Of a DNA stretch of 64,000 bases, positions 1-64,000 are shown piece after piece. The DNA is from Myxococcaceae bacterium JPH2 (GTDB lineage: Bacteria; Myxococcota; Myxococcia; Myxococcales; Myxococcaceae): the NCBI GenBank assembly GCA_016458225.1, contig JAEMGR010000005.1, forward strand, positions 310,001-374,000, in the 5' to 3' direction. A model generated the notes under the pieces. The model was not told the DNA's origin and made no database searches. It saw only the letters and a program-made list of their open reading frames with translations. A program made the position numbers and the translations under genes. Position 1 is the stretch's first letter. Each line of letters begins with the position of its first letter.

Positions 1-841
1 CGGCCTTGCCCGTCAGGTCTCCCGCGTCGAAGCGCGCGGGCAGGAACGGATCCGCGCCCGGGTCCCACGCCTGCGTGTCGATGCCGTTGATGATGCCGGT
101 GAGCGCGTGCGCGCGGCGGCGCAGCAGGCCGTCCAGTCCGTAGCCCTGCTCGGGCGCCTGGATCTCCCGCGCGTAGGTGGGCGACACGGTGGTCAGCGCG
201 TCGGAGTAGACGAGCCCCGCCTTGAGGAAGTTGACCGTGTCGTGGAACTCCAGGCCGTTGTCCGCGGTGAACACGTCCCACGGCAACCCCAGCTCGCCCA
301 TCACGCTCTTGGGGAACTGCCCCTGGTACGCCAGGTTGTGGATGGTGAAGACGCTCTTGGCGCGAGACAGCGCCGTGCCCGCGTAGCCTCGCCGCAGCGC
401 CAGGGCCGCCAGCCCCGCCTGCCAGTCATGGAGGCTGACGATGTCCGGCGCGAAGTCCAACCGCTGCGCGGCCTGGAGCGCGCCCACGGACAGGTAGGCG
501 AAGCGCCGGGCGTTGTCCCCAAACTCGCCATGCATGTCGCCGTAGAGCCCGTCACGGCCGCCGTACAGCGCCTCGTTCTCCAGGAAGAGCACCTCCAGGC
601 GCTCGGAGAGGCGGGCGGACAGGATGGGGCCCCGCAGCGCTCCGGAGGGGAAGCGCACCTCCAGGGAGGCGCCGGTGGGCACGAGCCGCCCGCCATCCCG
701 CACGTCGCGGTAGCGCGGCGTGACGACCTTCACGTCATGCCCCAGCGCGGCCAGCGCCGCGGGCAGGGCCCCCGCCACGTCCCCCAGCCCTCCCGTCTTG
801 GAGAAGGGGGAGACCTCGGAGGCAATGAAGAGAATCTTCAT
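1..841 (-). CDS. glgA: Glycogen synthase (ADP-glucose type), 3' part missing
   Basis: Transfers glucose from ADP-glucose to a growing alpha-1,4-glucan in the cytoplasm (GT5 family, glycogen synthesis). The first 280 residues are present and the C-terminal half lies outside the window. The N-terminus MKILFIASEVSPFSKTGGLG carries the KTGGLGDV nucleotide-sugar loop at residues 15-22. Further along, HDWQAGLAAL and FTIHNLAYQG are typical of bacterial and plant starch/glycogen synthases, as is GIINGIDTQAWDP near the cut end. The start is the ATG at 839-841. The gene is divergent from pdxH across a 77-bp gap. Identification is firm; whether the protein is intact cannot be judged. Confidence 0.95.
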   Translation of the reverse strand, partial: MKILFIASEVSPFSKTGGLGDVAGALPAALAALGHDVKVVTPRYRDVRDGGRLVPTGASLEVRFPSGALRGPILSARLSERLEVLFLENEALYGGRDGLYGDMHGEFGDNARRFAYLSVGALQAAQRLDFAPDIVSLHDWQAGLAALALRRGYAGTALSRAKSVFTIHNLAYQGQFPKSVMGELGLPWDVFTADNGLEFHDTVNFLKAGLVYSDALTTVSPTYAREIQAPEQGYGLDGLLRRRAHALTGIINGIDTQAWDPGADPFLPARFDAGDLTGKA

Positions 842-918
842 GCTCCCACCATCGCGTGTCCCACCCGCGAGTCAACCGCGAACGTGCGCGGCCAGCGACC
901 GTTGCCTATGTTCCCCCC

Positions 919-1503
919 GTGTCCATTCCCCCTGACCCCATCCAGCGCTTCGCGGCCCTCTTCGAGCGGGCGAAACAGGCCATCCCCGTGGATCCGAACG
1001 CCATGGTGGTGGCCACCGTGGACGACGCCGGCCGGCCGAGCGCGCGCGTGGTGCTGCTGAAGGACTTCGATTCGCGCGGCTTCGTCTTCTTCACCAACCA
1101 CGAGAGCCGCAAGGGCGAGCAGCTGCGCGCGCACCCCTTCGCCGCGCTCTGCTTCTACTGGCAGCCGCTCGACCAGCAGGTTCGGGTGGAGGGCCGCGTG
1201 GAGCGCGTGACGGACGCGGAGGCGGACGCCTATTTCCAGAGCCGTGCCCGGGGCAGCCAGGTGGGTGCCTGGGCCAGCCTCCAGAGCCAGCCGCTCGCGG
1301 AGCGGGAGCTGCTGGAGCAGCGCGTGGCCGACGTGGAGGCGCGCTTCGAGGGGCGCCCGGTGGAGCGGCCTCCTCACTGGAGCGGCTTTCGCGTGGTGCC
1401 GGATCGCATCGAGTTCTGGCATGCCCGCCCCAGCCGCCTGCACGAGCGCCATGTCTACCTGCGCGAGGCGGACGGCTGGCGCACACAGATGCTGTATCCG
1501 TGA
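919..1503 (+). CDS. pdxH: Pyridoxamine 5'-phosphate oxidase (FprA-like)
   Basis: FMN enzyme that oxidises pyridoxamine or pyridoxine 5'-phosphate to PLP, 194 residues. Family blocks visible are ARVVLLKDFDSRGFVFFTN (FMN/substrate site), a SRKGEQL segment, QPLDQQVRVEGRVERV, and the C-terminal FWHARPSRLHER block. The last residues read WRTQMLYP, where most family members end in a W-x-x-x-RL-x-P pattern, a mild deviation. The start is taken as GTG 919, giving VSIPPDPIQRF; an in-frame ATG at 856 would add 21 unconserved residues. In M. xanthus the gene beside csgA (fprA) is of this family, so the neighbourhood looks orthologous. It converges on csgA with a 31-bp gap holding a hairpin. Confidence 0.93.
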   Translation: MSIPPDPIQRFAALFERAKQAIPVDPNAMVVATVDDAGRPSARVVLLKDFDSRGFVFFTNHESRKGEQLRAHPFAALCFYWQPLDQQVRVEGRVERVTDAEADAYFQSRARGSQVGAWASLQSQPLAERELLEQRVADVEARFEGRPVERPPHWSGFRVVPDRIEFWHARPSRLHERHVYLREADGWRTQMLYP

Positions 1504-1536
1504 GCGGCGCCAGGGGGCCGCTGGCCGAGCGCCGCT
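1503..1536. terminator. Bidirectional hairpin between pdxH and csgA
   Basis: Arms AGCGGCGC (1503-1510) and GCGCCGCT (1529-1536) are perfect complements. A smaller CCAG/CTGG stem sits inside the loop. The structure spans the 31-bp gap between the two convergent stop codons. There is no T-run, as is common for terminators in very GC-rich genomes. Confidence 0.5.
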
Positions 1537-2224
1537 ACCAGACGACCTCCGCGCCCTCGAAGTCAAAGAAGCGCCCGCTCTGCTCCGGCGTGAGCCCGTC
1601 GATGACACGCAACATGCCGCGCACGGAGACCTCGGGCACCACCGGCGCGTCCGGACCGCCCATGTCTGTCTGCACCCAGCCCGGGTGCAGCAGCACGCAG
1701 GAGAAGCCCTCCGCGCGCAAGTCCAACGCCACCGAGCGCACGCCCATGTTCAGCGCGGCCTTGGACATCCGGTAGGCGTACGCACCGCCCTCGGTGTTGG
1801 ACGAGACGGCGCCCATGCGGGAACTCACGTACGCGACTTTGCGTACGGTGCCTTGTCTCAGGGCGGGCAGCAGCGCGGCCGTGATGCGCAGAGGACCGAG
1901 CGCGTTGACCGCGAGCGTGCGAGCCATGTCGTCATAATCCAGCTCGTGCAGGCCCACCCACTGTCCTGGCACACCGGCGTTGTTGATGAGCACATCCACC
2001 GGCTCGAAGCAGACATCCGCCGCGAAGTTACGGACACTGACCGGGTCCGACACATCGAGCGCATGGATGCGCAGGCGGTTTCCCGCGACCTGGTGAAACG
2101 GCTCCAGCCGCAGCGCCTGCTCCGGCGCGCGGACGCCCGCATCCACGGTGTCCCCTCGCCGCAGCAACTGCTGGACGAACTCGAGGCCGATGCCGCGACT
2201 TGCCCCTGTGATGACGTAGCGCAT
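1535..2224 (-). CDS. csgA: C-signal protein CsgA (short-chain dehydrogenase family)
   Basis: Classical SDR fold, 229 residues, the same length as the M. xanthus p25 CsgA. TGASRGIG (residues 6-13) is the dinucleotide site, NNAG is at 81-84, Ser135 lies in YVSSRMG, and Tyr151/Lys155 lie in YRMSK. T6, R10, S135 and K155 match by number the residues mutated in published CsgA studies. Blocks such as GGAYAYRMSKAALNM, LLHPGWVQTDMGGPDA and VRGMLRVIDGL are, from memory, near-identical to M. xanthus CsgA. In that species p25 is exported and cut by PopC to p17, the contact-dependent C-signal; a cardiolipin phospholipase role has also been proposed. The residue numbering favours the ATG at 2222-2224; an ATG nine bases upstream is possible. 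It is divergent from hemG and convergent with pdxH. Orthology rests on recalled sequence. Confidence 0.9.
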   Translation of the reverse strand: MRYVITGASRGIGLEFVQQLLRRGDTVDAGVRAPEQALRLEPFHQVAGNRLRIHALDVSDPVSVRNFAADVCFEPVDVLINNAGVPGQWVGLHELDYDDMARTLAVNALGPLRITAALLPALRQGTVRKVAYVSSRMGAVSSNTEGGAYAYRMSKAALNMGVRSVALDLRAEGFSCVLLHPGWVQTDMGGPDAPVVPEVSVRGMLRVIDGLTPEQSGRFFDFEGAEVVW

Positions 2225-2248
2225 GCTCTGCATTAACGCGCCGAATGA

Positions 2249-3700
<1,452 letters not shown>

Positions 3701-3819
3701 GCACCGCCGCCGCGCGACCGCCGGCTGTCCGCTACCGACCGTTCGGCGCGACCCGACTCGGGGCCCCCTGGGAGCACGTCAGACTGTCCTGGCATGCTTC
3801 GAGAATTCCGGGGGCCTCC

Positions 3820-3936
3820 ATGTTTACACTTCCTTCGCCTCTTTTCGTTCTCGCGGCCATCCTGCTCTTCCCCGTCGTGCTGGCGGGCAGCATCGCGCTC
3901 GACGCCCTGGAGGCGGAGTGGGAGGGGCAGCCGTAG
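3820..3936 (+). CDS. Possible small single-span membrane protein (38 aa)
   Basis: A short reading frame encodes MFTLPSPLFVLAAILLFPVV followed by LAGSIALDALEAEWEGQP. It has one strongly hydrophobic stretch (about residues 8-26) and a short acidic tail, the usual shape of a small inner-membrane protein. It ends 31 bases before the LytS-type kinase on the same strand. The ribosome-binding site (GGGGGCC) is weak. Not recognised; it could be chance, but hydrophobic segment plus polar tail is protein-like and fills an otherwise empty 267-bp gap. Confidence 0.4.
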   Translation: MFTLPSPLFVLAAILLFPVVLAGSIALDALEAEWEGQP

Positions 3937-3967
3937 CGGCGGGCGCGGTGTAGGCTCCCGCCGGAGC

Positions 3968-5023
3968 ATGCTGGAGCCGGCGGAAGCGTCCATTGTCCGC
4001 GCCACGTGGCGCGCCCTCGTCACGCCGCGGCGGCTGTTGCCCATCGTGTTGGTGTCCCTGCCGCTGATGTTCGCGCAGGTGCACTACAGCGCCGAGCGGC
4101 AAGCGGTGTGGCTGGCCCTGCTGCTGTGCCTGCTGTTCGTCGCGGTGGCGCCCGTGTCGTACCGCGTCCTGTTCCCCGAGGGGCTGGACCTGAGCCACGG
4201 CGGCATCCGGCTGGCGCTCTACGCCACGGTGGGCGCGGGCGTGGTGCTGGTCTCGGGCTTCGTGCTGCCGCAGTGGCTGGGCATGGGCCCCACCTTCCTC
4301 ACCGAGCCCGCGAGCCTGATGGTCTGCGGCGCCCTCTTCCTCGTGGGAGGTTGGGGCCTGGGGCGAGACATCGGCTTCGAGGAGACGCTCGCGCGGGAGC
4401 GAGCGCGCGGGGCGCGGCTGGCGCTGGAGGCGGAGCAGGCGCAGCTGCTCGCGCTGCGCAGCCACTTGGACCCGCACTTCCTCTTCAACACGCTCAACGC
4501 CATCGCGGAGTGGTGTCGCGAGGACGGCGTGGTGGCGGAGTCCGCCGTGCTGCGGCTGTCCACCATGCTCCGCTCGGTGCTCTCGGGGGTGCGCAGCGCC
4601 ACGTGGCCCCTGGCGAAGGAGCTGGAGTTGATGCGCACGCTCTTCGACCTGCACCTGTTGCGCGACCCCGCCCTCTTTCAGCTCGGCATGGAGGTGACGC
4701 CGGGCGTGGAGGACGTGCCCGTGCCGCCGCTCGTGCTCCTGCCACTCGCGGAGAACGCCGTGAAGCATGGGCCGGGGGCGGGACACCGCGGGCACCTCAC
4801 CGTGGCGGTCTCCCGGCGCGAGGGCGGCGTGGAGCTCCTCATCGAGAATCCGGGCGCGTCGCGAGGTCCGCGTGAGGGCAGCGCGGGACTGCCCACCGTG
4901 GAGCGCCGGCTCGCGCTCGCCTATGGCGGCCGTGCGCACCTGTCGCTGACGAGCGACGGTGAGCGCACCCGCGTCACCGTCTTCTTGCCCACCTCGGGCC
5001 CTGTGCCGGGGGTCCTCACATGA
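3968..5023 (+). CDS. LytS-family membrane sensor histidine kinase
   Basis: Inner-membrane kinase of the His_kinase (PF06580)/LytS group, 351 residues. About four or five hydrophobic segments occupy residues 22-130. A short helical linker (RERARGARLALEAEQAQLLA) leads to the phospho-acceptor motif LDPHFLFNTLNAI with His170. The ATP-binding lid has the N-box AENAVKHG (261-268) and a GLPTVERRLALAYG segment. There is no PAS or GAF sensor, so the signal is probably sensed by the membrane part. Its TGA overlaps the ATG of the LytTR regulator (ATGA at 5020-5023), so the pair is translationally coupled and very likely cognate. The ATG at 3968 has only GGAG nearby. Confidence 0.9.
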   Translation: MLEPAEASIVRATWRALVTPRRLLPIVLVSLPLMFAQVHYSAERQAVWLALLLCLLFVAVAPVSYRVLFPEGLDLSHGGIRLALYATVGAGVVLVSGFVLPQWLGMGPTFLTEPASLMVCGALFLVGGWGLGRDIGFEETLARERARGARLALEAEQAQLLALRSHLDPHFLFNTLNAIAEWCREDGVVAESAVLRLSTMLRSVLSGVRSATWPLAKELELMRTLFDLHLLRDPALFQLGMEVTPGVEDVPVPPLVLLPLAENAVKHGPGAGHRGHLTVAVSRREGGVELLIENPGASRGPREGSAGLPTVERRLALAYGGRAHLSLTSDGERTRVTVFLPTSGPVPGVLT

Positions 5024-5793
5024 GCTCCGCCCTGCGAGTCCTCATCGCCGATGACGAGCTGCTCGCGCGCAAGCGCCTGACCCGGCTGTTGGCCGCGCTC
5101 CCGGACGTGGAGGTGTGTGGCGAAGCCGCGGACGGCGAGGCGGCGCTCGCGGCCATGCGCGCGGGCGGCGTGGACGTGGTGCTGCTGGACATCCACATGC
5201 CGGGGCTGAGCGGACTGGACGCGCTGGCGCTGATGCCGGAGCGCCGTCCCCACGTCATCTTCTGCACCGCGCACGCCGAGCACGCCGTGGAGGCGTTCGA
5301 GCACGGCGCGGTGGATTACGTGCTCAAGCCCGTGGAGCCCGCGCGGCTCCAGAAGGCGCTCGAGCGCGCGAGGGAGCGGCTCGCCCCGGCGCAGCGGCCT
5401 GAGCCCACTCCGCCTCGGGACAAACCCTCGGCGGCGCTCGGACTGTCTCGACTGCCCATTCCCACGCGGCAGGGAATCGTGCTCGTGGATCCCGACACCA
5501 TCTCTCACGCCACGCTGGAAGATGAGCTGGTGACGGTGTTCACCGCGCAGGGCGACTTCCTCACCGACTTCTCGCTGAACGAACTGGCGGAGAAGCTGCC
5601 CGCCGAGCGCTTCCACCGGGTGCACCGGCGCGCGCTGCTCAACCTCACCCACGTCGCGCGACTGGAGCCGCTGGAGACGGGCGGCTACCTGGCCAAGACC
5701 GCGCGCGGCCACTCCGTGGAAGTGAGCCGTCAGTCCGCGAGAGAGCTGCGGCGCATGCTCGGCCTGCGCAAGGGCTCCGAGGACGAGGGCTGA
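5020..5793 (+). CDS. LytTR-type response regulator
   Basis: Two-domain regulator, 257 residues. The receiver (1-120) has acidic residues D11-D12, the phosphorylation site Asp57 in LLDIHMPG, and LKP near 107. A Pro-rich linker (about 130-145) leads to a LytTR DNA-binding domain (about 150-250) with FTAQGDFLTDFSLNELAEKL and the RFHRVHRRALLNLTHV segment typical of the fold. It is coupled by a 4-base overlap to the LytS-type kinase and presumably phosphorylated by it. LytTR proteins bind pairs of short direct repeats; no target is assigned here. It converges on the lipoprotein gene with a 4-bp gap. Confidence 0.93.
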   Translation: MSSALRVLIADDELLARKRLTRLLAALPDVEVCGEAADGEAALAAMRAGGVDVVLLDIHMPGLSGLDALALMPERRPHVIFCTAHAEHAVEAFEHGAVDYVLKPVEPARLQKALERARERLAPAQRPEPTPPRDKPSAALGLSRLPIPTRQGIVLVDPDTISHATLEDELVTVFTAQGDFLTDFSLNELAEKLPAERFHRVHRRALLNLTHVARLEPLETGGYLAKTARGHSVEVSRQSARELRRMLGLRKGSEDEG

Positions 5794-5797
5794 GCCG

Positions 5798-7243
5798 CTA
5801 CGGCGTTCCGTACAGCCGATGAACCTGGCCCGCGTCCTCGCCCAGCACGTCCGCCAGCACCGCGCGGTCAGGGTCGGGCAAGGCCACTCCGGCGCGGGCG
5901 CAGCGCGCGGCTTCGTCTCGCGTCACAGCGGGAGACGTGCACCATGCGTCGCGCCAGCCCTCCACCAGCTTGCGCGCGAAGATGTGCTCGTAGCCCAGCA
6001 ACTGGGCCTCCAGCCACGCGCCTCCCACGGGCAGGTTCGCCCTCCGAGGCGACACCCCGCCCGGCGTGAACGTCACGTCGTGCTCGTAGCCCGAGGCGGA
6101 CAGCGCGTCCTCACCCTTCACCGCCAGCGGCGAGTGGGCCCCTCGCAACAGCGCCTCCGTCACCAGCACGAAGCGAAGATCCACGCCGCGCTGGAGCGCC
6201 TTGTAGTCGAAGGACCGCTGCTCATCGCGGTAGCGCGTCACCTCCACCGTCGTGGTGTATTCCACCGTCTGGTACTTCGTGACCTTGCGCGTCTTCGTCT
6301 CGTTCTTCTCTACGTACGTCTCCTCGACGGTGTAGGGCACCTCCACCGAGGCCTTGCGGTCCTCGTGGTCGGTGTACGGGACGCTCTCCGTCCACGCGGC
6401 GGTCAGCTCCACGGGCTGACTCCACGCGCGCTCCGAGAACGCGCCCTCCAGATTCAATGGAGCCTGACGCGGCGCTTGCGCCGAGAACCACGGAGAAGCC
6501 TCGAAGGCCCGCGCCAACCGCTCCTGGAGGAACGTCACCACGTGGTCCTCCATGCCCTCCACCGACACGTGCCAGGTGGGCACGCCCAACGCCTCCGGGA
6601 ACACGGGCGCCTCGGGCGCCGCCTGCCGATAGTGCCGGCAGTAGCGCGAGACGAGCCCTACCCAATGAGGCCCTGCGTCCCCCGGCAGCGCCTTCAGTCG
6701 CTCGCACGTGGCGCGACCGCCCTGCTGCACGGCCTCCTCCAGATCGCGGCGAATGGGCGCCATCTCCGCGAAGGCGAGCAGCGCCTGCTTGCGCCCGAGC
6801 TGCGCCTCGGCGGTGAGCGCGTCACCTCGCTTCGCGGGCCCGGAGATGAGCAGCCGCAGGTGCCGGTGCGTGCTCTCCATCTCATCGAGCAGCGAACTCT
6901 CCAGCGCACCGTCCAGCTTGCTGCCCCACTGCGCGCGCCGGGTGAGGAACTGCTCCAGGCTCATCTCCGCCTCTTCGTCCCGCTCCTCGAAGCGAGACTG
7001 GCGCGCCTGCCCCAAGAGCTGCGAGAGGCCGCGCCAGCGCAGGTCATCGCGCGCCGTGAGCAACCCCGCGTCATTCGGCGCCTCGCGCAGGAGCTGATCG
7101 TAGAGGTCCGCGGCCTCCACGAAGCGCCCCTTCTTCGCCAGGTCATTGGCTTTGCCTCGCAGGGACGAGCACGCCGCCAACAAGAGCAGCGGGAGGACCA
7201 CGGCGAGGCGACGTGAGAGGAGAAACTGGCTGGAGGCGTTCAC
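5798..7243 (-). CDS. Large lipoprotein with TPR-like N-terminus, unknown function
   Basis: 481 residues from GTG 7241-7243 (VNASSQFLLSRRLAVVLP); an ATG at 7267 adds eight residues. A hydrophobic stretch ends in the lipobox LLLAAC, so it is a predicted lipoprotein. Residues about 27-110 (KANDLAKKGRFVEAADLYDQ) look like tetratricopeptide repeats. The central part is Arg/Ala-rich helical. At roughly residue 300 lies a run dense in Thr, Val, Tyr, Lys and Glu (YTVEETYVEKNETKTRKVTK continuing to VEVTRYRDEQ) that looks like beta-strand repeats. No enzyme motif is recognised. Its only close neighbour on this strand is the ligase-like gene upstream (77-bp gap). Probably cell-envelope; function unknown. 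Confidence 0.75.
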   Translation of the reverse strand: MNASSQFLLSRRLAVVLPLLLLAACSSLRGKANDLAKKGRFVEAADLYDQLLREAPNDAGLLTARDDLRWRGLSQLLGQARQSRFEERDEEAEMSLEQFLTRRAQWGSKLDGALESSLLDEMESTHRHLRLLISGPAKRGDALTAEAQLGRKQALLAFAEMAPIRRDLEEAVQQGGRATCERLKALPGDAGPHWVGLVSRYCRHYRQAAPEAPVFPEALGVPTWHVSVEGMEDHVVTFLQERLARAFEASPWFSAQAPRQAPLNLEGAFSERAWSQPVELTAAWTESVPYTDHEDRKASVEVPYTVEETYVEKNETKTRKVTKYQTVEYTTTVEVTRYRDEQRSFDYKALQRGVDLRFVLVTEALLRGAHSPLAVKGEDALSASGYEHDVTFTPGGVSPRRANLPVGGAWLEAQLLGYEHIFARKLVEGWRDAWCTSPAVTRDEAARCARAGVALPDPDRAVLADVLGEDAGQVHRLYGTP

Positions 7244-7320
7244 GCTCGAGACCCTGACGGCACGCACGACACGGCGCGCGTCGGACGGGCGCGGCGTGCG
7301 GATATTCAGGCCGCCTTCTA

Positions 7321-8811
7321 CTACTGCACCGGCCAGGTGTGCACGGGGGCACCGGAGTCCGCCTGCGCCAGGTACCGCTCCAGCATCGCGGCCAGGGCCT
7401 CATGGCGGGGCAGGCGAGCCTCCAGCTCCGCGAGTACCCGCCGCTGCCACCGAGCCCCCGTCATGCCGCGCGCCAGCCGCTCCGCCACGAGGTCCAGCTG
7501 CGCATCCGCCTCCCCCGCGTCCACGCCCGCCAGCAAGAGGCCCCGCCTCGCCACCGGCAGCAGCCGAGGCACCAGCGCCGCCACCGACTCCGGCCGCGGA
7601 CTGGGCGCCACCTCCGAGGGCCACATCAGGACCGCATCCAGTCCCGAGCGCGCGGCACGGAAGAAGTTGCTCCGAGCCTGCGAGAAGGGCAGCGCCGGCA
7701 GCAACGCGTCCATGCGCTCCATCAACCCCAGCGTCAGCCCCAGCAGGAACGCGCCGTTGGCCACCATGTCCGCCACGGACGGACCCGCGGGCAGCGCGCG
7801 CATCTCGATGCGCAGGTGGCCACCGCAGAGCGGGTCATAGATGGCGCGGTTCCAGCTCCACACCGTCCCCTGGTGCAGCCGCAGCTCCGCGAGCCGAGGC
7901 AGGCACTGCGTCGCCACGCACTCGAGTGGGGACTCCTCCGCCAGCACGGGCAACAGCGGCGGGTAGAGCGCCACCGCCTCGCAGAACAGCTCGTAGGCTC
8001 CTTCGCGCGCCCACCCATGGCCGAACGACACCCGCGCGTGCGGAGGGATGTCACCGGACTCGCGCGCGCCTCGGTCATCGGTGGCCTGACGGAAGAGGGC
8101 CACGCGCGTCTCGTCCCAGAGCCGCCTCCCGAGAAACAGCGGCGAGTTGCCCGCCACCGCCAGCACCGGCGCGGTGGCCAGCTGCGCGGCGTTGTAGGCG
8201 CGCGCGAAGTCCGCCGGGCGCACGCGCAGGTGGTACTGGAGCGACGTGTTCGCGCCCTCCAGCGTCACGTCGTCCCAGGTGAGCGCTAGCGAATCGTCTC
8301 CGTGGATGGCCACGTGGAAGGGCACCTCCGCGCGACGCTGGCGGATGGCCGCGGACAGCGCTCGATAGCGAGGCTGCGCGGTGAGCGCGGTCCGGCCCAG
8401 GTCCTCCTCGCGCAGCGTGGGCAGGATGCCGATGACGGCCACGCGCGCGCCTTGAGTGGCCGCCGCCCGGCGCACCTCCGCGAGCGTGTCCTCGAACTCC
8501 GAGCGCAGCGCCGTGAAGGGCCGGCCCGCCAGCGCGCACGGACGCAGGTTCGTCTCCAGGTTGAACCGGTCCATCTCCAGCGTCACCCGAGGGTCCATCG
8601 TCCGGGCCAACACCTCGCGATTGAGCGGCAGCGGCTGGCCTCGCGCGTCGACCAGGAACAGCTCCAGCTCGGCCCCCACCGTGGCGGGCCCCTCGCCGAA
8701 GCCCGGTCGTCCCAGGAGCAGGCGCAGCGCCTCCAGGCACTCGGCGAGCCGCACCGAGAACGCCTCCCTGTCCTCGGGGCCAAACGCCTCCTGCTGGATG
8801 AGCAGACCCAT
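7321..8811 (-). CDS. Glutamate-cysteine ligase-like (GCS2/YbdK) enzyme
   Basis: 496 residues with the GCS2 layout: ATVGAELELFLVD near residue 45 supplies acidic metal/ATP ligands, then LEMDRFNLETNLRP, TSLQYHLRV (the substrate-side TS-Q-H motif), AVAGNSPLFLGRRLWDETR, and LRIEMRALPAGPSVADMVAN, which is characteristic of carboxylate-amine ligases. Such enzymes make gamma-glutamyl amides; true GshA activity, a YbdK-type weak ligase or another amide-forming role cannot be separated by eye. The chosen ATG (8809-8811) begins MGLLIQQEAFGPEDREAF; the frame stays open further upstream without similarity. It is divergent from rlmN across 123 bp. Confidence 0.8.
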   Translation of the reverse strand: MGLLIQQEAFGPEDREAFSVRLAECLEALRLLLGRPGFGEGPATVGAELELFLVDARGQPLPLNREVLARTMDPRVTLEMDRFNLETNLRPCALAGRPFTALRSEFEDTLAEVRRAAATQGARVAVIGILPTLREEDLGRTALTAQPRYRALSAAIRQRRAEVPFHVAIHGDDSLALTWDDVTLEGANTSLQYHLRVRPADFARAYNAAQLATAPVLAVAGNSPLFLGRRLWDETRVALFRQATDDRGARESGDIPPHARVSFGHGWAREGAYELFCEAVALYPPLLPVLAEESPLECVATQCLPRLAELRLHQGTVWSWNRAIYDPLCGGHLRIEMRALPAGPSVADMVANGAFLLGLTLGLMERMDALLPALPFSQARSNFFRAARSGLDAVLMWPSEVAPSPRPESVAALVPRLLPVARRGLLLAGVDAGEADAQLDLVAERLARGMTGARWQRRVLAELEARLPRHEALAAMLERYLAQADSGAPVHTWPVQ

Positions 8812-8934
8812 GGCCTCACAACCATGCCCATGGCCCGGCTCCCTCGGCGGTGGACACTTGAGGCTCGGCCGTTCGGGCGCCCGGCGAACGGGCCCGGGCC
8901 CGTCCGCGCCGGCTGTGTTATCTGGCAGTTGGCC

Positions 8935-10026
<1,092 letters not shown>

Positions 10027-10332
10027 GCGCCCCGAACAAGCGCGTCACCCAGCTTCGCTAAGGTGCCTCCTCCCGCTCTACGGAGGACCTCATGCCCTCA
10101 GTTCCTTCGTCGTCTCCTCGCGCATCCACCGCGCCGGGTCAGCGCGCACTCGCAGGTGCTTCGCGTCGCTTGCCTGGCCATGCGGCCGTGGCGCGGGTCC
10201 ACTCCAACACCCCGGGCGTTCGCCACGCATCGTCACTGGCGGATACCTGACGGGAAACCTGAGGTGGGGCCCTTGCACCGCACATGGACGTGGGCACATT
10301 CTTCCCAGCGGCTTCACCGTCGGAGGTGAGCG
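10027..10332. other. 306-bp stretch without a confident gene
   Basis: Between rlmN and the next gene. It contains a perfect Shine-Dalgarno-like GGAGGACCTC directly before an ATG at 10092, opening a 52-codon frame (MPSVPSSSPRAS to SLADT, stop 10248-10250). Its third-position GC (about two thirds) is well below that of neighbouring genes and the protein is low-complexity, so I do not call it a gene. A GG-N10-GC arrangement with TTGCA at about 10263-10277 resembles a weak sigma-54 promoter. No tRNA, repeat or strong hairpin was seen. Confidence 0.5.
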
Positions 10333-10716
10333 ATGCTTTCCATCCAGGAGCATGGAACGGTGGAAGAAGCGAGCAACAACCTGCTCGACTTCATCCTCCT
10401 GCCGGACAACTGGCTCGCGGCATCCTTGGCGAGCCCCCGCCCGCAGGCCTGGCCTGCACCAGACATCCAATACCAACGTCGCGTCGGCCCGCTGCGCATC
10501 TGCGCCTCGGTCGACGTAGCGCCCTCGCTGGACGTCGTGTTGCACATCGCCTTCCGAGCACCCGGCCTCACACCCGTGAAGGCCGCGGACCACCTCGAGG
10601 ATTTCCTCAAGCAACGCCTGCCGCTCACCCCGAACACCGAGTGGCAGGTGGAGGTGGACGAGCGCCGGTGGATCCACTTCACGCGGCGCTACGTCAGCGC
10701 GCACCTGAAGGCCTGA
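10333..10716 (+). CDS. Small conserved-looking cytoplasmic protein, unknown function
   Basis: 127 residues, no signal peptide or membrane segment. The ATG at 10333 follows GGAGGTGAG (10322-10330), an excellent ribosome-binding site, and codon use is normal for the genome. The sequence is mixed alpha/beta with a basic end (RWIHFTRRYVSAHLKA) and a central ICASVDVAPSLDVVLHIAFR strand pair. No motif is recognised. It stands alone, converging on the cyclase gene with a 9-bp gap. Confidence 0.75.
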   Translation: MLSIQEHGTVEEASNNLLDFILLPDNWLAASLASPRPQAWPAPDIQYQRRVGPLRICASVDVAPSLDVVLHIAFRAPGLTPVKAADHLEDFLKQRLPLTPNTEWQVEVDERRWIHFTRRYVSAHLKA

Positions 10717-10725
10717 GCCGGCGCG

Positions 10726-12342
10726 CTATCGCTGCAGGCGGAAGTGCCGCAGCGGGTGTGCCACGTTCTTCACGGGCGTCTCCGTGAGCGGACCGAACTG
10801 AAGCTTCTGAATGAAGGGCTCGCGCGAGGTCCGCAACGCCTCGCGCGCGCTCTCCATCACCAGCGTCTCGCGGAAGCCCGCGAGCGACTGGAGGCGCGCG
10901 GTCTGGTTCATCCCGCTGGAGAACGCCGTGTAGTTGCGGTTGGGACCGAACAGGCCGCAGTTGGCGTTCGCCAGGTTCACGCCCACCGCCACGCCCAGCC
11001 CGGGCAGCTTCACGCGCTCGCACAGCGCGGCCACTTCCTCGCGCGCGCCCATGGCGGTGGTGAGGTCCTGGATGTCGCACGCGGCGCGGAGCGCGGCCTC
11101 GGCGCGGCGCACCCGGTCTCCCTGGAAGAAGGGCGGACCGAACAGACCGATGACGCAATCACCCACCATCTTGTCGAAGACGCCGCCGTGCTCCCAGATG
11201 CAGCCCACGGCGCGCTCGCTCCACTCGTCCACGAAGCGGCCGATGCTGCGCGGGCTGTCGAAGCCTTGCTCGCAGATGCGCGTGAAGCCGTTGATGTCCG
11301 CGAACAGGATGCCGACCTCCTGGTCCTGCGCCCGCAGGTGCTGCGCGTAGTCGGGGTCCTGGAGGAGCGCGTTGATGACGCCCGTGGGGAAGAACTGCGA
11401 CAGGTGGATGCGCTCGCGGTGGTAGTCCAGCAGGCGCTGGCTGAGCGTGGAGGCCAGCACCCGGATGAGGTCCATCGTGTAGGCGGAGAAGCCGTCGTCG
11501 CTCCAGACGACAATCTTCCCCAGCGGCTCGCTGCCCGCGGCGGCGGCGATGAGCACCGCCTCGGTGGTGCGCCCGGGGAACAGCGTCCGCAGCACGCCCG
11601 GCTCGCCGGACAACAGCCGCGTGCCGTGCTCGCGCAGCACCTGCTCCAACGGGGCACTGGGCTGCTCGCCGCTCTCGTACTCCAGATGGCCGTGGCGGTA
11701 CGTGCGGTAGTGCAGCTCCTGCGGGCGCACGGCGTCGCGGTACAGCAGGAGGAAGCCCGGCAGCCGCACGCGCTGCGACAGCGTCAGCACCGCCTGATCC
11801 ATGCCCGCCTCGAACACGGGGTTGGCCAGGTGCTGGTTGCAGTGGAGGATGAGCTGGTGCTTCTCCGACGCGGTGTGCACGAGCACCAGCACCGTGTCGA
11901 GCTCCTCCGCGATGGCGTCCAGCATGCGCAGCCTCCGCCCGACGAGCTCGCCATCTCCCGCGTCTCCCGCGAAGCGCAGGCCCAGCGTGCCCACCCGCGT
12001 TCCGGCCACGTCCAGCGCCTGCGTGACGAGCGTGTCCGCGTCCAGCCGCCGCGCGCCCTCGGGCCCCTGCAACAGCGTGCCGGGGAAGCGGTCGCCCCAG
12101 TCGCCCTCGCTCCAGGTCTGCTCTTGGAGTTCCTCGTCGCGCGTGGTGACCGCGACGGCCTTCGCGCCCGTGAGCGCGAGGACGGACGGGAAGCAGCGGC
12201 GGAAGGTGCGCGTCAGGTTCTCGCGCTCGCGCAGGCTCTCCTCCAGCAGCGCGTCCACGGCGCGGCTCAGCTCGCGCAAGGCCTTGTACTCCTCCACGGA
12301 CAGGTCGGCGGTCAGGGACGAGAGGGTGGGAGCATGGCGCAT
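10726..12342 (-). CDS. Class III adenylate/guanylate cyclase with GAF-like N-terminus
   Basis: 538 residues, no membrane segment. Residues 1-50 are helical, two GAF-like alpha/beta regions cover roughly 50-155 and 165-305, and the class III catalytic domain runs from about 335 to 520. The metal aspartates are visible as Asp349 in GILFADINGFTRI and Asp395 in FDKMVGDCVIGLFGPP. The later NYTAFSSGMNQTARLQSLAG segment supplies the transition-state Asn/Arg region. It should make cAMP (or cGMP) in the cytoplasm under control of a small ligand bound by the N-terminal region. The start is the ATG at 12340-12342. It lies 32 bp downstream of the metallophosphoesterase on the same strand; if that protein were a phosphodiesterase the two could form a making/breaking pair, but this is only inference. 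Confidence 0.88.
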   Translation of the reverse strand: MRHAPTLSSLTADLSVEEYKALRELSRAVDALLEESLRERENLTRTFRRCFPSVLALTGAKAVAVTTRDEELQEQTWSEGDWGDRFPGTLLQGPEGARRLDADTLVTQALDVAGTRVGTLGLRFAGDAGDGELVGRRLRMLDAIAEELDTVLVLVHTASEKHQLILHCNQHLANPVFEAGMDQAVLTLSQRVRLPGFLLLYRDAVRPQELHYRTYRHGHLEYESGEQPSAPLEQVLREHGTRLLSGEPGVLRTLFPGRTTEAVLIAAAAGSEPLGKIVVWSDDGFSAYTMDLIRVLASTLSQRLLDYHRERIHLSQFFPTGVINALLQDPDYAQHLRAQDQEVGILFADINGFTRICEQGFDSPRSIGRFVDEWSERAVGCIWEHGGVFDKMVGDCVIGLFGPPFFQGDRVRRAEAALRAACDIQDLTTAMGAREEVAALCERVKLPGLGVAVGVNLANANCGLFGPNRNYTAFSSGMNQTARLQSLAGFRETLVMESAREALRTSREPFIQKLQFGPLTETPVKNVAHPLRHFRLQR

Positions 12343-12374
12343 GGGCGCCCTTCTACCGCCGAGGCCCCCCGCTG

Positions 12375-13229
12375 TCACAAACGGGGGACGTGCCGCTGCC
12401 CGCCCACCACCGCGCCACCCGACACCTCGATGAGCCAGCCGCCCTCGTGGCCTGCTTCCGTCGACGAGCCCGCGCCGAACAGGTGCGGGCGGTCCGCCGT
12501 GGCGGGCAGGTGATAGCGCTGGTGGATGTGGCCATGCAGCACGGCGAAGCGAGGCCCGCGCAACAGGCCCAGCAGCGCGTCCGCGTCACGCAGTCCGTGG
12601 AGAAAGTGGTCCGGCTTGTCCTCCGCCGTCCGAGGCGCGTGATGCACCGCCACGAGCAGCGCGCGACGGGCCAGCCGGGAGTCCGCCACCACGGCCGCCA
12701 GCCCCTCGAGCTGCGCCTTCCCGACGTAGCCCCCGGCAATCCCGGGCGCGGGCGGCACGCGCGCCGAGCACAGCCCCACGACGGCGGCGCCCTCTCCCAC
12801 CAACCGCACGAACGGATACGCCCCCTCCCGGCGATGCTCGGGCAGGTCGCTCTCCATCAGGTGTCCGAAGTGGCGCGCGAAGCGACCCGCGCGTTGGCTG
12901 CCCGGCGTGAAGACATCGTGGTTGCCGGGGATGACCGTGCAGCGCCGAGGGTCCGCGGCGAGCGAGCCCAGCGCGGAGCGCGCCCCCTGGAACTCGGCCT
13001 CCAGGGCATAGGCGGTGAGGTCTCCCGAGAGGATGAAGTGCTCTGCCCCGAGCGCGCGCGTATCGGCGGCCAGCGTGGCGAGCGTGCGCCGTGCGTGTCG
13101 GTACGCTCGCGCGCGTCCTCCCACCGACAGCTCCGCGAGCGCGAGCCACCGCCGCCACCCCAGCTTGCGCCAGGGCAAGGCGAGGTAGTCCTCGGTGATG
13201 TGGACATCGGAGCAGTGGAGGAAGCGCAT
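12375..13229 (-). CDS. Calcineurin-like metallophosphoesterase
   Basis: 284 residues with the binuclear metal-site motifs in order: CSDVHITED (Asp8, His10), ILSGDLTAYALEAEF, IPGNHDVF, LLVAVHHAPRTAE and VLHGHIHQRYHLP. This is the CpdA/YfcE-like DxH-GD-GNHD-H-GHxH pattern. Substrates in the family include cyclic nucleotides and phosphodiesters. Its position just upstream of a class III cyclase on the same strand makes cAMP phosphodiesterase activity plausible but unproven. The ATG at 13227-13229 begins MRFLHCSD; the frame is open further upstream without sensible sequence. Divergent from the PAS kinase. Confidence 0.88.
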   Translation of the reverse strand: MRFLHCSDVHITEDYLALPWRKLGWRRWLALAELSVGGRARAYRHARRTLATLAADTRALGAEHFILSGDLTAYALEAEFQGARSALGSLAADPRRCTVIPGNHDVFTPGSQRAGRFARHFGHLMESDLPEHRREGAYPFVRLVGEGAAVVGLCSARVPPAPGIAGGYVGKAQLEGLAAVVADSRLARRALLVAVHHAPRTAEDKPDHFLHGLRDADALLGLLRGPRFAVLHGHIHQRYHLPATADRPHLFGAGSSTEAGHEGGWLIEVSGGAVVGGQRHVPRL

Positions 13230-13410
13230 GGAACCGACTCCCCGGGTCGAACGACCGGACCCTCGGGGCCATTCTGGCGGGAAGCGGCGAGCAAGAAAGG
13301 CCCACCTGTGCATGCAGTGACGGTGGATGTCGTTCCGACGATGAACTGTTCCCTCTCACGGACCGGCGCGCCATTCTCGGGGGCGCCGGACGCCGAGGAG
13401 GTGGATGCCC

Positions 13411-15228
13411 ATGGACGCGCTGGCGGACCTGCTGGAATCCCAAGCCGGGGAGCTGGCGAAGCGCTGGAGCGCGCGGCCCCTTCCCCTGCCGAGAGACCTG
13501 CCCGGGCTCCTGCGCGTGCTCGCCGAGGCCCTGCGCGCATCCTCCTCCGCCCCGCCCCCCAGCGCCGAGCCCGTCTCCGCGCCCACGATGGACCCCGCGT
13601 CACGCGTGCGTGCGTATGCACGACTGCGGAGCCTGCTCTTCGCGTGGTTGGACGCGCAGCCCATCCCGGTCCGCCTCTCGCAAGTGAGCGCGCTCACCGC
13701 CACGCTCGATGCCGCGCTGGAGCAGGAGCTGTCGGAGCACGGCACGCCGACGCGGGCGAGCAAGGCGTCCGCGGAGCTGGAGGCCATCTTCGCCAGCATG
13801 GTGGATGCCGTCTACGTGGGGACCCGCGATGGAATCACCCGCGCCAACGGGCCCGCGTTGGAGCAACTGGGTTACGACAGCATCGAGGACCTCAATCGCA
13901 ACATCGGTGCGCTCGCGCAGGAGATCCAGACGCGGCGGGCGGACACGGGTGAAATCCTCTCGCTGGAGGACCAGGCCTTCAGCCACGCGCTGAACGGCGA
14001 GCGGGACGTGCAGGAGGTGCTCATCCGCCACCGCAAGACCGGGGAAGACCGGGTGGTGCGCGCCGCCTGCGGCCCCATCGTGATGAACGGGCAGGTGGTG
14101 GGCGCGGTGGCCATCAACACGGACATCACCCAGACCCGGCGCGCGCGAGACGCCCTGGCACGCACCGAGCGAGAGCTTCGCGAGCTGGCCGAGTCCATGC
14201 CCCAGTCGGTGTGGATCGCCACGCCAGACGGAGACATCACCTACGTCAACCGGGTGATGGAGACCTTCACGGGCTGCCCGCGGGAGCTGCTGCTGGGCCG
14301 GCACTGGGAAGACATCATCCACCCGGACGACCAGGCGCGCTCCTGGGAGCACTGGAAGCACGCGCTCGACACAGGCTCGTTCTACGAGGTGGAGCATCGC
14401 TCGCGGCGGCACGACGGCACCTATCGCTGGTTCCTCGCGCGGGGCCGGCCCCTCAAGGACGAACGTGGGCGTGTCCTCAAGTGGCTCGGCACCAGCACGG
14501 ACATCCACGACATGAAGATGGCGCAAGAGGAGGCGCGGCGGCGCGCGGGCTTCGAGCAGCAGCTCATTGGCATCGTGAGCCACGACCTGCGCAACCCCAT
14601 CAGCGCCATCCTGCTGGCGACCACCGCGTTGACTCGCCACTCGGAGGCCCTGGATGAGCGGACGCTCAAGGGGCTCTTGCGCATCCAGGCCATCGCCGAG
14701 CGCGCCACGCGCATGGTGCGCGACCTGCTGGACTTCACCCAGGCGCGGCTCGGTGGCGGACTCGGCGTGCGCAAGGCCCGGCTCGACCTGGCGGTCCTCG
14801 CGCGGCAAGTGGTGGACGAGGTCAAGGCCACCCACGTGGACCGGGACGTCCACCTGGCCATCCAGGGCGAGACACGCGGCGCATGGGACGCGGACCGACT
14901 CGCGCAGGCGCTCATCAACCTCATCACCAACGCGCTCCGCCATGGGTCCTCGACCGCGCCCGTCATCGTCACCGTGCGCGGGAATGGGCAAGCCGTGAGC
15001 GTGGGCATCCACAACGAGGGGCCCCCCATCCCGGCGGAGCACGTGAGCCGCCTCTTCCAGCCGTTCCAGCGCGGGGCGCCGGATGCGGACTCCGCGGGGC
15101 GCAGCGTGGGGCTGGGGCTCTACATCGTGGACCAGATCGTGCGGGCCCATGGCGGCACCGTCGACGTGCGCTCCACCCGAGAGAAAGGCACCACCTTCAC
15201 GGTGCACCTGCCGAGAAACCTGGGCTGA
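13411..15228 (+). CDS. Cytoplasmic PAS-PAS sensor histidine kinase
   Basis: About 605 residues without membrane segments. An N-terminal helical region (1-115) resembles an RsbR-like input, then come PAS1 (about 120-245, ending AINTDITQTRRARD) and PAS2 with PAC (about 255-375, ending GTSTDIHDMKMAQ). HisKA carries IGIVSHDLRNPISAI with the phospho-acceptor His at about 391. The HATPase has LINLITNALRHG (N-box), GVHNEGPPIP-like and VGLGLYIVDQIVRAHGG boxes. No receiver is attached and no regulator gene is adjacent, so it is an orphan kinase. GAGGAGG at 13395-13401 sits 9 bases before ATG 13411 and only 3 before ATG 13405, so the former is preferred. Confidence 0.9.
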   Translation: MDALADLLESQAGELAKRWSARPLPLPRDLPGLLRVLAEALRASSSAPPPSAEPVSAPTMDPASRVRAYARLRSLLFAWLDAQPIPVRLSQVSALTATLDAALEQELSEHGTPTRASKASAELEAIFASMVDAVYVGTRDGITRANGPALEQLGYDSIEDLNRNIGALAQEIQTRRADTGEILSLEDQAFSHALNGERDVQEVLIRHRKTGEDRVVRAACGPIVMNGQVVGAVAINTDITQTRRARDALARTERELRELAESMPQSVWIATPDGDITYVNRVMETFTGCPRELLLGRHWEDIIHPDDQARSWEHWKHALDTGSFYEVEHRSRRHDGTYRWFLARGRPLKDERGRVLKWLGTSTDIHDMKMAQEEARRRAGFEQQLIGIVSHDLRNPISAILLATTALTRHSEALDERTLKGLLRIQAIAERATRMVRDLLDFTQARLGGGLGVRKARLDLAVLARQVVDEVKATHVDRDVHLAIQGETRGAWDADRLAQALINLITNALRHGSSTAPVIVTVRGNGQAVSVGIHNEGPPIPAEHVSRLFQPFQRGAPDADSAGRSVGLGLYIVDQIVRAHGGTVDVRSTREKGTTFTVHLPRNLG

Positions 15229-15261
15229 ATGACGCGCGCGCCAGCGCTATGGTCCCCGCCG

Positions 15262-16440
15262 ATGCGCACCGCGCTCCTCCTCAGCCTGCTCCTGGCCCCC
15301 GCGTCCTTCGCCGCACCTCGCAAGGTGGCCGTGCTGCCCATCCAAGCGCTCTCGGGTGATGTCCCCACGCGCGCGGGCCCTCGCGTGACCGCGCGGCTCG
15401 CCTCGGAGGTGCGCGCCGTGGAGGGACTGTCGCTCTCCGAGCCTCCCGCGACACCGGCGCCCTCCGACGCGCTCACCCGCGCCCGCGCCGCCATGCGACA
15501 AGCCACCGAGGCGCGCGAGGCCCATGACTTCCCTCGCGCGGAGGCCGCGCTCACCGAGGCCCGAGACGCCTACGCCGCCGGGGCCTCGGGCCTCACGGAT
15601 CCGGGTGAAGTGGCGGACGCCTACGCCCTGAGCGCCGCCGTCCGCTACGCCACGGGCCAGGACGACGAGGCCGAGCGGCTGCTCACCCACGCCCTCACCT
15701 TGGCCCCGGGACGGACGCCGCCGCTGGCCGCGACCTCGCCCTTGTTCGCGCGGACCGTCGAGCGCACGCGCGCGGCCCTCCAGGCTCGGCCCCCCGGTGT
15801 CGTGAGCGCGGCATCCATCCCTCCGGGCGTTCCGCTCTCGCTCGACGGTCGGCCCGTGGGCGTCACGCCCCTGCGCATCACCGAGGTGCCTCCTGGCGCG
15901 CACCTGTGGCAGGCCCGGCTCCCCTCGGGCGAGGTCGCCGGCGGCGTGGTGGTGGTCGCGCCCGGGAGCGAGACGCGGGTGGACATCGCGCCCACCGCGA
16001 GCACGGGACCGGACTCCGTGCTCGCCAGGGCCCTCGCGGGCAACACGCTGGATGCGGCCTCGCTCGAAGCGGCGACCACGTTGGGGCGCGCGGCGGGGGC
16101 GGACCTCATCGTGCTGGGCGCCGTGTCGCGCGCGGGCGGCGGGCTCGCCTTGGATGCGTTCGTGTTCGCGCCCGGTGACGCGGCTCCGCGCCGGCTGCCG
16201 CGACTGGCGCTGGACAATGAACTGCTCGACTCGGGCGAGCCGCTGCGCCAACTCGTCGCCACGCTCGTGTCGCGAGAGCTGGCGGAGGCCACACCCGTGA
16301 CGCTGCCCGCGTTGGCATCCCGTGAGCCGTTGCCCACGCCGCGCGCCACGCTGGCCCCCTACCCCACGGGCGAGGCCCCGGCCCGTCCGGTGGACCGCTC
16401 GCAGACAGCGCCGATCCGACGCCCGTTGGTCAAGCCATGA
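15262..16440 (+). CDS. Exported PEGA-domain protein
   Basis: 392 residues. Signal peptide MRTALLLSLLLAPASFAA is followed by KVAVLPIQALSGDVPTRAGP, the start of a domain often seen in myxobacterial proteins that sense or sum a set of enzymes. A helical TPR-like section follows (about 85-170). A PEGA beta-domain lies at about 180-250 (IPPGVPLSLDGRPVGVTPLR and the GAHLWQARLPSGE strand). The C-terminal part is Ala/Leu-rich with a Pro/Thr-rich tail. PEGA domains are surface or periplasmic beta modules of unclear function. The ATG at 15262 is chosen for the signal peptide. Its stop overlaps the start of gluQ (ATGA at 16437-16440). Confidence 0.85.
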   Translation: MRTALLLSLLLAPASFAAPRKVAVLPIQALSGDVPTRAGPRVTARLASEVRAVEGLSLSEPPATPAPSDALTRARAAMRQATEAREAHDFPRAEAALTEARDAYAAGASGLTDPGEVADAYALSAAVRYATGQDDEAERLLTHALTLAPGRTPPLAATSPLFARTVERTRAALQARPPGVVSAASIPPGVPLSLDGRPVGVTPLRITEVPPGAHLWQARLPSGEVAGGVVVVAPGSETRVDIAPTASTGPDSVLARALAGNTLDAASLEAATTLGRAAGADLIVLGAVSRAGGGLALDAFVFAPGDAAPRRLPRLALDNELLDSGEPLRQLVATLVSRELAEATPVTLPALASREPLPTPRATLAPYPTGEAPARPVDRSQTAPIRRPLVKP

Positions 16441-17384
16441 GCGGCGCGCGGGGACGCTTCGCGCCCAGCCCCACGGGGCGCATGCACCTGGGCAACATCC
16501 GCAGCGCACTGCTCGGCTGGCTCCAGGCGCGGGCGGCGGGCGGCGCGTTCCTCCTGCGCATCGAGGACCTGGACCGCGCGCGCTGCAAGCCCGCGCATGT
16601 GGACGCGCTGAAGGAGGACCTCGGTTGGCTGGGCTTGGACTGGGATGAGCCCCCGCTCATCCAGAGCGAGCGCGACGCGGAGTATCGCGAGGCCCAGGCG
16701 CGACTGGAACGCGCGGGGCTCGTGTATCCGTGCTTCTGCACGCGCGCGGAGATCGCCCGCGCCGCCAGCGCGCCTCACGGATTGACGGACGAAGGCCCGC
16801 GCTATCCCGGCACCTGCGCGCACCTCACCGCGGAGCAGGTGTCCGAGCGCTCCCGCACGCGAGCGCCCGCCTACCGATTCCGAGCGCAGCCCGGCGAGGT
16901 GCGCTTCGTGGATGGGCTCCTCGGCCCCACCACGCAGGACGTGGAGGCCTTGGTGGGGGACTTCGTCATCCGGCGCAACGATGGCGTGGCCAGCTACCAG
17001 CTCGCGGTCGTGGTGGACGACGCGGCCAGCCGCATCACGCACGTGCTGCGCGGCGACGACCTGCTGACGTCCACGCCCCGCCAACTCCAGCTCTACGCGG
17101 CGCTGGGGTTGAGCGCTCCCGACTTCCTCCATGTGCCCTTGGTGCTGGGTGAGGACGGCAAGCGTCTGGCCAAGCGGGAGGGCGCGTTCGCGCTCGCGGA
17201 GCTGCGGGAGCGGGGGGTCGCGCCCGAGCGAGTGCTCGGGTTGCTCGCCTCCTGGAGTGGCCTGGGGGATGGCGCTCCGGTTCACCTCGACGAGCTGGTG
17301 CGCCGCTTCCGAGTCGAGTCGCTGCCACGCGAGCCCGTGGTGGCGCGCGAGGCCACGCTGCGCGAGGCGCTGGGCCTGGGCTGA
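16437..17384 (+). CDS. gluQ: Glutamyl-Q tRNA(Asp) synthetase
   Basis: Truncated glutamyl-tRNA synthetase homologue (315 residues, catalytic core only, no anticodon-binding domain). It glutamylates the queuosine base of tRNA(Asp). The class I HIGH-type motif is FAPSPTGRMHLGN near the N-terminus and the KMSKS-type motif is KRLAKREG in LGEDGKRLAKREGA. A zinc site is suggested by PCFCTR and YPGTC about 20 residues later. LRIEDLDRARCKP is the GluRS/GluQRS ERKS-like signature. Its start overlaps the PEGA gene by four bases, which implies translational coupling although the two products seem unrelated. Confidence 0.92.
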   Translation: MSGARGRFAPSPTGRMHLGNIRSALLGWLQARAAGGAFLLRIEDLDRARCKPAHVDALKEDLGWLGLDWDEPPLIQSERDAEYREAQARLERAGLVYPCFCTRAEIARAASAPHGLTDEGPRYPGTCAHLTAEQVSERSRTRAPAYRFRAQPGEVRFVDGLLGPTTQDVEALVGDFVIRRNDGVASYQLAVVVDDAASRITHVLRGDDLLTSTPRQLQLYAALGLSAPDFLHVPLVLGEDGKRLAKREGAFALAELRERGVAPERVLGLLASWSGLGDGAPVHLDELVRRFRVESLPREPVVAREATLREALGLG

Positions 17385-17522
17385 GCCTGACGCCCCGCGC
17401 TCCGAGGAAGCATCCAGGCCCTGCGTACCGTGCCGTAGCGAACACGCGTCCCATGTTTGCCGCGGATGCGGGCGCGCCGTCGGCAGGCGAGCGCGCTCCC
17501 TCATCAGTGGGAGCAAGCAGCC

Positions 17523-18449
17523 ATGGCAGCCATCGTAGAGACAGAGAAGACCGGCTTCATCCCCGCCACACCCGGCACGCCGTACAAGCTGAGCTGGGGG
17601 GCCATCCTGGGAGGCGCCTTCGTCGCGCTCGGGATGTGGATCCTCCTGTACTCGCTGGGGCTCGCCCTGGGGCTCTCGTCAGTGGACCCCAACAATCCGG
17701 GCAGCGCGCGCGCCGCGGGCATCGGCACGGGCATCTGGAGCCTGCTGGCGCCGCTCATCGCGCTGTTCGTCGGCGGCATGGTGGCCTCGCGCACCGCGGG
17801 CGTGGTGGACAAGGCAGGCGGCGCGCTCCACGGCGCGGTGCTGTGGGGGCTGACGACGCTGGCGGGCGCGGTGCTCATGGGGGCGGTGCTCTCATCGCTG
17901 CTGGGCGCCGTGTTCAGCGTGGGAAAGACGGCGGTGGGTGCGACGGGCGCGGCCGTGGTGGGCGTCGCGAGCCAGGGAGGACAGGCCGCCCAGGCGTTCG
18001 GCTTGAATGCCAATGACGCCATCGCCCCGCTCAACCAGCGGCTGCGCGAAGCGGGCAAGCCCACCGTCACCGCCGAGCAGCTCCAGGCGGCCACGCGCGA
18101 CGTGGTGGGCGACGCGGTGCGAGCGGGCCATCTGGACCGGGAGATGCTCGTCACGTCCATCGCGCAGAAGACGAACCTCTCGCGCGCGGACGCGGAGGAC
18201 GTCGCCAACCGCGTGGAGGACCAGTTCAATGTGGCCCAGGGCAAGGCGCAGCAAGTGGGTCAGCAGGTGCAGCACGGCGCCCTGAAGGCAGCGGACCAGA
18301 CGGGGCACGTCTTCTGGGGCGTGTTCTTCGCGCTGCTGCTCGGGCTCGTGTCAGCGGTGCTGGGCGCCACCTTGGGCGTCAGCAAGCGGCAGCGGATCCG
18401 CGCCGAGGGCGTCCTCACCGCGACCTCGCGCCGCGAAGTCTACCCCTGA
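17523..18449 (+). CDS. Membrane protein with Gly/Ala-rich spans and amphipathic middle, unknown
   Basis: 308 residues. After a short N-terminal tail there are three hydrophobic segments (about residues 23-48, 68-88 and 101-140), a long soluble middle section (about 155-270) rich in Gln, Asp and Arg, and a final span (HVFWGVFFALLLGLVSAVLG). The middle section (LNQRLREAGKPTVTAEQLQA, and the SRADAEDVANRVEDQF stretch) looks like stress-related helical repeats. I recall similar proteins annotated only as PhnA-like or hypothetical. ATG 17523 has GGGAGCAAG upstream. It stands alone between gluQ and the patatin gene. Confidence 0.8.
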   Translation: MAAIVETEKTGFIPATPGTPYKLSWGAILGGAFVALGMWILLYSLGLALGLSSVDPNNPGSARAAGIGTGIWSLLAPLIALFVGGMVASRTAGVVDKAGGALHGAVLWGLTTLAGAVLMGAVLSSLLGAVFSVGKTAVGATGAAVVGVASQGGQAAQAFGLNANDAIAPLNQRLREAGKPTVTAEQLQAATRDVVGDAVRAGHLDREMLVTSIAQKTNLSRADAEDVANRVEDQFNVAQGKAQQVGQQVQHGALKAADQTGHVFWGVFFALLLGLVSAVLGATLGVSKRQRIRAEGVLTATSRREVYP

Positions 18450-18606
18450 GGGCGACGGCGACAGCCCGACACCGGGGATCCGCTCGCCATGTTGAGCCCT
18501 CCGCGACGGAGCGCTGGGATATCCTCCCGCGGTCGTCACGGAGGGACACCGGGGCCATGAGGCGCCGCGAGGACACGTCCCCTCCGTCTCGCAGGGGTGG
18601 ATTCTC

Positions 18607-20463
18607 GTGAGCCGAAACGCCGTGCTGTCGTCGCTCGTCCTCGCCGCGCTGGCCCTGGGCGGGTGCAGCTTCATGAAGACGGACGTCCTTCTCGACACCC
18701 TCAACAAACCCACCCCACCCGACCCCTCCTCGCCGCCCGCGCGCGTGACGCCCGTCGAGCGCGTGGCGTCCCTCACCCGCGCACAGCTCGTGGACGCCTA
18801 TGTCGATCCGCACGCCGTGGCCGGCTGGATGACGGGGCTGGGCAACGCGCCCGCCATCGTGCTGGACATGACGCAGTGCCTGCTCGACCGGGCCGGCGGC
18901 AACAGCGGCGGCTGCTACGAGGACACCACGCACCCTGGCTTCATCGATCGCGCCGTGAAGGCCTCCGCGTGGGGAATCCCGCGAGCCCCCGCGTCGGTGA
19001 ACGCGAACACGCCGGACCCGGTGGAGGTGGATGCCCAGCGCTTCCTCTCCAACGCGATGACCCTGGCGCCCTCGCTCATGGTGCTCCAGCAGTCACTGGC
19101 CCAGTCGCTCACGCGTGACGAGCTGGCCACGGGCATCAAGCTGGGCGCCGCCTCCGCCGCTCGCTACGTGGAGGCCCGAAGCTGGCACCGGATGCTGCAG
19201 CGTCCCTCCAACGCCCTCGTGCTGAGCGGCGGCGGAGCCAACGGCGCGTTCTCGGCGGGGGCCGTGTGGCGGCTCCTGGGCATCCTCCAGCAGTGTCGCG
19301 GCAAGCCCGCGCCGGAGGGCTGCGCAGACGCGCGCATCGACCTGGCGGCGGGCACCAGCACGGGCGCGCTCATCAGCACCATGGTGGACCTGTTCCACAC
19401 GCCGGGCCAGGAGCAGGCCGCGCGCGACCTGCTGGTCAGCAACTACACGTGCACGGTGGAGTCGGACCTGTACTGCGTGAACTCGACGTGGCTGTGGAAC
19501 CTGGCCAAGAACACGCGGGGGCTCGTGCGCTTCGACGGCGTGGTCTCCAAGCTGGACACCGCCATCCATCCCGAGATGCTGCACAACGGCACGGAGCTGG
19601 TGGCCGTCTCGGTGGACTTCCCCACGGGCGACGTGTTCGGCATCAGCGACCAGGACCCGGCGGACTTCGAGCCCGAGGCGTCCGACCTGGAGCGCAAGCA
19701 CGGCCTCACCCAGGCGATCGTCGCGTCCATCGTCGAGCCCGTGTTGTCGGATCCCATCGAGGCGCTGCCCTCGCGCTCAGGCAAGCGCTGGAGCGCGTAC
19801 TTCGATGGCGGGGTGCGCTCGGGACTGCCGCTGCTCCAGGCCGTGCAGCGCGGCGCCGAGCGCGTGCTGGTCATCTCCACGGGGGGCCTGACGCCTCCCA
19901 TGGCGGCGAAGCCCGCGCACGCGATGGACGTCCTCATGCGCACGCTCGACCTGTTCATCGCGCAGCCGCGCATGGGCGAGGTGCAGCAAGCGGAGCTGTC
20001 CGCGGTGACGCGCCGGTTGGCCGAGTACAACGTGTGCGCGCTGCGCCTGGGGCGCGACGACACCGGCAACATCGAGGCCTTCTGCCGGCGCACTGGCACG
20101 GCCTTCCAGCCGCACGCGCTGCGCGCTCCGGAGGCCGGCATCCCGCTGTGGATGGGACCTGCTCGCTTCGAGCAGGTGGCCACCAGCTGGCGCACGTCCT
20201 GGATGTTCCGCCCGGAGAGCGACCTGGAGTCGGCGAGCGGCTACGCGTTCTCGCCGGACGTCATGCAGCCGCTGTTCGTGCAGGGCGTGGAGTCCTTCCA
20301 GAAGCGCTGCATGGAAGTGATGACCCTCTTCAACATCCAGGGCACCCTGGCGACGCAGGAGTGCGAGCGCGGCCCGCAAGAGGTCGCGGCGGAGGCTCGC
20401 GCGGCGCTGCCCTCGGCCGCTCAGTGCAAGCAGGGCAAGCCCGCGCGACGCACCTGCGAATGA
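18607..20463 (+). CDS. Patatin-like phospholipase lipoprotein
   Basis: 618 residues. N-terminal lipobox LALGGC makes it a predicted lipoprotein. The patatin catalytic features are all present: the oxyanion loop SGGGANGAFSAGA (residues 207-219), nucleophile elbow GTSTG with Ser251, and DGG with Asp400, forming a Ser-Asp dyad. Several cysteine pairs outside the core (QQCRGKPAPEGC, NYTCTVESDLYC and CKQGKPARRTC) suggest disulfides in an oxidising compartment. It is likely an envelope or secreted lipid acyl hydrolase acting on membrane lipids, in self or prey. The start is GTG 18607; no strong ribosome-binding site is seen. Confidence 0.9.
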   Translation: MSRNAVLSSLVLAALALGGCSFMKTDVLLDTLNKPTPPDPSSPPARVTPVERVASLTRAQLVDAYVDPHAVAGWMTGLGNAPAIVLDMTQCLLDRAGGNSGGCYEDTTHPGFIDRAVKASAWGIPRAPASVNANTPDPVEVDAQRFLSNAMTLAPSLMVLQQSLAQSLTRDELATGIKLGAASAARYVEARSWHRMLQRPSNALVLSGGGANGAFSAGAVWRLLGILQQCRGKPAPEGCADARIDLAAGTSTGALISTMVDLFHTPGQEQAARDLLVSNYTCTVESDLYCVNSTWLWNLAKNTRGLVRFDGVVSKLDTAIHPEMLHNGTELVAVSVDFPTGDVFGISDQDPADFEPEASDLERKHGLTQAIVASIVEPVLSDPIEALPSRSGKRWSAYFDGGVRSGLPLLQAVQRGAERVLVISTGGLTPPMAAKPAHAMDVLMRTLDLFIAQPRMGEVQQAELSAVTRRLAEYNVCALRLGRDDTGNIEAFCRRTGTAFQPHALRAPEAGIPLWMGPARFEQVATSWRTSWMFRPESDLESASGYAFSPDVMQPLFVQGVESFQKRCMEVMTLFNIQGTLATQECERGPQEVAAEARAALPSAAQCKQGKPARRTCE

Positions 20464-20544
20464 CCTCGCTCGCTCGGCGCGGGGACTGGGCCCGAGGCCT
20501 CGGCGGTTTCTGGTAAGGGAGCGACTGACCTCCCGCGACGCGAC

Positions 20545-21168
20545 ATGCCGAAACGCCACTTCATCCGCTGGGTCCTCATTCCCGGCCTGAGCCTGGGCGC
20601 GCTGGTGCTCAGCGCGGCGCTCGCCGCCTGGCTCACGCGCCCCGCCCCCGCGCCCGCGCCCACCCCGCCCGCGCAAGAGGCGCCCCCGCCCACGCGCGAG
20701 CCCCTCACGCCGCCTCCGCACCTGAAGCCGCCCACCGTGGCGGCTCCGCCCGCCTTCCCTTCGCCACCGAGCGCCGTGCCCGGCCTCGCGGGCGCCCCGA
20801 GCTGGGACACCCGCCGCCTGGAGGACGCCGACCTCGTCATCGAGGATGCCTCCGGTCGCATCGACCGGGCAGACATCCGCGTGGCCGTGCGAGCGGTCTC
20901 CCCCTTGGTCCAGCAGTGCTTCGAGGACGTGGCCCAGCGCAACCCAGGCCCGCAGGAAGTGAAGCTGCGCTTCACCGTGCAGGGCAGCGGCGAGGCGGGA
21001 CAGCTCACCCATGGCGAGCTGCTGTCGAGCACCATCGCCGACCCCATGGTCCAGGCGTGCGTGCTGGACTCGCTGCTGGACGCGCAATTTTCCGCCCCCT
21101 CCGGCGGTGGGAAGGCGACGGTCGTCTACCCGTTCCGCTTTCGGACACCCGGGGAGGCTGGCCCGTGA
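20545..21168 (+). CDS. AgmX/PglI C-terminal-domain membrane protein
   Basis: 207 residues: a single N-terminal membrane span (VLIPGLSLGALVLSAALAAW), a long Pro/Ala-rich linker (about 31-85), and a C-terminal domain (about 100-203) with the pattern QQCFEDVAQRNPGPQEVKL, an FTVQGSGEAG turn, MVQACVLDSLLDAQF and GGGKATVVYPFRF. This matches the AgmX/PglI C-terminal domain, a TonB-like fold common in myxobacteria and linked in M. xanthus to gliding machinery and periplasmic bridging. The two conserved cysteines probably pair. It heads a same-strand run with the GNAT gene (64-bp gap) and miaE (19-bp gap). Confidence 0.82.
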   Translation: MPKRHFIRWVLIPGLSLGALVLSAALAAWLTRPAPAPAPTPPAQEAPPPTREPLTPPPHLKPPTVAAPPAFPSPPSAVPGLAGAPSWDTRRLEDADLVIEDASGRIDRADIRVAVRAVSPLVQQCFEDVAQRNPGPQEVKLRFTVQGSGEAGQLTHGELLSSTIADPMVQACVLDSLLDAQFSAPSGGGKATVVYPFRFRTPGEAGP

Positions 21169-21232
21169 GGTCGGCTTTTGCGTAAGGTGGCCGGACCGCT
21201 CCTTTCGCGCCCCCGAGGCCCCTCGCCAGCGA

Positions 21233-22072
21233 ATGCCAGTCACTGTCGAACAGCTCGGCCCTCAGGACATGTCCGCCCTGCGGACCCTGTTGGCCAAGGA
21301 CCCGGTGCACAACCTCTACCTGCTGGGGTTGTTGGAGGAGTTCGGCGTCTCGCCACGCGGAGGCAGCGTCCAGTTCGCCTACCACGGCCGCTTCGACAAG
21401 GGCGTGCTGACGGCGGCCGTCTTCGTGGGCGGAGACGGCGGCCTCGTCGTCCCCAGCGCGAGTGACGCCACCGCCACCAGCATCATCGCGGACGCGCTCG
21501 CCGCCTCGCTCCGCATGCGCGCCACCGTGGGAGACAAGGCCGCCGTGGACGCGCTGGTGCGCAGCCTGTGCGCGGGCAAGCCTCGGCTGTCGCGCACGCA
21601 GCGCTTGTTCAGCGTGTCCGCGGATGACCTGGGCCCCTTCACCAACCCCACGCTGCGGCTGGCGCGCGAAGAGGACGTGCCCCGGCTGATGCCGCTGGCC
21701 CAGGGCTACGTGCGCGAGGCGATGGAGCGAGACCCCCTCCAAGAGGACCCCGAGCACTTCGAGTCCCGCGTGCGCCAGCGCGTGCGTCAGCGCCGCACCT
21801 ACGTGCTGGAGGAGAAGGGCGAGCTCGTGTTCAAGGTCGACATCGGCAGCCGCTCGCAATACGGCGCCGAGCTGGAGGGCCTCTACACCCTGCCCTCCGA
21901 GCGTCACCAGGGCCACGCCACGCTGTGCCTGGGCCAGATTTCCCGGCACCTCCTGTCCTCGCTGCCTCGGCTGACGCTGCGAGTGGATGAGCGCGACGAG
22001 CGCGCCGCGCGCATCGCGCGCAAGGTGGGCTACCTGGCGGGCCGCACGCAGCGCCTGGTGCTGGTCGAGTGA
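21233..22072 (+). CDS. GNAT-family acetyltransferase, two-part
   Basis: 279 residues. The N-terminal half (about 1-130) resembles the DUF4081-like region found before some GNAT domains (ALRTLLAKDPVHNLYLLGLL). The C-terminal half is a GNAT fold: LRLAREEDVPRLMPLAQGYV (beta1/alpha1), VFKVDIGSRSQYGAELEGLY (motif A strand) and LPSERHQGHATLCLGQI, where the acetyl-CoA loop R/QxxGxA is readable as RHQGHA. The substrate is unknown. ATG 21233 is preferred because the upstream frame is nonsense sequence running back into the preceding gene. Probably co-transcribed with miaE, 19 bp downstream. Confidence 0.85.
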   Translation: MPVTVEQLGPQDMSALRTLLAKDPVHNLYLLGLLEEFGVSPRGGSVQFAYHGRFDKGVLTAAVFVGGDGGLVVPSASDATATSIIADALAASLRMRATVGDKAAVDALVRSLCAGKPRLSRTQRLFSVSADDLGPFTNPTLRLAREEDVPRLMPLAQGYVREAMERDPLQEDPEHFESRVRQRVRQRRTYVLEEKGELVFKVDIGSRSQYGAELEGLYTLPSERHQGHATLCLGQISRHLLSSLPRLTLRVDERDERAARIARKVGYLAGRTQRLVLVE

Positions 22073-22091
22073 GTTACAGTCCGCGCGCCCC

Positions 22092-22715
22092 ATGAGCCGT
22101 CCCACGCCGACCCGCCGTCCCCTCTCTGGAGAGGGCCCCGTCATCCTCCACGCCGCCACCGACCCGCGGTGGCTCCCCCTGGCCCTCGAGCGCTTCGACG
22201 AGGTGCTCGTCGACCACGCCCACTGCGAGAAGAAGGCCGCGGCCAACGCGCTGTCCATGCTCCAGGCGTACCCGGACCTGCCGGGGCTGCCGGCGCAGAT
22301 GGCTCGGCTGGCGCGCGAGGAGAGCGCCCACCTGGCGCGCGTGCTGGACTTGATGGCCGAGCGCGGCTTGACGCTGACCAAGGACGCGGGTGACCCGTAC
22401 GCGCAGGCCCTCCAGAAGCAGGTGCGCACGCCCGGCCCCGAGCGCCGCGTGGACCGACTGCTCGTGGCCGCCATCATCGAGGCCCGCTCCTGTGAGCGGC
22501 TGTCGCTCCTGGCCGAGGGCCTCACGGACCCCGCCCTCGCCCGCTTCTACGGCGAGCTGGCGCAGTCCGAGGACGGGCACCAGTCCCTCTTCTTCCGCCT
22601 CGCTGTGACTGCGTCCGGAGGAGACGAGGCCGCCGTGCGCGCCCGCATGGAGACGCTGCTCGCCCGCGAGGCGGAGGTCATCACCGAAGTGGGCCTGCGC
22701 GCCGCCATCCACTGA
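22092..22715 (+). CDS. miaE: tRNA-(ms2io6A37)-hydroxylase, MiaE family
   Basis: Ferritin-like diiron monooxygenase, 207 residues, that hydroxylates the isopentenyl side chain of ms2i6A37 in tRNA. Diiron ligands sit on a four-helix bundle: Glu in LERFDEVLVDHAHCEKKAA, the ExxH of REESAHLARV, Glu in AIIEARSCERL, and EDGHQSLFFRL. The helix order and the CEKKAAANAL segment fit MiaE. The ATG at 22092 is 19 bp after the GNAT stop. The presence of miaE suggests this organism also makes ms2i6A with MiaA/MiaB, not in the window. It converges on the transporter gene with a 10-bp gap. Confidence 0.9.
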   Translation: MSRPTPTRRPLSGEGPVILHAATDPRWLPLALERFDEVLVDHAHCEKKAAANALSMLQAYPDLPGLPAQMARLAREESAHLARVLDLMAERGLTLTKDAGDPYAQALQKQVRTPGPERRVDRLLVAAIIEARSCERLSLLAEGLTDPALARFYGELAQSEDGHQSLFFRLAVTASGGDEAAVRARMETLLAREAEVITEVGLRAAIH

Positions 22716-22725
22716 GCCGTGAGCC

Positions 22726-24525
22726 TCAGGGCTGGAAGGGCCACATCCAGGGCACGGCCACCGCGAGCAGCACGAGCAGCACCACGGTGAGCGGCGTGCC
22801 CAGGCGAAAGAAGTCACTGAAGCGATAGTGCCCGGGCCCGTAGACGAGCACACAGCTCGGCTCCAGCGGGGTGATGAACGAGCAGCTCGCGGCCAGCGCC
22901 ACGCCCATGGCGAAGGGCCGCGCGTCCACGCCCAACCTCCGGGCCACGTCCACCGCCACCGGCAGCACCACCAGCGCCGCGGCCTGGTTGCTCATGGGCG
23001 CGGACAGCCCGAGCGTCAGCACCATCAGCAGCACGAGCACGCCGCGAGGCCCACCGGACGCGCCCAGCCGGGCCACCACGCCGCCGAGGAAGTGCCCCGC
23101 GCCGCTCACCTCCATGGCCACGCCCAGCGCCATCATGCAGCCGATGAGCAGCACCACGCGCCAGTCCACGCGGAAGGCCTGACGCGCATCCACGCAGCGC
23201 GTGGCAATCATCGCGAGCATGCCCGTCAGCCCCGCCACCGACAGCGGCAGCACGCCGAGCGAGCCCGCCGCCAGCGCGCCCAGGAACAAGGCCACCGCGA
23301 GCGCCGCCTTGCCATAGCGCGGCGGCTGGTACTCGTGGCCGCCGAGCACGACCAGCTGCGTGCCGCTCGCCAGCGCCTCCACCTTCTCGCGAGGGCCGCG
23401 CAAGAGCAGCACGTCCCCCACGGACAAGGGCAGCATGGACATGGAGCGCTCGCCGAAGACGCGGCCCAGGAGCTGGAGCTTCGTCGCGCGCTGGATGGCG
23501 GGCCGCCGATGCAGCGCCAGCGCCACCAGTCCGTAGCGCTCCACGAACGCGACCTCCTTCAAGCCGCGCCCCACCAGCGGACTGCCCACCGGCACGCTCG
23601 CCTCCACGAGCAGCGCGTCGGGTGCGCCCAGCTCACCCTCCGCCAGACGCACGTCGGGCCGCAGCTCGATGCCCCGCAGGTCCTTCACCCGCAGGATGTC
23701 CTCGCGCTGCCCTTCGATGAGCAGCCGCTCGTCTCCTCGCAGGCGCAGCGAGGGTGTCGCGGCCAGCGTCCGCCCCTCGCGCAGCACGCCCACCACGCGC
23801 AGCCCGAGCCCCTCGGTGAGCTCCGCCAGCTCGCGCCCCGTGTAGCGCGAGCCGGGCGGCAGGATGGCCTCCGTCAGGTAGTCGCGCAGCGTCCATCCGC
23901 CCTCGGCGTCCTTGCCCTCGCGCGCGGGCAAGAGCCGAGGCCCCAGCAGCACCACCACGAGCAGGCCCACGAGCACCACGGGCAGCCCCACCGGCGTCAG
24001 CTCGGTGACGCCCATGGGCCGCATCCCCAGCCGCTTGAGCGCGGCGGACACCACCAGGTTGGTGGACGTGCCGTACAAGAGCAGGGTGCCGCCCAGCATG
24101 GACGCATAGGCCAGCGGCAGCAGCACCTTGCTCGTGGGCACCTTGGCCCGGTTCGCCGCGCCAATGGCCACCGGAAGGAAGGCCGCCGTCGTCACGGTGT
24201 TGGAGATGATGGAGGAGAAGGCCGCCACCGTCACCATCATCGCCAGCAGGAAGCCGCGCTGGCCGAAGCGCGCGAAGAAGGCCAGCCGCTGCCCGATGAG
24301 CTGCACCACGCCCGTGGAGGCGAGCCCCTGGGTCATCGCCAGCAGCGTGAAGATGAAGATGACCGTGTCGTTGCTGAAGCCCTCGAAGGCCTGCGCTGGC
24401 GTCAGAACCCCCGTCAGCGCCAACAGGCACACCACGCTCAGCGCGCTGAACTCGAGGGGGATGGCGTCGAACGAGAAGAGCACCAGCGCGACGAGCACCA
24501 GGCCCAGGACGATGGCGATGTTCAT
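22726..24525 (-). CDS. SLC13/DASS-type anion transporter with two RCK_C domains
   Basis: 599 residues. The membrane domain is split: about six spans at 1-200 and six at 405-599, with the inverted-repeat signatures SNTVTTAAFLPVAIGAANRA and APMSNQAAALVVLPVAVDVA. Between them are two TrkA-C/RCK_C-like soluble domains (about 205-300 and 305-400; for example SRYTGRELAELTEGLGLRVV). This matches the SLC13 family with central TrkA_C domains, often annotated as sulfate, dicarboxylate or unknown-anion permeases. The conserved SNT (first half) and SNQ (second half) sodium/anion motifs are intact. The start ATG at 24523-24525 begins MNIAIVLGLVL. It is divergent from pckG, so dicarboxylate import feeding gluconeogenesis is an attractive but unproven link. 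Confidence 0.88.
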   Translation of the reverse strand: MNIAIVLGLVLVALVLFSFDAIPLEFSALSVVCLLALTGVLTPAQAFEGFSNDTVIFIFTLLAMTQGLASTGVVQLIGQRLAFFARFGQRGFLLAMMVTVAAFSSIISNTVTTAAFLPVAIGAANRAKVPTSKVLLPLAYASMLGGTLLLYGTSTNLVVSAALKRLGMRPMGVTELTPVGLPVVLVGLLVVVLLGPRLLPAREGKDAEGGWTLRDYLTEAILPPGSRYTGRELAELTEGLGLRVVGVLREGRTLAATPSLRLRGDERLLIEGQREDILRVKDLRGIELRPDVRLAEGELGAPDALLVEASVPVGSPLVGRGLKEVAFVERYGLVALALHRRPAIQRATKLQLLGRVFGERSMSMLPLSVGDVLLLRGPREKVEALASGTQLVVLGGHEYQPPRYGKAALAVALFLGALAAGSLGVLPLSVAGLTGMLAMIATRCVDARQAFRVDWRVVLLIGCMMALGVAMEVSGAGHFLGGVVARLGASGGPRGVLVLLMVLTLGLSAPMSNQAAALVVLPVAVDVARRLGVDARPFAMGVALAASCSFITPLEPSCVLVYGPGHYRFSDFFRLGTPLTVVLLVLLAVAVPWMWPFQP

Positions 24526-24675
24526 GGGGTCCACGCCCCACCCTGGAGTCGCGCTCCGCGTGAAGACAGTCCCCTGGCGCACTGCGCCGTCAGCTACTGG
24601 ATGACCGCCTTCTCATAAGTGGAATTAGTGCGGACCGGGGCCGGGGCCGGTTGACTGCCGGACGCCAGTTGCTTT

Positions 24676-24690
24676 TGGAGCGCCGCTCCA
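24676..24690. promoter_or_regulatory. TGGAGCG-C-CGCTCCA palindrome upstream of pckG
   Basis: A perfect 7-1-7 inverted repeat 89 bp before the pckG ATG, placed just after a TTGACT (24651-24656) that could be a -35, so it would overlap the -10/start region. Likely a repressor or activator site for pckG and perhaps the divergent transporter. Confidence 0.4.
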
Positions 24691-24779
24691 GAAGGTTTGT
24701 CGCTCTTCCGCAAGTAGGGTGATCCCCCCTTGGACCAGACGCGGGAGACCCTAACTTGAGACAACACGAGGAGACTCCG

Positions 24780-26573
24780 ATGGCTACGACGCAAGCGGCC
24801 GCCGTGGCGCAAAACGCGCCCACGAAGAACCCCACGCTGCTGGCCTGGGTGGCCAAGATGGCGGCAATGACCCAGCCCGATCGCATCGTCTGGTGCGACG
24901 GTTCTGAGGCTGAGAAGAAGCGGATGACGGAGGAGGCCGTGAAGGACGGCACCCTCATCCCGCTGAACCAGGAGAAGCGCCCGGGCTGCTACCTGCACCG
25001 CTCCAACCCCAACGACGTGGCGCGCGTCGAGCACCTCACGTTCATCTGTACGCCCAACAAGACGGACGCGGGCCCCACCAACAACTGGATGGAGCCGGAC
25101 GAGGCGTACACGAAGCTGGGCCAGCTCTTCGATGGCTGCATGAAGGGCCGCACCATGTACGTGGTGCCCTACGCCATGGGGCCGCTGGGCAGCCCGTTCA
25201 CGAAGATTGGCGTGGAGCTGACGGACAGCAACTACGTGGTCCTCAACATGCGGATCATGACCCGCATGGGGAAGGCCGTGCTGGACCTGCTGGGCGACAG
25301 CGATGACTTCAACCGCGGCCTGCACAGCACCGGCGACGTGAACCCGGACCGCCGCTACATCTGCCACTTCCCCCAGGACAACACCATCTGGAGCTTCGGC
25401 TCTGGATATGGCGGCAACGTGCTCTTGGGCAAGAAATGCCTGGCGCTGCGCATCGGCAGCTACCTGGGCCGCGAGGAGGGCTGGCTCGCCGAGCACATGC
25501 TCATCCTCGGCGTCACCAGCCCCCAGGGCGAGACCACGTACGTGGCCGCGGCCTTCCCGTCCGCGTGTGGCAAGACCAACTTCGCCATGCTCATCCCGCC
25601 CAAGGAGTACAAGGGCTGGAAGATCGAGACCGTGGGCGATGACATCGCGTGGATGCGCCCGGGTCCGGATGGCCGCCTGTACGCCATCAACCCGGAGGCC
25701 GGCTATTTCGGCGTGGTCCCCGGCACCAACTACAAGACGAACCCCAACGCGATGGAGACCATCGCCAAGGACACCCTCTTCACCAACGTGGCGCTGACGC
25801 CCGACGGTGACGTGTGGTGGGAGGGCAAGGACGGCGAGGTCCCCGAGGAGCTCACCGACTGGCAGGGGCGGCCCTGGAAGAAGGGCAGCGCGGAGAAGGC
25901 GGCGCACCCGAACAGCCGCTTCACCGCGCCCATGACGAACAACCCGGTGCTGAGCGCCAAGTCCAACGACCCGATGGGCGTTCCCATCAGCGCCATCATC
26001 TTTGGCGGCCGTCGCTCCAACACCGTCCCGCTCGTGCTCCAGGCCTTCAACTGGACCCACGGCGTGTTCCTGGGCGCCACCATGGGCAGCGAGACGACCG
26101 CCGCCGCCACCGGCAAGGTGGGCGTGGTGCGCCGCGACCCCATGGCCATGCTGCCCTTCTGCGGCTACCACATGGGCGACTACCTCCAGCACTGGCTGGA
26201 CATGCAGAAGTCCATCCCGCAGCTGCCGAAGATCTTCCAGGTCAACTGGTTCCGGCAGGACAAGAACGGCAAGTTCCTGTGGCCAGGCTACGGCGACAAC
26301 ATGCGCGTGCTCGAGTGGATCGTGAACCGCGTCCACGGCCGCGTGCCCACGCAGGAGACGCTGCTGGGCTGGGTGCCGCGCAAGGACCAGGGCCTCAACC
26401 TCCAGGGCCTGGACGTGGCCCCCGAGGCCATCTCCGAGGCCACCTCCATCAAGGAGGACGAGTGGAAGACCGAGCTGAAGAGCCAGGAAGTCTTCTTCGA
26501 GCAGCTCGGCACCAAGGCGCCCGAGGCGCTGATGCTCCAGCGCAAGCTGCTGATGTCCCGCCTGGGCGGGTAG
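24780..26573 (+). CDS. pckG: Phosphoenolpyruvate carboxykinase (GTP)
   Basis: Converts oxaloacetate and GTP to PEP, GDP and CO2, the entry step of gluconeogenesis. 597 residues, the normal length. The GTP-type P-loop [13 protein letters not shown] is at 258-270 and includes the characteristic reactive Cys263 and Lys265/Thr266. Other family blocks are NTNW-type [49 protein letters not shown] (metal Asp), [13 protein letters not shown], and [23 protein letters not shown] 24780 follows GAGGAG. It has a long, less GC-rich upstream region with a palindrome and is followed by a strong hairpin. The ATP-dependent PckA family is excluded by the P-loop. Confidence 0.97.
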
Positions 26574-26605
26574 TCGAGCACGCCTGACGTTCGAGTGAGT
26601 GCCCG

Positions 26606-26648
26606 CCGGGGCCGCCCTCACCCTTCCACGGGGTGCGCGCGGCCCCGG
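26606..26648 (+). terminator. Hairpin terminator after pckG
   Basis: CCGGGGCCGC (26606-26615) pairs perfectly with GCGGCCCCGG (26639-26648) around a 23-base loop and is followed by TTCATTT, one of few T-rich tracts in the area. It lies 33 bp after the pckG stop. Confidence 0.6.
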
Positions 26649-26715
26649 TTCATTTGCGGGGACAGGTGGGCGGGTGTTCGCTGGCGGAACGATTCAGCGC
26701 TAGGCTGCCGGCCCC

Positions 26716-27549
26716 ATGAGACTGGTCTTCGTGTTGACGGTGGCCCTGGCCCTGGCGCCCGCGGCCGCGCTGGCCCAGCGGGGCGGCACGGCGAAGAGCG
26801 CGAACGCTCCCGCCCTCATCAAAGAGGGCGAGCGCCTCTACAAGGCGGGCAAGTACCGCGAGGCCGCCGACGTGTTGAAGAAGGCGAACGAGGCGCAGCC
26901 GCACCCCAAGCTCCTCTTCAACATCGCCGTGGCGCTGGAGTACGCGGGCGAGCTGCGCGAGTCGCTCACCTGGTACCAGCAATACGTGGGCAGCTCCGAG
27001 GGCACGGACCCGGAGCTGCTCAAGAAGAGCACCCGCTACATGGAGCGCGTGCGCGCGCAGCTCGAGCGCGAGGAGCACGCCCAGTCCACCGCCGACGCGG
27101 ACCGCAAGCGCCTGGAGGCGGAGGCCGAGGCCTCGCGCCTCAAGGCCGAGCAGGAGCAGCAGGCCGCTCGCCGCGCCGAGGAAGAGAACCGGGTGCGTCA
27201 GCAGGCCGAGGCGGAGCGCGAGATGAAGTCCTACAAGCGCCAGCGCCTGGGCGCCTTCGCCGCGGGTGGCGTGGCGGTGGTGGGCGTGGGCGCGGGCGTG
27301 CTCTTCGGCATGCAGGCGCGGGACGCGCGCAAGCAGTTCGACTCGGCGACGAAGCTGGCGGACAAGGAGAGCTTCAAGAGCGACACGCGCAGCAAGGCGC
27401 TCCTGGCGGACATCGGCTTCGGCGTGGGCCTGGTGAGCGCCATCACCGCCATCGTGCTGTATCCCAAGGAAGGTCCCCCGGCCGCGGGCGAGGTGCGGGT
27501 CACGATGGCGCCTCGGGGCGCTGGTGCCGGTATGGAGGTGAGCTTCTGA
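26716..27549 (+). CDS. Exported TPR/coiled-coil protein with C-terminal membrane spans
   Basis: 277 residues. Signal peptide MRLVFVLTVALALAPAAALA. Residues about 32-110 contain tetratricopeptide-like helices (LIKEGERLYKAGKYREAADV, the LFNIAVALEYAGELRESLTWY pair), then a highly charged coiled coil (about 115-172, RKRLEAEAEASRLKAEQEQQ). Two hydrophobic Gly/Val-rich segments follow (GAFAAGGVAVVGVGAGVLFG and LLADIGFGVGLVSAITAIVL), placing the C-terminus at a membrane. This TPR plus charged rod plus paired spans plan recurs in myxobacterial envelope proteins of unknown role. The stop overlaps by one base the ATG of the binding-protein gene (TGATG), so the two are coupled and probably act together. 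Confidence 0.82.
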   Translation: MRLVFVLTVALALAPAAALAQRGGTAKSANAPALIKEGERLYKAGKYREAADVLKKANEAQPHPKLLFNIAVALEYAGELRESLTWYQQYVGSSEGTDPELLKKSTRYMERVRAQLEREEHAQSTADADRKRLEAEAEASRLKAEQEQQAARRAEEENRVRQQAEAEREMKSYKRQRLGAFAAGGVAVVGVGAGVLFGMQARDARKQFDSATKLADKESFKSDTRSKALLADIGFGVGLVSAITAIVLYPKEGPPAAGEVRVTMAPRGAGAGMEVSF

Positions 27550-28988
27550 TGCGCGCGCTGGGATTCATGGCAGTGGGAGCGGTGCTGTTCGCCGGGTGCA
27601 GCTTCACGACGGCCGGCGGCCTCACGGAGTGCGAGACGAGCGCGGACTGCGGCGCCAACCGCGTGTGCACGCAGGGCTACTGCCTGCCGCAGCCGGACGG
27701 GTGCGACCGCGTGCTCGGCGCCACCACGGTGGCCAACGCCATCCCGCTGGGCGCCGTGCTGCCCATCACCACCAGCGAGGGCACGGACGAGTCCGAGGAG
27801 CAGGACCTCAACGCGCTCAAGCTCGCGCTGGATGAGGTGAACCAGTTGGAGGGCGTGGGCGGCCGCCGCTTCGTGCTCTACGTCTGTGACTCCCACGCGG
27901 ACACGGACCGGGCCAAGACGCAGGCCCAGTGGATGGTGGGCGACAAGGGCGTGTCCGCCATCTTCACCTCGGGCAGCGCGCAGACCATCTCCATCAGCAG
28001 CATCACCATCCCCAAGGGCGTGCTGCTGATGAGCTACACCGCCACCAGCGCGGCCATCAGCAACCTGAGCGACAAGAACGGCGGCTCCACGGGCCTCGTG
28101 TGGCGCACCACGCCCTCGGACGTGCTCCAGGGCCGCGTCATCGCGGACATCCTCCAGGGCCGCATCACCATCAACGACCCGGCGGGGACGTTCACGCCGC
28201 CCACCAAGGTGGGCGTGGCCTACGTCAACGACGCGTACGGCCAGGGCCTCTACTCGGCCCTTCTGGACCGCTTCCAGCCCAAGCAGGTGCCGGGCGTGCA
28301 GTACCCGCGCAACGGCGACGTGGCCGCGGCGGTGACCCAGTTGGTCACGGAGAAGGCCAACCTGACGGTGCTCGCGGGCTTCCCCGAGGACAACACGCGC
28401 ATCATCAACCAGGCGGTGAGCGCGGGGCTGACGCAGGCGGCGGGCTACCGGTGGTTCTTCACCGACGCGAACAAGACGTCGGACCTGTTCCCCGCGCTGG
28501 GCAACAACAAGACCGAGGTCGCGGGCGCCTACGGCACCACGCCGGCGACGGAGCGCCCCAACGACTCCGTCTATTCGCTGTTCGCCGCGCGCTTCAAGAC
28601 GGCCACCAACAAGGAAGCGGGCCAGTACTCGTACACGGCCCACGCGTATGACGCCATGTACCTGGTGGCGTTGGGCCACGCGTACGCGGTGGGGCCGGAC
28701 ATCAACTCGCCGCAGCCCATCACCGGCAACCGCGTGGCGGAGGGGCTCACCTTCGTCACGCCGCCCGCGGGCGCGAGCCCCGCCCCGCCCACCTACGCCA
28801 TCGGGCCCATCCAATTCACCTCCGCGCGCGACGAGGTGCGCGCAGGCCACGTCATCAACGTGCGCGGCGCCAGCGGCGAGCTGGACTTCGACAACGCCAA
28901 GGGCGAGGCCCCGTCGCAGTACGAGCTGTGGAAGATCGAGAACAACAAGTTCACGACCCTCCAGCTCATCACCCCGCAGGCGGACTGA
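27549..28988 (+). CDS. Orphan Leu/Ile/Val-binding-type lipoprotein with Cys-rich N-terminus
   Basis: 479 residues. Lipobox LFAGC gives lipidated Cys17. Residues about 26-52 form a cysteine-rich module (CETSADCGANRVCTQGYC and a further Cys in DGCDRVLG), similar to short Cys repeats of many myxobacterial surface lipoproteins. From about 60 onward it is a periplasmic binding protein type I of the LivJ/branched-chain amino acid group: EEQDLNALKLALDEVNQLEG, FTSGSAQTISISSITIPKGV, VGVAYVNDAYGQGLYSALLD and a conserved Asp/Tyr ligand-side pattern (AHAYDAMYLVALGHAYAV). No permease or ATPase genes are nearby, so it may be a sensor or scavenger rather than a transporter part. Coupled to the TPR protein upstream; convergent with the aminotransferase through a shared hairpin. 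Confidence 0.87.
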   Translation: MRALGFMAVGAVLFAGCSFTTAGGLTECETSADCGANRVCTQGYCLPQPDGCDRVLGATTVANAIPLGAVLPITTSEGTDESEEQDLNALKLALDEVNQLEGVGGRRFVLYVCDSHADTDRAKTQAQWMVGDKGVSAIFTSGSAQTISISSITIPKGVLLMSYTATSAAISNLSDKNGGSTGLVWRTTPSDVLQGRVIADILQGRITINDPAGTFTPPTKVGVAYVNDAYGQGLYSALLDRFQPKQVPGVQYPRNGDVAAAVTQLVTEKANLTVLAGFPEDNTRIINQAVSAGLTQAAGYRWFFTDANKTSDLFPALGNNKTEVAGAYGTTPATERPNDSVYSLFAARFKTATNKEAGQYSYTAHAYDAMYLVALGHAYAVGPDINSPQPITGNRVAEGLTFVTPPAGASPAPPTYAIGPIQFTSARDEVRAGHVINVRGASGELDFDNAKGEAPSQYELWKIENNKFTTLQLITPQAD

Positions 28989-29003
28989 CGGCGCGGGCGC
29001 GGC

Positions 29004-29035
29004 GTTCCCGGCGCGGCGGCTACCCCGCCGGGAAC
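29004..29035. terminator. Bidirectional hairpin between convergent genes
   Basis: GTTCCCGGCG (29004-29013) and CGCCGGGAAC (29026-29035) are perfect 10-base arms around a 12-base loop. It lies after the binding-protein stop and overlaps the last codons of the aminotransferase gene, so it can serve both strands. Confidence 0.6.
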
Positions 29036-30201
29036 ATCCGCCCGAGCCCGTCCACGAGGACCTGGAGCGCGGCGGTGAAGCGCTCGGGCGGCGCCAGCAG
29101 CGAGAGCACCAGGAAGGCACCGCCCTCGAAGTCGTAGAAGTATCCCGGTTGGACTCGCACGCCCGCGTCGAGCAGCGCGAGGCACGCGGCCTCTTCCCCG
29201 GGCTCGGCGGGCACGCGCAGCACCGCGTTCCAGCCGCCGTGCGCTCGCACCACGTCCCAGGTCGCCCCGCGTGGCCTTGCGGCGAGCAGTCGCGCGCGGT
29301 TCGCGAGCACCCGCTCACGCAGCGCCTGTTGGAAGCAAGGCGCGTGGGCCAGGAGCGCGGGCACGGCGTGTTGCGCGGGCGTGTTCACGGACAGGAACGC
29401 GTCCGCCACCCACTCCAATCGGGCCAGGGCTTCGTCACGCAGTGGCTCGGGGCCGCCCACGTGCGTCCAGCCCACCTTGAGGCCGGGCAGGCCCACGGAC
29501 TTGGACAGCCCACCGAGCGCGAAGGTGAGGCAGGGCAGCGCGCGGCCCGCCACGGTGGGCACGCGGTCCGGCTCGTCGTCCCAGGGGAACTCGGAGAAGA
29601 CCTCGTCGCAGATGAGCGCCAGGCCTCGGCGCGCGCAGACGTCCGCGAGCGCGGCGAGTTCTCCCTCGTGCAGGAAGTGGCCGGTGGGGTTGCCGGGGTT
29701 CACCACCACCACGGCGCGGGTGCGCGCATCGCACGCGGCCTCCACCGCGCCCGCGTCCAGGCCGAAGCCATGCGCTTGCGGCAGGCGATAGGCACGCGTC
29801 TGGACGCCCTCCAGTCTCGCGAGGACGTCCACCAGGGGGTAGCACGGCGCGGGCACGAGCACGGTGTCCCCGGGCTCGCACAGGAGCTTGAGGAGCCAGC
29901 CGTAGGTCTCGCTGGTGCTCGCGGACAGGAGGATGTGCTCGGCGGACACGTGAGCGCCGCGCGCGAGCCAGGACTCCGCCACGGCGTGACGGGCGGAGGT
30001 CAGGCCCAGGGGCTCCGGGGCATAGCCCAGGCCCCCGGGGAGCGACAGGAGGTCCACGTCGGGCGCGGGCAGGCCCACGCGCGTGGGGTTGGACTCGGTG
30101 AGGTCCAGGAGTGGAAGCCCGCGCGCCTGTCGCGCCGCGTGGGCCTCGGTGAGCGCGTTGGGCGCTCGGGGGAAGTCCGTTCGGAGGGAGAAGCGGCTCA
30201 C
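29020..30201 (-). CDS. PLP-dependent class I/II aminotransferase
   Basis: 393 residues, fold type I. Signatures: LDLTESNPTRVGLPAPD at the N-terminus, ASTSETYGWLLKLLCEPGD, APCYPLVDVLA, NPGNPTGHFLHEGEL (168-182), Asp199 in ALICDEVFSEF, and the Schiff-base Lys234 in GGLSKSVGLPGLKVGW. The C-terminal Arg expected for carboxylate binding is in the last third. Substrate is uncertain: it resembles the aspartate/tyrosine group and PatA-like enzymes. It is not bioA despite lying near bioBFD. The start is GTG 30199-30201, overlapping the stop of the 92-residue protein upstream (GTGA), so these two are translationally coupled. Confidence 0.88.
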   Translation of the reverse strand: MSRFSLRTDFPRAPNALTEAHAARQARGLPLLDLTESNPTRVGLPAPDVDLLSLPGGLGYAPEPLGLTSARHAVAESWLARGAHVSAEHILLSASTSETYGWLLKLLCEPGDTVLVPAPCYPLVDVLARLEGVQTRAYRLPQAHGFGLDAGAVEAACDARTRAVVVVNPGNPTGHFLHEGELAALADVCARRGLALICDEVFSEFPWDDEPDRVPTVAGRALPCLTFALGGLSKSVGLPGLKVGWTHVGGPEPLRDEALARLEWVADAFLSVNTPAQHAVPALLAHAPCFQQALRERVLANRARLLAARPRGATWDVVRAHGGWNAVLRVPAEPGEEAACLALLDAGVRVQPGYFYDFEGGAFLVLSLLAPPERFTAALQVLVDGLGRMFPAG

Positions 30202-30476
30202 AGCCCCGTTTGGAGCATCGCGTTCGCGACGCGGCGGATCAGGTCGCGGCGCAGCTCCTGCCGACAGTATTCGATGGCCTTGTCATGGGGCTTGGGGAGT
30301 TCCGGATCGCGGGTGCGCAGCGCCGTCCGAAGCACAAGCTCCACCTTCGAAGGTTCGAGGTGGAACAGCCGAGGGCCGTCCTTCTGGAGAAAGTACGAGA
30401 GCCCGCGCTGATCAATGAGCTTGAGGAAGAAGCGCCGGACGTCCGCGAGGAGCGTGAGGTCGATGATGTCCGCCAT
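30198..30476 (-). CDS. 92-residue helical protein coupled to the aminotransferase
   Basis: MADIIDLTLLADVRRFFLKL begins a small, soluble, basic helical protein with no recognised domain. The segment PRLFHLEPSKVELVLRTALR and a C-terminal RRDLIRRVANAM helix are its main features. Its stop overlaps the aminotransferase start by four bases. ATG 30474-30476 is preferred over an upstream ATG at 30533 whose extra 19 residues look random. It starts 114 bp after the end of bioD on the same strand, so it may be read from the bio operon or its own promoter. Confidence 0.7.
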   Translation of the reverse strand: MADIIDLTLLADVRRFFLKLIDQRGLSYFLQKDGPRLFHLEPSKVELVLRTALRTRDPELPKPHDKAIEYCRQELRRDLIRRVANAMLQTGL

Positions 30477-30590
30477 TCGTGACGGCTTTCTCGCGCGGAA
30501 AAAACGACACGTCCATTTCACGGACGTGCACACGCGAAAACTTGCGCGACCTGTAGCACTCCTCCGGACGGCGAAGCGCCGGAGGCCGAT

Positions 30591-31286
30591 TTATCGGCCT
30601 CGCGCGCGTTCGCTCACCAGCGGGCGGAGCGCGCGACGGAACGCGGCGTGGCGCGCGCGCGCATCCTCCAGGTAAGGCACCGGTCCCAGGACCGGAACGC
30701 CGTGACGCGCTTCCAAAAACTGGCGGTTGTCGCGTTCGGAGGGATCACGCGCGGCCGTGGAACGCGACAGCACCACCGCGCGCACCGGCACCTCGCGCGC
30801 GGCCAGCGCCTCCAGCGACAGCGCGACGTGGTTGAGCGTGCCCAGGCCCGCGCGCGCCACCAGCACCACGGGCAGGCGCAGCACCTGGATGAGGTCGATG
30901 ACGTCGTGCTTGGCGTCCAGCGGCACGAACAGACCGCCCGCGCCCTCCACCACCACGGGCCCGGTGCGCAGCCGCTCCCAGGCGGCGAGCGTGACGCGGA
31001 AGTCCGGCTCCCGCCCCAGGCGGTGCGCGGCGATGCCCGGGGCCAGCGGCGCGCGGAAGCGGTGCGGACACACGGCCTCCACCGGCAGCGTGCTGCCCGC
31101 CGCCTCGCGCAGCGCCAGCGCGTCCGCGGGGTGCTTCAGCGACTCGCAGCCGCTCTCGTAGGGCTTGAAGCCCTGGGGCTGCACGCCCGCGTCCGCCAAC
31201 AACGACAGGAGCGCGCGCGACACCTGCGTCTTGCCCACGCCCGTGTCGGTGCCGGTGACGAAGACCTGGAACGGAGCCTTAGCCAT
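30591..31286 (-). CDS. bioD: Dethiobiotin synthetase
   Basis: ATP-dependent closure of the ureido ring: DAPA + CO2 + ATP to dethiobiotin. 231 residues. P-loop [17 protein letters not shown] (Gly12-Lys19-Thr20), [10 protein letters not shown] (substrate Lys and acidic residue) and [14 protein letters not shown] (the EGAGG motif) are all intact. [20 protein letters not shown] follows. The start ATG overlaps the end of bioF by 8 bases. Third gene of bioB-bioF-bioD; bioA and bioC are not in the window. Confidence 0.96.
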
Positions 31287-32451
31287 GGAACACCCCCACC
31301 GCGCGCAGCGCGTCCAGCGCCAGGTCCAGGTGCCCCATCGTGTGGCCCGCGGACAGGCAGAAGCGCAGGCGGCTCGTCCCCTCGGGGACGGTGGGCGGAC
31401 GGATGGCCTTCACCAGGATGCCGCGCTCGCGCAGACGGCGGGCGGCGTCGAGCGCCCTCTCGGGCTCGCCCAGGACGACCGGGAAGATGGCGCTGCGCGT
31501 CTCCGCCGGGAGCCCCAGCGCGCGCAGCCCCTCGGCGAAGCGGCGGATGTTGCGCCAGAGCTGCGCACGCAAGTCGGGCACGCCCTCCACCATGTCCACC
31601 GCGGCCTCGGCGGCGGCGCACAGCGCGGCGGGCAGCGCGGTGGAGAAGATGAACGGCCGCGCCCGGCTGATGAGCAGGTCCACCACCGCGCGCGACGTGG
31701 CCACGTAGGCCCCCATGCCGCCCAGCGACTTGCTCAGCGTGCCCATCCGCAGGTCCACCCGGTCCTCCAGGCCCAGCTCCTCGCACAGGCCCGCGCCCCG
31801 AGCGCCCAGCACGCCCGTGGCGTGGGCCTCGTCCACCATCAGGGCCGCGCCATGGGCCTCGCATGCCTCCACCAGCTCGGCGAGCGGCGCCACGTCTCCG
31901 TCCATGGAGAACACCGTGTCGGTGACCACCAGCTTGCGCCGCGCCTCCGTGCGCGCCAGGGCGTCGCGGAGCGCGGACACGTCCGCGTGCGGATAGACGA
32001 CGACGCGCGCGCGGGACAGGCGACAGCCATCCACCAGCGACGCGTGGTTGAGCGCGTCCGAGAACACCGCGTCCTCGGGCCCCACCAGCGCGGGGAGGAT
32101 GCCCGTGTTGGCCGCATAGCCGGAGTTGAAGAGGAGCACCGCCTCGGCGCGCTCGAAGGCGGCCAGCCGCGCCTCCAGTCGATGGTGCGCGGGCGTGTCC
32201 CCCACCACCAGCCGGCTGGCGCCCGTGCCCAGGCCCAGGTGCTCCACCGCGAGCCGCGCCGCCTCGCGCACCGGGGCCGACGACGCCAGCCCCAGGTAGT
32301 CATTCGAGGAGAAGTTGATCAGCGTCTCGCCGCCCAGCCGCACCACCGGGCCCTGCGGCGAGTCGAGCGGCTCCACGTAGCGACGCAGCCCGCGGGCGGA
32401 GAGAGTCTCCAGGTCCGCGCGGGCCCATGCCGCCGTCACTCCACCACTCAT
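31279..32451 (-). CDS. bioF: 8-Amino-7-oxononanoate synthase
   Basis: PLP enzyme condensing pimeloyl-ACP/CoA with L-alanine, 390 residues. Alpha-oxoamine synthase motifs: [77 protein letters not shown] (PLP-ring Asp/His), and the Schiff-base lysine in [14 protein letters not shown]. Start ATG 32449-32451 overlaps the bioB stop by one base (TGATG). Other family members (Kbl, SPT) are less likely because of the adjacent bioB and bioD. Confidence 0.96.
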
Positions 32452-33479
32452 CACGGCTCCTGTCGGGGCTCCAGCGGCCGGATGCCGGCCTTCTCCAGGA
32501 GCGCCATGTCCTGCGTGTACTGGGGGTTGCCGGTGGTCAGCAGCTTCTCGCCGAAGAAGAGCGAGTTGGCGCCCGCCATCATGCAAAGCAGCTGGGCCTC
32601 CTCGTTCATCTGCATGCGGCCGGCGGACAGGCGCACCATGGACTGCGGCATGAGGATGCGCGCGGTGGCGATGGTGCGCACCATCTCGATGGACTCGACG
32701 CGCTTCTGCTCGGCCAGCGGCGTGCCCGCCACGGGGACCAGCGCGTTGATGGGCACCGACTCCGGGTGCATCTCCTGATTGGCCAGCGTGCGCAGCAGGT
32801 TGCAGCGGTCGTCCACGGACTCGCCCATGCCGATGATGCCACCGCAGCACACGGAGATGCCCGCGTCACGCACGCGCGCCAGCGTGTTCAGCCGGTCCTG
32901 GTACGTGCGCGTGGAGATGATGTCCTCGTAGTGCTCGGAGGACGTGTCCAGGTTGTGGTTGTACGCGGTGAGCCCTGCGTCCTTGAGGCGCCGAGCCTGC
33001 GCGTCGGACACCATGCCCAGCGTGGCGCAGGCCTCCATGCCCATCGCGCGCACGCCGCGCACCATCTCCAGCACGCTGTCGAACTGCGGGCCGTCCTTCA
33101 CCTCGCGCCAGGCCGCGCCCATGCAGAAGCGGGTGGCGCCGGCCTCGCGCGCCTGCGACGCGGACTTGAGCACCTCCGGCACCGACATCAGCTTCTCCGC
33201 CTGGACGCCCGTCTTGTAGCGCGCCGCCTGCGGGCAGTACGCGCAGTCCTCCGGGCACCCGCCCGTCTTGATGGACAGGAGCGAGCACAGCTGGACCTTG
33301 TTCTCCTGGAACACGGCCCGGTGCACCGTCTGCGCCCGGAACACCAGCTCCAGCAGCGGCAGGTCATAGAGCGCGCGAATCTCGGCGAGCGACCAGTCGT
33401 GACGCACGGTCACGCCCGGGGGCGGCGCGGCGACGTGGTGGGCATGGCCGTGGAAGGACTCGCTGGCGGACTCGGACAT
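32451..33479 (-). CDS. bioB: Biotin synthase
   Basis: Radical-SAM sulfur insertion into dethiobiotin, 342 residues. The cluster motif CPEDCAYC uses Cys75, Cys79 and Cys82. [72 protein letters not shown] and RLSAGRMQM are the family signatures, covering the auxiliary 2Fe-2S cysteines and Arg. A His-containing N-terminal stretch (FHGHAHHV, residues 9-16) is unusual but outside the fold. The ATG at 33477-33479 follows GAGGAG; a distant upstream ATG is not favoured. First gene of bioBFD, with its own promoter. Confidence 0.97.
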
Positions 33480-33510
33480 GGGCTCCTCGAGCAGGCGGGT
33501 GAGGGGCGCG

Positions 33511-33539
33511 AAACTGCGCGGTGCGCCGGGCATTGTCAA
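33511..33539 (-). promoter_or_regulatory. Candidate sigma-70 promoter of bioBFD
   Basis: On the minus strand a perfect TTGACA (33539-33534) is followed after 17 bases by CAGTTT (33516-33511), 31 bases before the bioB ATG. The -35 is ideal and the -10 poor, so activation or a relaxed -10 is possible. Confidence 0.45.
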
Positions 33540-33571
33540 CGCTGTCGCGAGAACAGGTTGACGACTTCCGG

Positions 33572-33627
33572 TCGGAGCATGGCTCCGAGTCTTTCTCGCC
33601 TTGACACCCCCGCTCGGCCGCCGAGCG
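33572..33627. promoter_or_regulatory. Two 7-3-7 palindromes between bioB and radA
   Basis: TCGGAGC-ATG-GCTCCGA (33572-33588) and CGCTCGG-CCG-CCGAGCG (33611-33627) are both perfect. The second begins 4 bp after a TTGACA (33601-33606) that could be a radA -35. They may be operators for one or both divergent genes, or the first a hairpin. Confidence 0.4.
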
Positions 33628-33685
33628 TGCGGCCCGGGGCGACGAGGCAGGGAAACGTCGGGGGTCTGGGGTAGACACCCAACCC

Positions 33686-35047
33686 ATGGCGAAGGCGAAG
33701 ACGCACTACACCTGCCAGGCGTGCGGGTATCAGTCGGCGAAGTGGCTCGGGAAGTGCCCGGACTGTGGCGCGTGGAGCTCCCTGGTGGAGGAGTCCGAGG
33801 CGAAGGCGGAGGACAAGCGCCCGGCCTGGGGCGCCTCGGGCGGTGCGGCGAAGCCGGTGCTGCTGCAGGACGTGACGGGGGAGACGGAGGCGCGGCGCCA
33901 GACGGGCATCGCCGAGTTCGACCGGGTGCTGGGCGGCGGCGTGGTGGCCGGCTCGCTCGTGCTCCTGGGCGGAGACCCCGGCATCGGCAAGTCCACGCTG
34001 CTGCTCGCGGCGTTGGACCGGCTGGCGCGCCACGGCCCGGTGCTCTACGTCTCGGGTGAAGAGAGCCTCCGCCAGACGAAGATGCGCGCCGAGCGCCTGC
34101 GCGTGGAGAGCCCCGCCATCCACCTGTTCGCGGAGACGGACGCGGAGCGCATCCTGAACGCGGCCGAGGCGCTCAAGCCCCAGGCACTGGTGGTGGACTC
34201 CATCCAGACCATGTACCTGCCGGACCTGGGCAACGCCCCGGGCAGCATCACCCAGGTGCGCGAGGTGGCCGGGCGGCTGATGGCCTTCGCCAAGCGCAGC
34301 GGCGTGCCCACCTTCATCGTGGGCCACGTCACGAAGGAAGGCTCCATCGCGGGCCCGCGCGTGCTGGAGCACATGGTGGACACCGTCCTCTACTTCGAGG
34401 GCGAGCGCGGCCACCCGTTCCGCATCCTGCGCGCGCACAAGAACCGCTTCGGCTCCACCAACGAGATTGGCGTCTTCGAGATGAAGGGCGCGGGCCTCGT
34501 GGAGGTTCCGGACCCCTCCGCCCTCTTCCTGTCCGAGCGCCCCACGGGCAAGTCCGGCAGCGTGGTGACGAGCACGCTCAACGGCACCCGGCCCCTGCTC
34601 GTGGAGGTCCAGGCGCTGGTGGCCCCCACCGGCTACGGCACCGCGCGGCGCACGGCCATCGGCGTGGACGGCAACCGCGTGGCGCTGCTGGCCGCCGTGC
34701 TGGAGAAGAAGGAGGAGATTCCCCTCGTGGGCTGCGACCTGTTCGTCAACGTCGCCGGCGGCATGCAGTTGAGCGAGCCCGCGTGCGACCTGGCCGTGTG
34801 CGCGGCGCTGGTCAGCAGCCTCCAGAACCGGCCGCTCGACGGCAAGACGCTGGTGCTGGGCGAAGTGGGGCTCGCGGGCGAGGTGCGCGCGGTGGGCCAG
34901 GTGGAGGCACGCCTCGCCGAGGCCGCGAAGATGGGCTTCCAGCGCGCCGTGCTGCCCCTGGGGAGCGCGCGCCGCGTGGAGGGCTCGCGACTCCAGCTCG
35001 TCGGCGTGGAGACGCTCGGCGAGGCGCTGACCGCCATGTTCGACTGA
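33686..35047 (+). CDS. radA: DNA repair protein RadA/Sms
   Basis: Branch-migration ATPase acting with RecA in homologous recombination, 453 residues. N-terminal zinc finger [18 protein letters not shown] (Cys10, 13, 24, 27). RecA-like ATPase with Walker [11 protein letters not shown] (95-104) and [13 protein letters not shown] (Walker B region), and the RadA-specific [15 protein letters not shown] motif. The C-terminal Lon-protease-like domain (about 290-453) includes [34 protein letters not shown] and [13 protein letters not shown] 33686 is 206 bp from the divergent bioB. Confidence 0.97.
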
Positions 35048-35076
35048 CCGCGCGCTCCACGCTCCGTCGCGGACAC

Positions 35077-35093
35077 ATTCACTTGAAGTGAAT
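35077..35093. promoter_or_regulatory. ATTCACTT-G-AAGTGAAT palindrome upstream of small lipoprotein
   Basis: Perfect 8-1-8 inverted repeat in an AT-rich patch of otherwise GC-rich DNA, 30 bp after the radA stop and 70 bp before the lipoprotein ATG. A further half-site (TTTCAC, 35098-35103) overlaps a second imperfect repeat (GTGAA-N6-TTCAC, 35088-35103). It looks like an operator at the lipoprotein promoter. Confidence 0.5.
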
Positions 35094-35163
35094 TTCATTT
35101 CACGGTGCGATGGGGCTCCCGGCTGCGCCAGACCCGGCGCCCGGTCCGCGACAGGGAGCAACC

Positions 35164-35478
35164 ATGAAGCGCTGGATGACGTGGGCAGCAGTGGGGCTGG
35201 CGGCCATCACCCTCGGGGCGTGCGGCGACGTGGGAAGCATGGAGCCCATGGACGAGGCGCCGGCCCAGGTGGAGCAGGGCATCGGCACGTCGCCTCTGTG
35301 CACGTCCGGGCAGACGTTGCAGGGCAAGACGGAGGTGACGGGCGCCTGTGGGACGTGTACCCAGGGAGGAGCCGCGGGAGCCAAGGGCGCCTACTATGAG
35401 GCGTGCTGTGGCTCCGGCGGCTGTACGGGCTGGAAGCTCATCAAGATGGTCTGCGTGACGCCCTGTGAGCTGAACTGA
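35164..35478 (+). CDS. Small cysteine-rich lipoprotein
   Basis: 104 residues. MKRWMTWAAVGLAAITLGAC is a lipoprotein signal with lipobox LGAC (Cys20). The mature part is short and acidic at first (EPMDEAPAQVEQGIG), then carries eight cysteines (LCTSGQ, ACGTC, EACCGSGGC, MVCVTPC), including an adjacent Cys pair, probably all disulfide-bonded. Such small Cys-rich lipoproteins are frequent in myxobacteria; no function is known. ATG 35164 follows GGGAGC. Its upstream AT-rich palindrome suggests strong regulation. Confidence 0.78.
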   Translation: MKRWMTWAAVGLAAITLGACGDVGSMEPMDEAPAQVEQGIGTSPLCTSGQTLQGKTEVTGACGTCTQGGAAGAKGAYYEACCGSGGCTGWKLIKMVCVTPCELN

Positions 35479-35521
35479 GCCCCACCGAGGGCAACGAGGA
35501 GGGCCGCAAGGCTCCGCGCGG

Positions 35522-37024
35522 ATGAAGCATCCCTTTGCATCCTCGCGCCCGTGGGAGGCGCTCGGCTCGCTGTCCGCGCGGCTCCTGGTGGCGTTCCTCG
35601 TGCCCACCCTGCTCTTCCTCACGCTCGCGGGCGTCACGGTGTACGCGTTGGCGCGCGCGAGCCTTGAGGACGAGCTGGGCACGGGCCTGTCCGCGCTGGC
35701 CGCGGCCACGGCCAGCCAGGTGAATGGCGAGCGCATGCTCACCATCGAGCCCGGAGATGACCAGGGCGGCACGCGCACGTGGCGAGCGCTCGCGAGGCTC
35801 CTGGATGGCGTGCGCACGGCCAGCGGGGTGCGGCGCATCTACGCGGTGGACACGGCGGGACGCGTGCGCGCGGACTCCACCGGCAGCCTCCCGGTGGGCG
35901 CCGAGGTGCCCGAACTCGCGAGGGACCGGCTGGAGCTGTCGCGCGTGTTCGCGGGCGGGCGCGCGGCCAGCCAGGTGCTGTTCACGGGCTCGGACGGACA
36001 GCTCTACAAGACGGGCTACGCGCCCATCCTCCAGGACGGACAGGTGGTGGGCGCGGTGGCCGTGGAGGGCAGCGCCGCGTACTTCGTCCCGCTGCGCCGG
36101 ATGGGGCGCGCCTTCGCGGTGGCGAGCGCGGTGGCGCTCCTGGTGTTGGCGCTCATCGCGGTGCTCACCGCGCGCGGGCTGGCGCGACCGCTCGGGCGAC
36201 TGATGGACTCGGCGCTGCGCATCGGCCGAGGCGACCTGACGACGCCGGTGCCCCCCGAGCCCACGCGCGAGATTGGCGTGCTCGCGCGCGAACTCGAAGA
36301 GATGCGCCGCGCGCTGGAGGGACGAGACCGTCAGCTCAAGCTCATGCTCGCGGGCGTGGCCCATGAGGTGCGAAACCCGCTGGGCGGAATCGCGCTGTTC
36401 AGCGGGCTCTTGGACGAGGACCTCAAGGCCGGCTCACACCCGGAGGCCGGCGCGCATGTCGCGCGCATCCAGCGCGAGGTGGCGTACCTGCAGCGCATCG
36501 TCGAGGACTTCCTCGCCTTCGCGCGCGAGCAGCCGCTGGCGCGTGCTCCCGTGGAGGCCCCCGCGCTCGTGGACGGGGCGTGTGAGCTGCTCTCGATGGA
36601 GGCGGAAGCCCGCGGCGTGGTGCTGGAGGTGGACGCCGCGCCCGCGCGCCTGGAAGCAGATGGAAGCCTGCTCACCGCCGCGCTGGTGAACCTGGTGAAG
36701 AACGCCGTGCAGGCCTCGCCGCCCGGTGCCCCCGTGCGCGTGACGGGCCACGCCCAGGATGGCCGCTACACCATCCACGTGCGCGACCAAGGCCCCGGCG
36801 TCCCGGAGACCCAACGCGAGCGCATCTTCGAGCCCTTCTTCACCACGCGCGAGCAGGGCACCGGCCTGGGCCTGCCGCTCGCGCGAAAGATTGCCCGCGC
36901 GCACGGCGGCGAGCTGGCGCTGACGTCTCAGCCCGGCGCCACCACCTTCCTGCTCACCCTGCCGCTGGCGCCCCAGGAGGCTCCGGAGCCACAGGCACGG
37001 GGTCCTCGTCCTCGTGGACGTTGA
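35522..37024 (+). CDS. Membrane sensor histidine kinase with HAMP
   Basis: 500 residues. Two spans (about 20-44 and 197-222) flank a periplasmic sensor (about 45-195) resembling dCache/sCache input (RRIYAVDTAGRVRADSTGSL and QLYKTGYAPILQDGQVVGAV). HAMP covers about 222-275. HisKA contains MLAGVAHEVRNPLGGI with His281. The HATPase has LVNLVKNAVQAS (N-box), DQGPGVPE (G1) and GTGLGLPLARKIARAHGG (G2). The cytoplasmic layout resembles NtrB/ZraS-type kinases that usually pair with NtrC-type regulators, so the NtrC-family gene 3.7 kb downstream is a candidate partner. Its last 71 bases overlap the 3' end of the convergent chemoreceptor gene. Confidence 0.9.
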   Translation: MKHPFASSRPWEALGSLSARLLVAFLVPTLLFLTLAGVTVYALARASLEDELGTGLSALAAATASQVNGERMLTIEPGDDQGGTRTWRALARLLDGVRTASGVRRIYAVDTAGRVRADSTGSLPVGAEVPELARDRLELSRVFAGGRAASQVLFTGSDGQLYKTGYAPILQDGQVVGAVAVEGSAAYFVPLRRMGRAFAVASAVALLVLALIAVLTARGLARPLGRLMDSALRIGRGDLTTPVPPEPTREIGVLARELEEMRRALEGRDRQLKLMLAGVAHEVRNPLGGIALFSGLLDEDLKAGSHPEAGAHVARIQREVAYLQRIVEDFLAFAREQPLARAPVEAPALVDGACELLSMEAEARGVVLEVDAAPARLEADGSLLTAALVNLVKNAVQASPPGAPVRVTGHAQDGRYTIHVRDQGPGVPETQRERIFEPFFTTREQGTGLGLPLARKIARAHGGELALTSQPGATTFLLTLPLAPQEAPEPQARGPRPRGR

Positions 37025-38804
37025 ACTGCTCCGCCATCCGCTCCACTTCGTGTGACACGGACTGGAGCGCGCGAGTGGCCTCGCGGGTGGACTCCAGGCG
37101 CGTGAGCGTGGCGCCCATGATTTGGGACAGCTCGCCGATGGCGGTGAACACCTGGGTGAAGCCCGCGTTCTGCGCCGTGACGGCGGAGGCAATCTGCCGC
37201 GCGGCGGTGGAGCTCTCCTGGGAGATGCGCGACAGCGCGCGCAGCGAGTCCCCCGAGGCGCGCATCTGCTCCAGCCCCTCGGACACCTGGGCCTCGCCCA
37301 CCATGCCCATGCGGGCCGCGTCACCGATGCCGCGGCTGATCTCCAGGAGGATGGAGTGGATGCGTCGGGTGGCCTGGATGGACTGGTTGGACAGCCCGCG
37401 CATCTCCTGCGCCACCACCGCGAAGCCCCGCCCCGCCTCGCCCGAGCGCGCCGCCTCGATGGCCGCGTTCACCGCCAGGAGGTGGGACTGGTCCGCCAGG
37501 TCCTTCACCGCCTCGGTGATTTCGCCAATCTGCGTGGTGCTGTCCGCCAGCCGGGACAGCCGCTGCTGGATGCCGTCCACGGCGCCGCGGATGGCGGTGA
37601 GGCCCTTGAGGCTCTGCGCCACCGCTTCCTCGCCGGTGCGGCCCAGCTCCTCGGCGCGCGCGGCCACCAGGAGCACGGACTCCGCGCGCTGCGCCGCCGC
37701 GACAGACGTGCGTTTGATCTCCTCGCTCGTCACCTGCGCCTCGCGCAGGGCGGCGGCCTGACGGGTGATGCTCTCGCGCTGCTCGTCGTTGGCGGTGCTC
37801 AGGTGACCACCGGCCTCGCTCAGCTGCGACGCGGAGGCTTGCAACGCCCGAGGCAGCCGCCGCAGCTTCGCGAGCACGGCGTTCATGCCCGCGGCCAGGT
37901 CGCCAATCTCGTCGGTGGAGACCCACGCGGGCGCCTGCGCGCGGCCCGCCGCGAGTGACTCGATGGCCGTGCGCACCGCGCCCGCCGCGCTCGCCTGTCG
38001 CCGCGCCAACAGCCACGTGGTGGCCGTGGGCAGCAGCAGGAGGATGCCGCCCACCCACGCCAGGGCCCAGCCCAGCTCGGATGCGAGCGCATCCCCCAAC
38101 TCCAGCACCCGCGCCGCCGAGCGGTGCGCCCCATCCGCCACCATCTGCGCCATCAGCGTGTCTCGCAGGTGCAAGAGCTTCATCACCACCACGCAGCCGC
38201 TGAGCATGAGCGTGGACAGCGTGGAGCCCACGAAGGTGAAGGGCAGGAACCACGCGAGCCGAGGCCAGGACAGCCCTTGCCCCGTCAGCACCAGCTCCGG
38301 CTGACGGCGCTGCTCGGCCAGGGCCAACGGCAGGAGGGCCCGCTCCAGCGTGATGCAGATGGGGAAGCCCAGCACCACGCCACACGCCAGCCCGATGAGC
38401 GTGCCCACGCCCACGCGGAACAGGTCCTTCTGGAACCACAGACACACGGGCAGGCTGAAGAAGAACCCGCCCAGCGTCCACGCCACGCACGACGAGGCCA
38501 CCGCCGCGCGCCACGGCAGCCGGAGGATGCGCTCCAGCCTCGCGCCCGGCGCATCCGAGGCGCGCGTCCGCAGGGCGTGCGTGAGCAGCGCGCGCAGGGC
38601 CACATAGGGATAGAGCAGGCCCAGCAGGACGACGATGGGCGGCAGCACCACGGCGACCGCGAGCACGCCGTCGCGGCCCGCCACGCCCATGGTCATTCCA
38701 TTCAGGTATGCGGCCACGGGCGCCACCGGCAGCACCCAGGCCGTGAAGACGCCGAGCGCACGCCGGGAATGCACCCGGATGTCATTCTCTTCTTCCTCAC
38801 GCAT
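36954..38804 (-). CDS. Methyl-accepting chemotaxis protein
   Basis: 616 residues. The N-terminal half contains about six hydrophobic segments (VFTAWVLPVAPVAAYLNGMT, then VLAVAVVLPPIVVLLGLLYP, and others up to about residue 265) rather than one periplasmic loop, so it senses through a polytopic membrane part. HAMP-like residues (about 270-320) lead to the signalling hairpin: VKDLADQSHLLAVNAAIEAA followed by GEAGRGFAVVAQEMRGLSNQ is the conserved tip that contacts CheA/CheW. Putative methylation helices flank it. The C-terminal tail is acidic and Pro-rich (HEDEDPVPVAPEPPGAPAAG). ATG 38802-38804 is chosen. No che genes are adjacent, so its pathway is unknown. Confidence 0.92.
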   Translation of the reverse strand: MREEEENDIRVHSRRALGVFTAWVLPVAPVAAYLNGMTMGVAGRDGVLAVAVVLPPIVVLLGLLYPYVALRALLTHALRTRASDAPGARLERILRLPWRAAVASSCVAWTLGGFFFSLPVCLWFQKDLFRVGVGTLIGLACGVVLGFPICITLERALLPLALAEQRRQPELVLTGQGLSWPRLAWFLPFTFVGSTLSTLMLSGCVVVMKLLHLRDTLMAQMVADGAHRSAARVLELGDALASELGWALAWVGGILLLLPTATTWLLARRQASAAGAVRTAIESLAAGRAQAPAWVSTDEIGDLAAGMNAVLAKLRRLPRALQASASQLSEAGGHLSTANDEQRESITRQAAALREAQVTSEEIKRTSVAAAQRAESVLLVAARAEELGRTGEEAVAQSLKGLTAIRGAVDGIQQRLSRLADSTTQIGEITEAVKDLADQSHLLAVNAAIEAARSGEAGRGFAVVAQEMRGLSNQSIQATRRIHSILLEISRGIGDAARMGMVGEAQVSEGLEQMRASGDSLRALSRISQESSTAARQIASAVTAQNAGFTQVFTAIGELSQIMGATLTRLESTREATRALQSVSHEVERMAEQFNVHEDEDPVPVAPEPPGAPAAG

Positions 38805-39032
38805 GGACGCGGCGCCCCCTCGTGGGCCCTTCGCGTCGCGGAAATGGAGGCGCGCGGCGCTCGGCCCGGCCTCAACACTGGCCCTCGTCGCCGACCTCCG
38901 CAGCGCATCGCGACGAAAGTCCAGCGCGCTGCCGGCTGGCTGACACGATTCCTCGCGCGGACGCGAGACAGCGGACACGCGTCGCGCCTCCGCGGTCCGG
39001 AGTCCGAGTCGCAGGGTGTGCGTCGCCGTCCG

Positions 39033-39836
39033 TCAATCGGAGACGCACGCGGCGATGGCCGTGGCATACAGCCGCAGCACCGTGCGCGCCGCGACCTCCA
39101 CGCGCGCGGGCTCGTCGGTGGTGTCGTCGGTGGCGAGCTTGATGAGCTCCAGCGCCTCGTCCGGGTGCGCGTCGTCGTAGCGCGCGTGCGCCTTGAGCCA
39201 CATCATCGACGTCGCGTCGATGCGCGCCCCATCCGCGGCGTAGGCCCGGAAGGGCTGCGCCACCTCGCGCGTCCACACGCCGGTGATGCCCTCGATGGCC
39301 CAGTTGGACGCGGCCACGCCCTCGGCCAGCGTGCCGCGCGCGCACACCGCCACGAGGTAGTCGTGCAGCGCGGCGACCTCCGGCAGAGGCTGTTGCTGGA
39401 AGAGCGCGGTCGGATCCACGCCCAGGGCACGCACCCAGTCGATGTACCACTCGGCGTGCCGCGCCTCGACGGCCAGGTTGCGCAAGAGCCACCGCCGAGC
39501 GCTCGCGTCGCCCTCGCGCTTGCCGTACGTCGTCTTCACCAACGACAGGGCCATGTACTTGGGGAAGGCCTCGACGATGACGAAGAACTGACTCAGCACC
39601 CGGCGCCAGCACCGCAGCGGTGGATGCTCACCGCGCGCGGTCTCCGCGAACAGCGCGGGCCAACAGGCCGTGCGCCACTCGGGCTCCAGCCGCGCCATCA
39701 TCGCGCGCAACCACTCAGGATGCGGTGTGACCCTCAACTCGGCGGGGGCGTAGCGCTGGCCCTCCGCGCTCGCCCGCGAGGCCGCGACATTCCGGCCTGG
39801 CGCCGGATGCGCTCCCCCTTGAACAGTGAACGACAT
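39033..39836 (-). CDS. PqqC/TenA-like (haem-oxygenase-fold) protein
   Basis: 267 residues, all helical. ARLEPEWRTACWPALFAETA, FFVIVEAFPKYMALSLVKT, LLRNLAVEARHAEWYIDWVR and SNWAIEGITGVWTREVAQPF match the PqqC/TenA superfamily, many of which are iron-dependent or cofactor-less oxidases. The ExxH of VEARHAEW could be a metal site. No pqq or thiamin genes are nearby, so PQQ synthesis is not implied. It could be an iron-containing redox enzyme of the kind that acts on small substrates or peptides. ATG 39834-39836 follows GGAGGGGGAG. 201 bp separates it from the NUDIX gene, including a hairpin, so it is likely transcribed alone. Confidence 0.8.
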   Translation of the reverse strand: MSFTVQGGAHPAPGRNVAASRASAEGQRYAPAELRVTPHPEWLRAMMARLEPEWRTACWPALFAETARGEHPPLRCWRRVLSQFFVIVEAFPKYMALSLVKTTYGKREGDASARRWLLRNLAVEARHAEWYIDWVRALGVDPTALFQQQPLPEVAALHDYLVAVCARGTLAEGVAASNWAIEGITGVWTREVAQPFRAYAADGARIDATSMMWLKAHARYDDAHPDEALELIKLATDDTTDEPARVEVAARTVLRLYATAIAACVSD

Positions 39837-40005
39837 GGAACTCCCCCCTCCCGGTCTCCCGGGGAGCGATGGGCCTTCCCTTCGGCCTTCGCCCACCCCG
39901 ACCCCACCTAGGGTGGATACAACTTTCTGCTTCGGCCATACCCCCGCCGCGCGGGCTCGCACGAAGCGCGCCGAGTGTGGCCCAGTAGAAGGCCACGGGT
40001 GTTCA

Positions 40006-40030
40006 CCGGGGACCGTCGGCCCGTCCCCGG
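40006..40030 (-). terminator. Hairpin after the NUDIX gene
   Basis: CCGGGGAC (40006-40013) and GTCCCCGG (40023-40030) pair perfectly around a 9-base loop, just beyond the NUDIX stop on the minus strand. No T-run follows. Confidence 0.45.
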
Positions 40031-40037
40031 AGTGCCG

Positions 40038-40601
40038 TCACGCGAAGCGGCGGGCCTTCTCCAGCAAGCGGCGCAGCGGGGCCTCGTCGGCCCGGGCGAG
40101 CGCCTCGTCCCACGTGAGCCACTGCGCACCGAACGACTCCGCGGGGTCATGCGCCAGGGCTTCGGGGTCGTCGGCCACGAACAGGAAGCGCACATCGAGG
40201 TGCTCGTGGCCGGGCTCGTCCTTGCGCGCGGGGATGCCGTGCACGTCCACGTCCAACGGCACGGGCGCGGCGGGATGGGGCCTCACGCGGCAGCCTGTCT
40301 CCTCACGCGCCTCGCGCAGCGCGGTGGCCTCCATGCGGCCGCCGTCCGCGGGCTCGGCGTGTCCTCCGGGCTGCAGCCAGCGCTTCAGCTTGGCGTGGTG
40401 CAAGAGCACGAGGCGCTGCCCCGTGGGATCCACCACCACGGCGCTGCCGGTGAAGTGAGCGGGGGCCTGCGCGCGCGAGAACGGCAGGGGCAGCACGGCG
40501 GCGAAGTGGCGCATGCGCACCAGGTCCTCGCGCTCCTTGTCGTCCTCGGGGACGTGGCGCGCGAGCAGCTCCTGGAGCGGAGACGGAGTGACATCGGACA
40601 T
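40038..40601 (-). CDS. NUDIX hydrolase
   Basis: 187 residues. The NUDIX box is GGHAEPADGGRMEATALREA followed by REETGC, with the catalytic REAREE core. The first part of the box is two residues longer than the common Gx5E form, as in a known subfamily with GGHAD/E-type boxes. HFTGSAVVVDPTGQRLVLLHHAK begins the domain; VDVHGIPARKDEPGHEHLDVRFLFVA follows the box. Probably hydrolyses a nucleoside diphosphate derivative; substrate unknown. ATG 40599-40601. It is divergent from the NtrC-family gene. Confidence 0.9.
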   Translation of the reverse strand: MSDVTPSPLQELLARHVPEDDKEREDLVRMRHFAAVLPLPFSRAQAPAHFTGSAVVVDPTGQRLVLLHHAKLKRWLQPGGHAEPADGGRMEATALREAREETGCRVRPHPAAPVPLDVDVHGIPARKDEPGHEHLDVRFLFVADDPEALAHDPAESFGAQWLTWDEALARADEAPLRRLLEKARRFA

Positions 40602-40750
40602 GCGGCGGGTAGACACCACCCCCGCGCGCGACGCCAGCGCCTTCGCATGCCGAGCGTGCGGGCGGCCACGACCGGTGTAGGGTGCCACGCCGGGCGCGCG
40701 CCCAGGCCACGCGTCCGCGATACTCCTTGCCCCTGGAGGCCCGAGCACCC

Positions 40751-42157
<1,407 letters not shown>

Positions 42158-42332
42158 GCCTCGAAAATCCATCACTCCCGCCCCCGCACCATGACTTTCC
42201 ACCAGCCTCCCGCCCACCCTCGCCCACCCTCGGGCGCGCCAAGTGCTTGGAGCGCGGGGGCTTTCGTCGACCCAGGGGGATTGGATAGGACACGGGCAGG
42301 CTGGCATCCGCCTTGCTGAAGGACCCCTGGAG

Positions 42333-43406
42333 ATGAAGCTGCGCGCCCTCGTCATGCTGGCCTGTCTCGCGTTCGGGGCCCCCGCTGGGGCGGCCTCGGG
42401 GCTGGATGTGGCGCGCACGCGGGCCCAGGAAGCACGCGCGGAAGCCCGCTCGCTGCGCACCCGGCAACAGGCCCTGCGGGATGAGCTGAACGGACTGGCC
42501 GCGCGCATCGAGACACTCAAAGCCGAACACCAGGGCCGGCTCAGCCCCGGGTCGGAGCTGGAGACCGCGCTGCGCCGCTCGCAGGAGCTGAGCGGAACGC
42601 TGACCGGGCTGGCGCAGTCGGTGTCCGGCGCCGAGACCGAGGTGGAGCGCGCTCACCTCACGCTGCACACCGAGCTGTCCGATGAACTGTCGCGGCTGCG
42701 CGCGGCGTGGGACCGAACCTCGGAGCGCACCCAGCGGACGCAGTTGGTGGAGCAGATGCGCGCGGTCCGGATGGAGCGCGAGGCGGTGCGCGCCGCCCTG
42801 CCCGCCTCGCGCGTGCCCGCGCTGAACGAGGCCACGGCGGGAGGCGATGATCCCGAGGACCTGCTCGCGCGCGCGGACACGCTGCGCGACAGCCAGGACA
42901 AGGCGCGGCTGCGGCTCGGCGCCCTGCGCGCCCGCATCACCGAGGTGCGCGAGGAGCGCGACCTGGATCGCCGGATGAACGACTTCCTCGGCGAGGAGTC
43001 GATGTTCGACGAGCACGACCGGCACCTGCGACTGCGGACGAGCACGAGCCGGGGCCTCGAGGTGGAGACGACGCAGCGGCGCGGAGGCGGCTCCCTGGCG
43101 GATTCGCCTCCCATGGCCAACGTGGGGGAAAACGGGCCGGGACCGACGACGTCGCCCGGCGAGGAGCCCGGCAAGGGCGGCCCCACGAATCCTCCCCCGA
43201 CCTTCAACACCTACCGGGCGAGCGACCGCCGCACGGACGTGGTCGCCCCGCGCGCGCAGGCGCTGGCCGCGGGTGCGCCCGAGGACCTCGGCGAGTTGGA
43301 GGCGGAGGCCACGCGGCTGGAGTCGCTGGTGCGTGACCTGGATGGCCGCGCCACCGCGCTGGAGCGCCGCGCGAAGGAGCTGATCGCTCCGGTGATGGCG
43401 CCCTAG
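42333..43406 (+). CDS. Exported coiled-coil protein, unknown function
   Basis: 357 residues. Signal peptide MKLRALVMLACLAFGAPAGA. Residues about 22-225 are an Ala/Glu/Arg/Leu coiled coil in several segments (ARTRAQEARAEARSLRTRQQ and beyond). A disordered Gly/Pro/Asn-rich part (about 250-300, GENGPGPTTSPGEEPGKGGP) and a second short coiled coil (about 310-350, EDLGELEAEATRLESLVRDL) follow. No catalytic motif. Probably a periplasmic structural or scaffolding protein. Its stop overlaps by four bases the end of the convergent lipoprotein gene. Confidence 0.75.
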   Translation: MKLRALVMLACLAFGAPAGAASGLDVARTRAQEARAEARSLRTRQQALRDELNGLAARIETLKAEHQGRLSPGSELETALRRSQELSGTLTGLAQSVSGAETEVERAHLTLHTELSDELSRLRAAWDRTSERTQRTQLVEQMRAVRMEREAVRAALPASRVPALNEATAGGDDPEDLLARADTLRDSQDKARLRLGALRARITEVREERDLDRRMNDFLGEESMFDEHDRHLRLRTSTSRGLEVETTQRRGGGSLADSPPMANVGENGPGPTTSPGEEPGKGGPTNPPPTFNTYRASDRRTDVVAPRAQALAAGAPEDLGELEAEATRLESLVRDLDGRATALERRAKELIAPVMAP

Positions 43407-43942
43407 AGAAGGCTCACGGCCACGTCCAGCACCACCGTGGCCTGCAGGCGAACTTCCTTCTCCGGCAGCCGACCACTGCCGCGCACGATGATGCCCATGG
43501 TGGGGGCGGCGACGAAGTCGCGCAGGTCCACGTCCTCGGCGCGCAGCGGCAGCTCGGGGTTGGGCAGGGAGAGCTGCACCTCCGCGATGCCCTCGCGGTG
43601 CGCCATTCTCGACTGCTTGTCTCCCGCGCGCGCGAAGAACTCGAGCGCGTCCAGGAAGCGCAGGTCCTGGTCGTTCGGCCCCAGCATCTTCAAGGTGACG
43701 GAGCGCACTTGGACGCCCTTCACGTCGGACTTGGAGACGCCCTGGTTCTTGAAGTCCTGGTTCTGGTCGAAGTCCAGCGCCGCGAAGCTGCTGATGGCGG
43801 GGAAGGCGTTGAGGGGCGTCTCGACCCCGGGGGGGCTCGCGGGCACGGTCGTCTCGCCTTTCACCTCCGTGATGAAGGACGAAGACGAGCAGGCGACGAG
43901 CCACGGGCAGGCCGCCGCCGCGAGGACAGACATGAAGCGCAT
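43403..43942 (-). CDS. Putative lipoprotein, unknown function
   Basis: 179 residues. MRFMSVLAAAACPWLVAC is a lipoprotein signal with lipobox LVAC, then SSSSFITEVKGETTVPA. The mature part looks beta-rich (VQVRSVTLKMLGPNDQDLRF and ATVVLDVAVSLL at the end). The pattern of an N-terminal lipid anchor plus small beta domain suggests an outer-membrane or periplasmic lipoprotein. No motif recognised. ATG 43940-43942; divergent from the beta-barrel gene across 144 bp. Confidence 0.75.
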   Translation of the reverse strand: MRFMSVLAAAACPWLVACSSSSFITEVKGETTVPASPPGVETPLNAFPAISSFAALDFDQNQDFKNQGVSKSDVKGVQVRSVTLKMLGPNDQDLRFLDALEFFARAGDKQSRMAHREGIAEVQLSLPNPELPLRAEDVDLRDFVAAPTMGIIVRGSGRLPEKEVRLQATVVLDVAVSLL

Positions 43943-44086
43943 GGGCGCAATCTATCGGGTGCCCGGGTGGCCCGTCATCGGAGAGGCGGCCGGGCCGCGT
44001 CCACTCGAAGGCCCGGCGAGGCCACGGGGGCCCGCCCTCCCGAGGCTGGGGCGTGCAGGCGGGGGCCGGGATATGGTGCGCGCGCT

Positions 44087-45145
44087 TTGGCTCGCCGCCT
44101 CCGCTCGCTGCTCATCGTCCTGGTCGCCGCGTTCGGGGGAGGTGTGCGCGCGGAGGGCTGGCAGACCGCGCTGAAGGGCACGGCCCGTCTGCTGGTGGAC
44201 AGCAACGCCCCGCGCGACTACGCGTCCGGGCCCGAGGCGCCGTCCACCCTGGACCTCGCGCTCAGCGTGCTGGGCGCCGCCGAGGCACGGCGGACAGGCG
44301 AGCGCACGCAGCTGCTCGGCCGCTACGAGCTGGGCGCGCGCAAGTACAGCGCCTTCCCCGGCGAGGACACCCTCATCCAATCCGGCGCGGTGGAGGGCTC
44401 GCTCGCGCTCGGGACCGAGTGGGGCGTGGGCGTGGAGGGCCACGCCAAGGACCGCAGAGGCGGCTCGCGCGCGTACTCGGACCTGGGGGCGAGCCTCTTC
44501 GCCGAGTACGCCCCGGACGTACGGCTCGCGCTGCGACTCAACCTGGGGCCTCGGCGCTTCGTCTACCGCGCCAATCCCTCGGCGAACTTCGGCGGCCTGG
44601 AGGTGGGCGGGCTCGCGCGCTACCGCTTCAACCGGCGCCACAGCCTGAACGTCTTCGGGGGCTGGGGCTCGCGCGGCTACGGCACCCAGGCCCGGCTCCC
44701 AGGAGACGCGGTCCCCGAGACGTACACCCGCCGCCACGACGGCGCCATCCAGGTGGGCGCGGGCTACGCATACCGAGGCCCGGTGGCGCTGGGCCTCACG
44801 TACACGTACCAGGAGACGGACTCCAACAGCTTCGGGGAGACGATGCTCCGCCACCGCGTGACGGCCAACGCGGGGGTGCGCCTGCCGTGGCGGCTGTCGT
44901 TGTTCGTCCAGGGCTCGCTCGGGCTGTCGCGCTACCCGGACGGCATCTACCTGTCGCCCGAAATCATCCTCGTGGAGGAGGACGAGGGGCAGGACTCGCT
45001 CTCACTCAAGCTCACGCGACCGGTGAGCGAGCACGTGGACCTGGAAGTGTCCTGGGGCCTGTGGAGTACGCGACTGCCCCACAACGGGCTGTCGTATTCG
45101 CGTCAGCTCATGGGCGTGGGTATCACCTGGCGGGATGCCCCGTAG
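44087..45145 (+). CDS. Putative outer-membrane beta-barrel protein
   Basis: 352 residues. From TTG 44087 the product begins (M)ARRLRSLLIVLVAAFGGGV followed by RAEGW, a clear signal peptide ending about residue 21. The rest alternates polar and hydrophobic residues with repeated aromatic-ending strands (LLGRYELGARKYSAF, GVGVEGHAKDRRGG, VALGLTYTYQETD, LEVSWGLWS) and ends GVGITWRDAP, typical of outer-membrane beta-barrels. An ATG at 44073 lies in another frame and stops at 44174, so the TTG start is favoured unless there is a frameshift. Function unknown; it resembles barrel families annotated as outer-membrane beta-barrel or putative porin. Confidence 0.75.
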   Translation: MARRLRSLLIVLVAAFGGGVRAEGWQTALKGTARLLVDSNAPRDYASGPEAPSTLDLALSVLGAAEARRTGERTQLLGRYELGARKYSAFPGEDTLIQSGAVEGSLALGTEWGVGVEGHAKDRRGGSRAYSDLGASLFAEYAPDVRLALRLNLGPRRFVYRANPSANFGGLEVGGLARYRFNRRHSLNVFGGWGSRGYGTQARLPGDAVPETYTRRHDGAIQVGAGYAYRGPVALGLTYTYQETDSNSFGETMLRHRVTANAGVRLPWRLSLFVQGSLGLSRYPDGIYLSPEIILVEEDEGQDSLSLKLTRPVSEHVDLEVSWGLWSTRLPHNGLSYSRQLMGVGITWRDAP

Positions 45146-45151
45146 TCCCGC

Positions 45152-45466
45152 TCAGCCCAGGTCCTCGAGCCGCGCGTCAATCTCCTCGGCGAGCCCCGGG
45201 TGGTTCTGGGAGAGCGCGTGCGCACGGGCCCGGCCGAACACCTCGCGGGCCTGGTCCGTCTGGCCGGCCGCGGCATGGGCATCCCCCAGGGACACCAGGG
45301 CGGCGGCATAGTTCGGGTCCAGTCGGACAGCGGACTCCAGGGCCTGGATGGCCTCGGCGTACTCCCGGCGCTCCAGGTGCAGCTTGCCCAGGGAGAACCA
45401 GGCCATGGGGGCGGCGGGGAACTGGGCCACCATCTTCTTGAACTGTTCAAGGCGGGCGTCGCTCAT
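45152..45466 (-). CDS. Small TPR protein
   Basis: 104 residues with about two and a half tetratricopeptide units: AAPMAWFSLGKLHLERREYA, the EAIQALESAVRLDPNYAAAL unit, and VSLGDAHAAAGQTDQAREVF. No signal peptide, so cytoplasmic; a protein-binding module of unknown partner. Divergent from rsfS across 62 bp; convergent with the barrel gene across 6 bp. Confidence 0.8.
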   Translation of the reverse strand: MSDARLEQFKKMVAQFPAAPMAWFSLGKLHLERREYAEAIQALESAVRLDPNYAAALVSLGDAHAAAGQTDQAREVFGRARAHALSQNHPGLAEEIDARLEDLG

Positions 45467-45528
45467 GGACGGAAGCAGATAGAGGACCGCTGGCGGGTTG
45501 CCAAGGGTGCGGTAGGGTGCCGTTCCAC

Positions 45529-46065
45529 ATGGCTACGAAGAAGAAGACGAGCACCCCCAAGAAGACCGGCACGCGGGCCCCCGCGGGCAACAAGAAGCCG
45601 GCGGCCAAGAAGCCCTCGGCCAAGAAGTCCGCGGCCCCCCGGGCTCCCGCGCGCAAGAAGGCGCCGGCCAAGAAGAAGGCCCGCGTCGTCGCGCCGCCGC
45701 CGCCCCCCGCCGAGAACGCCCATGCGAAGGCGCTCGCCCACCGCATTGGCCAGCTCCTGCTCGACAAGAAGGCCCTGGACGTCGTCATCCTCGACATGCG
45801 CGGGATGACCTCGTACGCGGACTACATCGTCATCGCGTCCGGCGAGGCCGACCGCCAGGTGAGCGCCATGGCGGAGCACGTGCAGATCCAGCTCAAGCAG
45901 GGCCCGGACGCGGTCCGCGCGCTGAGCACCGAGGGCATGGAAACGGGCCAGTGGGTGCTGCTGGACTACGACGAGGTGGTGGCGCACCTGTTCCTCGGCG
46001 ACGTGCGCGCCTTCTACGACCTGGACGGCCTGTGGGCGGATGCCCCTCGGGAGAAGCTGTCCTGA
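45529..46065 (+). CDS. rsfS: Ribosome silencing factor RsfS with long basic tail
   Basis: 178 residues, while RsfS is usually about 105-120. The RsfS domain (about 62-178) contains [58 protein letters not shown] and [12 protein letters not shown], the family hallmarks. It binds L14 (uL14) and blocks joining of ribosomal subunits in starvation. Residues 2-55 form a Lys/Ala/Pro/Thr tail with 16 Lys and 4 Arg and no acidic residue, followed by PPPPP, reminiscent of histone H1-like tails. ATG 45529 is chosen. It is followed after one base by rlmH, forming a tight pair. Confidence 0.92.
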
Positions 46066-46066
46066 C

Positions 46067-46531
46067 GTGAAGGTCCGTCTGCTCTCCATCGGCAAGGACC
46101 GCTCGGGCTTGTTCGAGCCCGCGGTCCAGGAGTACGCGCGCCGGCTCGGGCACTACACGCGCTTCGAGCTGGTGGAGCTGTCCGAGGCCAGCGGGAAGAA
46201 GCTCAAGGCCGGTGAGGCGAAGTCCGCCGAGGCCGACGCCATCCTCGCCAAGCGCAAGCCCCAGGACTGGCTCGTGTCCCTGGACGAGCGCGGCCAGCTC
46301 CTCGACTCCGTGGAGCTGAGCCGCTACGTGGGCAAGGCGCAGACGGGCGCCAAGGACCTGCTGTTCGTCATCGGTGGGGACGAGGGCCTGGATGACCGCG
46401 TGCGCGCGGCCTCGGACCGGGTCCTGTCGCTCTCGAAGATGACCCTGCCCCACCGGATGGCGCGCATGGTGCTCGTCGAACAGCTCTACCGCGCGTTCAC
46501 CATCCTCAAGGGTGAGCCCTACCACAAGTAG
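46067..46531 (+). CDS. rlmH: 23S rRNA pseudouridine-1915 N3-methyltransferase
   Basis: SPOUT methyltransferase, 154 residues, the standard length. Signatures: [20 protein letters not shown] at the N-terminus, [17 protein letters not shown], the SAM-binding [18 protein letters not shown], and the trefoil-knot end [20 protein letters not shown]. It methylates m3Psi1915 in helix 69 of the assembled ribosome. The start is GTG 46067, one base after the rsfS stop. The rsfS-rlmH order is conserved in many bacteria. Confidence 0.95.
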
Positions 46532-46591
46532 GCGGGCAACCCCGTGGGGCGGACCGTCAGGCGCTCCGCGAAGCCCCCGTCGGAGCCGGCC

Positions 46592-47764
46592 ATGTCGCCG
46601 CCCGACCTGAACCTTCCTTCCTCTCCGTCCTCCGAGCATCCCTCTTCCGAGCCGCTCGTCCGCGTCATCGCGTCGCCCCAATCGTGGGTGGAGGGCGAAG
46701 CGGTGCGACAACTGGAGGCCGTGGCGCGCTGGCCCGGCATGCGCCAGGCGGTGGGACTCCCGGACATCCACCCGGGCAAGGGCGCGCCGGTGGGCGCCGC
46801 GTTCGTGTCCGAGGGCTGCTTCTATCCGTACCTCGTGGGCGGCGACATCGGCTGTGGCATGGGGCTGTGGGACACGGACCTGCCGGTGCGCAAGGCGAAG
46901 GCGGAGCGCTGGGCCGCGAAGCTGGACCTGGAAGGCCCGTGGGCCGGTGACGCGGAGGCCGTGCTCGCCGAATACGGCGTGAAGCCCACGGGCTTCGAGA
47001 CCGCGCTGGGCACGGTGGGCGGCGGCAATCACTTCGCCGAGGTGCAGCGCGTGGACGCGGTGCACGACGCCCGCGTCTTCGAGGCGCTGGGCCTCGCCGC
47101 GGACCGCCTGCTCCTGCTCGTGCACTCGGGCTCACGCGGCCTGGGAGAATCCATCCTCCGCTCGCATGTGGACCGTCACGCGGCGGGCGGACTGGCGGCG
47201 GACTCGGATGAAGCGCGGAGCTATCTCACGCGCCATGACGCCGCGGTGGAGTGGGGCCGGGCCAACCGAGCGGTGGTGGCCACGCGCCTCTTGGACGGAA
47301 TCGGGGCGAGCGGCCGGCGCGTGTTGGATGTCTGTCACAACAGCATCACCCGCGTGCAGGAGCAGGACCGCGTGACGTGGCTGCACCGCAAGGGCGCGGC
47401 CCCCTCCGACGCGGGGCCGGTGGTGATTCCCGGCAGTCGCGGAGCGCTCAGCTATGTGGTGATGCCCGTGGGCAGCGGCGTGCTCAGCGCGCAAAGCCTG
47501 GCGCACGGCGCGGGCCGCAAGTGGACGCGCACCGCCGCGCGCGAGCGCATCCGCGAGCGCTTCACCGCCGAGTCACTCACGCGCACGACCTTCAAGAGCC
47601 ACGTCATCTGCGAGGACCGCGACCTGCTCTACGAAGAGGCGCCGCCCGCATACAAGGCCATCGACCGCGTGGTGACGGACCTCGTCGAGGCGGGCCTCGT
47701 CCGCGTGGTGGCCACCCTGGCCCCGGTCCTCACCTACAAGACACGCGGACAGGCCGCGGAGTGA
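46592..47764 (+). CDS. RtcB-family RNA ligase, short form
   Basis: 390 residues from ATG 46592; a GTG at 46544 could add 16. Motifs: LPDIHPGKGAPVGAAF, VGGDIGCGMGLW (metal Cys), LGTVGGGNHFAEVQ (metal/GMP), LLVHSGSRGLGES, DVCHNSITRV, VIPGSRGALSYVV and the guanylated His in LAHGAGRKWTR. RtcB joins RNA 3'-phosphate or cyclic phosphate ends to 5'-OH with GTP. The short length and the AxxVG in place of CCVG-type residues recall the release-factor-H-associated RtcB-like group, but no prfH gene is adjacent. It follows rsfS and rlmH on the same strand after a 60-bp gap. Confidence 0.88.
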   Translation: MSPPDLNLPSSPSSEHPSSEPLVRVIASPQSWVEGEAVRQLEAVARWPGMRQAVGLPDIHPGKGAPVGAAFVSEGCFYPYLVGGDIGCGMGLWDTDLPVRKAKAERWAAKLDLEGPWAGDAEAVLAEYGVKPTGFETALGTVGGGNHFAEVQRVDAVHDARVFEALGLAADRLLLLVHSGSRGLGESILRSHVDRHAAGGLAADSDEARSYLTRHDAAVEWGRANRAVVATRLLDGIGASGRRVLDVCHNSITRVQEQDRVTWLHRKGAAPSDAGPVVIPGSRGALSYVVMPVGSGVLSAQSLAHGAGRKWTRTAARERIRERFTAESLTRTTFKSHVICEDRDLLYEEAPPAYKAIDRVVTDLVEAGLVRVVATLAPVLTYKTRGQAAE

Positions 47765-47780
47765 GCGCGCGCGAGGCACG

Positions 47781-49130
47781 TCAGCGAAGCTGCTGATCCA
47801 CTCTCTCCCAGTGCTGCCGCACCCACTCGCGCAGGGCCCGCACCTCGTCGTCATGGCCCACGATGTCCGTCCGGTCGCTCCACCGCGGGAACGTGGCATA
47901 GGCCACGCCCCACTTGCCCTCGTCCTTGCGCGCCGCCTCCGCCAGCTCGCTCGCGGCGATGTCCACGAGCCCCAGGACGTTCTCGACCCGAAGGCTTCCG
48001 TGCAGCAACGCGCGGTAGCGCGCGCGCAGGGGGGCGGCGATGTCCGGGGCCGCGAGCATTCGCGCGAAGAGCTGGTTGGGGCCGGAGAAGTCGTCCCACG
48101 CCTCCGCGTCCACGCGGCGCGTGTCCCATTCCTGGCCGAAGCTCGCGTCCATGTCCCAGGGCACGAAGCGCCACTTCCCCTCGGGCCCGGAGTCGCGGAA
48201 GTGGTACGCGTTCTTCGCCACCGAGTCGCGCGCCTGGATGAGCGTGCCGAGGATCCACCAGTCCTCGTAGTCGCGAGACACCAGCCACTCCTCGCGGTGC
48301 GCGACGAAGTCCTCGGGTGACGCATCCGCGACGAACGCCGTGAGCGCCTCGATGTGGGCGAAGGCCGCGTCCCCCTTCTTGGGCTCCCCGTCCTTCTTCT
48401 CGAAGCCCTGGTTCAGCGAGTGCTTGGACCTCCCGCTCTCATCGAGCCGCGAGAAGTTGGCGTTCCAGTCCACGGCCTTGAACAGCTCGCCCTCCGCGTC
48501 CCAGCCTTGCTGGGCCAGGAGGTGCCGGTCGACGTGGTCCACCACGGTGTAGAGCCCCTCGTAGCGGCCATTCACGTAGACGACGGCGCTCGACGCCTGC
48601 ACCTGCGCGTGCTCGGGCGACAGCAGGTTCCACAGCATGAAGGACAGGCGCGTGCGCAGATAGGAGTTGTCATTGAAGGGACTGATGAGGGTCACCTTGT
48701 GGCGCGCCGCATCGAAGGAGTCTCCCTCGAACTCCAGCGTGTAGCTGCGCTTGGGGAACGCCATCGACGTGCTGCCGTGCGCCTTCAGCGACAGCGCATA
48801 GCAGCGCCCCAGGTGATAGAGGCGCGCGGGGTGCTCGTCATCGTCGTCCGGCAGCGAGTCCGGGACGAAGAGGTGGAACACGGGGAGCCCATCCTCCTGC
48901 TGGTCCACGGCGGGATTCACGGAGGGCCGCGCGTCGTAGGCGCTCACGCCTCGCGAGCCGCCGCTGACCACCTCCCACGGGAGGCCCACCGCGGTCGGAG
49001 TCTCGCGCGGTCCCGCGCCGGGACAACCATCAGGCCAGGGGGCGGAACCGTCTCCCGGTGCACACGCGGCCAGCGTCATGCAGGCCATGCCCCACAGCAC
49101 ACCTTCGATGCCCGTTGCAGTTCGCCCCAT
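47781..49130 (-). CDS. CotH-like kinase-family lipoprotein
   Basis: 449 residues. N-terminus with lipobox TLAAC (about residue 23), so a predicted lipoprotein. CotH-family features: FHLFVPDSLPDDDDEHPARL, LKAHGSTSMAFPKRSYTLEF (GxSS/T-FPK-SY motif), YVNGRYEGLYTVVDHVDRH, DYEDWWILGTLIQARDSVAKN, and FVPWDMDASFG with the catalytic-type Asp. CotH of Bacillus is an atypical protein kinase of spore coats; many bacterial homologues are uncharacterised. Here a surface role, possibly in spore or cell envelope, is plausible for a sporulating myxobacterium. ATG 49128-49130 follows GGGAG. It converges on the rtcB-like gene with a 16-bp gap. Confidence 0.88.
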   Translation of the reverse strand: MGRTATGIEGVLWGMACMTLAACAPGDGSAPWPDGCPGAGPRETPTAVGLPWEVVSGGSRGVSAYDARPSVNPAVDQQEDGLPVFHLFVPDSLPDDDDEHPARLYHLGRCYALSLKAHGSTSMAFPKRSYTLEFEGDSFDAARHKVTLISPFNDNSYLRTRLSFMLWNLLSPEHAQVQASSAVVYVNGRYEGLYTVVDHVDRHLLAQQGWDAEGELFKAVDWNANFSRLDESGRSKHSLNQGFEKKDGEPKKGDAAFAHIEALTAFVADASPEDFVAHREEWLVSRDYEDWWILGTLIQARDSVAKNAYHFRDSGPEGKWRFVPWDMDASFGQEWDTRRVDAEAWDDFSGPNQLFARMLAAPDIAAPLRARYRALLHGSLRVENVLGLVDIAASELAEAARKDEGKWGVAYATFPRWSDRTDIVGHDDEVRALREWVRQHWERVDQQLR

Positions 49131-49228
49131 GCTGGCTCCCTCGCAAGGCGCGAACCTACGCACGCCCCCTCGGTCGCGGCAGCGGCACTCCAGGCCGGGG
49201 CCATCCGGACAACACCTGCGACGACGGG

Positions 49229-49888
49229 TCAGCGCAGCGGAGGCAGCAGCTCCAGCAGTCGCAGCAGGTTGGGCTGCAGCTCATCCGGCCCCGCGGCCGT
49301 GAGCTCCTCGACGGAGTGCGTGCCCCACGTCACGGCGTAGGTGCGCAGCCCCGCCGCGCGCCCGGCCCCCAGGTCGAGCGAGGTGTCACCCACCATCCAC
49401 AAGCCGCGGGTGCCCAGCGCGGCAAGCGCGCGGTGAATCACGTCCGGGGCGGGCTTGTGAGGAAAGCCGTCCGTGCCCTGCACGTGGTGCAGGAGCGGCG
49501 ACAGTCCCATCGCCTCCACGAAGCGATGGGCCATGTCGCTGCGCTTGGTGGTCGCGACAGACAACAGATAGCCGCGCTCGCGCAGCACCTGCAGCACCTC
49601 CGTCACGCCCGGGAAGGGCCGTGAGCGTCGGTGGAAGTTGCGCGGATAGTGCTCGCGGTAGGTGACGCACAGCTCCGCCACCCGGTCCGCGGGCGCGAAG
49701 CGCGCATACATCGCCTCGAGCGGATGCCCGATGAGCGCGCGCACCTGCGCATGGGAGGGAGACTCCAGGCCCAGGTGCGTGAAGGCATGGAGGAAGCTGT
49801 CGATGATGTCCGGCAGCGAGTCGACCAGCGTGCCGTCGAGGTCGAAGAGGATTCCACGGGTGTCGGAGACGCTCACCCGGACGTGCAT
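49229..49888 (-). CDS. HAD-superfamily phosphatase (phosphoglycolate-phosphatase-like)
   Basis: 219 residues. HAD motif I RGILFDLDGTLVDS (Asp16 nucleophile, Asp18), a helical cap (about 25-85), motif II VATTKRSDMA, Lys in FPHKPAPDVIHRAL (motif III) and motif IV MVGDTSLDLGAGRAAGL. This is the Gph/PPase-like group; substrates may be phosphoglycolate, pyrophosphate or sugar phosphates. It lies downstream of the AraC regulator on the same strand (27-bp gap); the grouping may be chance. Confidence 0.88.
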   Translation of the reverse strand: MHVRVSVSDTRGILFDLDGTLVDSLPDIIDSFLHAFTHLGLESPSHAQVRALIGHPLEAMYARFAPADRVAELCVTYREHYPRNFHRRSRPFPGVTEVLQVLRERGYLLSVATTKRSDMAHRFVEAMGLSPLLHHVQGTDGFPHKPAPDVIHRALAALGTRGLWMVGDTSLDLGAGRAAGLRTYAVTWGTHSVEELTAAGPDELQPNLLRLLELLPPLR

Positions 49889-49915
49889 ACGCCAATCCAG
49901 CGCGGCTGGGCAGCT

Positions 49916-50908
49916 TCACGCATCCGGGCCAGGAGGCGAAGGGAGCGCACCCGCGGCGCCTCGTCCCCCGCCTTTGCGCGCGGCGCCCGGGGATATCCCA
50001 AGGAAGCGCTTGAAGGCCCGACTGAAGGCCGCCTCGGACTGGTAGCCCATCCGGTTGGCGAGTTCCCCCAGCGAGACGCCGTCCTCCTCCTGCAGCCACG
50101 TGTGCGCGACGTGCATGCGCCAGCGCCCCACGTAATGCATCGCGGGCTCGCCCACGAGTTCGGTGAAGCGCGCCGCGAACGCCGAGCGAGACATGGCGAC
50201 CTCCGCCGCCAGCGACTCGACGGACCAGGGCCGCGCCGGCTCGCGGTGGATGAGCGCCAGCGCGCGGCCAATCTGCGGATCCTGCAACGCGCCCAACCAT
50301 CCCGTTCGCGCCGCGGGGTCCTGCTCCAACCACGCACGAATGGCTTGGATGACCAGGATGTCCGCCAGCCGCGTGATGACGGCCTCGCCCCCGGGACGCA
50401 GCCCGCGCGCCTCGGCCGCCATGAAGCGCAGCGTGCCTCCGAGCCACTCGGCCTGCGACTCGTTCGAGGCGTCCACGCACATGACGCGCGGCAGGAGCTT
50501 GACGAGGTGGCGCGCCGCCGGATGGTCGAAGCGCACCGCGCCGCAGATGAGGTTCGCGGGCGCGCCGCCCTGCCCGTGTCGCAGCACCTCGTAGCGCTCG
50601 CTGAGCAGCTCGCGCGGCAGGTCGAACAGGTTCGCGGCGGGGACGCCCGGCTCGCTCGTCAGCGCGTGCCCCGTTCCGTGCGGCACCAGCGCGAAGTCCC
50701 CCGGCTGCAACAGGCGGGGCTCCAGTCCATCCAGCTCCAGCCAGCACCGGCCCGACGTCACCACATGGAACATCAGGCAGTCGTCCATGGGCGGCAACGC
50801 CAGCCCCCACGGCGCGGTGAACTCGGAGCGGCAATAGAACATGCCGCTCATCCGCAGCAGGTGCAGCGCCTCGCCCACCGGGTCCACCCGAGTCCATGGA
50901 TTCTTCAT
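49916..50908 (-). CDS. AraC-family regulator with cupin-6 sensor domain
   Basis: 330 residues. The N-terminal cupin (about 1-200) is of the AraC_binding_2/cupin_6 type: FYCRSEFTAPWGLALPPMDD, the RCWLELDGLEPRLLQPGDFA strand pair and ALVPHGTGHAL. The C-terminal AraC helix-turn-helix pair (about 225-315) includes PWSVESLAAEVAMSRSAFAA and a GYQSEAAFSRAFKRFLGISP motif. Proteins of this type often control an adjacent small oxidoreductase gene, which fits the divergent NAD(P)-binding gene at 51081. The start is ATG 50906-50908. A 12-5-12 palindrome lies 25-53 bp upstream. Confidence 0.92.
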   Translation of the reverse strand: MKNPWTRVDPVGEALHLLRMSGMFYCRSEFTAPWGLALPPMDDCLMFHVVTSGRCWLELDGLEPRLLQPGDFALVPHGTGHALTSEPGVPAANLFDLPRELLSERYEVLRHGQGGAPANLICGAVRFDHPAARHLVKLLPRVMCVDASNESQAEWLGGTLRFMAAEARGLRPGGEAVITRLADILVIQAIRAWLEQDPAARTGWLGALQDPQIGRALALIHREPARPWSVESLAAEVAMSRSAFAARFTELVGEPAMHYVGRWRMHVAHTWLQEEDGVSLGELANRMGYQSEAAFSRAFKRFLGISPGAARKGGGRGAAGALPSPPGPDA

Positions 50909-50932
50909 GGCCCGAGCATCGGTGTTGCCGCA

Positions 50933-50961
50933 TCGTTCGTCCAGGCGTTCTGGACGAACGA
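50933..50961. promoter_or_regulatory. 12-5-12 palindrome between AraC regulator and oxidoreductase
   Basis: TCGTTCGTCCAG (50933-50944) and CTGGACGAACGA (50950-50961) are exact reverse complements around GCGTT. It lies 25 bp upstream of the AraC-type gene and 120 bp upstream of the oxidoreductase gene. A bidirectional operator is likely; a hairpin in an mRNA leader is also possible. Confidence 0.6.
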
Positions 50962-51080
50962 GCATGAACCAGCGACTTCCAGGCATTGAGAAGCCAGCCC
51001 CAAAAACGCATCTTGGATGGCGTGCAGGGCGAGCCAACCGCGACTCCGCGGCGCTTCTCCTCCCTGCCTTGGAGTCACCA

Positions 51081-51743
51081 ATGAAGGTCCTCGTTCTGGG
51101 TGCCACGGGCGGTTCGGGTCGTGCGGCGGTGGAGCAGCTCCTGTCCGCGGGCCATGAGGTCACGGCGTTCACCCGGCGCGCCGAGCCCACTGAGAACGCG
51201 CGCGAGCGCCTGCACACCTTCGTGGGGGACGTGATGAACCCCGAGGATGTGGAGCGCGCCGTGAAGGGGCAGGACGCGGTCATCATCACGCTGGGCATTC
51301 GCGAGAACCCGCTGCGCGTGCGCTTCTTCGGCGCGGCGCACACGCCCATGGACGTGCGCTCGGCGGGGACTCGGAATGTCGTCTCCGCGATGCGCCAGCA
51401 CGGGGTGCGCAAGCTGGTGGTGCAGACCAGCTACGGCGTGGGCGTGACGCGCCATCGCCTGGGCACCGTGGACGCCCTGTTCTTCAAGCTCCTGCTCAAG
51501 CCGCAGATCGCCGACACGGAGAAGCAGGAGGAGGTGGTCCGTGAGAGCGGGCTCGACTGGGTGATTGCCCAGCCGGTGCACCTGACGGACGCGGCGGAGC
51601 AGCCCATGCCGGCGCTGTCCACGGAGGGAGACACCGAACTCATGAAGGTCTCTCGCAACAGCGTGGGCCGGTTCCTCGCGCACGCGGCGCAGAGCGCGGC
51701 GTTCATTGGCCGGTCCGTGGCCGTCTCCGGCGCCGCGGCCTGA
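51081..51743 (+). CDS. NAD(P)-binding atypical SDR (NmrA/SDR_a5-like)
   Basis: 220 residues. MKVLVLGATGGSGRAAVEQL carries the NAD(P) motif GATGGSG (7-13), then AGHEVTAFTRRAE. Later segments NVVSAMRQHGVRKLVVQTS, GLDWVIAQPVHLTD and SRNSVGRFLAHA fit the NmrA-like/SDR_a5 atypical short-chain group; no YxxxK catalytic pair is evident (SYGVGV at that point), so it may be a redox sensor or reductase. ATG 51081 has GGAG 8 bases upstream. It is divergent from an AraC regulator and followed after 4 bp by the DUF1772 gene, so the two probably form an operon. Confidence 0.88.
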   Translation: MKVLVLGATGGSGRAAVEQLLSAGHEVTAFTRRAEPTENARERLHTFVGDVMNPEDVERAVKGQDAVIITLGIRENPLRVRFFGAAHTPMDVRSAGTRNVVSAMRQHGVRKLVVQTSYGVGVTRHRLGTVDALFFKLLLKPQIADTEKQEEVVRESGLDWVIAQPVHLTDAAEQPMPALSTEGDTELMKVSRNSVGRFLAHAAQSAAFIGRSVAVSGAAA

Positions 51744-51747
51744 GGTC

Positions 51748-52260
51748 ATGAGGTCCCCCATGCTCGACCGCTCCGTCTTCATCGCGAAGCTCTTGGCCGC
51801 CGTTGGCTGCGGCCTCATGGCTGGCGTCTACCTGCCCTTCTCCACCTTCCTCATGCGAGCGCTGACGCGGCTGCCGCCCGCGCAGGGAATGGCGGCGATG
51901 CAGTCCATCAACGCCACCATCGTGAGCGGGGGGCGCCTTCATCCCGCGTTCGCCACGCCCTTCGCCGGAACAGCGCTCCTGTGCGTGGCGCTGATCATCT
52001 ACGCCCTGACGCGAGGTCGGCAGGAGCCCCATGCCCTCCTCCTGCTCGCGGGCGGCGTGCTCTACCTCGTGGGCCACATCGTGGTGACGGGGCTGGGCAA
52101 CGTGCCGCTCAACGAGGCGCTCGCGGTGGTGGACCCCACGAGCACCGAGGGCACTCGGCTCTGGGCGGACTACCAGGTGCGGTGGACGCTGTGGAACACC
52201 GTGCGCACCGTGGCCTGTCTTGCGTCCGCCCTCGCGTTCTCCCTCTCGCTGCGCGCTTGA
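51748..52260 (+). CDS. DUF1772 four-span membrane protein
   Basis: 170 residues with four hydrophobic spans (about 8-30, 68-88, 95-116, 147-165). The pattern LAAVGCGLMAGVYLPFSTFL, an invariant-type MQSINATIV, HPAFATPFAG and VTGLGNVPLNEALA fits DUF1772, a family that includes anthrone oxygenase-like proteins. Its place after a NAD(P)-binding protein under a shared AraC-type regulator suggests a small-molecule redox operon. ATG 51748 is taken; ATG 51760 is possible. Confidence 0.85.
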   Translation: MRSPMLDRSVFIAKLLAAVGCGLMAGVYLPFSTFLMRALTRLPPAQGMAAMQSINATIVSGGRLHPAFATPFAGTALLCVALIIYALTRGRQEPHALLLLAGGVLYLVGHIVVTGLGNVPLNEALAVVDPTSTEGTRLWADYQVRWTLWNTVRTVACLASALAFSLSLRA

Positions 52261-52332
52261 ACAGCTCGCTTGAATTGCATGAAATGCCGAGGTGGCGCGA
52301 ATAGATCGCGCCTTTCCGGAGGAGCGGTCGTC

Positions 52333-52524
52333 ATGCTGAAGCAACTGTGGGTGGGTGCCTCGCTGATGCTGGGCCTGGGGTTGGGCTTCGTCGCGGGAGG
52401 CCAGGAGCCCGCGGCCGCGGGCTGGAAGTGCACCATGAATTCTCAGTGCGACCGCGCCTGCGGCGCACCGCGATGTGGCATCTGCGACTACGAGGGCACG
52501 TGCTGGTGCGGCTGCATGCCGTAG
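52333..52524 (+). CDS. Small secreted cysteine-rich peptide (63 aa)
   Basis: A signal-like N-terminus (LKQLWVGASLMLGLGLGFVA followed by GGQEPAAAG) precedes a 34-residue C-terminal region with eight cysteines: GWKCTMNSQCDRAC, PRCGICDYEGTC and WCGCMP. The cysteine density suggests a disulfide-rich mini-protein exported to the periplasm or medium. ATG 52333 follows GGAGGAG. Function unknown; possibilities include a bacteriocin-like peptide, signal or metal-binding protein. It lies 72 bp after the DUF1772 gene on the same strand. Confidence 0.72.
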   Translation: MLKQLWVGASLMLGLGLGFVAGGQEPAAAGWKCTMNSQCDRACGAPRCGICDYEGTCWCGCMP

Positions 52525-52534
52525 CGGCACGTGA

Positions 52535-53494
52535 CTATCTCGCGGCGGCTCTCCTCTTCCGCCGCTCGAGGGAATGAGCGAAGCCATCGAGCAGGGCCGC
52601 CAGCCCCTGCTCGAACAGCGCATCGAGGTTCAGCGTGTAGCCCTCCGCGGGCAGCTCTCGCAGGAGGGCAGCGAAGGTCGGGAAGCGCCCCGACTCCGCG
52701 ATGGACTTCAACGCGGTCTCCTGGGTCGCGCCCCACTGGTCGTCCGACAGGCCCGTGGCCGCCTCGGCCTGGGCCTCTCGCTCCAGGTTGGCGGCGAGCC
52801 CCTGCATGTGACTGAAGAGCAGCACATGCGCGTCCAACAACGCCGGTCCTTCGAGTCGCAGGGCCTTCAGCGCGCGCAGCGACCACTCCGCATGCGACAG
52901 CAGGCCCGGCAGCGGCAGCGGCCTCGTGAGCGGGCTGAGCTGGGCCAACCACGGGTGACGCCGGAACAGCGACCACAGCGCTCGGCCCGCCAGCTCCAAC
53001 TGCGCGCGCCAGCCCTCGGGTGGAGCCTCGGGGTAGACGTACTCTCCGAACGCGGCGTCGGCCATGAGCAGGACGAGCTCCTCCTTGTCGCGCACGTGGC
53101 GATACGACGACATGGTCGACACCCCGAGCCGTGACGCGACGCCGCGCATGGACAGGGCGGAGAGGCCCTCGGCATCGGCCATCTCGATGGCGACGCGCAC
53201 GAGGCGCTCGCGCGACAGCTCTCGCTCGGGGTCCTCGGGAGGCCGAGGCGGCGGTGGCGGCGCGGGCACTCCGCGCGCGAGCACCACGATTCCGACGCGG
53301 GGCTCGCCACGCACCAACCCTTCCTGGTGCAGGACGTTGAGCGCCTTGGTCGCCGTGGCGAGCGCCACGCGCCACTTGCGAGCAATCTGCCGAGTCGACG
53401 GCAGACGCGCACCTGGCGCGAGGGCTCCGGAGGTGATGCGCCGCCGCAGCTCCTCGGCGATGCGCAGATAGGGAGGCGGCGTGGGCGTGCTCAC
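52535..53494 (-). CDS. GntR-TetR hybrid transcriptional regulator
   Basis: 319 residues from GTG 53492-53494 (MSTPTPPPYLRIAEELRRRI); the GTG at 53500 is an alternative but sits inside the likely ribosome-binding site. Residues about 1-75 are a GntR-type winged helix (SGALAPGARLPSTRQIARKW and LNVLHQEGLVRGEPRVGI). A Pro-rich linker (PAPPPPPRPPEDP) leads to a TetR-type HTH (about 95-140, MADAEGLSALSMRGVASRLG with STMSSYRHVRDKEELV) and a TetR C-terminal ligand/dimer domain (about 145-319). It therefore has two separate DNA-binding modules. It is divergent from an FAD monooxygenase, which it very likely controls, and its own start abuts a palindrome. Confidence 0.93.
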   Translation of the reverse strand: MSTPTPPPYLRIAEELRRRITSGALAPGARLPSTRQIARKWRVALATATKALNVLHQEGLVRGEPRVGIVVLARGVPAPPPPPRPPEDPERELSRERLVRVAIEMADAEGLSALSMRGVASRLGVSTMSSYRHVRDKEELVLLMADAAFGEYVYPEAPPEGWRAQLELAGRALWSLFRRHPWLAQLSPLTRPLPLPGLLSHAEWSLRALKALRLEGPALLDAHVLLFSHMQGLAANLEREAQAEAATGLSDDQWGATQETALKSIAESGRFPTFAALLRELPAEGYTLNLDALFEQGLAALLDGFAHSLERRKRRAAAR

Positions 53495-53506
53495 GGGCAC
53501 CTCGCC

Positions 53507-53564
53507 GCTGTCCTAGGACAGCCGTGCTCGCGCCGCGTCCAGACCATCGCTGTCCTAGGATAGA
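53507..53564. promoter_or_regulatory. Two CTGTCCTAGGACAG operators 42 bp apart
   Basis: GCTGTCCTAGGACAGC (53507-53522) is a perfect 16-base palindrome. A second copy, GCTGTCCTAGGATAGA (53549-53564), matches 14 of 16. Start-to-start spacing is 42 bp, four helical turns. The first copy abuts the regulator start; the second lies 17 bp upstream of the monooxygenase -35. Binding by the adjacent regulator is inferred. Confidence 0.65.
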
Positions 53565-53580
53565 TTCGCGTCCCGGCCAA

Positions 53581-53609
53581 TTGGCACCCCTCCGCGTACG
53601 TCGTACACA
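53581..53609 (+). promoter_or_regulatory. Candidate promoter of the FAD monooxygenase
   Basis: TTGGCA (53581-53586), 17-base spacer, TACACA (53604-53609), with the gene ATG 30 bp further on. The first GTAC-type repeat overlaps the -10. Confidence 0.4.
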
Positions 53610-53628
53610 TCACAGCGTACACCGTACA
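53595..53628. promoter_or_regulatory. CGTAC-NN-CGTACA direct repeats 21 bp apart
   Basis: CGTACGTCGTACA (53595-53607) and CGTACACCGTACA (53616-53628) match except at two central bases. Each contains a GTAC-N3-GTAC dyad. Start-to-start spacing is 21 bp, two helical turns. They overlap the likely -10 and start site of the monooxygenase gene, the place for a repressor. Confidence 0.6.
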
Positions 53629-53638
53629 GGGAGGCGAC

Positions 53639-54766
53639 ATGAAGACCGTACTGATTTCTGGGGCGAGCATCGCGGGGCCCGCGCTGGCGTGGTGGCTCCG
53701 TCACCATGGATTCGAGCCCACCGTGGTCGAGCAGGCCCCCGCGCCGCGACTCGGCGGACAGGCCATCGACATCCGCGGCGTCGCGCTCCAGGTCATCGAG
53801 CGCATGGGGCTCCTGGCCGAGGCCCAGCGGGTCCGCACTCGGATGAAGGGCATGTCCGTGTTGGATCCAGACGGGAACGAGCGGATGCGCACCGAGGAGA
53901 TGACCTTCAGCGCGGGCCAGCTGGACAGCGCGGACCTGGAGGTGCTGCGCGAGGACCTCACGCGCATGCTCCTCGAGCGGACCCAGCCCCAAGTGGAGTA
54001 CCGCTTCGGCGACTCCATCACCTCGCTCAGGCAGGACGCGCGAGGCGTGCACGTCGAGTTCAAGCATGGCCCCCCGCGCGACTTCGACCTCGTGGTGGGC
54101 GCGGATGGCCTGCACTCGAACGTGCGGCGCCATGCCTTCGGCCCCGAGTCACAGTTCGTGCGCCACCTGGGGACGCAGCTCGCCATCTTCCGCGCGGAGA
54201 ACTTCCTGGGCCTGGACCAGTGGCAGGTGTGGATGCGCGATGGCGACGCGGGCTTCGGCATCTATCCCGTGCGGGACAACACCGAGCTGCGCATCACCGT
54301 CGGCTTCGGCGGTGGGGCCCAGGACACGTCCTTGCGCGACCCCGAGGCCCAGAAGCAGCTCGTGGCCGAGCGGCTCGCGCACCTGCGCTGGGAGACGCCT
54401 CGCATCCTCCGCGCCATGTGGGACGCCCCCGACTTCTACTTCGACGCGATGGCCCAGGTGCACCTGGAGCACTGGTCTTCGGGGCGCGTGGCGCTGCTCG
54501 GTGACGCGGCGTGGTGCGCCTCGCCGCTGTCGGGGCAGGGCACCAGCATGGCCCTGGTGGGCGCCTATGTCCTGGCCGAGGAGCTGGCTCGCGCGCAGGG
54601 CGACTTCACCGGCGCATTCCGTCGCTACGAGGAGCGCCTGCGCCCCTTCATCGCGCTCAATCAGGCCCTGGCCACGGAGAACCCGGGCGGCCGGCCCTCG
54701 GAGGAGTCGCTCGCTCGGGCGAAGGACGCCATCTGCCTGGATGCCCCGGCCCCCGCGCCACGGTGA
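53639..54766 (+). CDS. FAD-dependent monooxygenase (TetX/PHBH-like)
   Basis: 375 residues. FAD motif SGASIAGPALAWWLRHHG (7-24, GxSxxG variant), the DG motif DLVVGADGLHSNVRR, and the GD motif GRVALLGDAAWCASPLSGQG of class A flavoprotein hydroxylases. Such enzymes hydroxylate aromatics, tetracyclines or rifamycins with NAD(P)H and O2. Closest in feel to TetX-like and related aromatic hydroxylases; substrate unknown. ATG 53639 follows GGGAGG. Controlled by the divergent GntR-TetR regulator through paired operators, which suggests induction by a substrate or drug. Confidence 0.92.
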   Translation: MKTVLISGASIAGPALAWWLRHHGFEPTVVEQAPAPRLGGQAIDIRGVALQVIERMGLLAEAQRVRTRMKGMSVLDPDGNERMRTEEMTFSAGQLDSADLEVLREDLTRMLLERTQPQVEYRFGDSITSLRQDARGVHVEFKHGPPRDFDLVVGADGLHSNVRRHAFGPESQFVRHLGTQLAIFRAENFLGLDQWQVWMRDGDAGFGIYPVRDNTELRITVGFGGGAQDTSLRDPEAQKQLVAERLAHLRWETPRILRAMWDAPDFYFDAMAQVHLEHWSSGRVALLGDAAWCASPLSGQGTSMALVGAYVLAEELARAQGDFTGAFRRYEERLRPFIALNQALATENPGGRPSEESLARAKDAICLDAPAPAPR

Positions 54767-54929
54767 CGTGTGCCCAGGGCGGGCCAGCGGCCGGCCCATC
54801 GCCCCCATGACTCCACCGACGCGGCACGTGGGAGAGGCTCGCCAGGAGGGGCCAGCCGTCCCTCTCGAAAGCCCCGCCGCGCGACTTTTGTGCTCTCCGC
54901 CCCGGCGCCCGCGTGATTAGGGTTCGGGC

Positions 54930-56471
54930 ATGACACCCGCCCACAAGGTCCTGCTCTGCATCCTGGACGGCTGGGGCATCCGCGCCGAGCGCGACGCCAA
55001 CGCCATCCTGCTCGCTGGCACGCCGCACCTCGACCGGCTGACCCATCCCTACCCCTCCACCGAGCTTCAGACCGCCGGTCTCGCGGTGGGCTTGCCCGAT
55101 GGCCAGATGGGCAACTCCGAGGTGGGCCACACCAACATCGGCGCGGGGCGAATCGTCTATCAGGACCTGGTGCGCATCAATCGCGCGGCGGCCTCTGGCG
55201 AGCTGGCCCAGAACCCGGTGCTGCGCGCGGCGATGGATCAAGCCAAGGCGGACGGCAAGGCGCTGCACCTCCTGGGGCTCGTGTCTCCGGGTGGCGTGCA
55301 CTCCTCCATGGAGCACCTGTACGCGCTGCTGCGCGCCACGCGCGAGCGGGCCCTGCCGCAGGTCTACGTGCACGCCTTCCTCGACGGTCGCGACACGCCG
55401 CCACAGAGCGCGCTGGGCTACGTGGAGGAGCTGGAGCGCTTCCTCAAGGACACGAAGGCCGCGCGCATCGCCACCGTGAGCGGGCGCTACTACGCCATGG
55501 ACCGCGACAAGCGCTGGGACCGCGTGCAGCTCGCGTATGAGGCGATGGTGCACGCCGCGGGCCCCAAGGCTCCGGACGCGCTGTCCGCCATCCGCGCCTC
55601 GTACGCGGAGAAGGTGACGGACGAGTTCGTGAAGCCCACCGTCATCACCCACGGCGATGGCTCGCCCGTGGGGCGCATCCAGGATGGCGACGTCGTCCTC
55701 TTCTTCAACTTCCGCGCGGACCGGGCGCGGGAGATGACGCGCGCGCTCGCGGATCCCAGCTTCAAGGATTTCGACCGAGGCGGTCTGCGACTGGGGCGCT
55801 ACGTCTGCATGACCCAGTACGACGAGACCTTCGACTTGCCCGTGGCCTTCGGGCCGGATCAGCCGCAGGACATCTTCCCGGAGCTGCTGTCGCGCCAGGG
55901 GCTGCGCCAGCTGCGCACCGCCGAGACGGAGAAGTACGCGCACGTCACGTTCTTCTTCAACGGCGGGCGCGAGGTCGTCTACCCGGGCGAGGACCGCCAC
56001 CTGGTGCCCAGTCCGCGCGACGTGAAGACGTATGACCTGAAGCCGGAGATGTCCGCGCGCGAGCTGACGGCCGAGCTGGTGAAGCGGCTGGACTCGGGCA
56101 AGTACGACTTCGCGCTGGTGAACTTCGCCAACCCGGACATGGTGGGCCACAGCGGCCGGCTGGACGCGGCGATGCAGGCGGTGCGCGTGGTGGATGAATG
56201 CCTGGGCATTCTCGGCAAGGCGTGTGAGCGCAACGGCTGGGTGATGGCCATCTCCGCCGACCACGGCAACTGCGAGCAGATGACCGACCCCGTCACGGGC
56301 GAGCCGCACACCGCGCACACGCTCAACCCCGTGCCGTTCCACCTCATCCACCCGGACTTCCGAGGACAGAAGCTGCGCCCCGGCATCCTCGCGGACATCG
56401 CGCCCACGCTGTGCAAGGTCATGGGCCTGCCCACGTCCGCGGAGATGAATCGCCAGGGCCTGTTGCCGTGA
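54930..56471 (+). CDS. gpmI: 2,3-Bisphosphoglycerate-independent phosphoglycerate mutase
   Basis: 513 residues, standard for iPGM. N-terminal metal Asp in LCILDGWGIRAE, phosphoserine Ser63 in QMGNSEVGHTNIGAGR, HAFLDGRDTPP, GRYYAMDRDKRWDR, FNFRADRAREM, VTFFFNGGRE and C-terminal metal ligands in NPDMVGHSG and ISADHGNCEQM. Interconverts 3- and 2-phosphoglycerate with Mn2+. ATG 54930. Followed by comF after 37 bp. Confidence 0.96.
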   Translation: MTPAHKVLLCILDGWGIRAERDANAILLAGTPHLDRLTHPYPSTELQTAGLAVGLPDGQMGNSEVGHTNIGAGRIVYQDLVRINRAAASGELAQNPVLRAAMDQAKADGKALHLLGLVSPGGVHSSMEHLYALLRATRERALPQVYVHAFLDGRDTPPQSALGYVEELERFLKDTKAARIATVSGRYYAMDRDKRWDRVQLAYEAMVHAAGPKAPDALSAIRASYAEKVTDEFVKPTVITHGDGSPVGRIQDGDVVLFFNFRADRAREMTRALADPSFKDFDRGGLRLGRYVCMTQYDETFDLPVAFGPDQPQDIFPELLSRQGLRQLRTAETEKYAHVTFFFNGGREVVYPGEDRHLVPSPRDVKTYDLKPEMSARELTAELVKRLDSGKYDFALVNFANPDMVGHSGRLDAAMQAVRVVDECLGILGKACERNGWVMAISADHGNCEQMTDPVTGEPHTAHTLNPVPFHLIHPDFRGQKLRPGILADIAPTLCKVMGLPTSAEMNRQGLLP

Positions 56472-56508
56472 GGTCTCGGGCCCGTCGCCTCGGGAGGAGC
56501 TGCTCCGC

Positions 56509-57210
56509 GTGCTGACGGCGCTCCTGGACCTGCTGTACCCACCGGCGTGCATCGCGTGCGCCCGGGTGCTGTCTGGCCCGGGCTCCGCGTTCTGCGAGTC
56601 CTGCGACACCGCGCTGGAGCGCCTGCCTCCCGCGTGCTGCCGCGCCTGCGCCGAGCCCGGGACCTTTCCCGCCGAGACGTGCCCGCGATGTCGCGCCGCC
56701 CCACCGCCCTTCACCCGCGCGTGGGCGCCCTTCGCGCATGAGGGTCCCATCGCGCGCGCCATCCACCGGTTCAAGTACGAGGACCATCCCGAGCTGGCCG
56801 CGCCGCTCGGCGCCCTGCTGGCGGATGAAGCGCGGCGCTTCCTCGCCGACGCGACGGGCCCGGTGGTGGCGCTGCCGCTGCACACCCACCGCTTCCAGCA
56901 GCGCCAGTACGACCAGGCACACCTGCTGGCTGGAGCACTTGCGCAGGCCTCGGGTCGCGAGGCCCCGGTGGGCTGGCTCGAGCGCACCCGCGACACGCGG
57001 CGACAGGTGGGCCTCAGCGAAGCCGAGCGCGCCGCCAACGTGGCCACCGCCTTCCGTGCATCCTCCGAGGTCGCCGGTCGCTCGCTCGTGCTGCTGGATG
57101 ACGTGTTCACCACGGGCGCCACGGCGCGCGCCGCCGCCTCGGCCCTGCTCACGGCGGGCGCGGTGCGCGTGGACGTGCTCACCCTGGCCCGGGCGTTCAC
57201 GCTCACCTGA
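56509..57210 (+). CDS. comF: ComF-family phosphoribosyltransferase-like protein
   Basis: 233 residues. A cysteine-rich zinc region at the N-terminus (PPACIACARVL, FCESCDTALE, CCRACAEPGTFPAETCPRC) precedes a PRTase fold with HRFKYEDHPELAAPLG, and the PRPP loop VLLDDVFTTGATARAAA. ComF proteins aid DNA uptake in competent bacteria, but genes of this name are widespread and often without tested function. GTG 56509 is the start; GGGAGGAG lies about 13 bases upstream. Follows gpmI on the same strand. Confidence 0.9.
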   Translation: MLTALLDLLYPPACIACARVLSGPGSAFCESCDTALERLPPACCRACAEPGTFPAETCPRCRAAPPPFTRAWAPFAHEGPIARAIHRFKYEDHPELAAPLGALLADEARRFLADATGPVVALPLHTHRFQQRQYDQAHLLAGALAQASGREAPVGWLERTRDTRRQVGLSEAERAANVATAFRASSEVAGRSLVLLDDVFTTGATARAAASALLTAGAVRVDVLTLARAFTLT

Positions 57211-57378
57211 GCCCCCGCCTCCCCACTTCTCCCACACCGCCATCCGTTCTAGGTTGGCTGCTCGTCGCTCGGCGTTACGTGGCAGGGGAAGGCCCAGGGG
57301 GGGCCGCCTGTTCACCGCCGTCGTCGCCCCAGGCCCACGCGGGACCTCTCGCGCTGGACGCCCTACCGAGGAGAACGG

Positions 57379-60300
57379 ATGTCGCGCTTCAAATGGCTGT
57401 CCGCAGTCTTCGTGCTCACCTGCCCGTTCCTGGTGCAAGCGAAGCCGAGCGCGGACGAGACGGCCAAGGGCTACATGGCCGAGGCCCAGCGCCTGGCCTC
57501 GTCGCCCCGCGGCGGCGCCGCCCTCCTCCGAGTCCATGGCCTCATCGACGACGTGGAGGACCTCACCCCGCTGGTGAGCACCTACCAGTCGCTGGCCTCG
57601 AAGCGCAGCGCGGACCCCGGCACGCGCGCCACCGCGCAGATGCTCCTGATGGACGTGGAGCGCTCCCGCGGTCGCCTCGTGCGCGCCAATGAAGTCCGCC
57701 AGTGGCTGGGCTTCATCGGGGACTACTACGTCGTCGGCGGCTTCGAGAACGAAGGCAAGGCCGGCTGCGACACGGACTTCGGGCCGGAGTCGGCCACGCT
57801 GGACCTGGGCGCGCGCTACCCCGCGGCCAAGGGACATGAGGCCGGGTGGCGCAAGCTGTCCGTCAGCCCGGCGGATGGCTACGTGGACCTGTCCGCGGCG
57901 GTGCGGCCCAACCGCGAGTCGGTGGCCTATGCCCTCACCTGGCTGGAGATGCCGCAGGACACGCGCGTCACGCTGGGCCTCGGAACGTCTGGCGCCTTCC
58001 GGCTGTGGGTGAACGGCCAGCAGGCCGCGAAGGAGGACCGCTACAACCTGCCCCGCCCCGACCAGGCGCGCGTGTCGGTGAAGCTGAAGAAGGGCCTCAA
58101 CCGCGTGCTCCTCAAGGTGTGCCAGGAGTCCGGCCCCCTGGGCTTCTACCTGCGCTCCGAGTCCACCTCCGCGCGCGCCAACCTGCCCGCGAAGGCGCCC
58201 GCGCTGGAGCGCAACGCCGCGCCCGCGCCCCAGGCACTGCCCACCCTCACGTCCTCGCTGCGCACCCTGGTGGAGCGCAACCCGAAGGACGCTTCGCTGC
58301 GCGGCGACTACGCGCAGGTGCTGGCGTACTTCCGCGCGTATGACGAGCGCGAGCACACCGCCACCACCGAGGCCGCGCTCGCCGCCGAGGCCGCGCCGCA
58401 GGACGCGCGCCTTCAGTACCTCGCCAGCGAGACCCAGCGCGATGACCTGAACGACCGCCGCCGCTTCCTCGAGTCCGCCGTGAAGGCGGACCCCACGTAC
58501 ATGGATGCCCGCGTGGCGCTGGCCGAGCACGAGCTGGACCGCGGCCACCCCGAGCGCGTGCTGGCGCTCCTGGAGAACAACCTGGACTCGGCGGACGCGC
58601 GCCTGCTCCTGGCCCGCGCGTACGAGACGCTCGGTGAGCGGCCTCGGGCGCAGACGCTGGTGGAGGAGACGTTCCGCCAGTTCCCCCGCACGCCTGGCGT
58701 GGTGCGCGCCGCGGCGCAGGTGTCCCGTCAGCTCGGCCGTTCGAAGGAGGCCATGGACCGCATGCGCGTGGTGCTCGCGCTGCGCTTCGACGACACCGGC
58801 ACCCGTCGCCAGCTCGCCTCGCTGCTCGCGGACGCGGGTCAGGTGGAAGCCGCCGAGCGCGAGTACGCGCAGCTCCTGGTGCTCAACCCCTTCGACAACG
58901 GCGCGCGCGTGCGGCTCGCGGAGCTGAAGGCCTCCAACGGTCAGGTGGACGAGGCCGCGGCCCTGTTCGCCGAGGCGAAGGCCCTGTCTCCCGACGAGCC
59001 CGAGGTGCACGAGCGCGAGGGCCGGGCGCTGCTCGCCGGTGGCAAGCGCGAGCTGGCGCTGGCCGCCTTCGAGCGCTCCCTGGTGCTGCGTCCGCAGAAC
59101 CCGGGCCTGAAGGAAGCCCTGCGCACCCTCAAGGGCGAGGCCGAGGCCGCGGGCACCCAGTACCTGGTGGACGCGCGCCCGCTGCAGAAGGAAGCAGAGG
59201 CCTACGCCAACGAGGACGCCGTCTACCTGGTCGACAACACCTACGTCCGCGTCCAGAAGAGCGGCCTGTCCAGCCGCCTCCAGCAGATGGTGGTGAAGGT
59301 GCTGAACCAGCGCGGCGTGGACTCGTTCCGCAGCCTGCCCGTCACGTACTCGCCGGACCGGCAGGAGGTGCGCGTGCTGCGCGCCCGCGTCACCAAGCCG
59401 GACGGCTCGGTGGTGGAGAGCTACGGCGACAACGACCGCAACATCAACGAGCCGTGGACGGGCATGTACTACGACGCCCGCGCCAAGGTGATCTCCTTCC
59501 CGTCCCTCGCCGCCGGCGACACGCTGGAGCTGACGTACCGGCTGGACGACACCGCGCAGGACAACCTGCTGTCGGACTACTGGGGCGACGTGGAGAGCGT
59601 GCAGGGCGTCTACCCGAAGGTGCGCTTCCAGTACCTGGTGGACATGCCGAAGGAGCGGCCCCTGTACTGGAACAAGAGCAAGCTGGCCGGCGTGCAGCAG
59701 GCGCAGGAGACCGTGGACGCGGGCCGCGTGCTGTACCGCTTCAACGCGCGCAGCGTCTCCAAGGTGGTGCCCGAGCCCGGCATGCCCGGCTGGTCCGAGG
59801 TGGCGCAGAACCTCCACGTCTCCACGTACAAGACGTGGGACCAGGTGGGCCGCTACTGGTGGGGCCTGGTGCGCGACCAGCTCCAGCCCAACGCCGAGCT
59901 GAAGGCAACGGTGGAGCAGGTGCTCCAGGGCGTGGACCGCAAGGACGAGCTGGCGGTGGTGCGCGCCATCTACTCCTTCGTGGTGACGAACACGCGCTAC
60001 GTGGCGCTGGAGTTCGGCATCCACGGCTTCAAGCCCTACCGCGTGGACCGCGTGCTCGCGCGCCGCTTCGGTGACTGCAAGGACAAGGCGAGCCTCATCC
60101 ACGCCATGCTGAAGGTGGCGGGCGTGGACAGCCGGCTGGTGCTCCTGCGCATGCGCAACCTGGGCACGCTGGACGCGGAGCCCGCGTCGCTGGCGGCCTT
60201 CAACCACGCCATCACCTACGTGCCCAAGTTCGACCTCTACCTGGACGGCACGGCGGAGTTCCACGGCGCCAAGGAGATGCCCAGCGCGGACCGCGTGGCC

Positions 60301-61023
60301 AACGTGCTCGTGGTGGATCCGGACGGCAAGAGCAACTTCCTCGTCACCCCCGAGGCGAAGGCCGAGGACAACGCCACGCAGCTCTCCATGGACGTGACGC
60401 TCCGGCCGGACGGCGGCGCCGAGGTGCAGGGCGCCAGCACGGTGGCGGGCCAGTCCGCGCCGGACTACCGCCGCGCGTACCGCCCCGAGGCCACGCGCAA
60501 GTCGACCTTCGAGCGCGCGTGGGCGCAGAGCTTCCCCGGCCTCACCGTGCGCGAGGTGAAGCTCAGCGACACGACCAAGCTGGACGATGACGTCACGCTG
60601 AACTTCCGGATGAGCATCCCCCGCTACACGGAGGTGCTGCCCGGTGGCAGCCTGCGCTTCCTGCCCTTCGGCACGGGACGCACGTACCAGCAGGCCTACG
60701 CCGCGCTCGCCGAGCGTCGCTTCGACCTGGTCATGCAGGGCCCGTGGCTCAACACGTTCGCGCTGCGCTACACGCTGCCGGGCGGCTACACGGTGGCGGA
60801 GCTGCCGCAGGCCGTGGAGGAGCAGACGCCCTTCGGTCGCCTCAAGCTCTCCTACCGCGTGGAGCAGGGCACGCTCATCGCCGAGGGCGAAGTGGCCCTC
60901 ACCCAGGCGCGCATCAAGGCGGAGGACTACCCGAAGTTCCGTGAGTTCCTCGGCCGCGTGGACCGCGCCTTCGGTCGCCGCGTCCTCTTGCAGGGCCCGG
61001 GCGTGAAGACGGCGTCGCGCTAG
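57379..61023 (+). CDS. Giant TPR + DUF3857 + transglutaminase-like exported protein
   Basis: 1214 residues. Signal peptide MSRFKWLSAVFVLTCPFLVQ. Residues about 180-275 look like a jelly-roll/beta-sandwich (TLGLGTSGAFRLWVNGQQAA and KKGLNRVLLKVCQESGPLGF). TPR-like repeats fill about 280-600 (RVALAEHELDRGHPERVLAL and similar). DUF3857 follows (about 610-800, SLPVTYSPDRQEVRVLRARV, LAAGDTLELTYRLDD). The transglutaminase core has Cys in RRFGDCKDKASLIHAML, His in AFNHAITYV and Asp in YLDGTAEF. DUF3857/transglutaminase proteins are usually about 640 residues, so the N-terminal half is an extra. Periplasmic, possibly cross-linking or maturing envelope proteins. ATG 57379 follows GAGGAG. Confidence 0.88.
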   Translation: MSRFKWLSAVFVLTCPFLVQAKPSADETAKGYMAEAQRLASSPRGGAALLRVHGLIDDVEDLTPLVSTYQSLASKRSADPGTRATAQMLLMDVERSRGRLVRANEVRQWLGFIGDYYVVGGFENEGKAGCDTDFGPESATLDLGARYPAAKGHEAGWRKLSVSPADGYVDLSAAVRPNRESVAYALTWLEMPQDTRVTLGLGTSGAFRLWVNGQQAAKEDRYNLPRPDQARVSVKLKKGLNRVLLKVCQESGPLGFYLRSESTSARANLPAKAPALERNAAPAPQALPTLTSSLRTLVERNPKDASLRGDYAQVLAYFRAYDEREHTATTEAALAAEAAPQDARLQYLASETQRDDLNDRRRFLESAVKADPTYMDARVALAEHELDRGHPERVLALLENNLDSADARLLLARAYETLGERPRAQTLVEETFRQFPRTPGVVRAAAQVSRQLGRSKEAMDRMRVVLALRFDDTGTRRQLASLLADAGQVEAAEREYAQLLVLNPFDNGARVRLAELKASNGQVDEAAALFAEAKALSPDEPEVHEREGRALLAGGKRELALAAFERSLVLRPQNPGLKEALRTLKGEAEAAGTQYLVDARPLQKEAEAYANEDAVYLVDNTYVRVQKSGLSSRLQQMVVKVLNQRGVDSFRSLPVTYSPDRQEVRVLRARVTKPDGSVVESYGDNDRNINEPWTGMYYDARAKVISFPSLAAGDTLELTYRLDDTAQDNLLSDYWGDVESVQGVYPKVRFQYLVDMPKERPLYWNKSKLAGVQQAQETVDAGRVLYRFNARSVSKVVPEPGMPGWSEVAQNLHVSTYKTWDQVGRYWWGLVRDQLQPNAELKATVEQVLQGVDRKDELAVVRAIYSFVVTNTRYVALEFGIHGFKPYRVDRVLARRFGDCKDKASLIHAMLKVAGVDSRLVLLRMRNLGTLDAEPASLAAFNHAITYVPKFDLYLDGTAEFHGAKEMPSADRVANVLVVDPDGKSNFLVTPEAKAEDNATQLSMDVTLRPDGGAEVQGASTVAGQSAPDYRRAYRPEATRKSTFERAWAQSFPGLTVREVKLSDTTKLDDDVTLNFRMSIPRYTEVLPGGSLRFLPFGTGRTYQQAYAALAERRFDLVMQGPWLNTFALRYTLPGGYTVAELPQAVEEQTPFGRLKLSYRVEQGTLIAEGEVALTQARIKAEDYPKFREFLGRVDRAFGRRVLLQGPGVKTASR

Positions 61024-61045
61024 CGTCGTCCGTGACTCGCGGGGC

Positions 61046-63214
<2,169 letters not shown>

Positions 63215-63368
63215 GGTCCCTCGACCTGTATTCATTCTCGTCGGGAATGGCTACCACTGGAGCGAGGGCGTGCCGGATGCTGGACCGCCCCGAGCGTCCG
63301 ACTCCAGTACCAGGAGACTGTCACCCAACAGGGCCACGCGCGCGCGGGTGAGGTATGAACGGCCCATC

Positions 63369-64000
63369 ATGCGCGGCCCTCCGTCGCTCTCCGCGTCCTC
63401 CACTGCGAACCTCGAACCGGGCGTGCCCGGGCCCGAGCGGCCGCCCCTGCGTTTCCGGCGGCGGTTGCTCGCGGTGATGCTCGTGACGGGGCTCGTTCCC
63501 CTCGTCCTCTTGGGCCTGCTCGCGCAGGGTGCGCTGGAGCGCGTGCTCTCCGTGTCCATCGCGCCCGTGGAGCGCGTGCTGGAGGACGTCGCCTCCGAGA
63601 TGGATGCGCGAGGGCTTCCTCAAGATGCGCTGCGCGAAGCGCGGCTCAACCTCGCGCAGGCGGAGCTGGCACGGCGCGCCCTCGCGCGGAGGGTCCCCGC
63701 GTTCATCGCGGGCCTCGTGCTCGTCGCGGCCGTGCTGCTCGCGGGGGCGGCCGTGCTGCTGGGCCGCGCCCTCACCCGCCCCATCGTCACGCTCACCGAC
63801 GGTATGTGGGCCTACGCGCGCGGAGACCTGGGCGTTCGACTGCCCACCCCGGAGCCTCCACGCGACGAGCTTCAGTTCCTCCTCGCGCGCTTCAACCACA
63901 TGGGCCAGGAGCTGCTCGCCCAGCGAGATCGCCTCCGCGCCGCCGAGCAGATCGCCGCGTGGCAGGACGTGGCCCGCGCGCTCGCACACGAGCTGAAGAA
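63369..64000 (+). CDS. Membrane histidine kinase with HAMP, 3' end cut
   Basis: The open frame runs to the window edge (210 full codons). From ATG 63369: MRGPPSLSASSTANLEPGVP, a first span (LLAVMLVTGLVPLVLLGLLA), a short periplasmic loop (about 60-105), a second span (VPAFIAGLVLVAAVLLAGAA followed by VLLGRALTRPI), HAMP (about 135-190, IVTLTDGMWAYARGDLGVRL), then EQIAAWQDVARALAHELKK, which is the NtrY-like DVARxLAHExKN H-box; the phospho-acceptor His is present. The ATP-binding domain lies beyond the end. NtrY-type kinases normally pair with NtrX-type sigma-54 regulators, whose gene may follow outside the window. Confidence 0.9.
   Translation, partial: MRGPPSLSASSTANLEPGVPGPERPPLRFRRRLLAVMLVTGLVPLVLLGLLAQGALERVLSVSIAPVERVLEDVASEMDARGLPQDALREARLNLAQAELARRALARRVPAFIAGLVLVAAVLLAGAAVLLGRALTRPIVTLTDGMWAYARGDLGVRLPTPEPPRDELQFLLARFNHMGQELLAQRDRLRAAEQIAAWQDVARALAHELK

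Follow-up and report, generated by a model that had tools for sequence, protein, structure and literature searches.

The window analysed here, a 64,000-nucleotide stretch of the genome of Myxococcaceae bacterium JPH2, contains a regulator gene that diverges from a gene for an FAD-dependent monooxygenase, and the short gap between them holds two unrelated pairs of palindromes (Table 1). The regulator joins two DNA-binding domains in a single chain. Its Pfam matches to GntR (E = 6e-14; 51.9 bits against a cut-off of 27 for PF00392), TetR_N (E = 7e-7) and TetR_C_1 (E = 2e-17) all exceed the curated cut-offs, which bears out the preliminary description of one protein carrying both a GntR winged helix and a TetR helix-turn-helix. 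In an AlphaFold model built on 51 homologues (mean pLDDT 93, pTM 0.71), the winged-helix elements of the GntR domain are visible, and a linker without secondary structure separates them from the TetR fold. By its TetR_N domain and the helical ligand domain that follows it, the protein is a member of the TetR family; by its N-terminal winged helix, it is also a member of the GntR family. None of the recognised GntR effector domains (FCD, UTRA, aminotransferase or YtrA tail) was found in the regulator, whose C-terminal part consists of TetR_N and TetR_C_1. The nearest solved structure to the TetR half is that of SimR (E = 2e-30 by sequence, 35% identity by fold), against which the model has a TM-score of 0.82 by target length. 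Just 3′ of the regulator gene, a short open reading frame on the plus strand (52333–52524) encodes a signal-peptide-like small protein rich in cysteine, ending GWKCTMNSQCDRACGAPRCGICDYEGTCWCGCMP.

The monooxygenase is related to tetracycline destructases. Like the Tet(X)-type enzymes it matches their NCBIfam model, but its 285.8 bits fall far short of the 550 bits set as the curated cut-off, and it does not qualify as a tetracycline destructase by this measure.

Table 1. Features of the regulator–monooxygenase locus (positions in the window).
Feature	Position	Strand	Basis
GntR–TetR fusion regulator, 321 aa, GTG start at 53500	52535–53500	-	Pfam and AlphaFold model
GntR winged helix, residues 10–73, recognition helix 47–59	53282–53473	-	Pfam PF00392; DSSP of the model
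Proline-rich linker, residues 74–96, least confident part of the model	53213–53281	-	pLDDT down to ~70
TetR_N helix-turn-helix, residues 101–144	53069–53200	-	Pfam PF00440
TetR_C_1 ligand/dimerisation domain, residues 157–308, SimR-like	52577–53032	-	Pfam PF02909; SimR matches
Motif A1, CTGTCCTAGGACAG, 8 bp from the regulator start codon, putative GntR-domain operator	53508–53521	.	
Motif A2, CTGTCCTAGGATAG, one mismatch, putative GntR-domain operator	53550–53563	.	
Putative −35 of the monooxygenase promoter, TTGGCA	53581–53586	+	TTG conserved relative to A2, 33 loci
Motif B1, CGTACGTCGTACA, overlaps the putative −10, putative TetR-domain operator	53595–53607	.	
Putative −10, TACACA (relatives: TACATT), 17 bp past the −35	53604–53609	+	Conservation
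Motif B2, CGTACACCGTACA, near +6, putative TetR-domain operator	53616–53628	.	
FAD-dependent monooxygenase, 375 aa, PRK05868-like, divergent from the regulator	53639–54766	+	

The gap measures 138 bp (53501–53638) instead of the 144 bp originally given, and contains two CTGTCCTAGGAYAG palindromes (motif A) and two GTACnnnGTAC palindromes (motif B). The start-to-start spacings of 42 bp for the A pair and 21 bp for the B pair agree with the preliminary description of two motif families, each present twice, although the second copy of A is imperfect, and B, of which there are indeed two copies, is better written as the palindrome GTAC-N3-GTAC than in the form first proposed. The SimR operator likewise has a core of the GTAC-N3-GTA type. 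In the 9-Mb genome the exact A 14-mer occurs once, and only three copies with one mismatch are present, one of which is A2. The double B pattern is found once in the host genome and once in that of a congener, in both cases at the regulator/monooxygenase locus.

A generic consensus promoter scan reported no promoter in the gap or the window. In the 33 aligned loci with an A2–B1 distance of 45 bp, a conserved TTG precedes TACATT by 17 bp, and the latter overlaps B1; the putative −35 and −10 elements of the monooxygenase were placed on the basis of this conservation. Relative to the start site that they would define, A2 is centred near −60 and B1 near −15. The earlier proposal that the second kind of motif covers the −10 of the monooxygenase agrees with this placement. 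Since B overlaps the putative −10 and the start region, it is positioned to block RNA polymerase, while the location of A1 right beside the regulator start fits autoregulation.

The same arrangement recurs widely. A scan of 85,000 genomes found relatives of the entire fusion at 80 loci, nearly all of them divergent to a homologous monooxygenase, and a search of the host's order added more. The 87 fusion/monooxygenase pairs that we analysed are mostly actinobacterial; the hosts comprise many actinobacterial genera, several Myxococcaceae and Dyella (Pseudomonadota). With scoring matrices (PWMs) that were trained on the same loci, A was found in 86 of the 87 pairs (two copies in 78) and B in 68 (two copies in 42), with both motifs in 67; in shuffled gaps, the corresponding frequencies were 0.3% for A and 1.1% for B. 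The survey of homologous regulator/monooxygenase pairs that had been suggested as a check on the first observation thus recovers both motifs, and does so in three phyla. The family consensus of A is CTGTACTAGTACAG, in which the CTG/CAG ends and the CTAG core are nearly invariant, and that of B is (C/T)GTACGNCGTAC(G/A); each usually occurs twice per gap. Most paralogous fusions that face other genes also retain both motif types. The surveys of exact sites described below involved no training on the scored loci and therefore provide an independent test.

These surveys show that A segregates with GntR domains. The exact A sequence occurs at only 10 sites in about 415 genomes, all just upstream of genes for GntR-domain proteins (seven fusions and three MocR proteins). 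Among 96 Myxococcaceae genomes, exact CTGTACTAGTACAG was found six times, always directly 5′ of a fusion gene, and never in a genome lacking one. Among 297 Actinomycetes genomes it was found three times: two of these sites precede MocR genes, and the third sits between the genes for a fusion and a monooxygenase. A further exact site lies upstream of a MocR gene in Actinoplanes. By Pfam, the three A-bearing MocR proteins consist of GntR and Aminotran_1_2 domains, and two Amycolatopsis genes for GntR plus UTRA proteins have GTGTACTAGTACAC and lack B. The operator is accordingly shared by GntR proteins of other architectures, and A tracks the GntR winged helix in proteins with three types of C-terminal part, namely the fusion, MocR and UTRA proteins. 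Judged by eye, a PSxR arginine and an ATAxK recognition helix are common to the owners of A, and GntR relatives without A often have no such arginine or no such helix.

The TetR-only relatives, which have no GntR domain, were examined in the same way. B is present at 17 of these 32 genes and A at none; about half therefore have no B at the threshold used. Separated by group, B occurs at 8 of 12 myxobacterial and 9 of 20 actinobacterial genes (A at 0 of 12 and 0 of 20); for the actinobacterial set, the frequency of B in shuffles is 1.3%. The GTACnnnGTAC operator of the fusion, a member of the SimR/ActR-like group by its TetR_C_1 domain, is thus shared with close TetR-only relatives, and B follows the SimR-like TetR domain. 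From the segregation of A with GntR winged helices and of B with SimR-like TetR domains we infer, with strong support, that each domain would read its own motif, as had been suggested at the outset.

One clade departs from this pattern. Mainly composed of Pseudonocardiales (Amycolatopsis, Kibdelosporangium and relatives), it accounts for 18 of 85 pairs and has kept A and the TetR domain but not the canonical B, which is lost or diverged there. The absence of one motif family from homologous loci had been named in the preliminary description as an observation that would contradict it; such absence is seen in this single clade only. Residue 131 of the regulator, a serine that presumably corresponds, by an alignment made by eye, to the DNA-contacting T40 of TetR, is Ser in 63 of the 67 pairs that have B and Ala in 17 of the 18 that do not (Fisher p = 3e-13, raw), an association that comprises only about three changes on the tree. 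For this reason, we downgraded covariation of the recognition helix as proof that the TetR domain reads B; the correlation is suggestive, a hint in that direction. At loci of the Amycolatopsis/Kibdelosporangium type (for example L041, L044 and L067), where canonical B is absent and the regulator carries S131A, other conserved sequences are present, such as TGTATGCGTCGTAGCGTACG in L044, and the TetR operator has possibly changed. B is also absent from the Corynebacterium plasmid pAG1 (NC_001415, locus L228, 3381–4433), on which a diverged fusion with two A sites faces a tetracycline-destructase-like monooxygenase (255 bits on the NCBIfam tetracycline-destructase model), adjacent to tetR/tet(Z). 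In the annotation the pAG1 regulator begins at 3756 and lacks its GntR domain, although the sequence upstream encodes that domain in frame.

Taken together, we infer that the fusion is probably a one-component regulator that reads DNA through two independent domains, in which B would serve ligand-released repression and A both autoregulation and anchoring. In a dimer of the TetR type, the pair of GntR winged helices would bind the CTAG-core palindromes A1 and A2, and the pair of TetR helix-turn-helices the GTACnnnGTAC palindromes B1 and B2. When no ligand is present, the B-bound form would repress the monooxygenase, and occupation of A1, beside the regulator's own start, may provide autoregulation. 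Binding of a drug-like compound in the TetR_C_1 pocket would then free the B sites, in the manner of SimR, ActR and TetR, and allow production of the enzyme; the GntR domain may stay on A as an anchor or may respond differently.

Other readings were weighed against this one. Both motifs are short palindromes, and they might have been chance or generic promoter features; the confinement of exact A to so few sites, all beside GntR-domain genes, together with the recurrence of A and B in most homologous gaps and their near-absence from shuffles, refutes this idea, to which we give practically no credence. Alternatively, only the TetR domain might matter, with A being read in trans by another GntR protein of the MocR/HutC type and the fused GntR domain being vestigial. 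MocR and UTRA proteins with the same type of site do exist elsewhere. However, exact A is found only beside fusion genes in the 96 Myxococcaceae genomes, and the CTAG-core sites examined across 22 actinobacterial genomes adjoin fusion genes, with one MocR exception. Furthermore, few parts of the fusion are as strongly conserved as its GntR recognition helix (V45, A46, A48, T49 and A50 are invariant), which argues against a vestigial domain. A trans-acting protein as the sole reader of A is disfavoured by the position of exact A beside fusion genes, and we regard this alternative as highly improbable.

The distances between the sites bear on two further possibilities. Across the family, A1 and A2 lie 21 to 58 bp apart (47 or 58 bp in most Streptomyces loci) without helical phasing (Rayleigh p = 0.22), and phasing of this pair was rejected as a family rule. 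Of 72 loci measured, 34 have A2 and B1 exactly 45 bp apart, and other clades have distances of 57–58, 67, 79 or 90 bp; phasing of this pair is borderline (Rayleigh p = 0.05). After release from B, the regulator could remain on A2 through its GntR domain and act as a class I activator of the monooxygenase, thereby switching from repressor to activator; the position of A2 near −60 of the putative start site and the strict 45 bp to B1 in most Streptomyces-type loci would suit such a role. The longer distances in other clades misfit a fixed activator position, and GntR and TetR_C_1 proteins are mostly repressors, which makes this switch unlikely. Phrased as a two-channel switch, in which the TetR half leaves B while the GntR half, anchored at A2, helps to recruit RNA polymerase, the change from repressor to activator is doubtful, though conceivable. 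The preliminary description had suggested possible bridging of A and B by the fusion, with looping of the promoter. Because two readers sit on one dimer, the fusion could in principle bridge the sites, and the exact 45 bp suggests a fixed geometry; this distance is also explained by the promoter that lies between the sites, with its −35 and −10 fixed. The phase between A1 and A2 is not kept and that between A2 and B1 is borderline. At 3.4 Å per bp, A2 and B1 are ~150 Å apart on straight DNA, whereas the linker of ~23 residues spans at most ~80 Å and would therefore be too short for one dimer to occupy both. Looping by the fusion is thus possible but not indicated, and we consider it quite unlikely. 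The reading with two independent readers, one for each operator class, is the one we retain.

To our knowledge, bacterial one-component regulators almost always have a single DNA reader. The nearest solved relative of the TetR half, SimR of the SimR/SimX pair from Streptomyces antibioticus (TetR family; PDB 2y2z, 3zql), is a ligand-released repressor with a divergent target gene and two operators in the gap (PMC5812520); it represses both divergent genes, and a polyketide releases it (PMC5812520; PMC3261101). The fusion locus resembles this system in its divergent target gene and two-operator gap. Nevertheless, SimR has an N-terminal extension without a GntR domain, and its single reader serves both operators, whereas in the fusion the TetR part follows a GntR domain, and the regulator side of the gap holds an additional, unrelated class of operator. 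GntR regulators of the MocR/HutC type have the same type of winged helix, and a CTAG-core palindrome is found at five of their loci (L140, L205, L206, L188 and L189); their C-terminal aminotransferase or UTRA fold binds no DNA, while that of the fusion would be a second reader. MocR motifs in general contain TGT/TGG groups in repeated boxes (PMC5320631). At three of the loci mentioned (L140, L205 and L206), exact CTGTACTAGTACAG lies 5–90 bp before the gene of the MocR-type regulator, and the palindrome is a candidate MocR operator class.

Xre-RES and other multi-domain regulators also have several DNA-binding units per regulator (PMC12204516), but these are identical units in a complex, in contrast to the two unrelated domains with two unrelated operators that the single chain of the fusion would unite. 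Engineered GntR–TetR chimeras join the same two family names; they are synthetic, use GntR as a part for gluconate-controlled dimerisation, and have no natural two-operator promoter (PMC10450161). In the open-access literature searched, we found no paper on a natural GntR–TetR fusion, its two operators or the A motif, in keeping with the initial statement that no described system of this design was known to its author, although the fusion is annotated in public databases, as 'TetR/AcrR family transcriptional regulator C-terminal domain-containing protein' or 'GntR family'. The GntR–TetR regulators are thus apparently a widespread yet undescribed family.

The significance of this family lies in its joining of two unrelated readers, each with what appears to be its own conserved operator, in Actinomycetota, Myxococcota and Pseudomonadota. 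The assignment of operators is now specific enough for testing with separated domains. If it is right, gene fusion can assign autoregulation to one operator code and control of the target to another, and synthetic circuits would gain an orthogonal part with two operators. The tetracycline-destructase-like enzyme and the link to tet(Z) on pAG1 suggest that the system may sense and inactivate drug-like polyketides.

Two further loci deserve mention. In the gammaproteobacterium Dyella kyungheensis (locus L061), the fusion, the monooxygenase, A and B are all present, which suggests horizontal transfer of the entire module. The host genome itself contains a second fusion/monooxygenase pair (locus L144, G000:C1:16262-17161), whose regulator is ~53% identical; this pair has two sites of the A type, CTGTACTAGTACAC and GTGTCCTAGCTCAG, along with a single B-like site, and the two regulators may therefore cross-talk.
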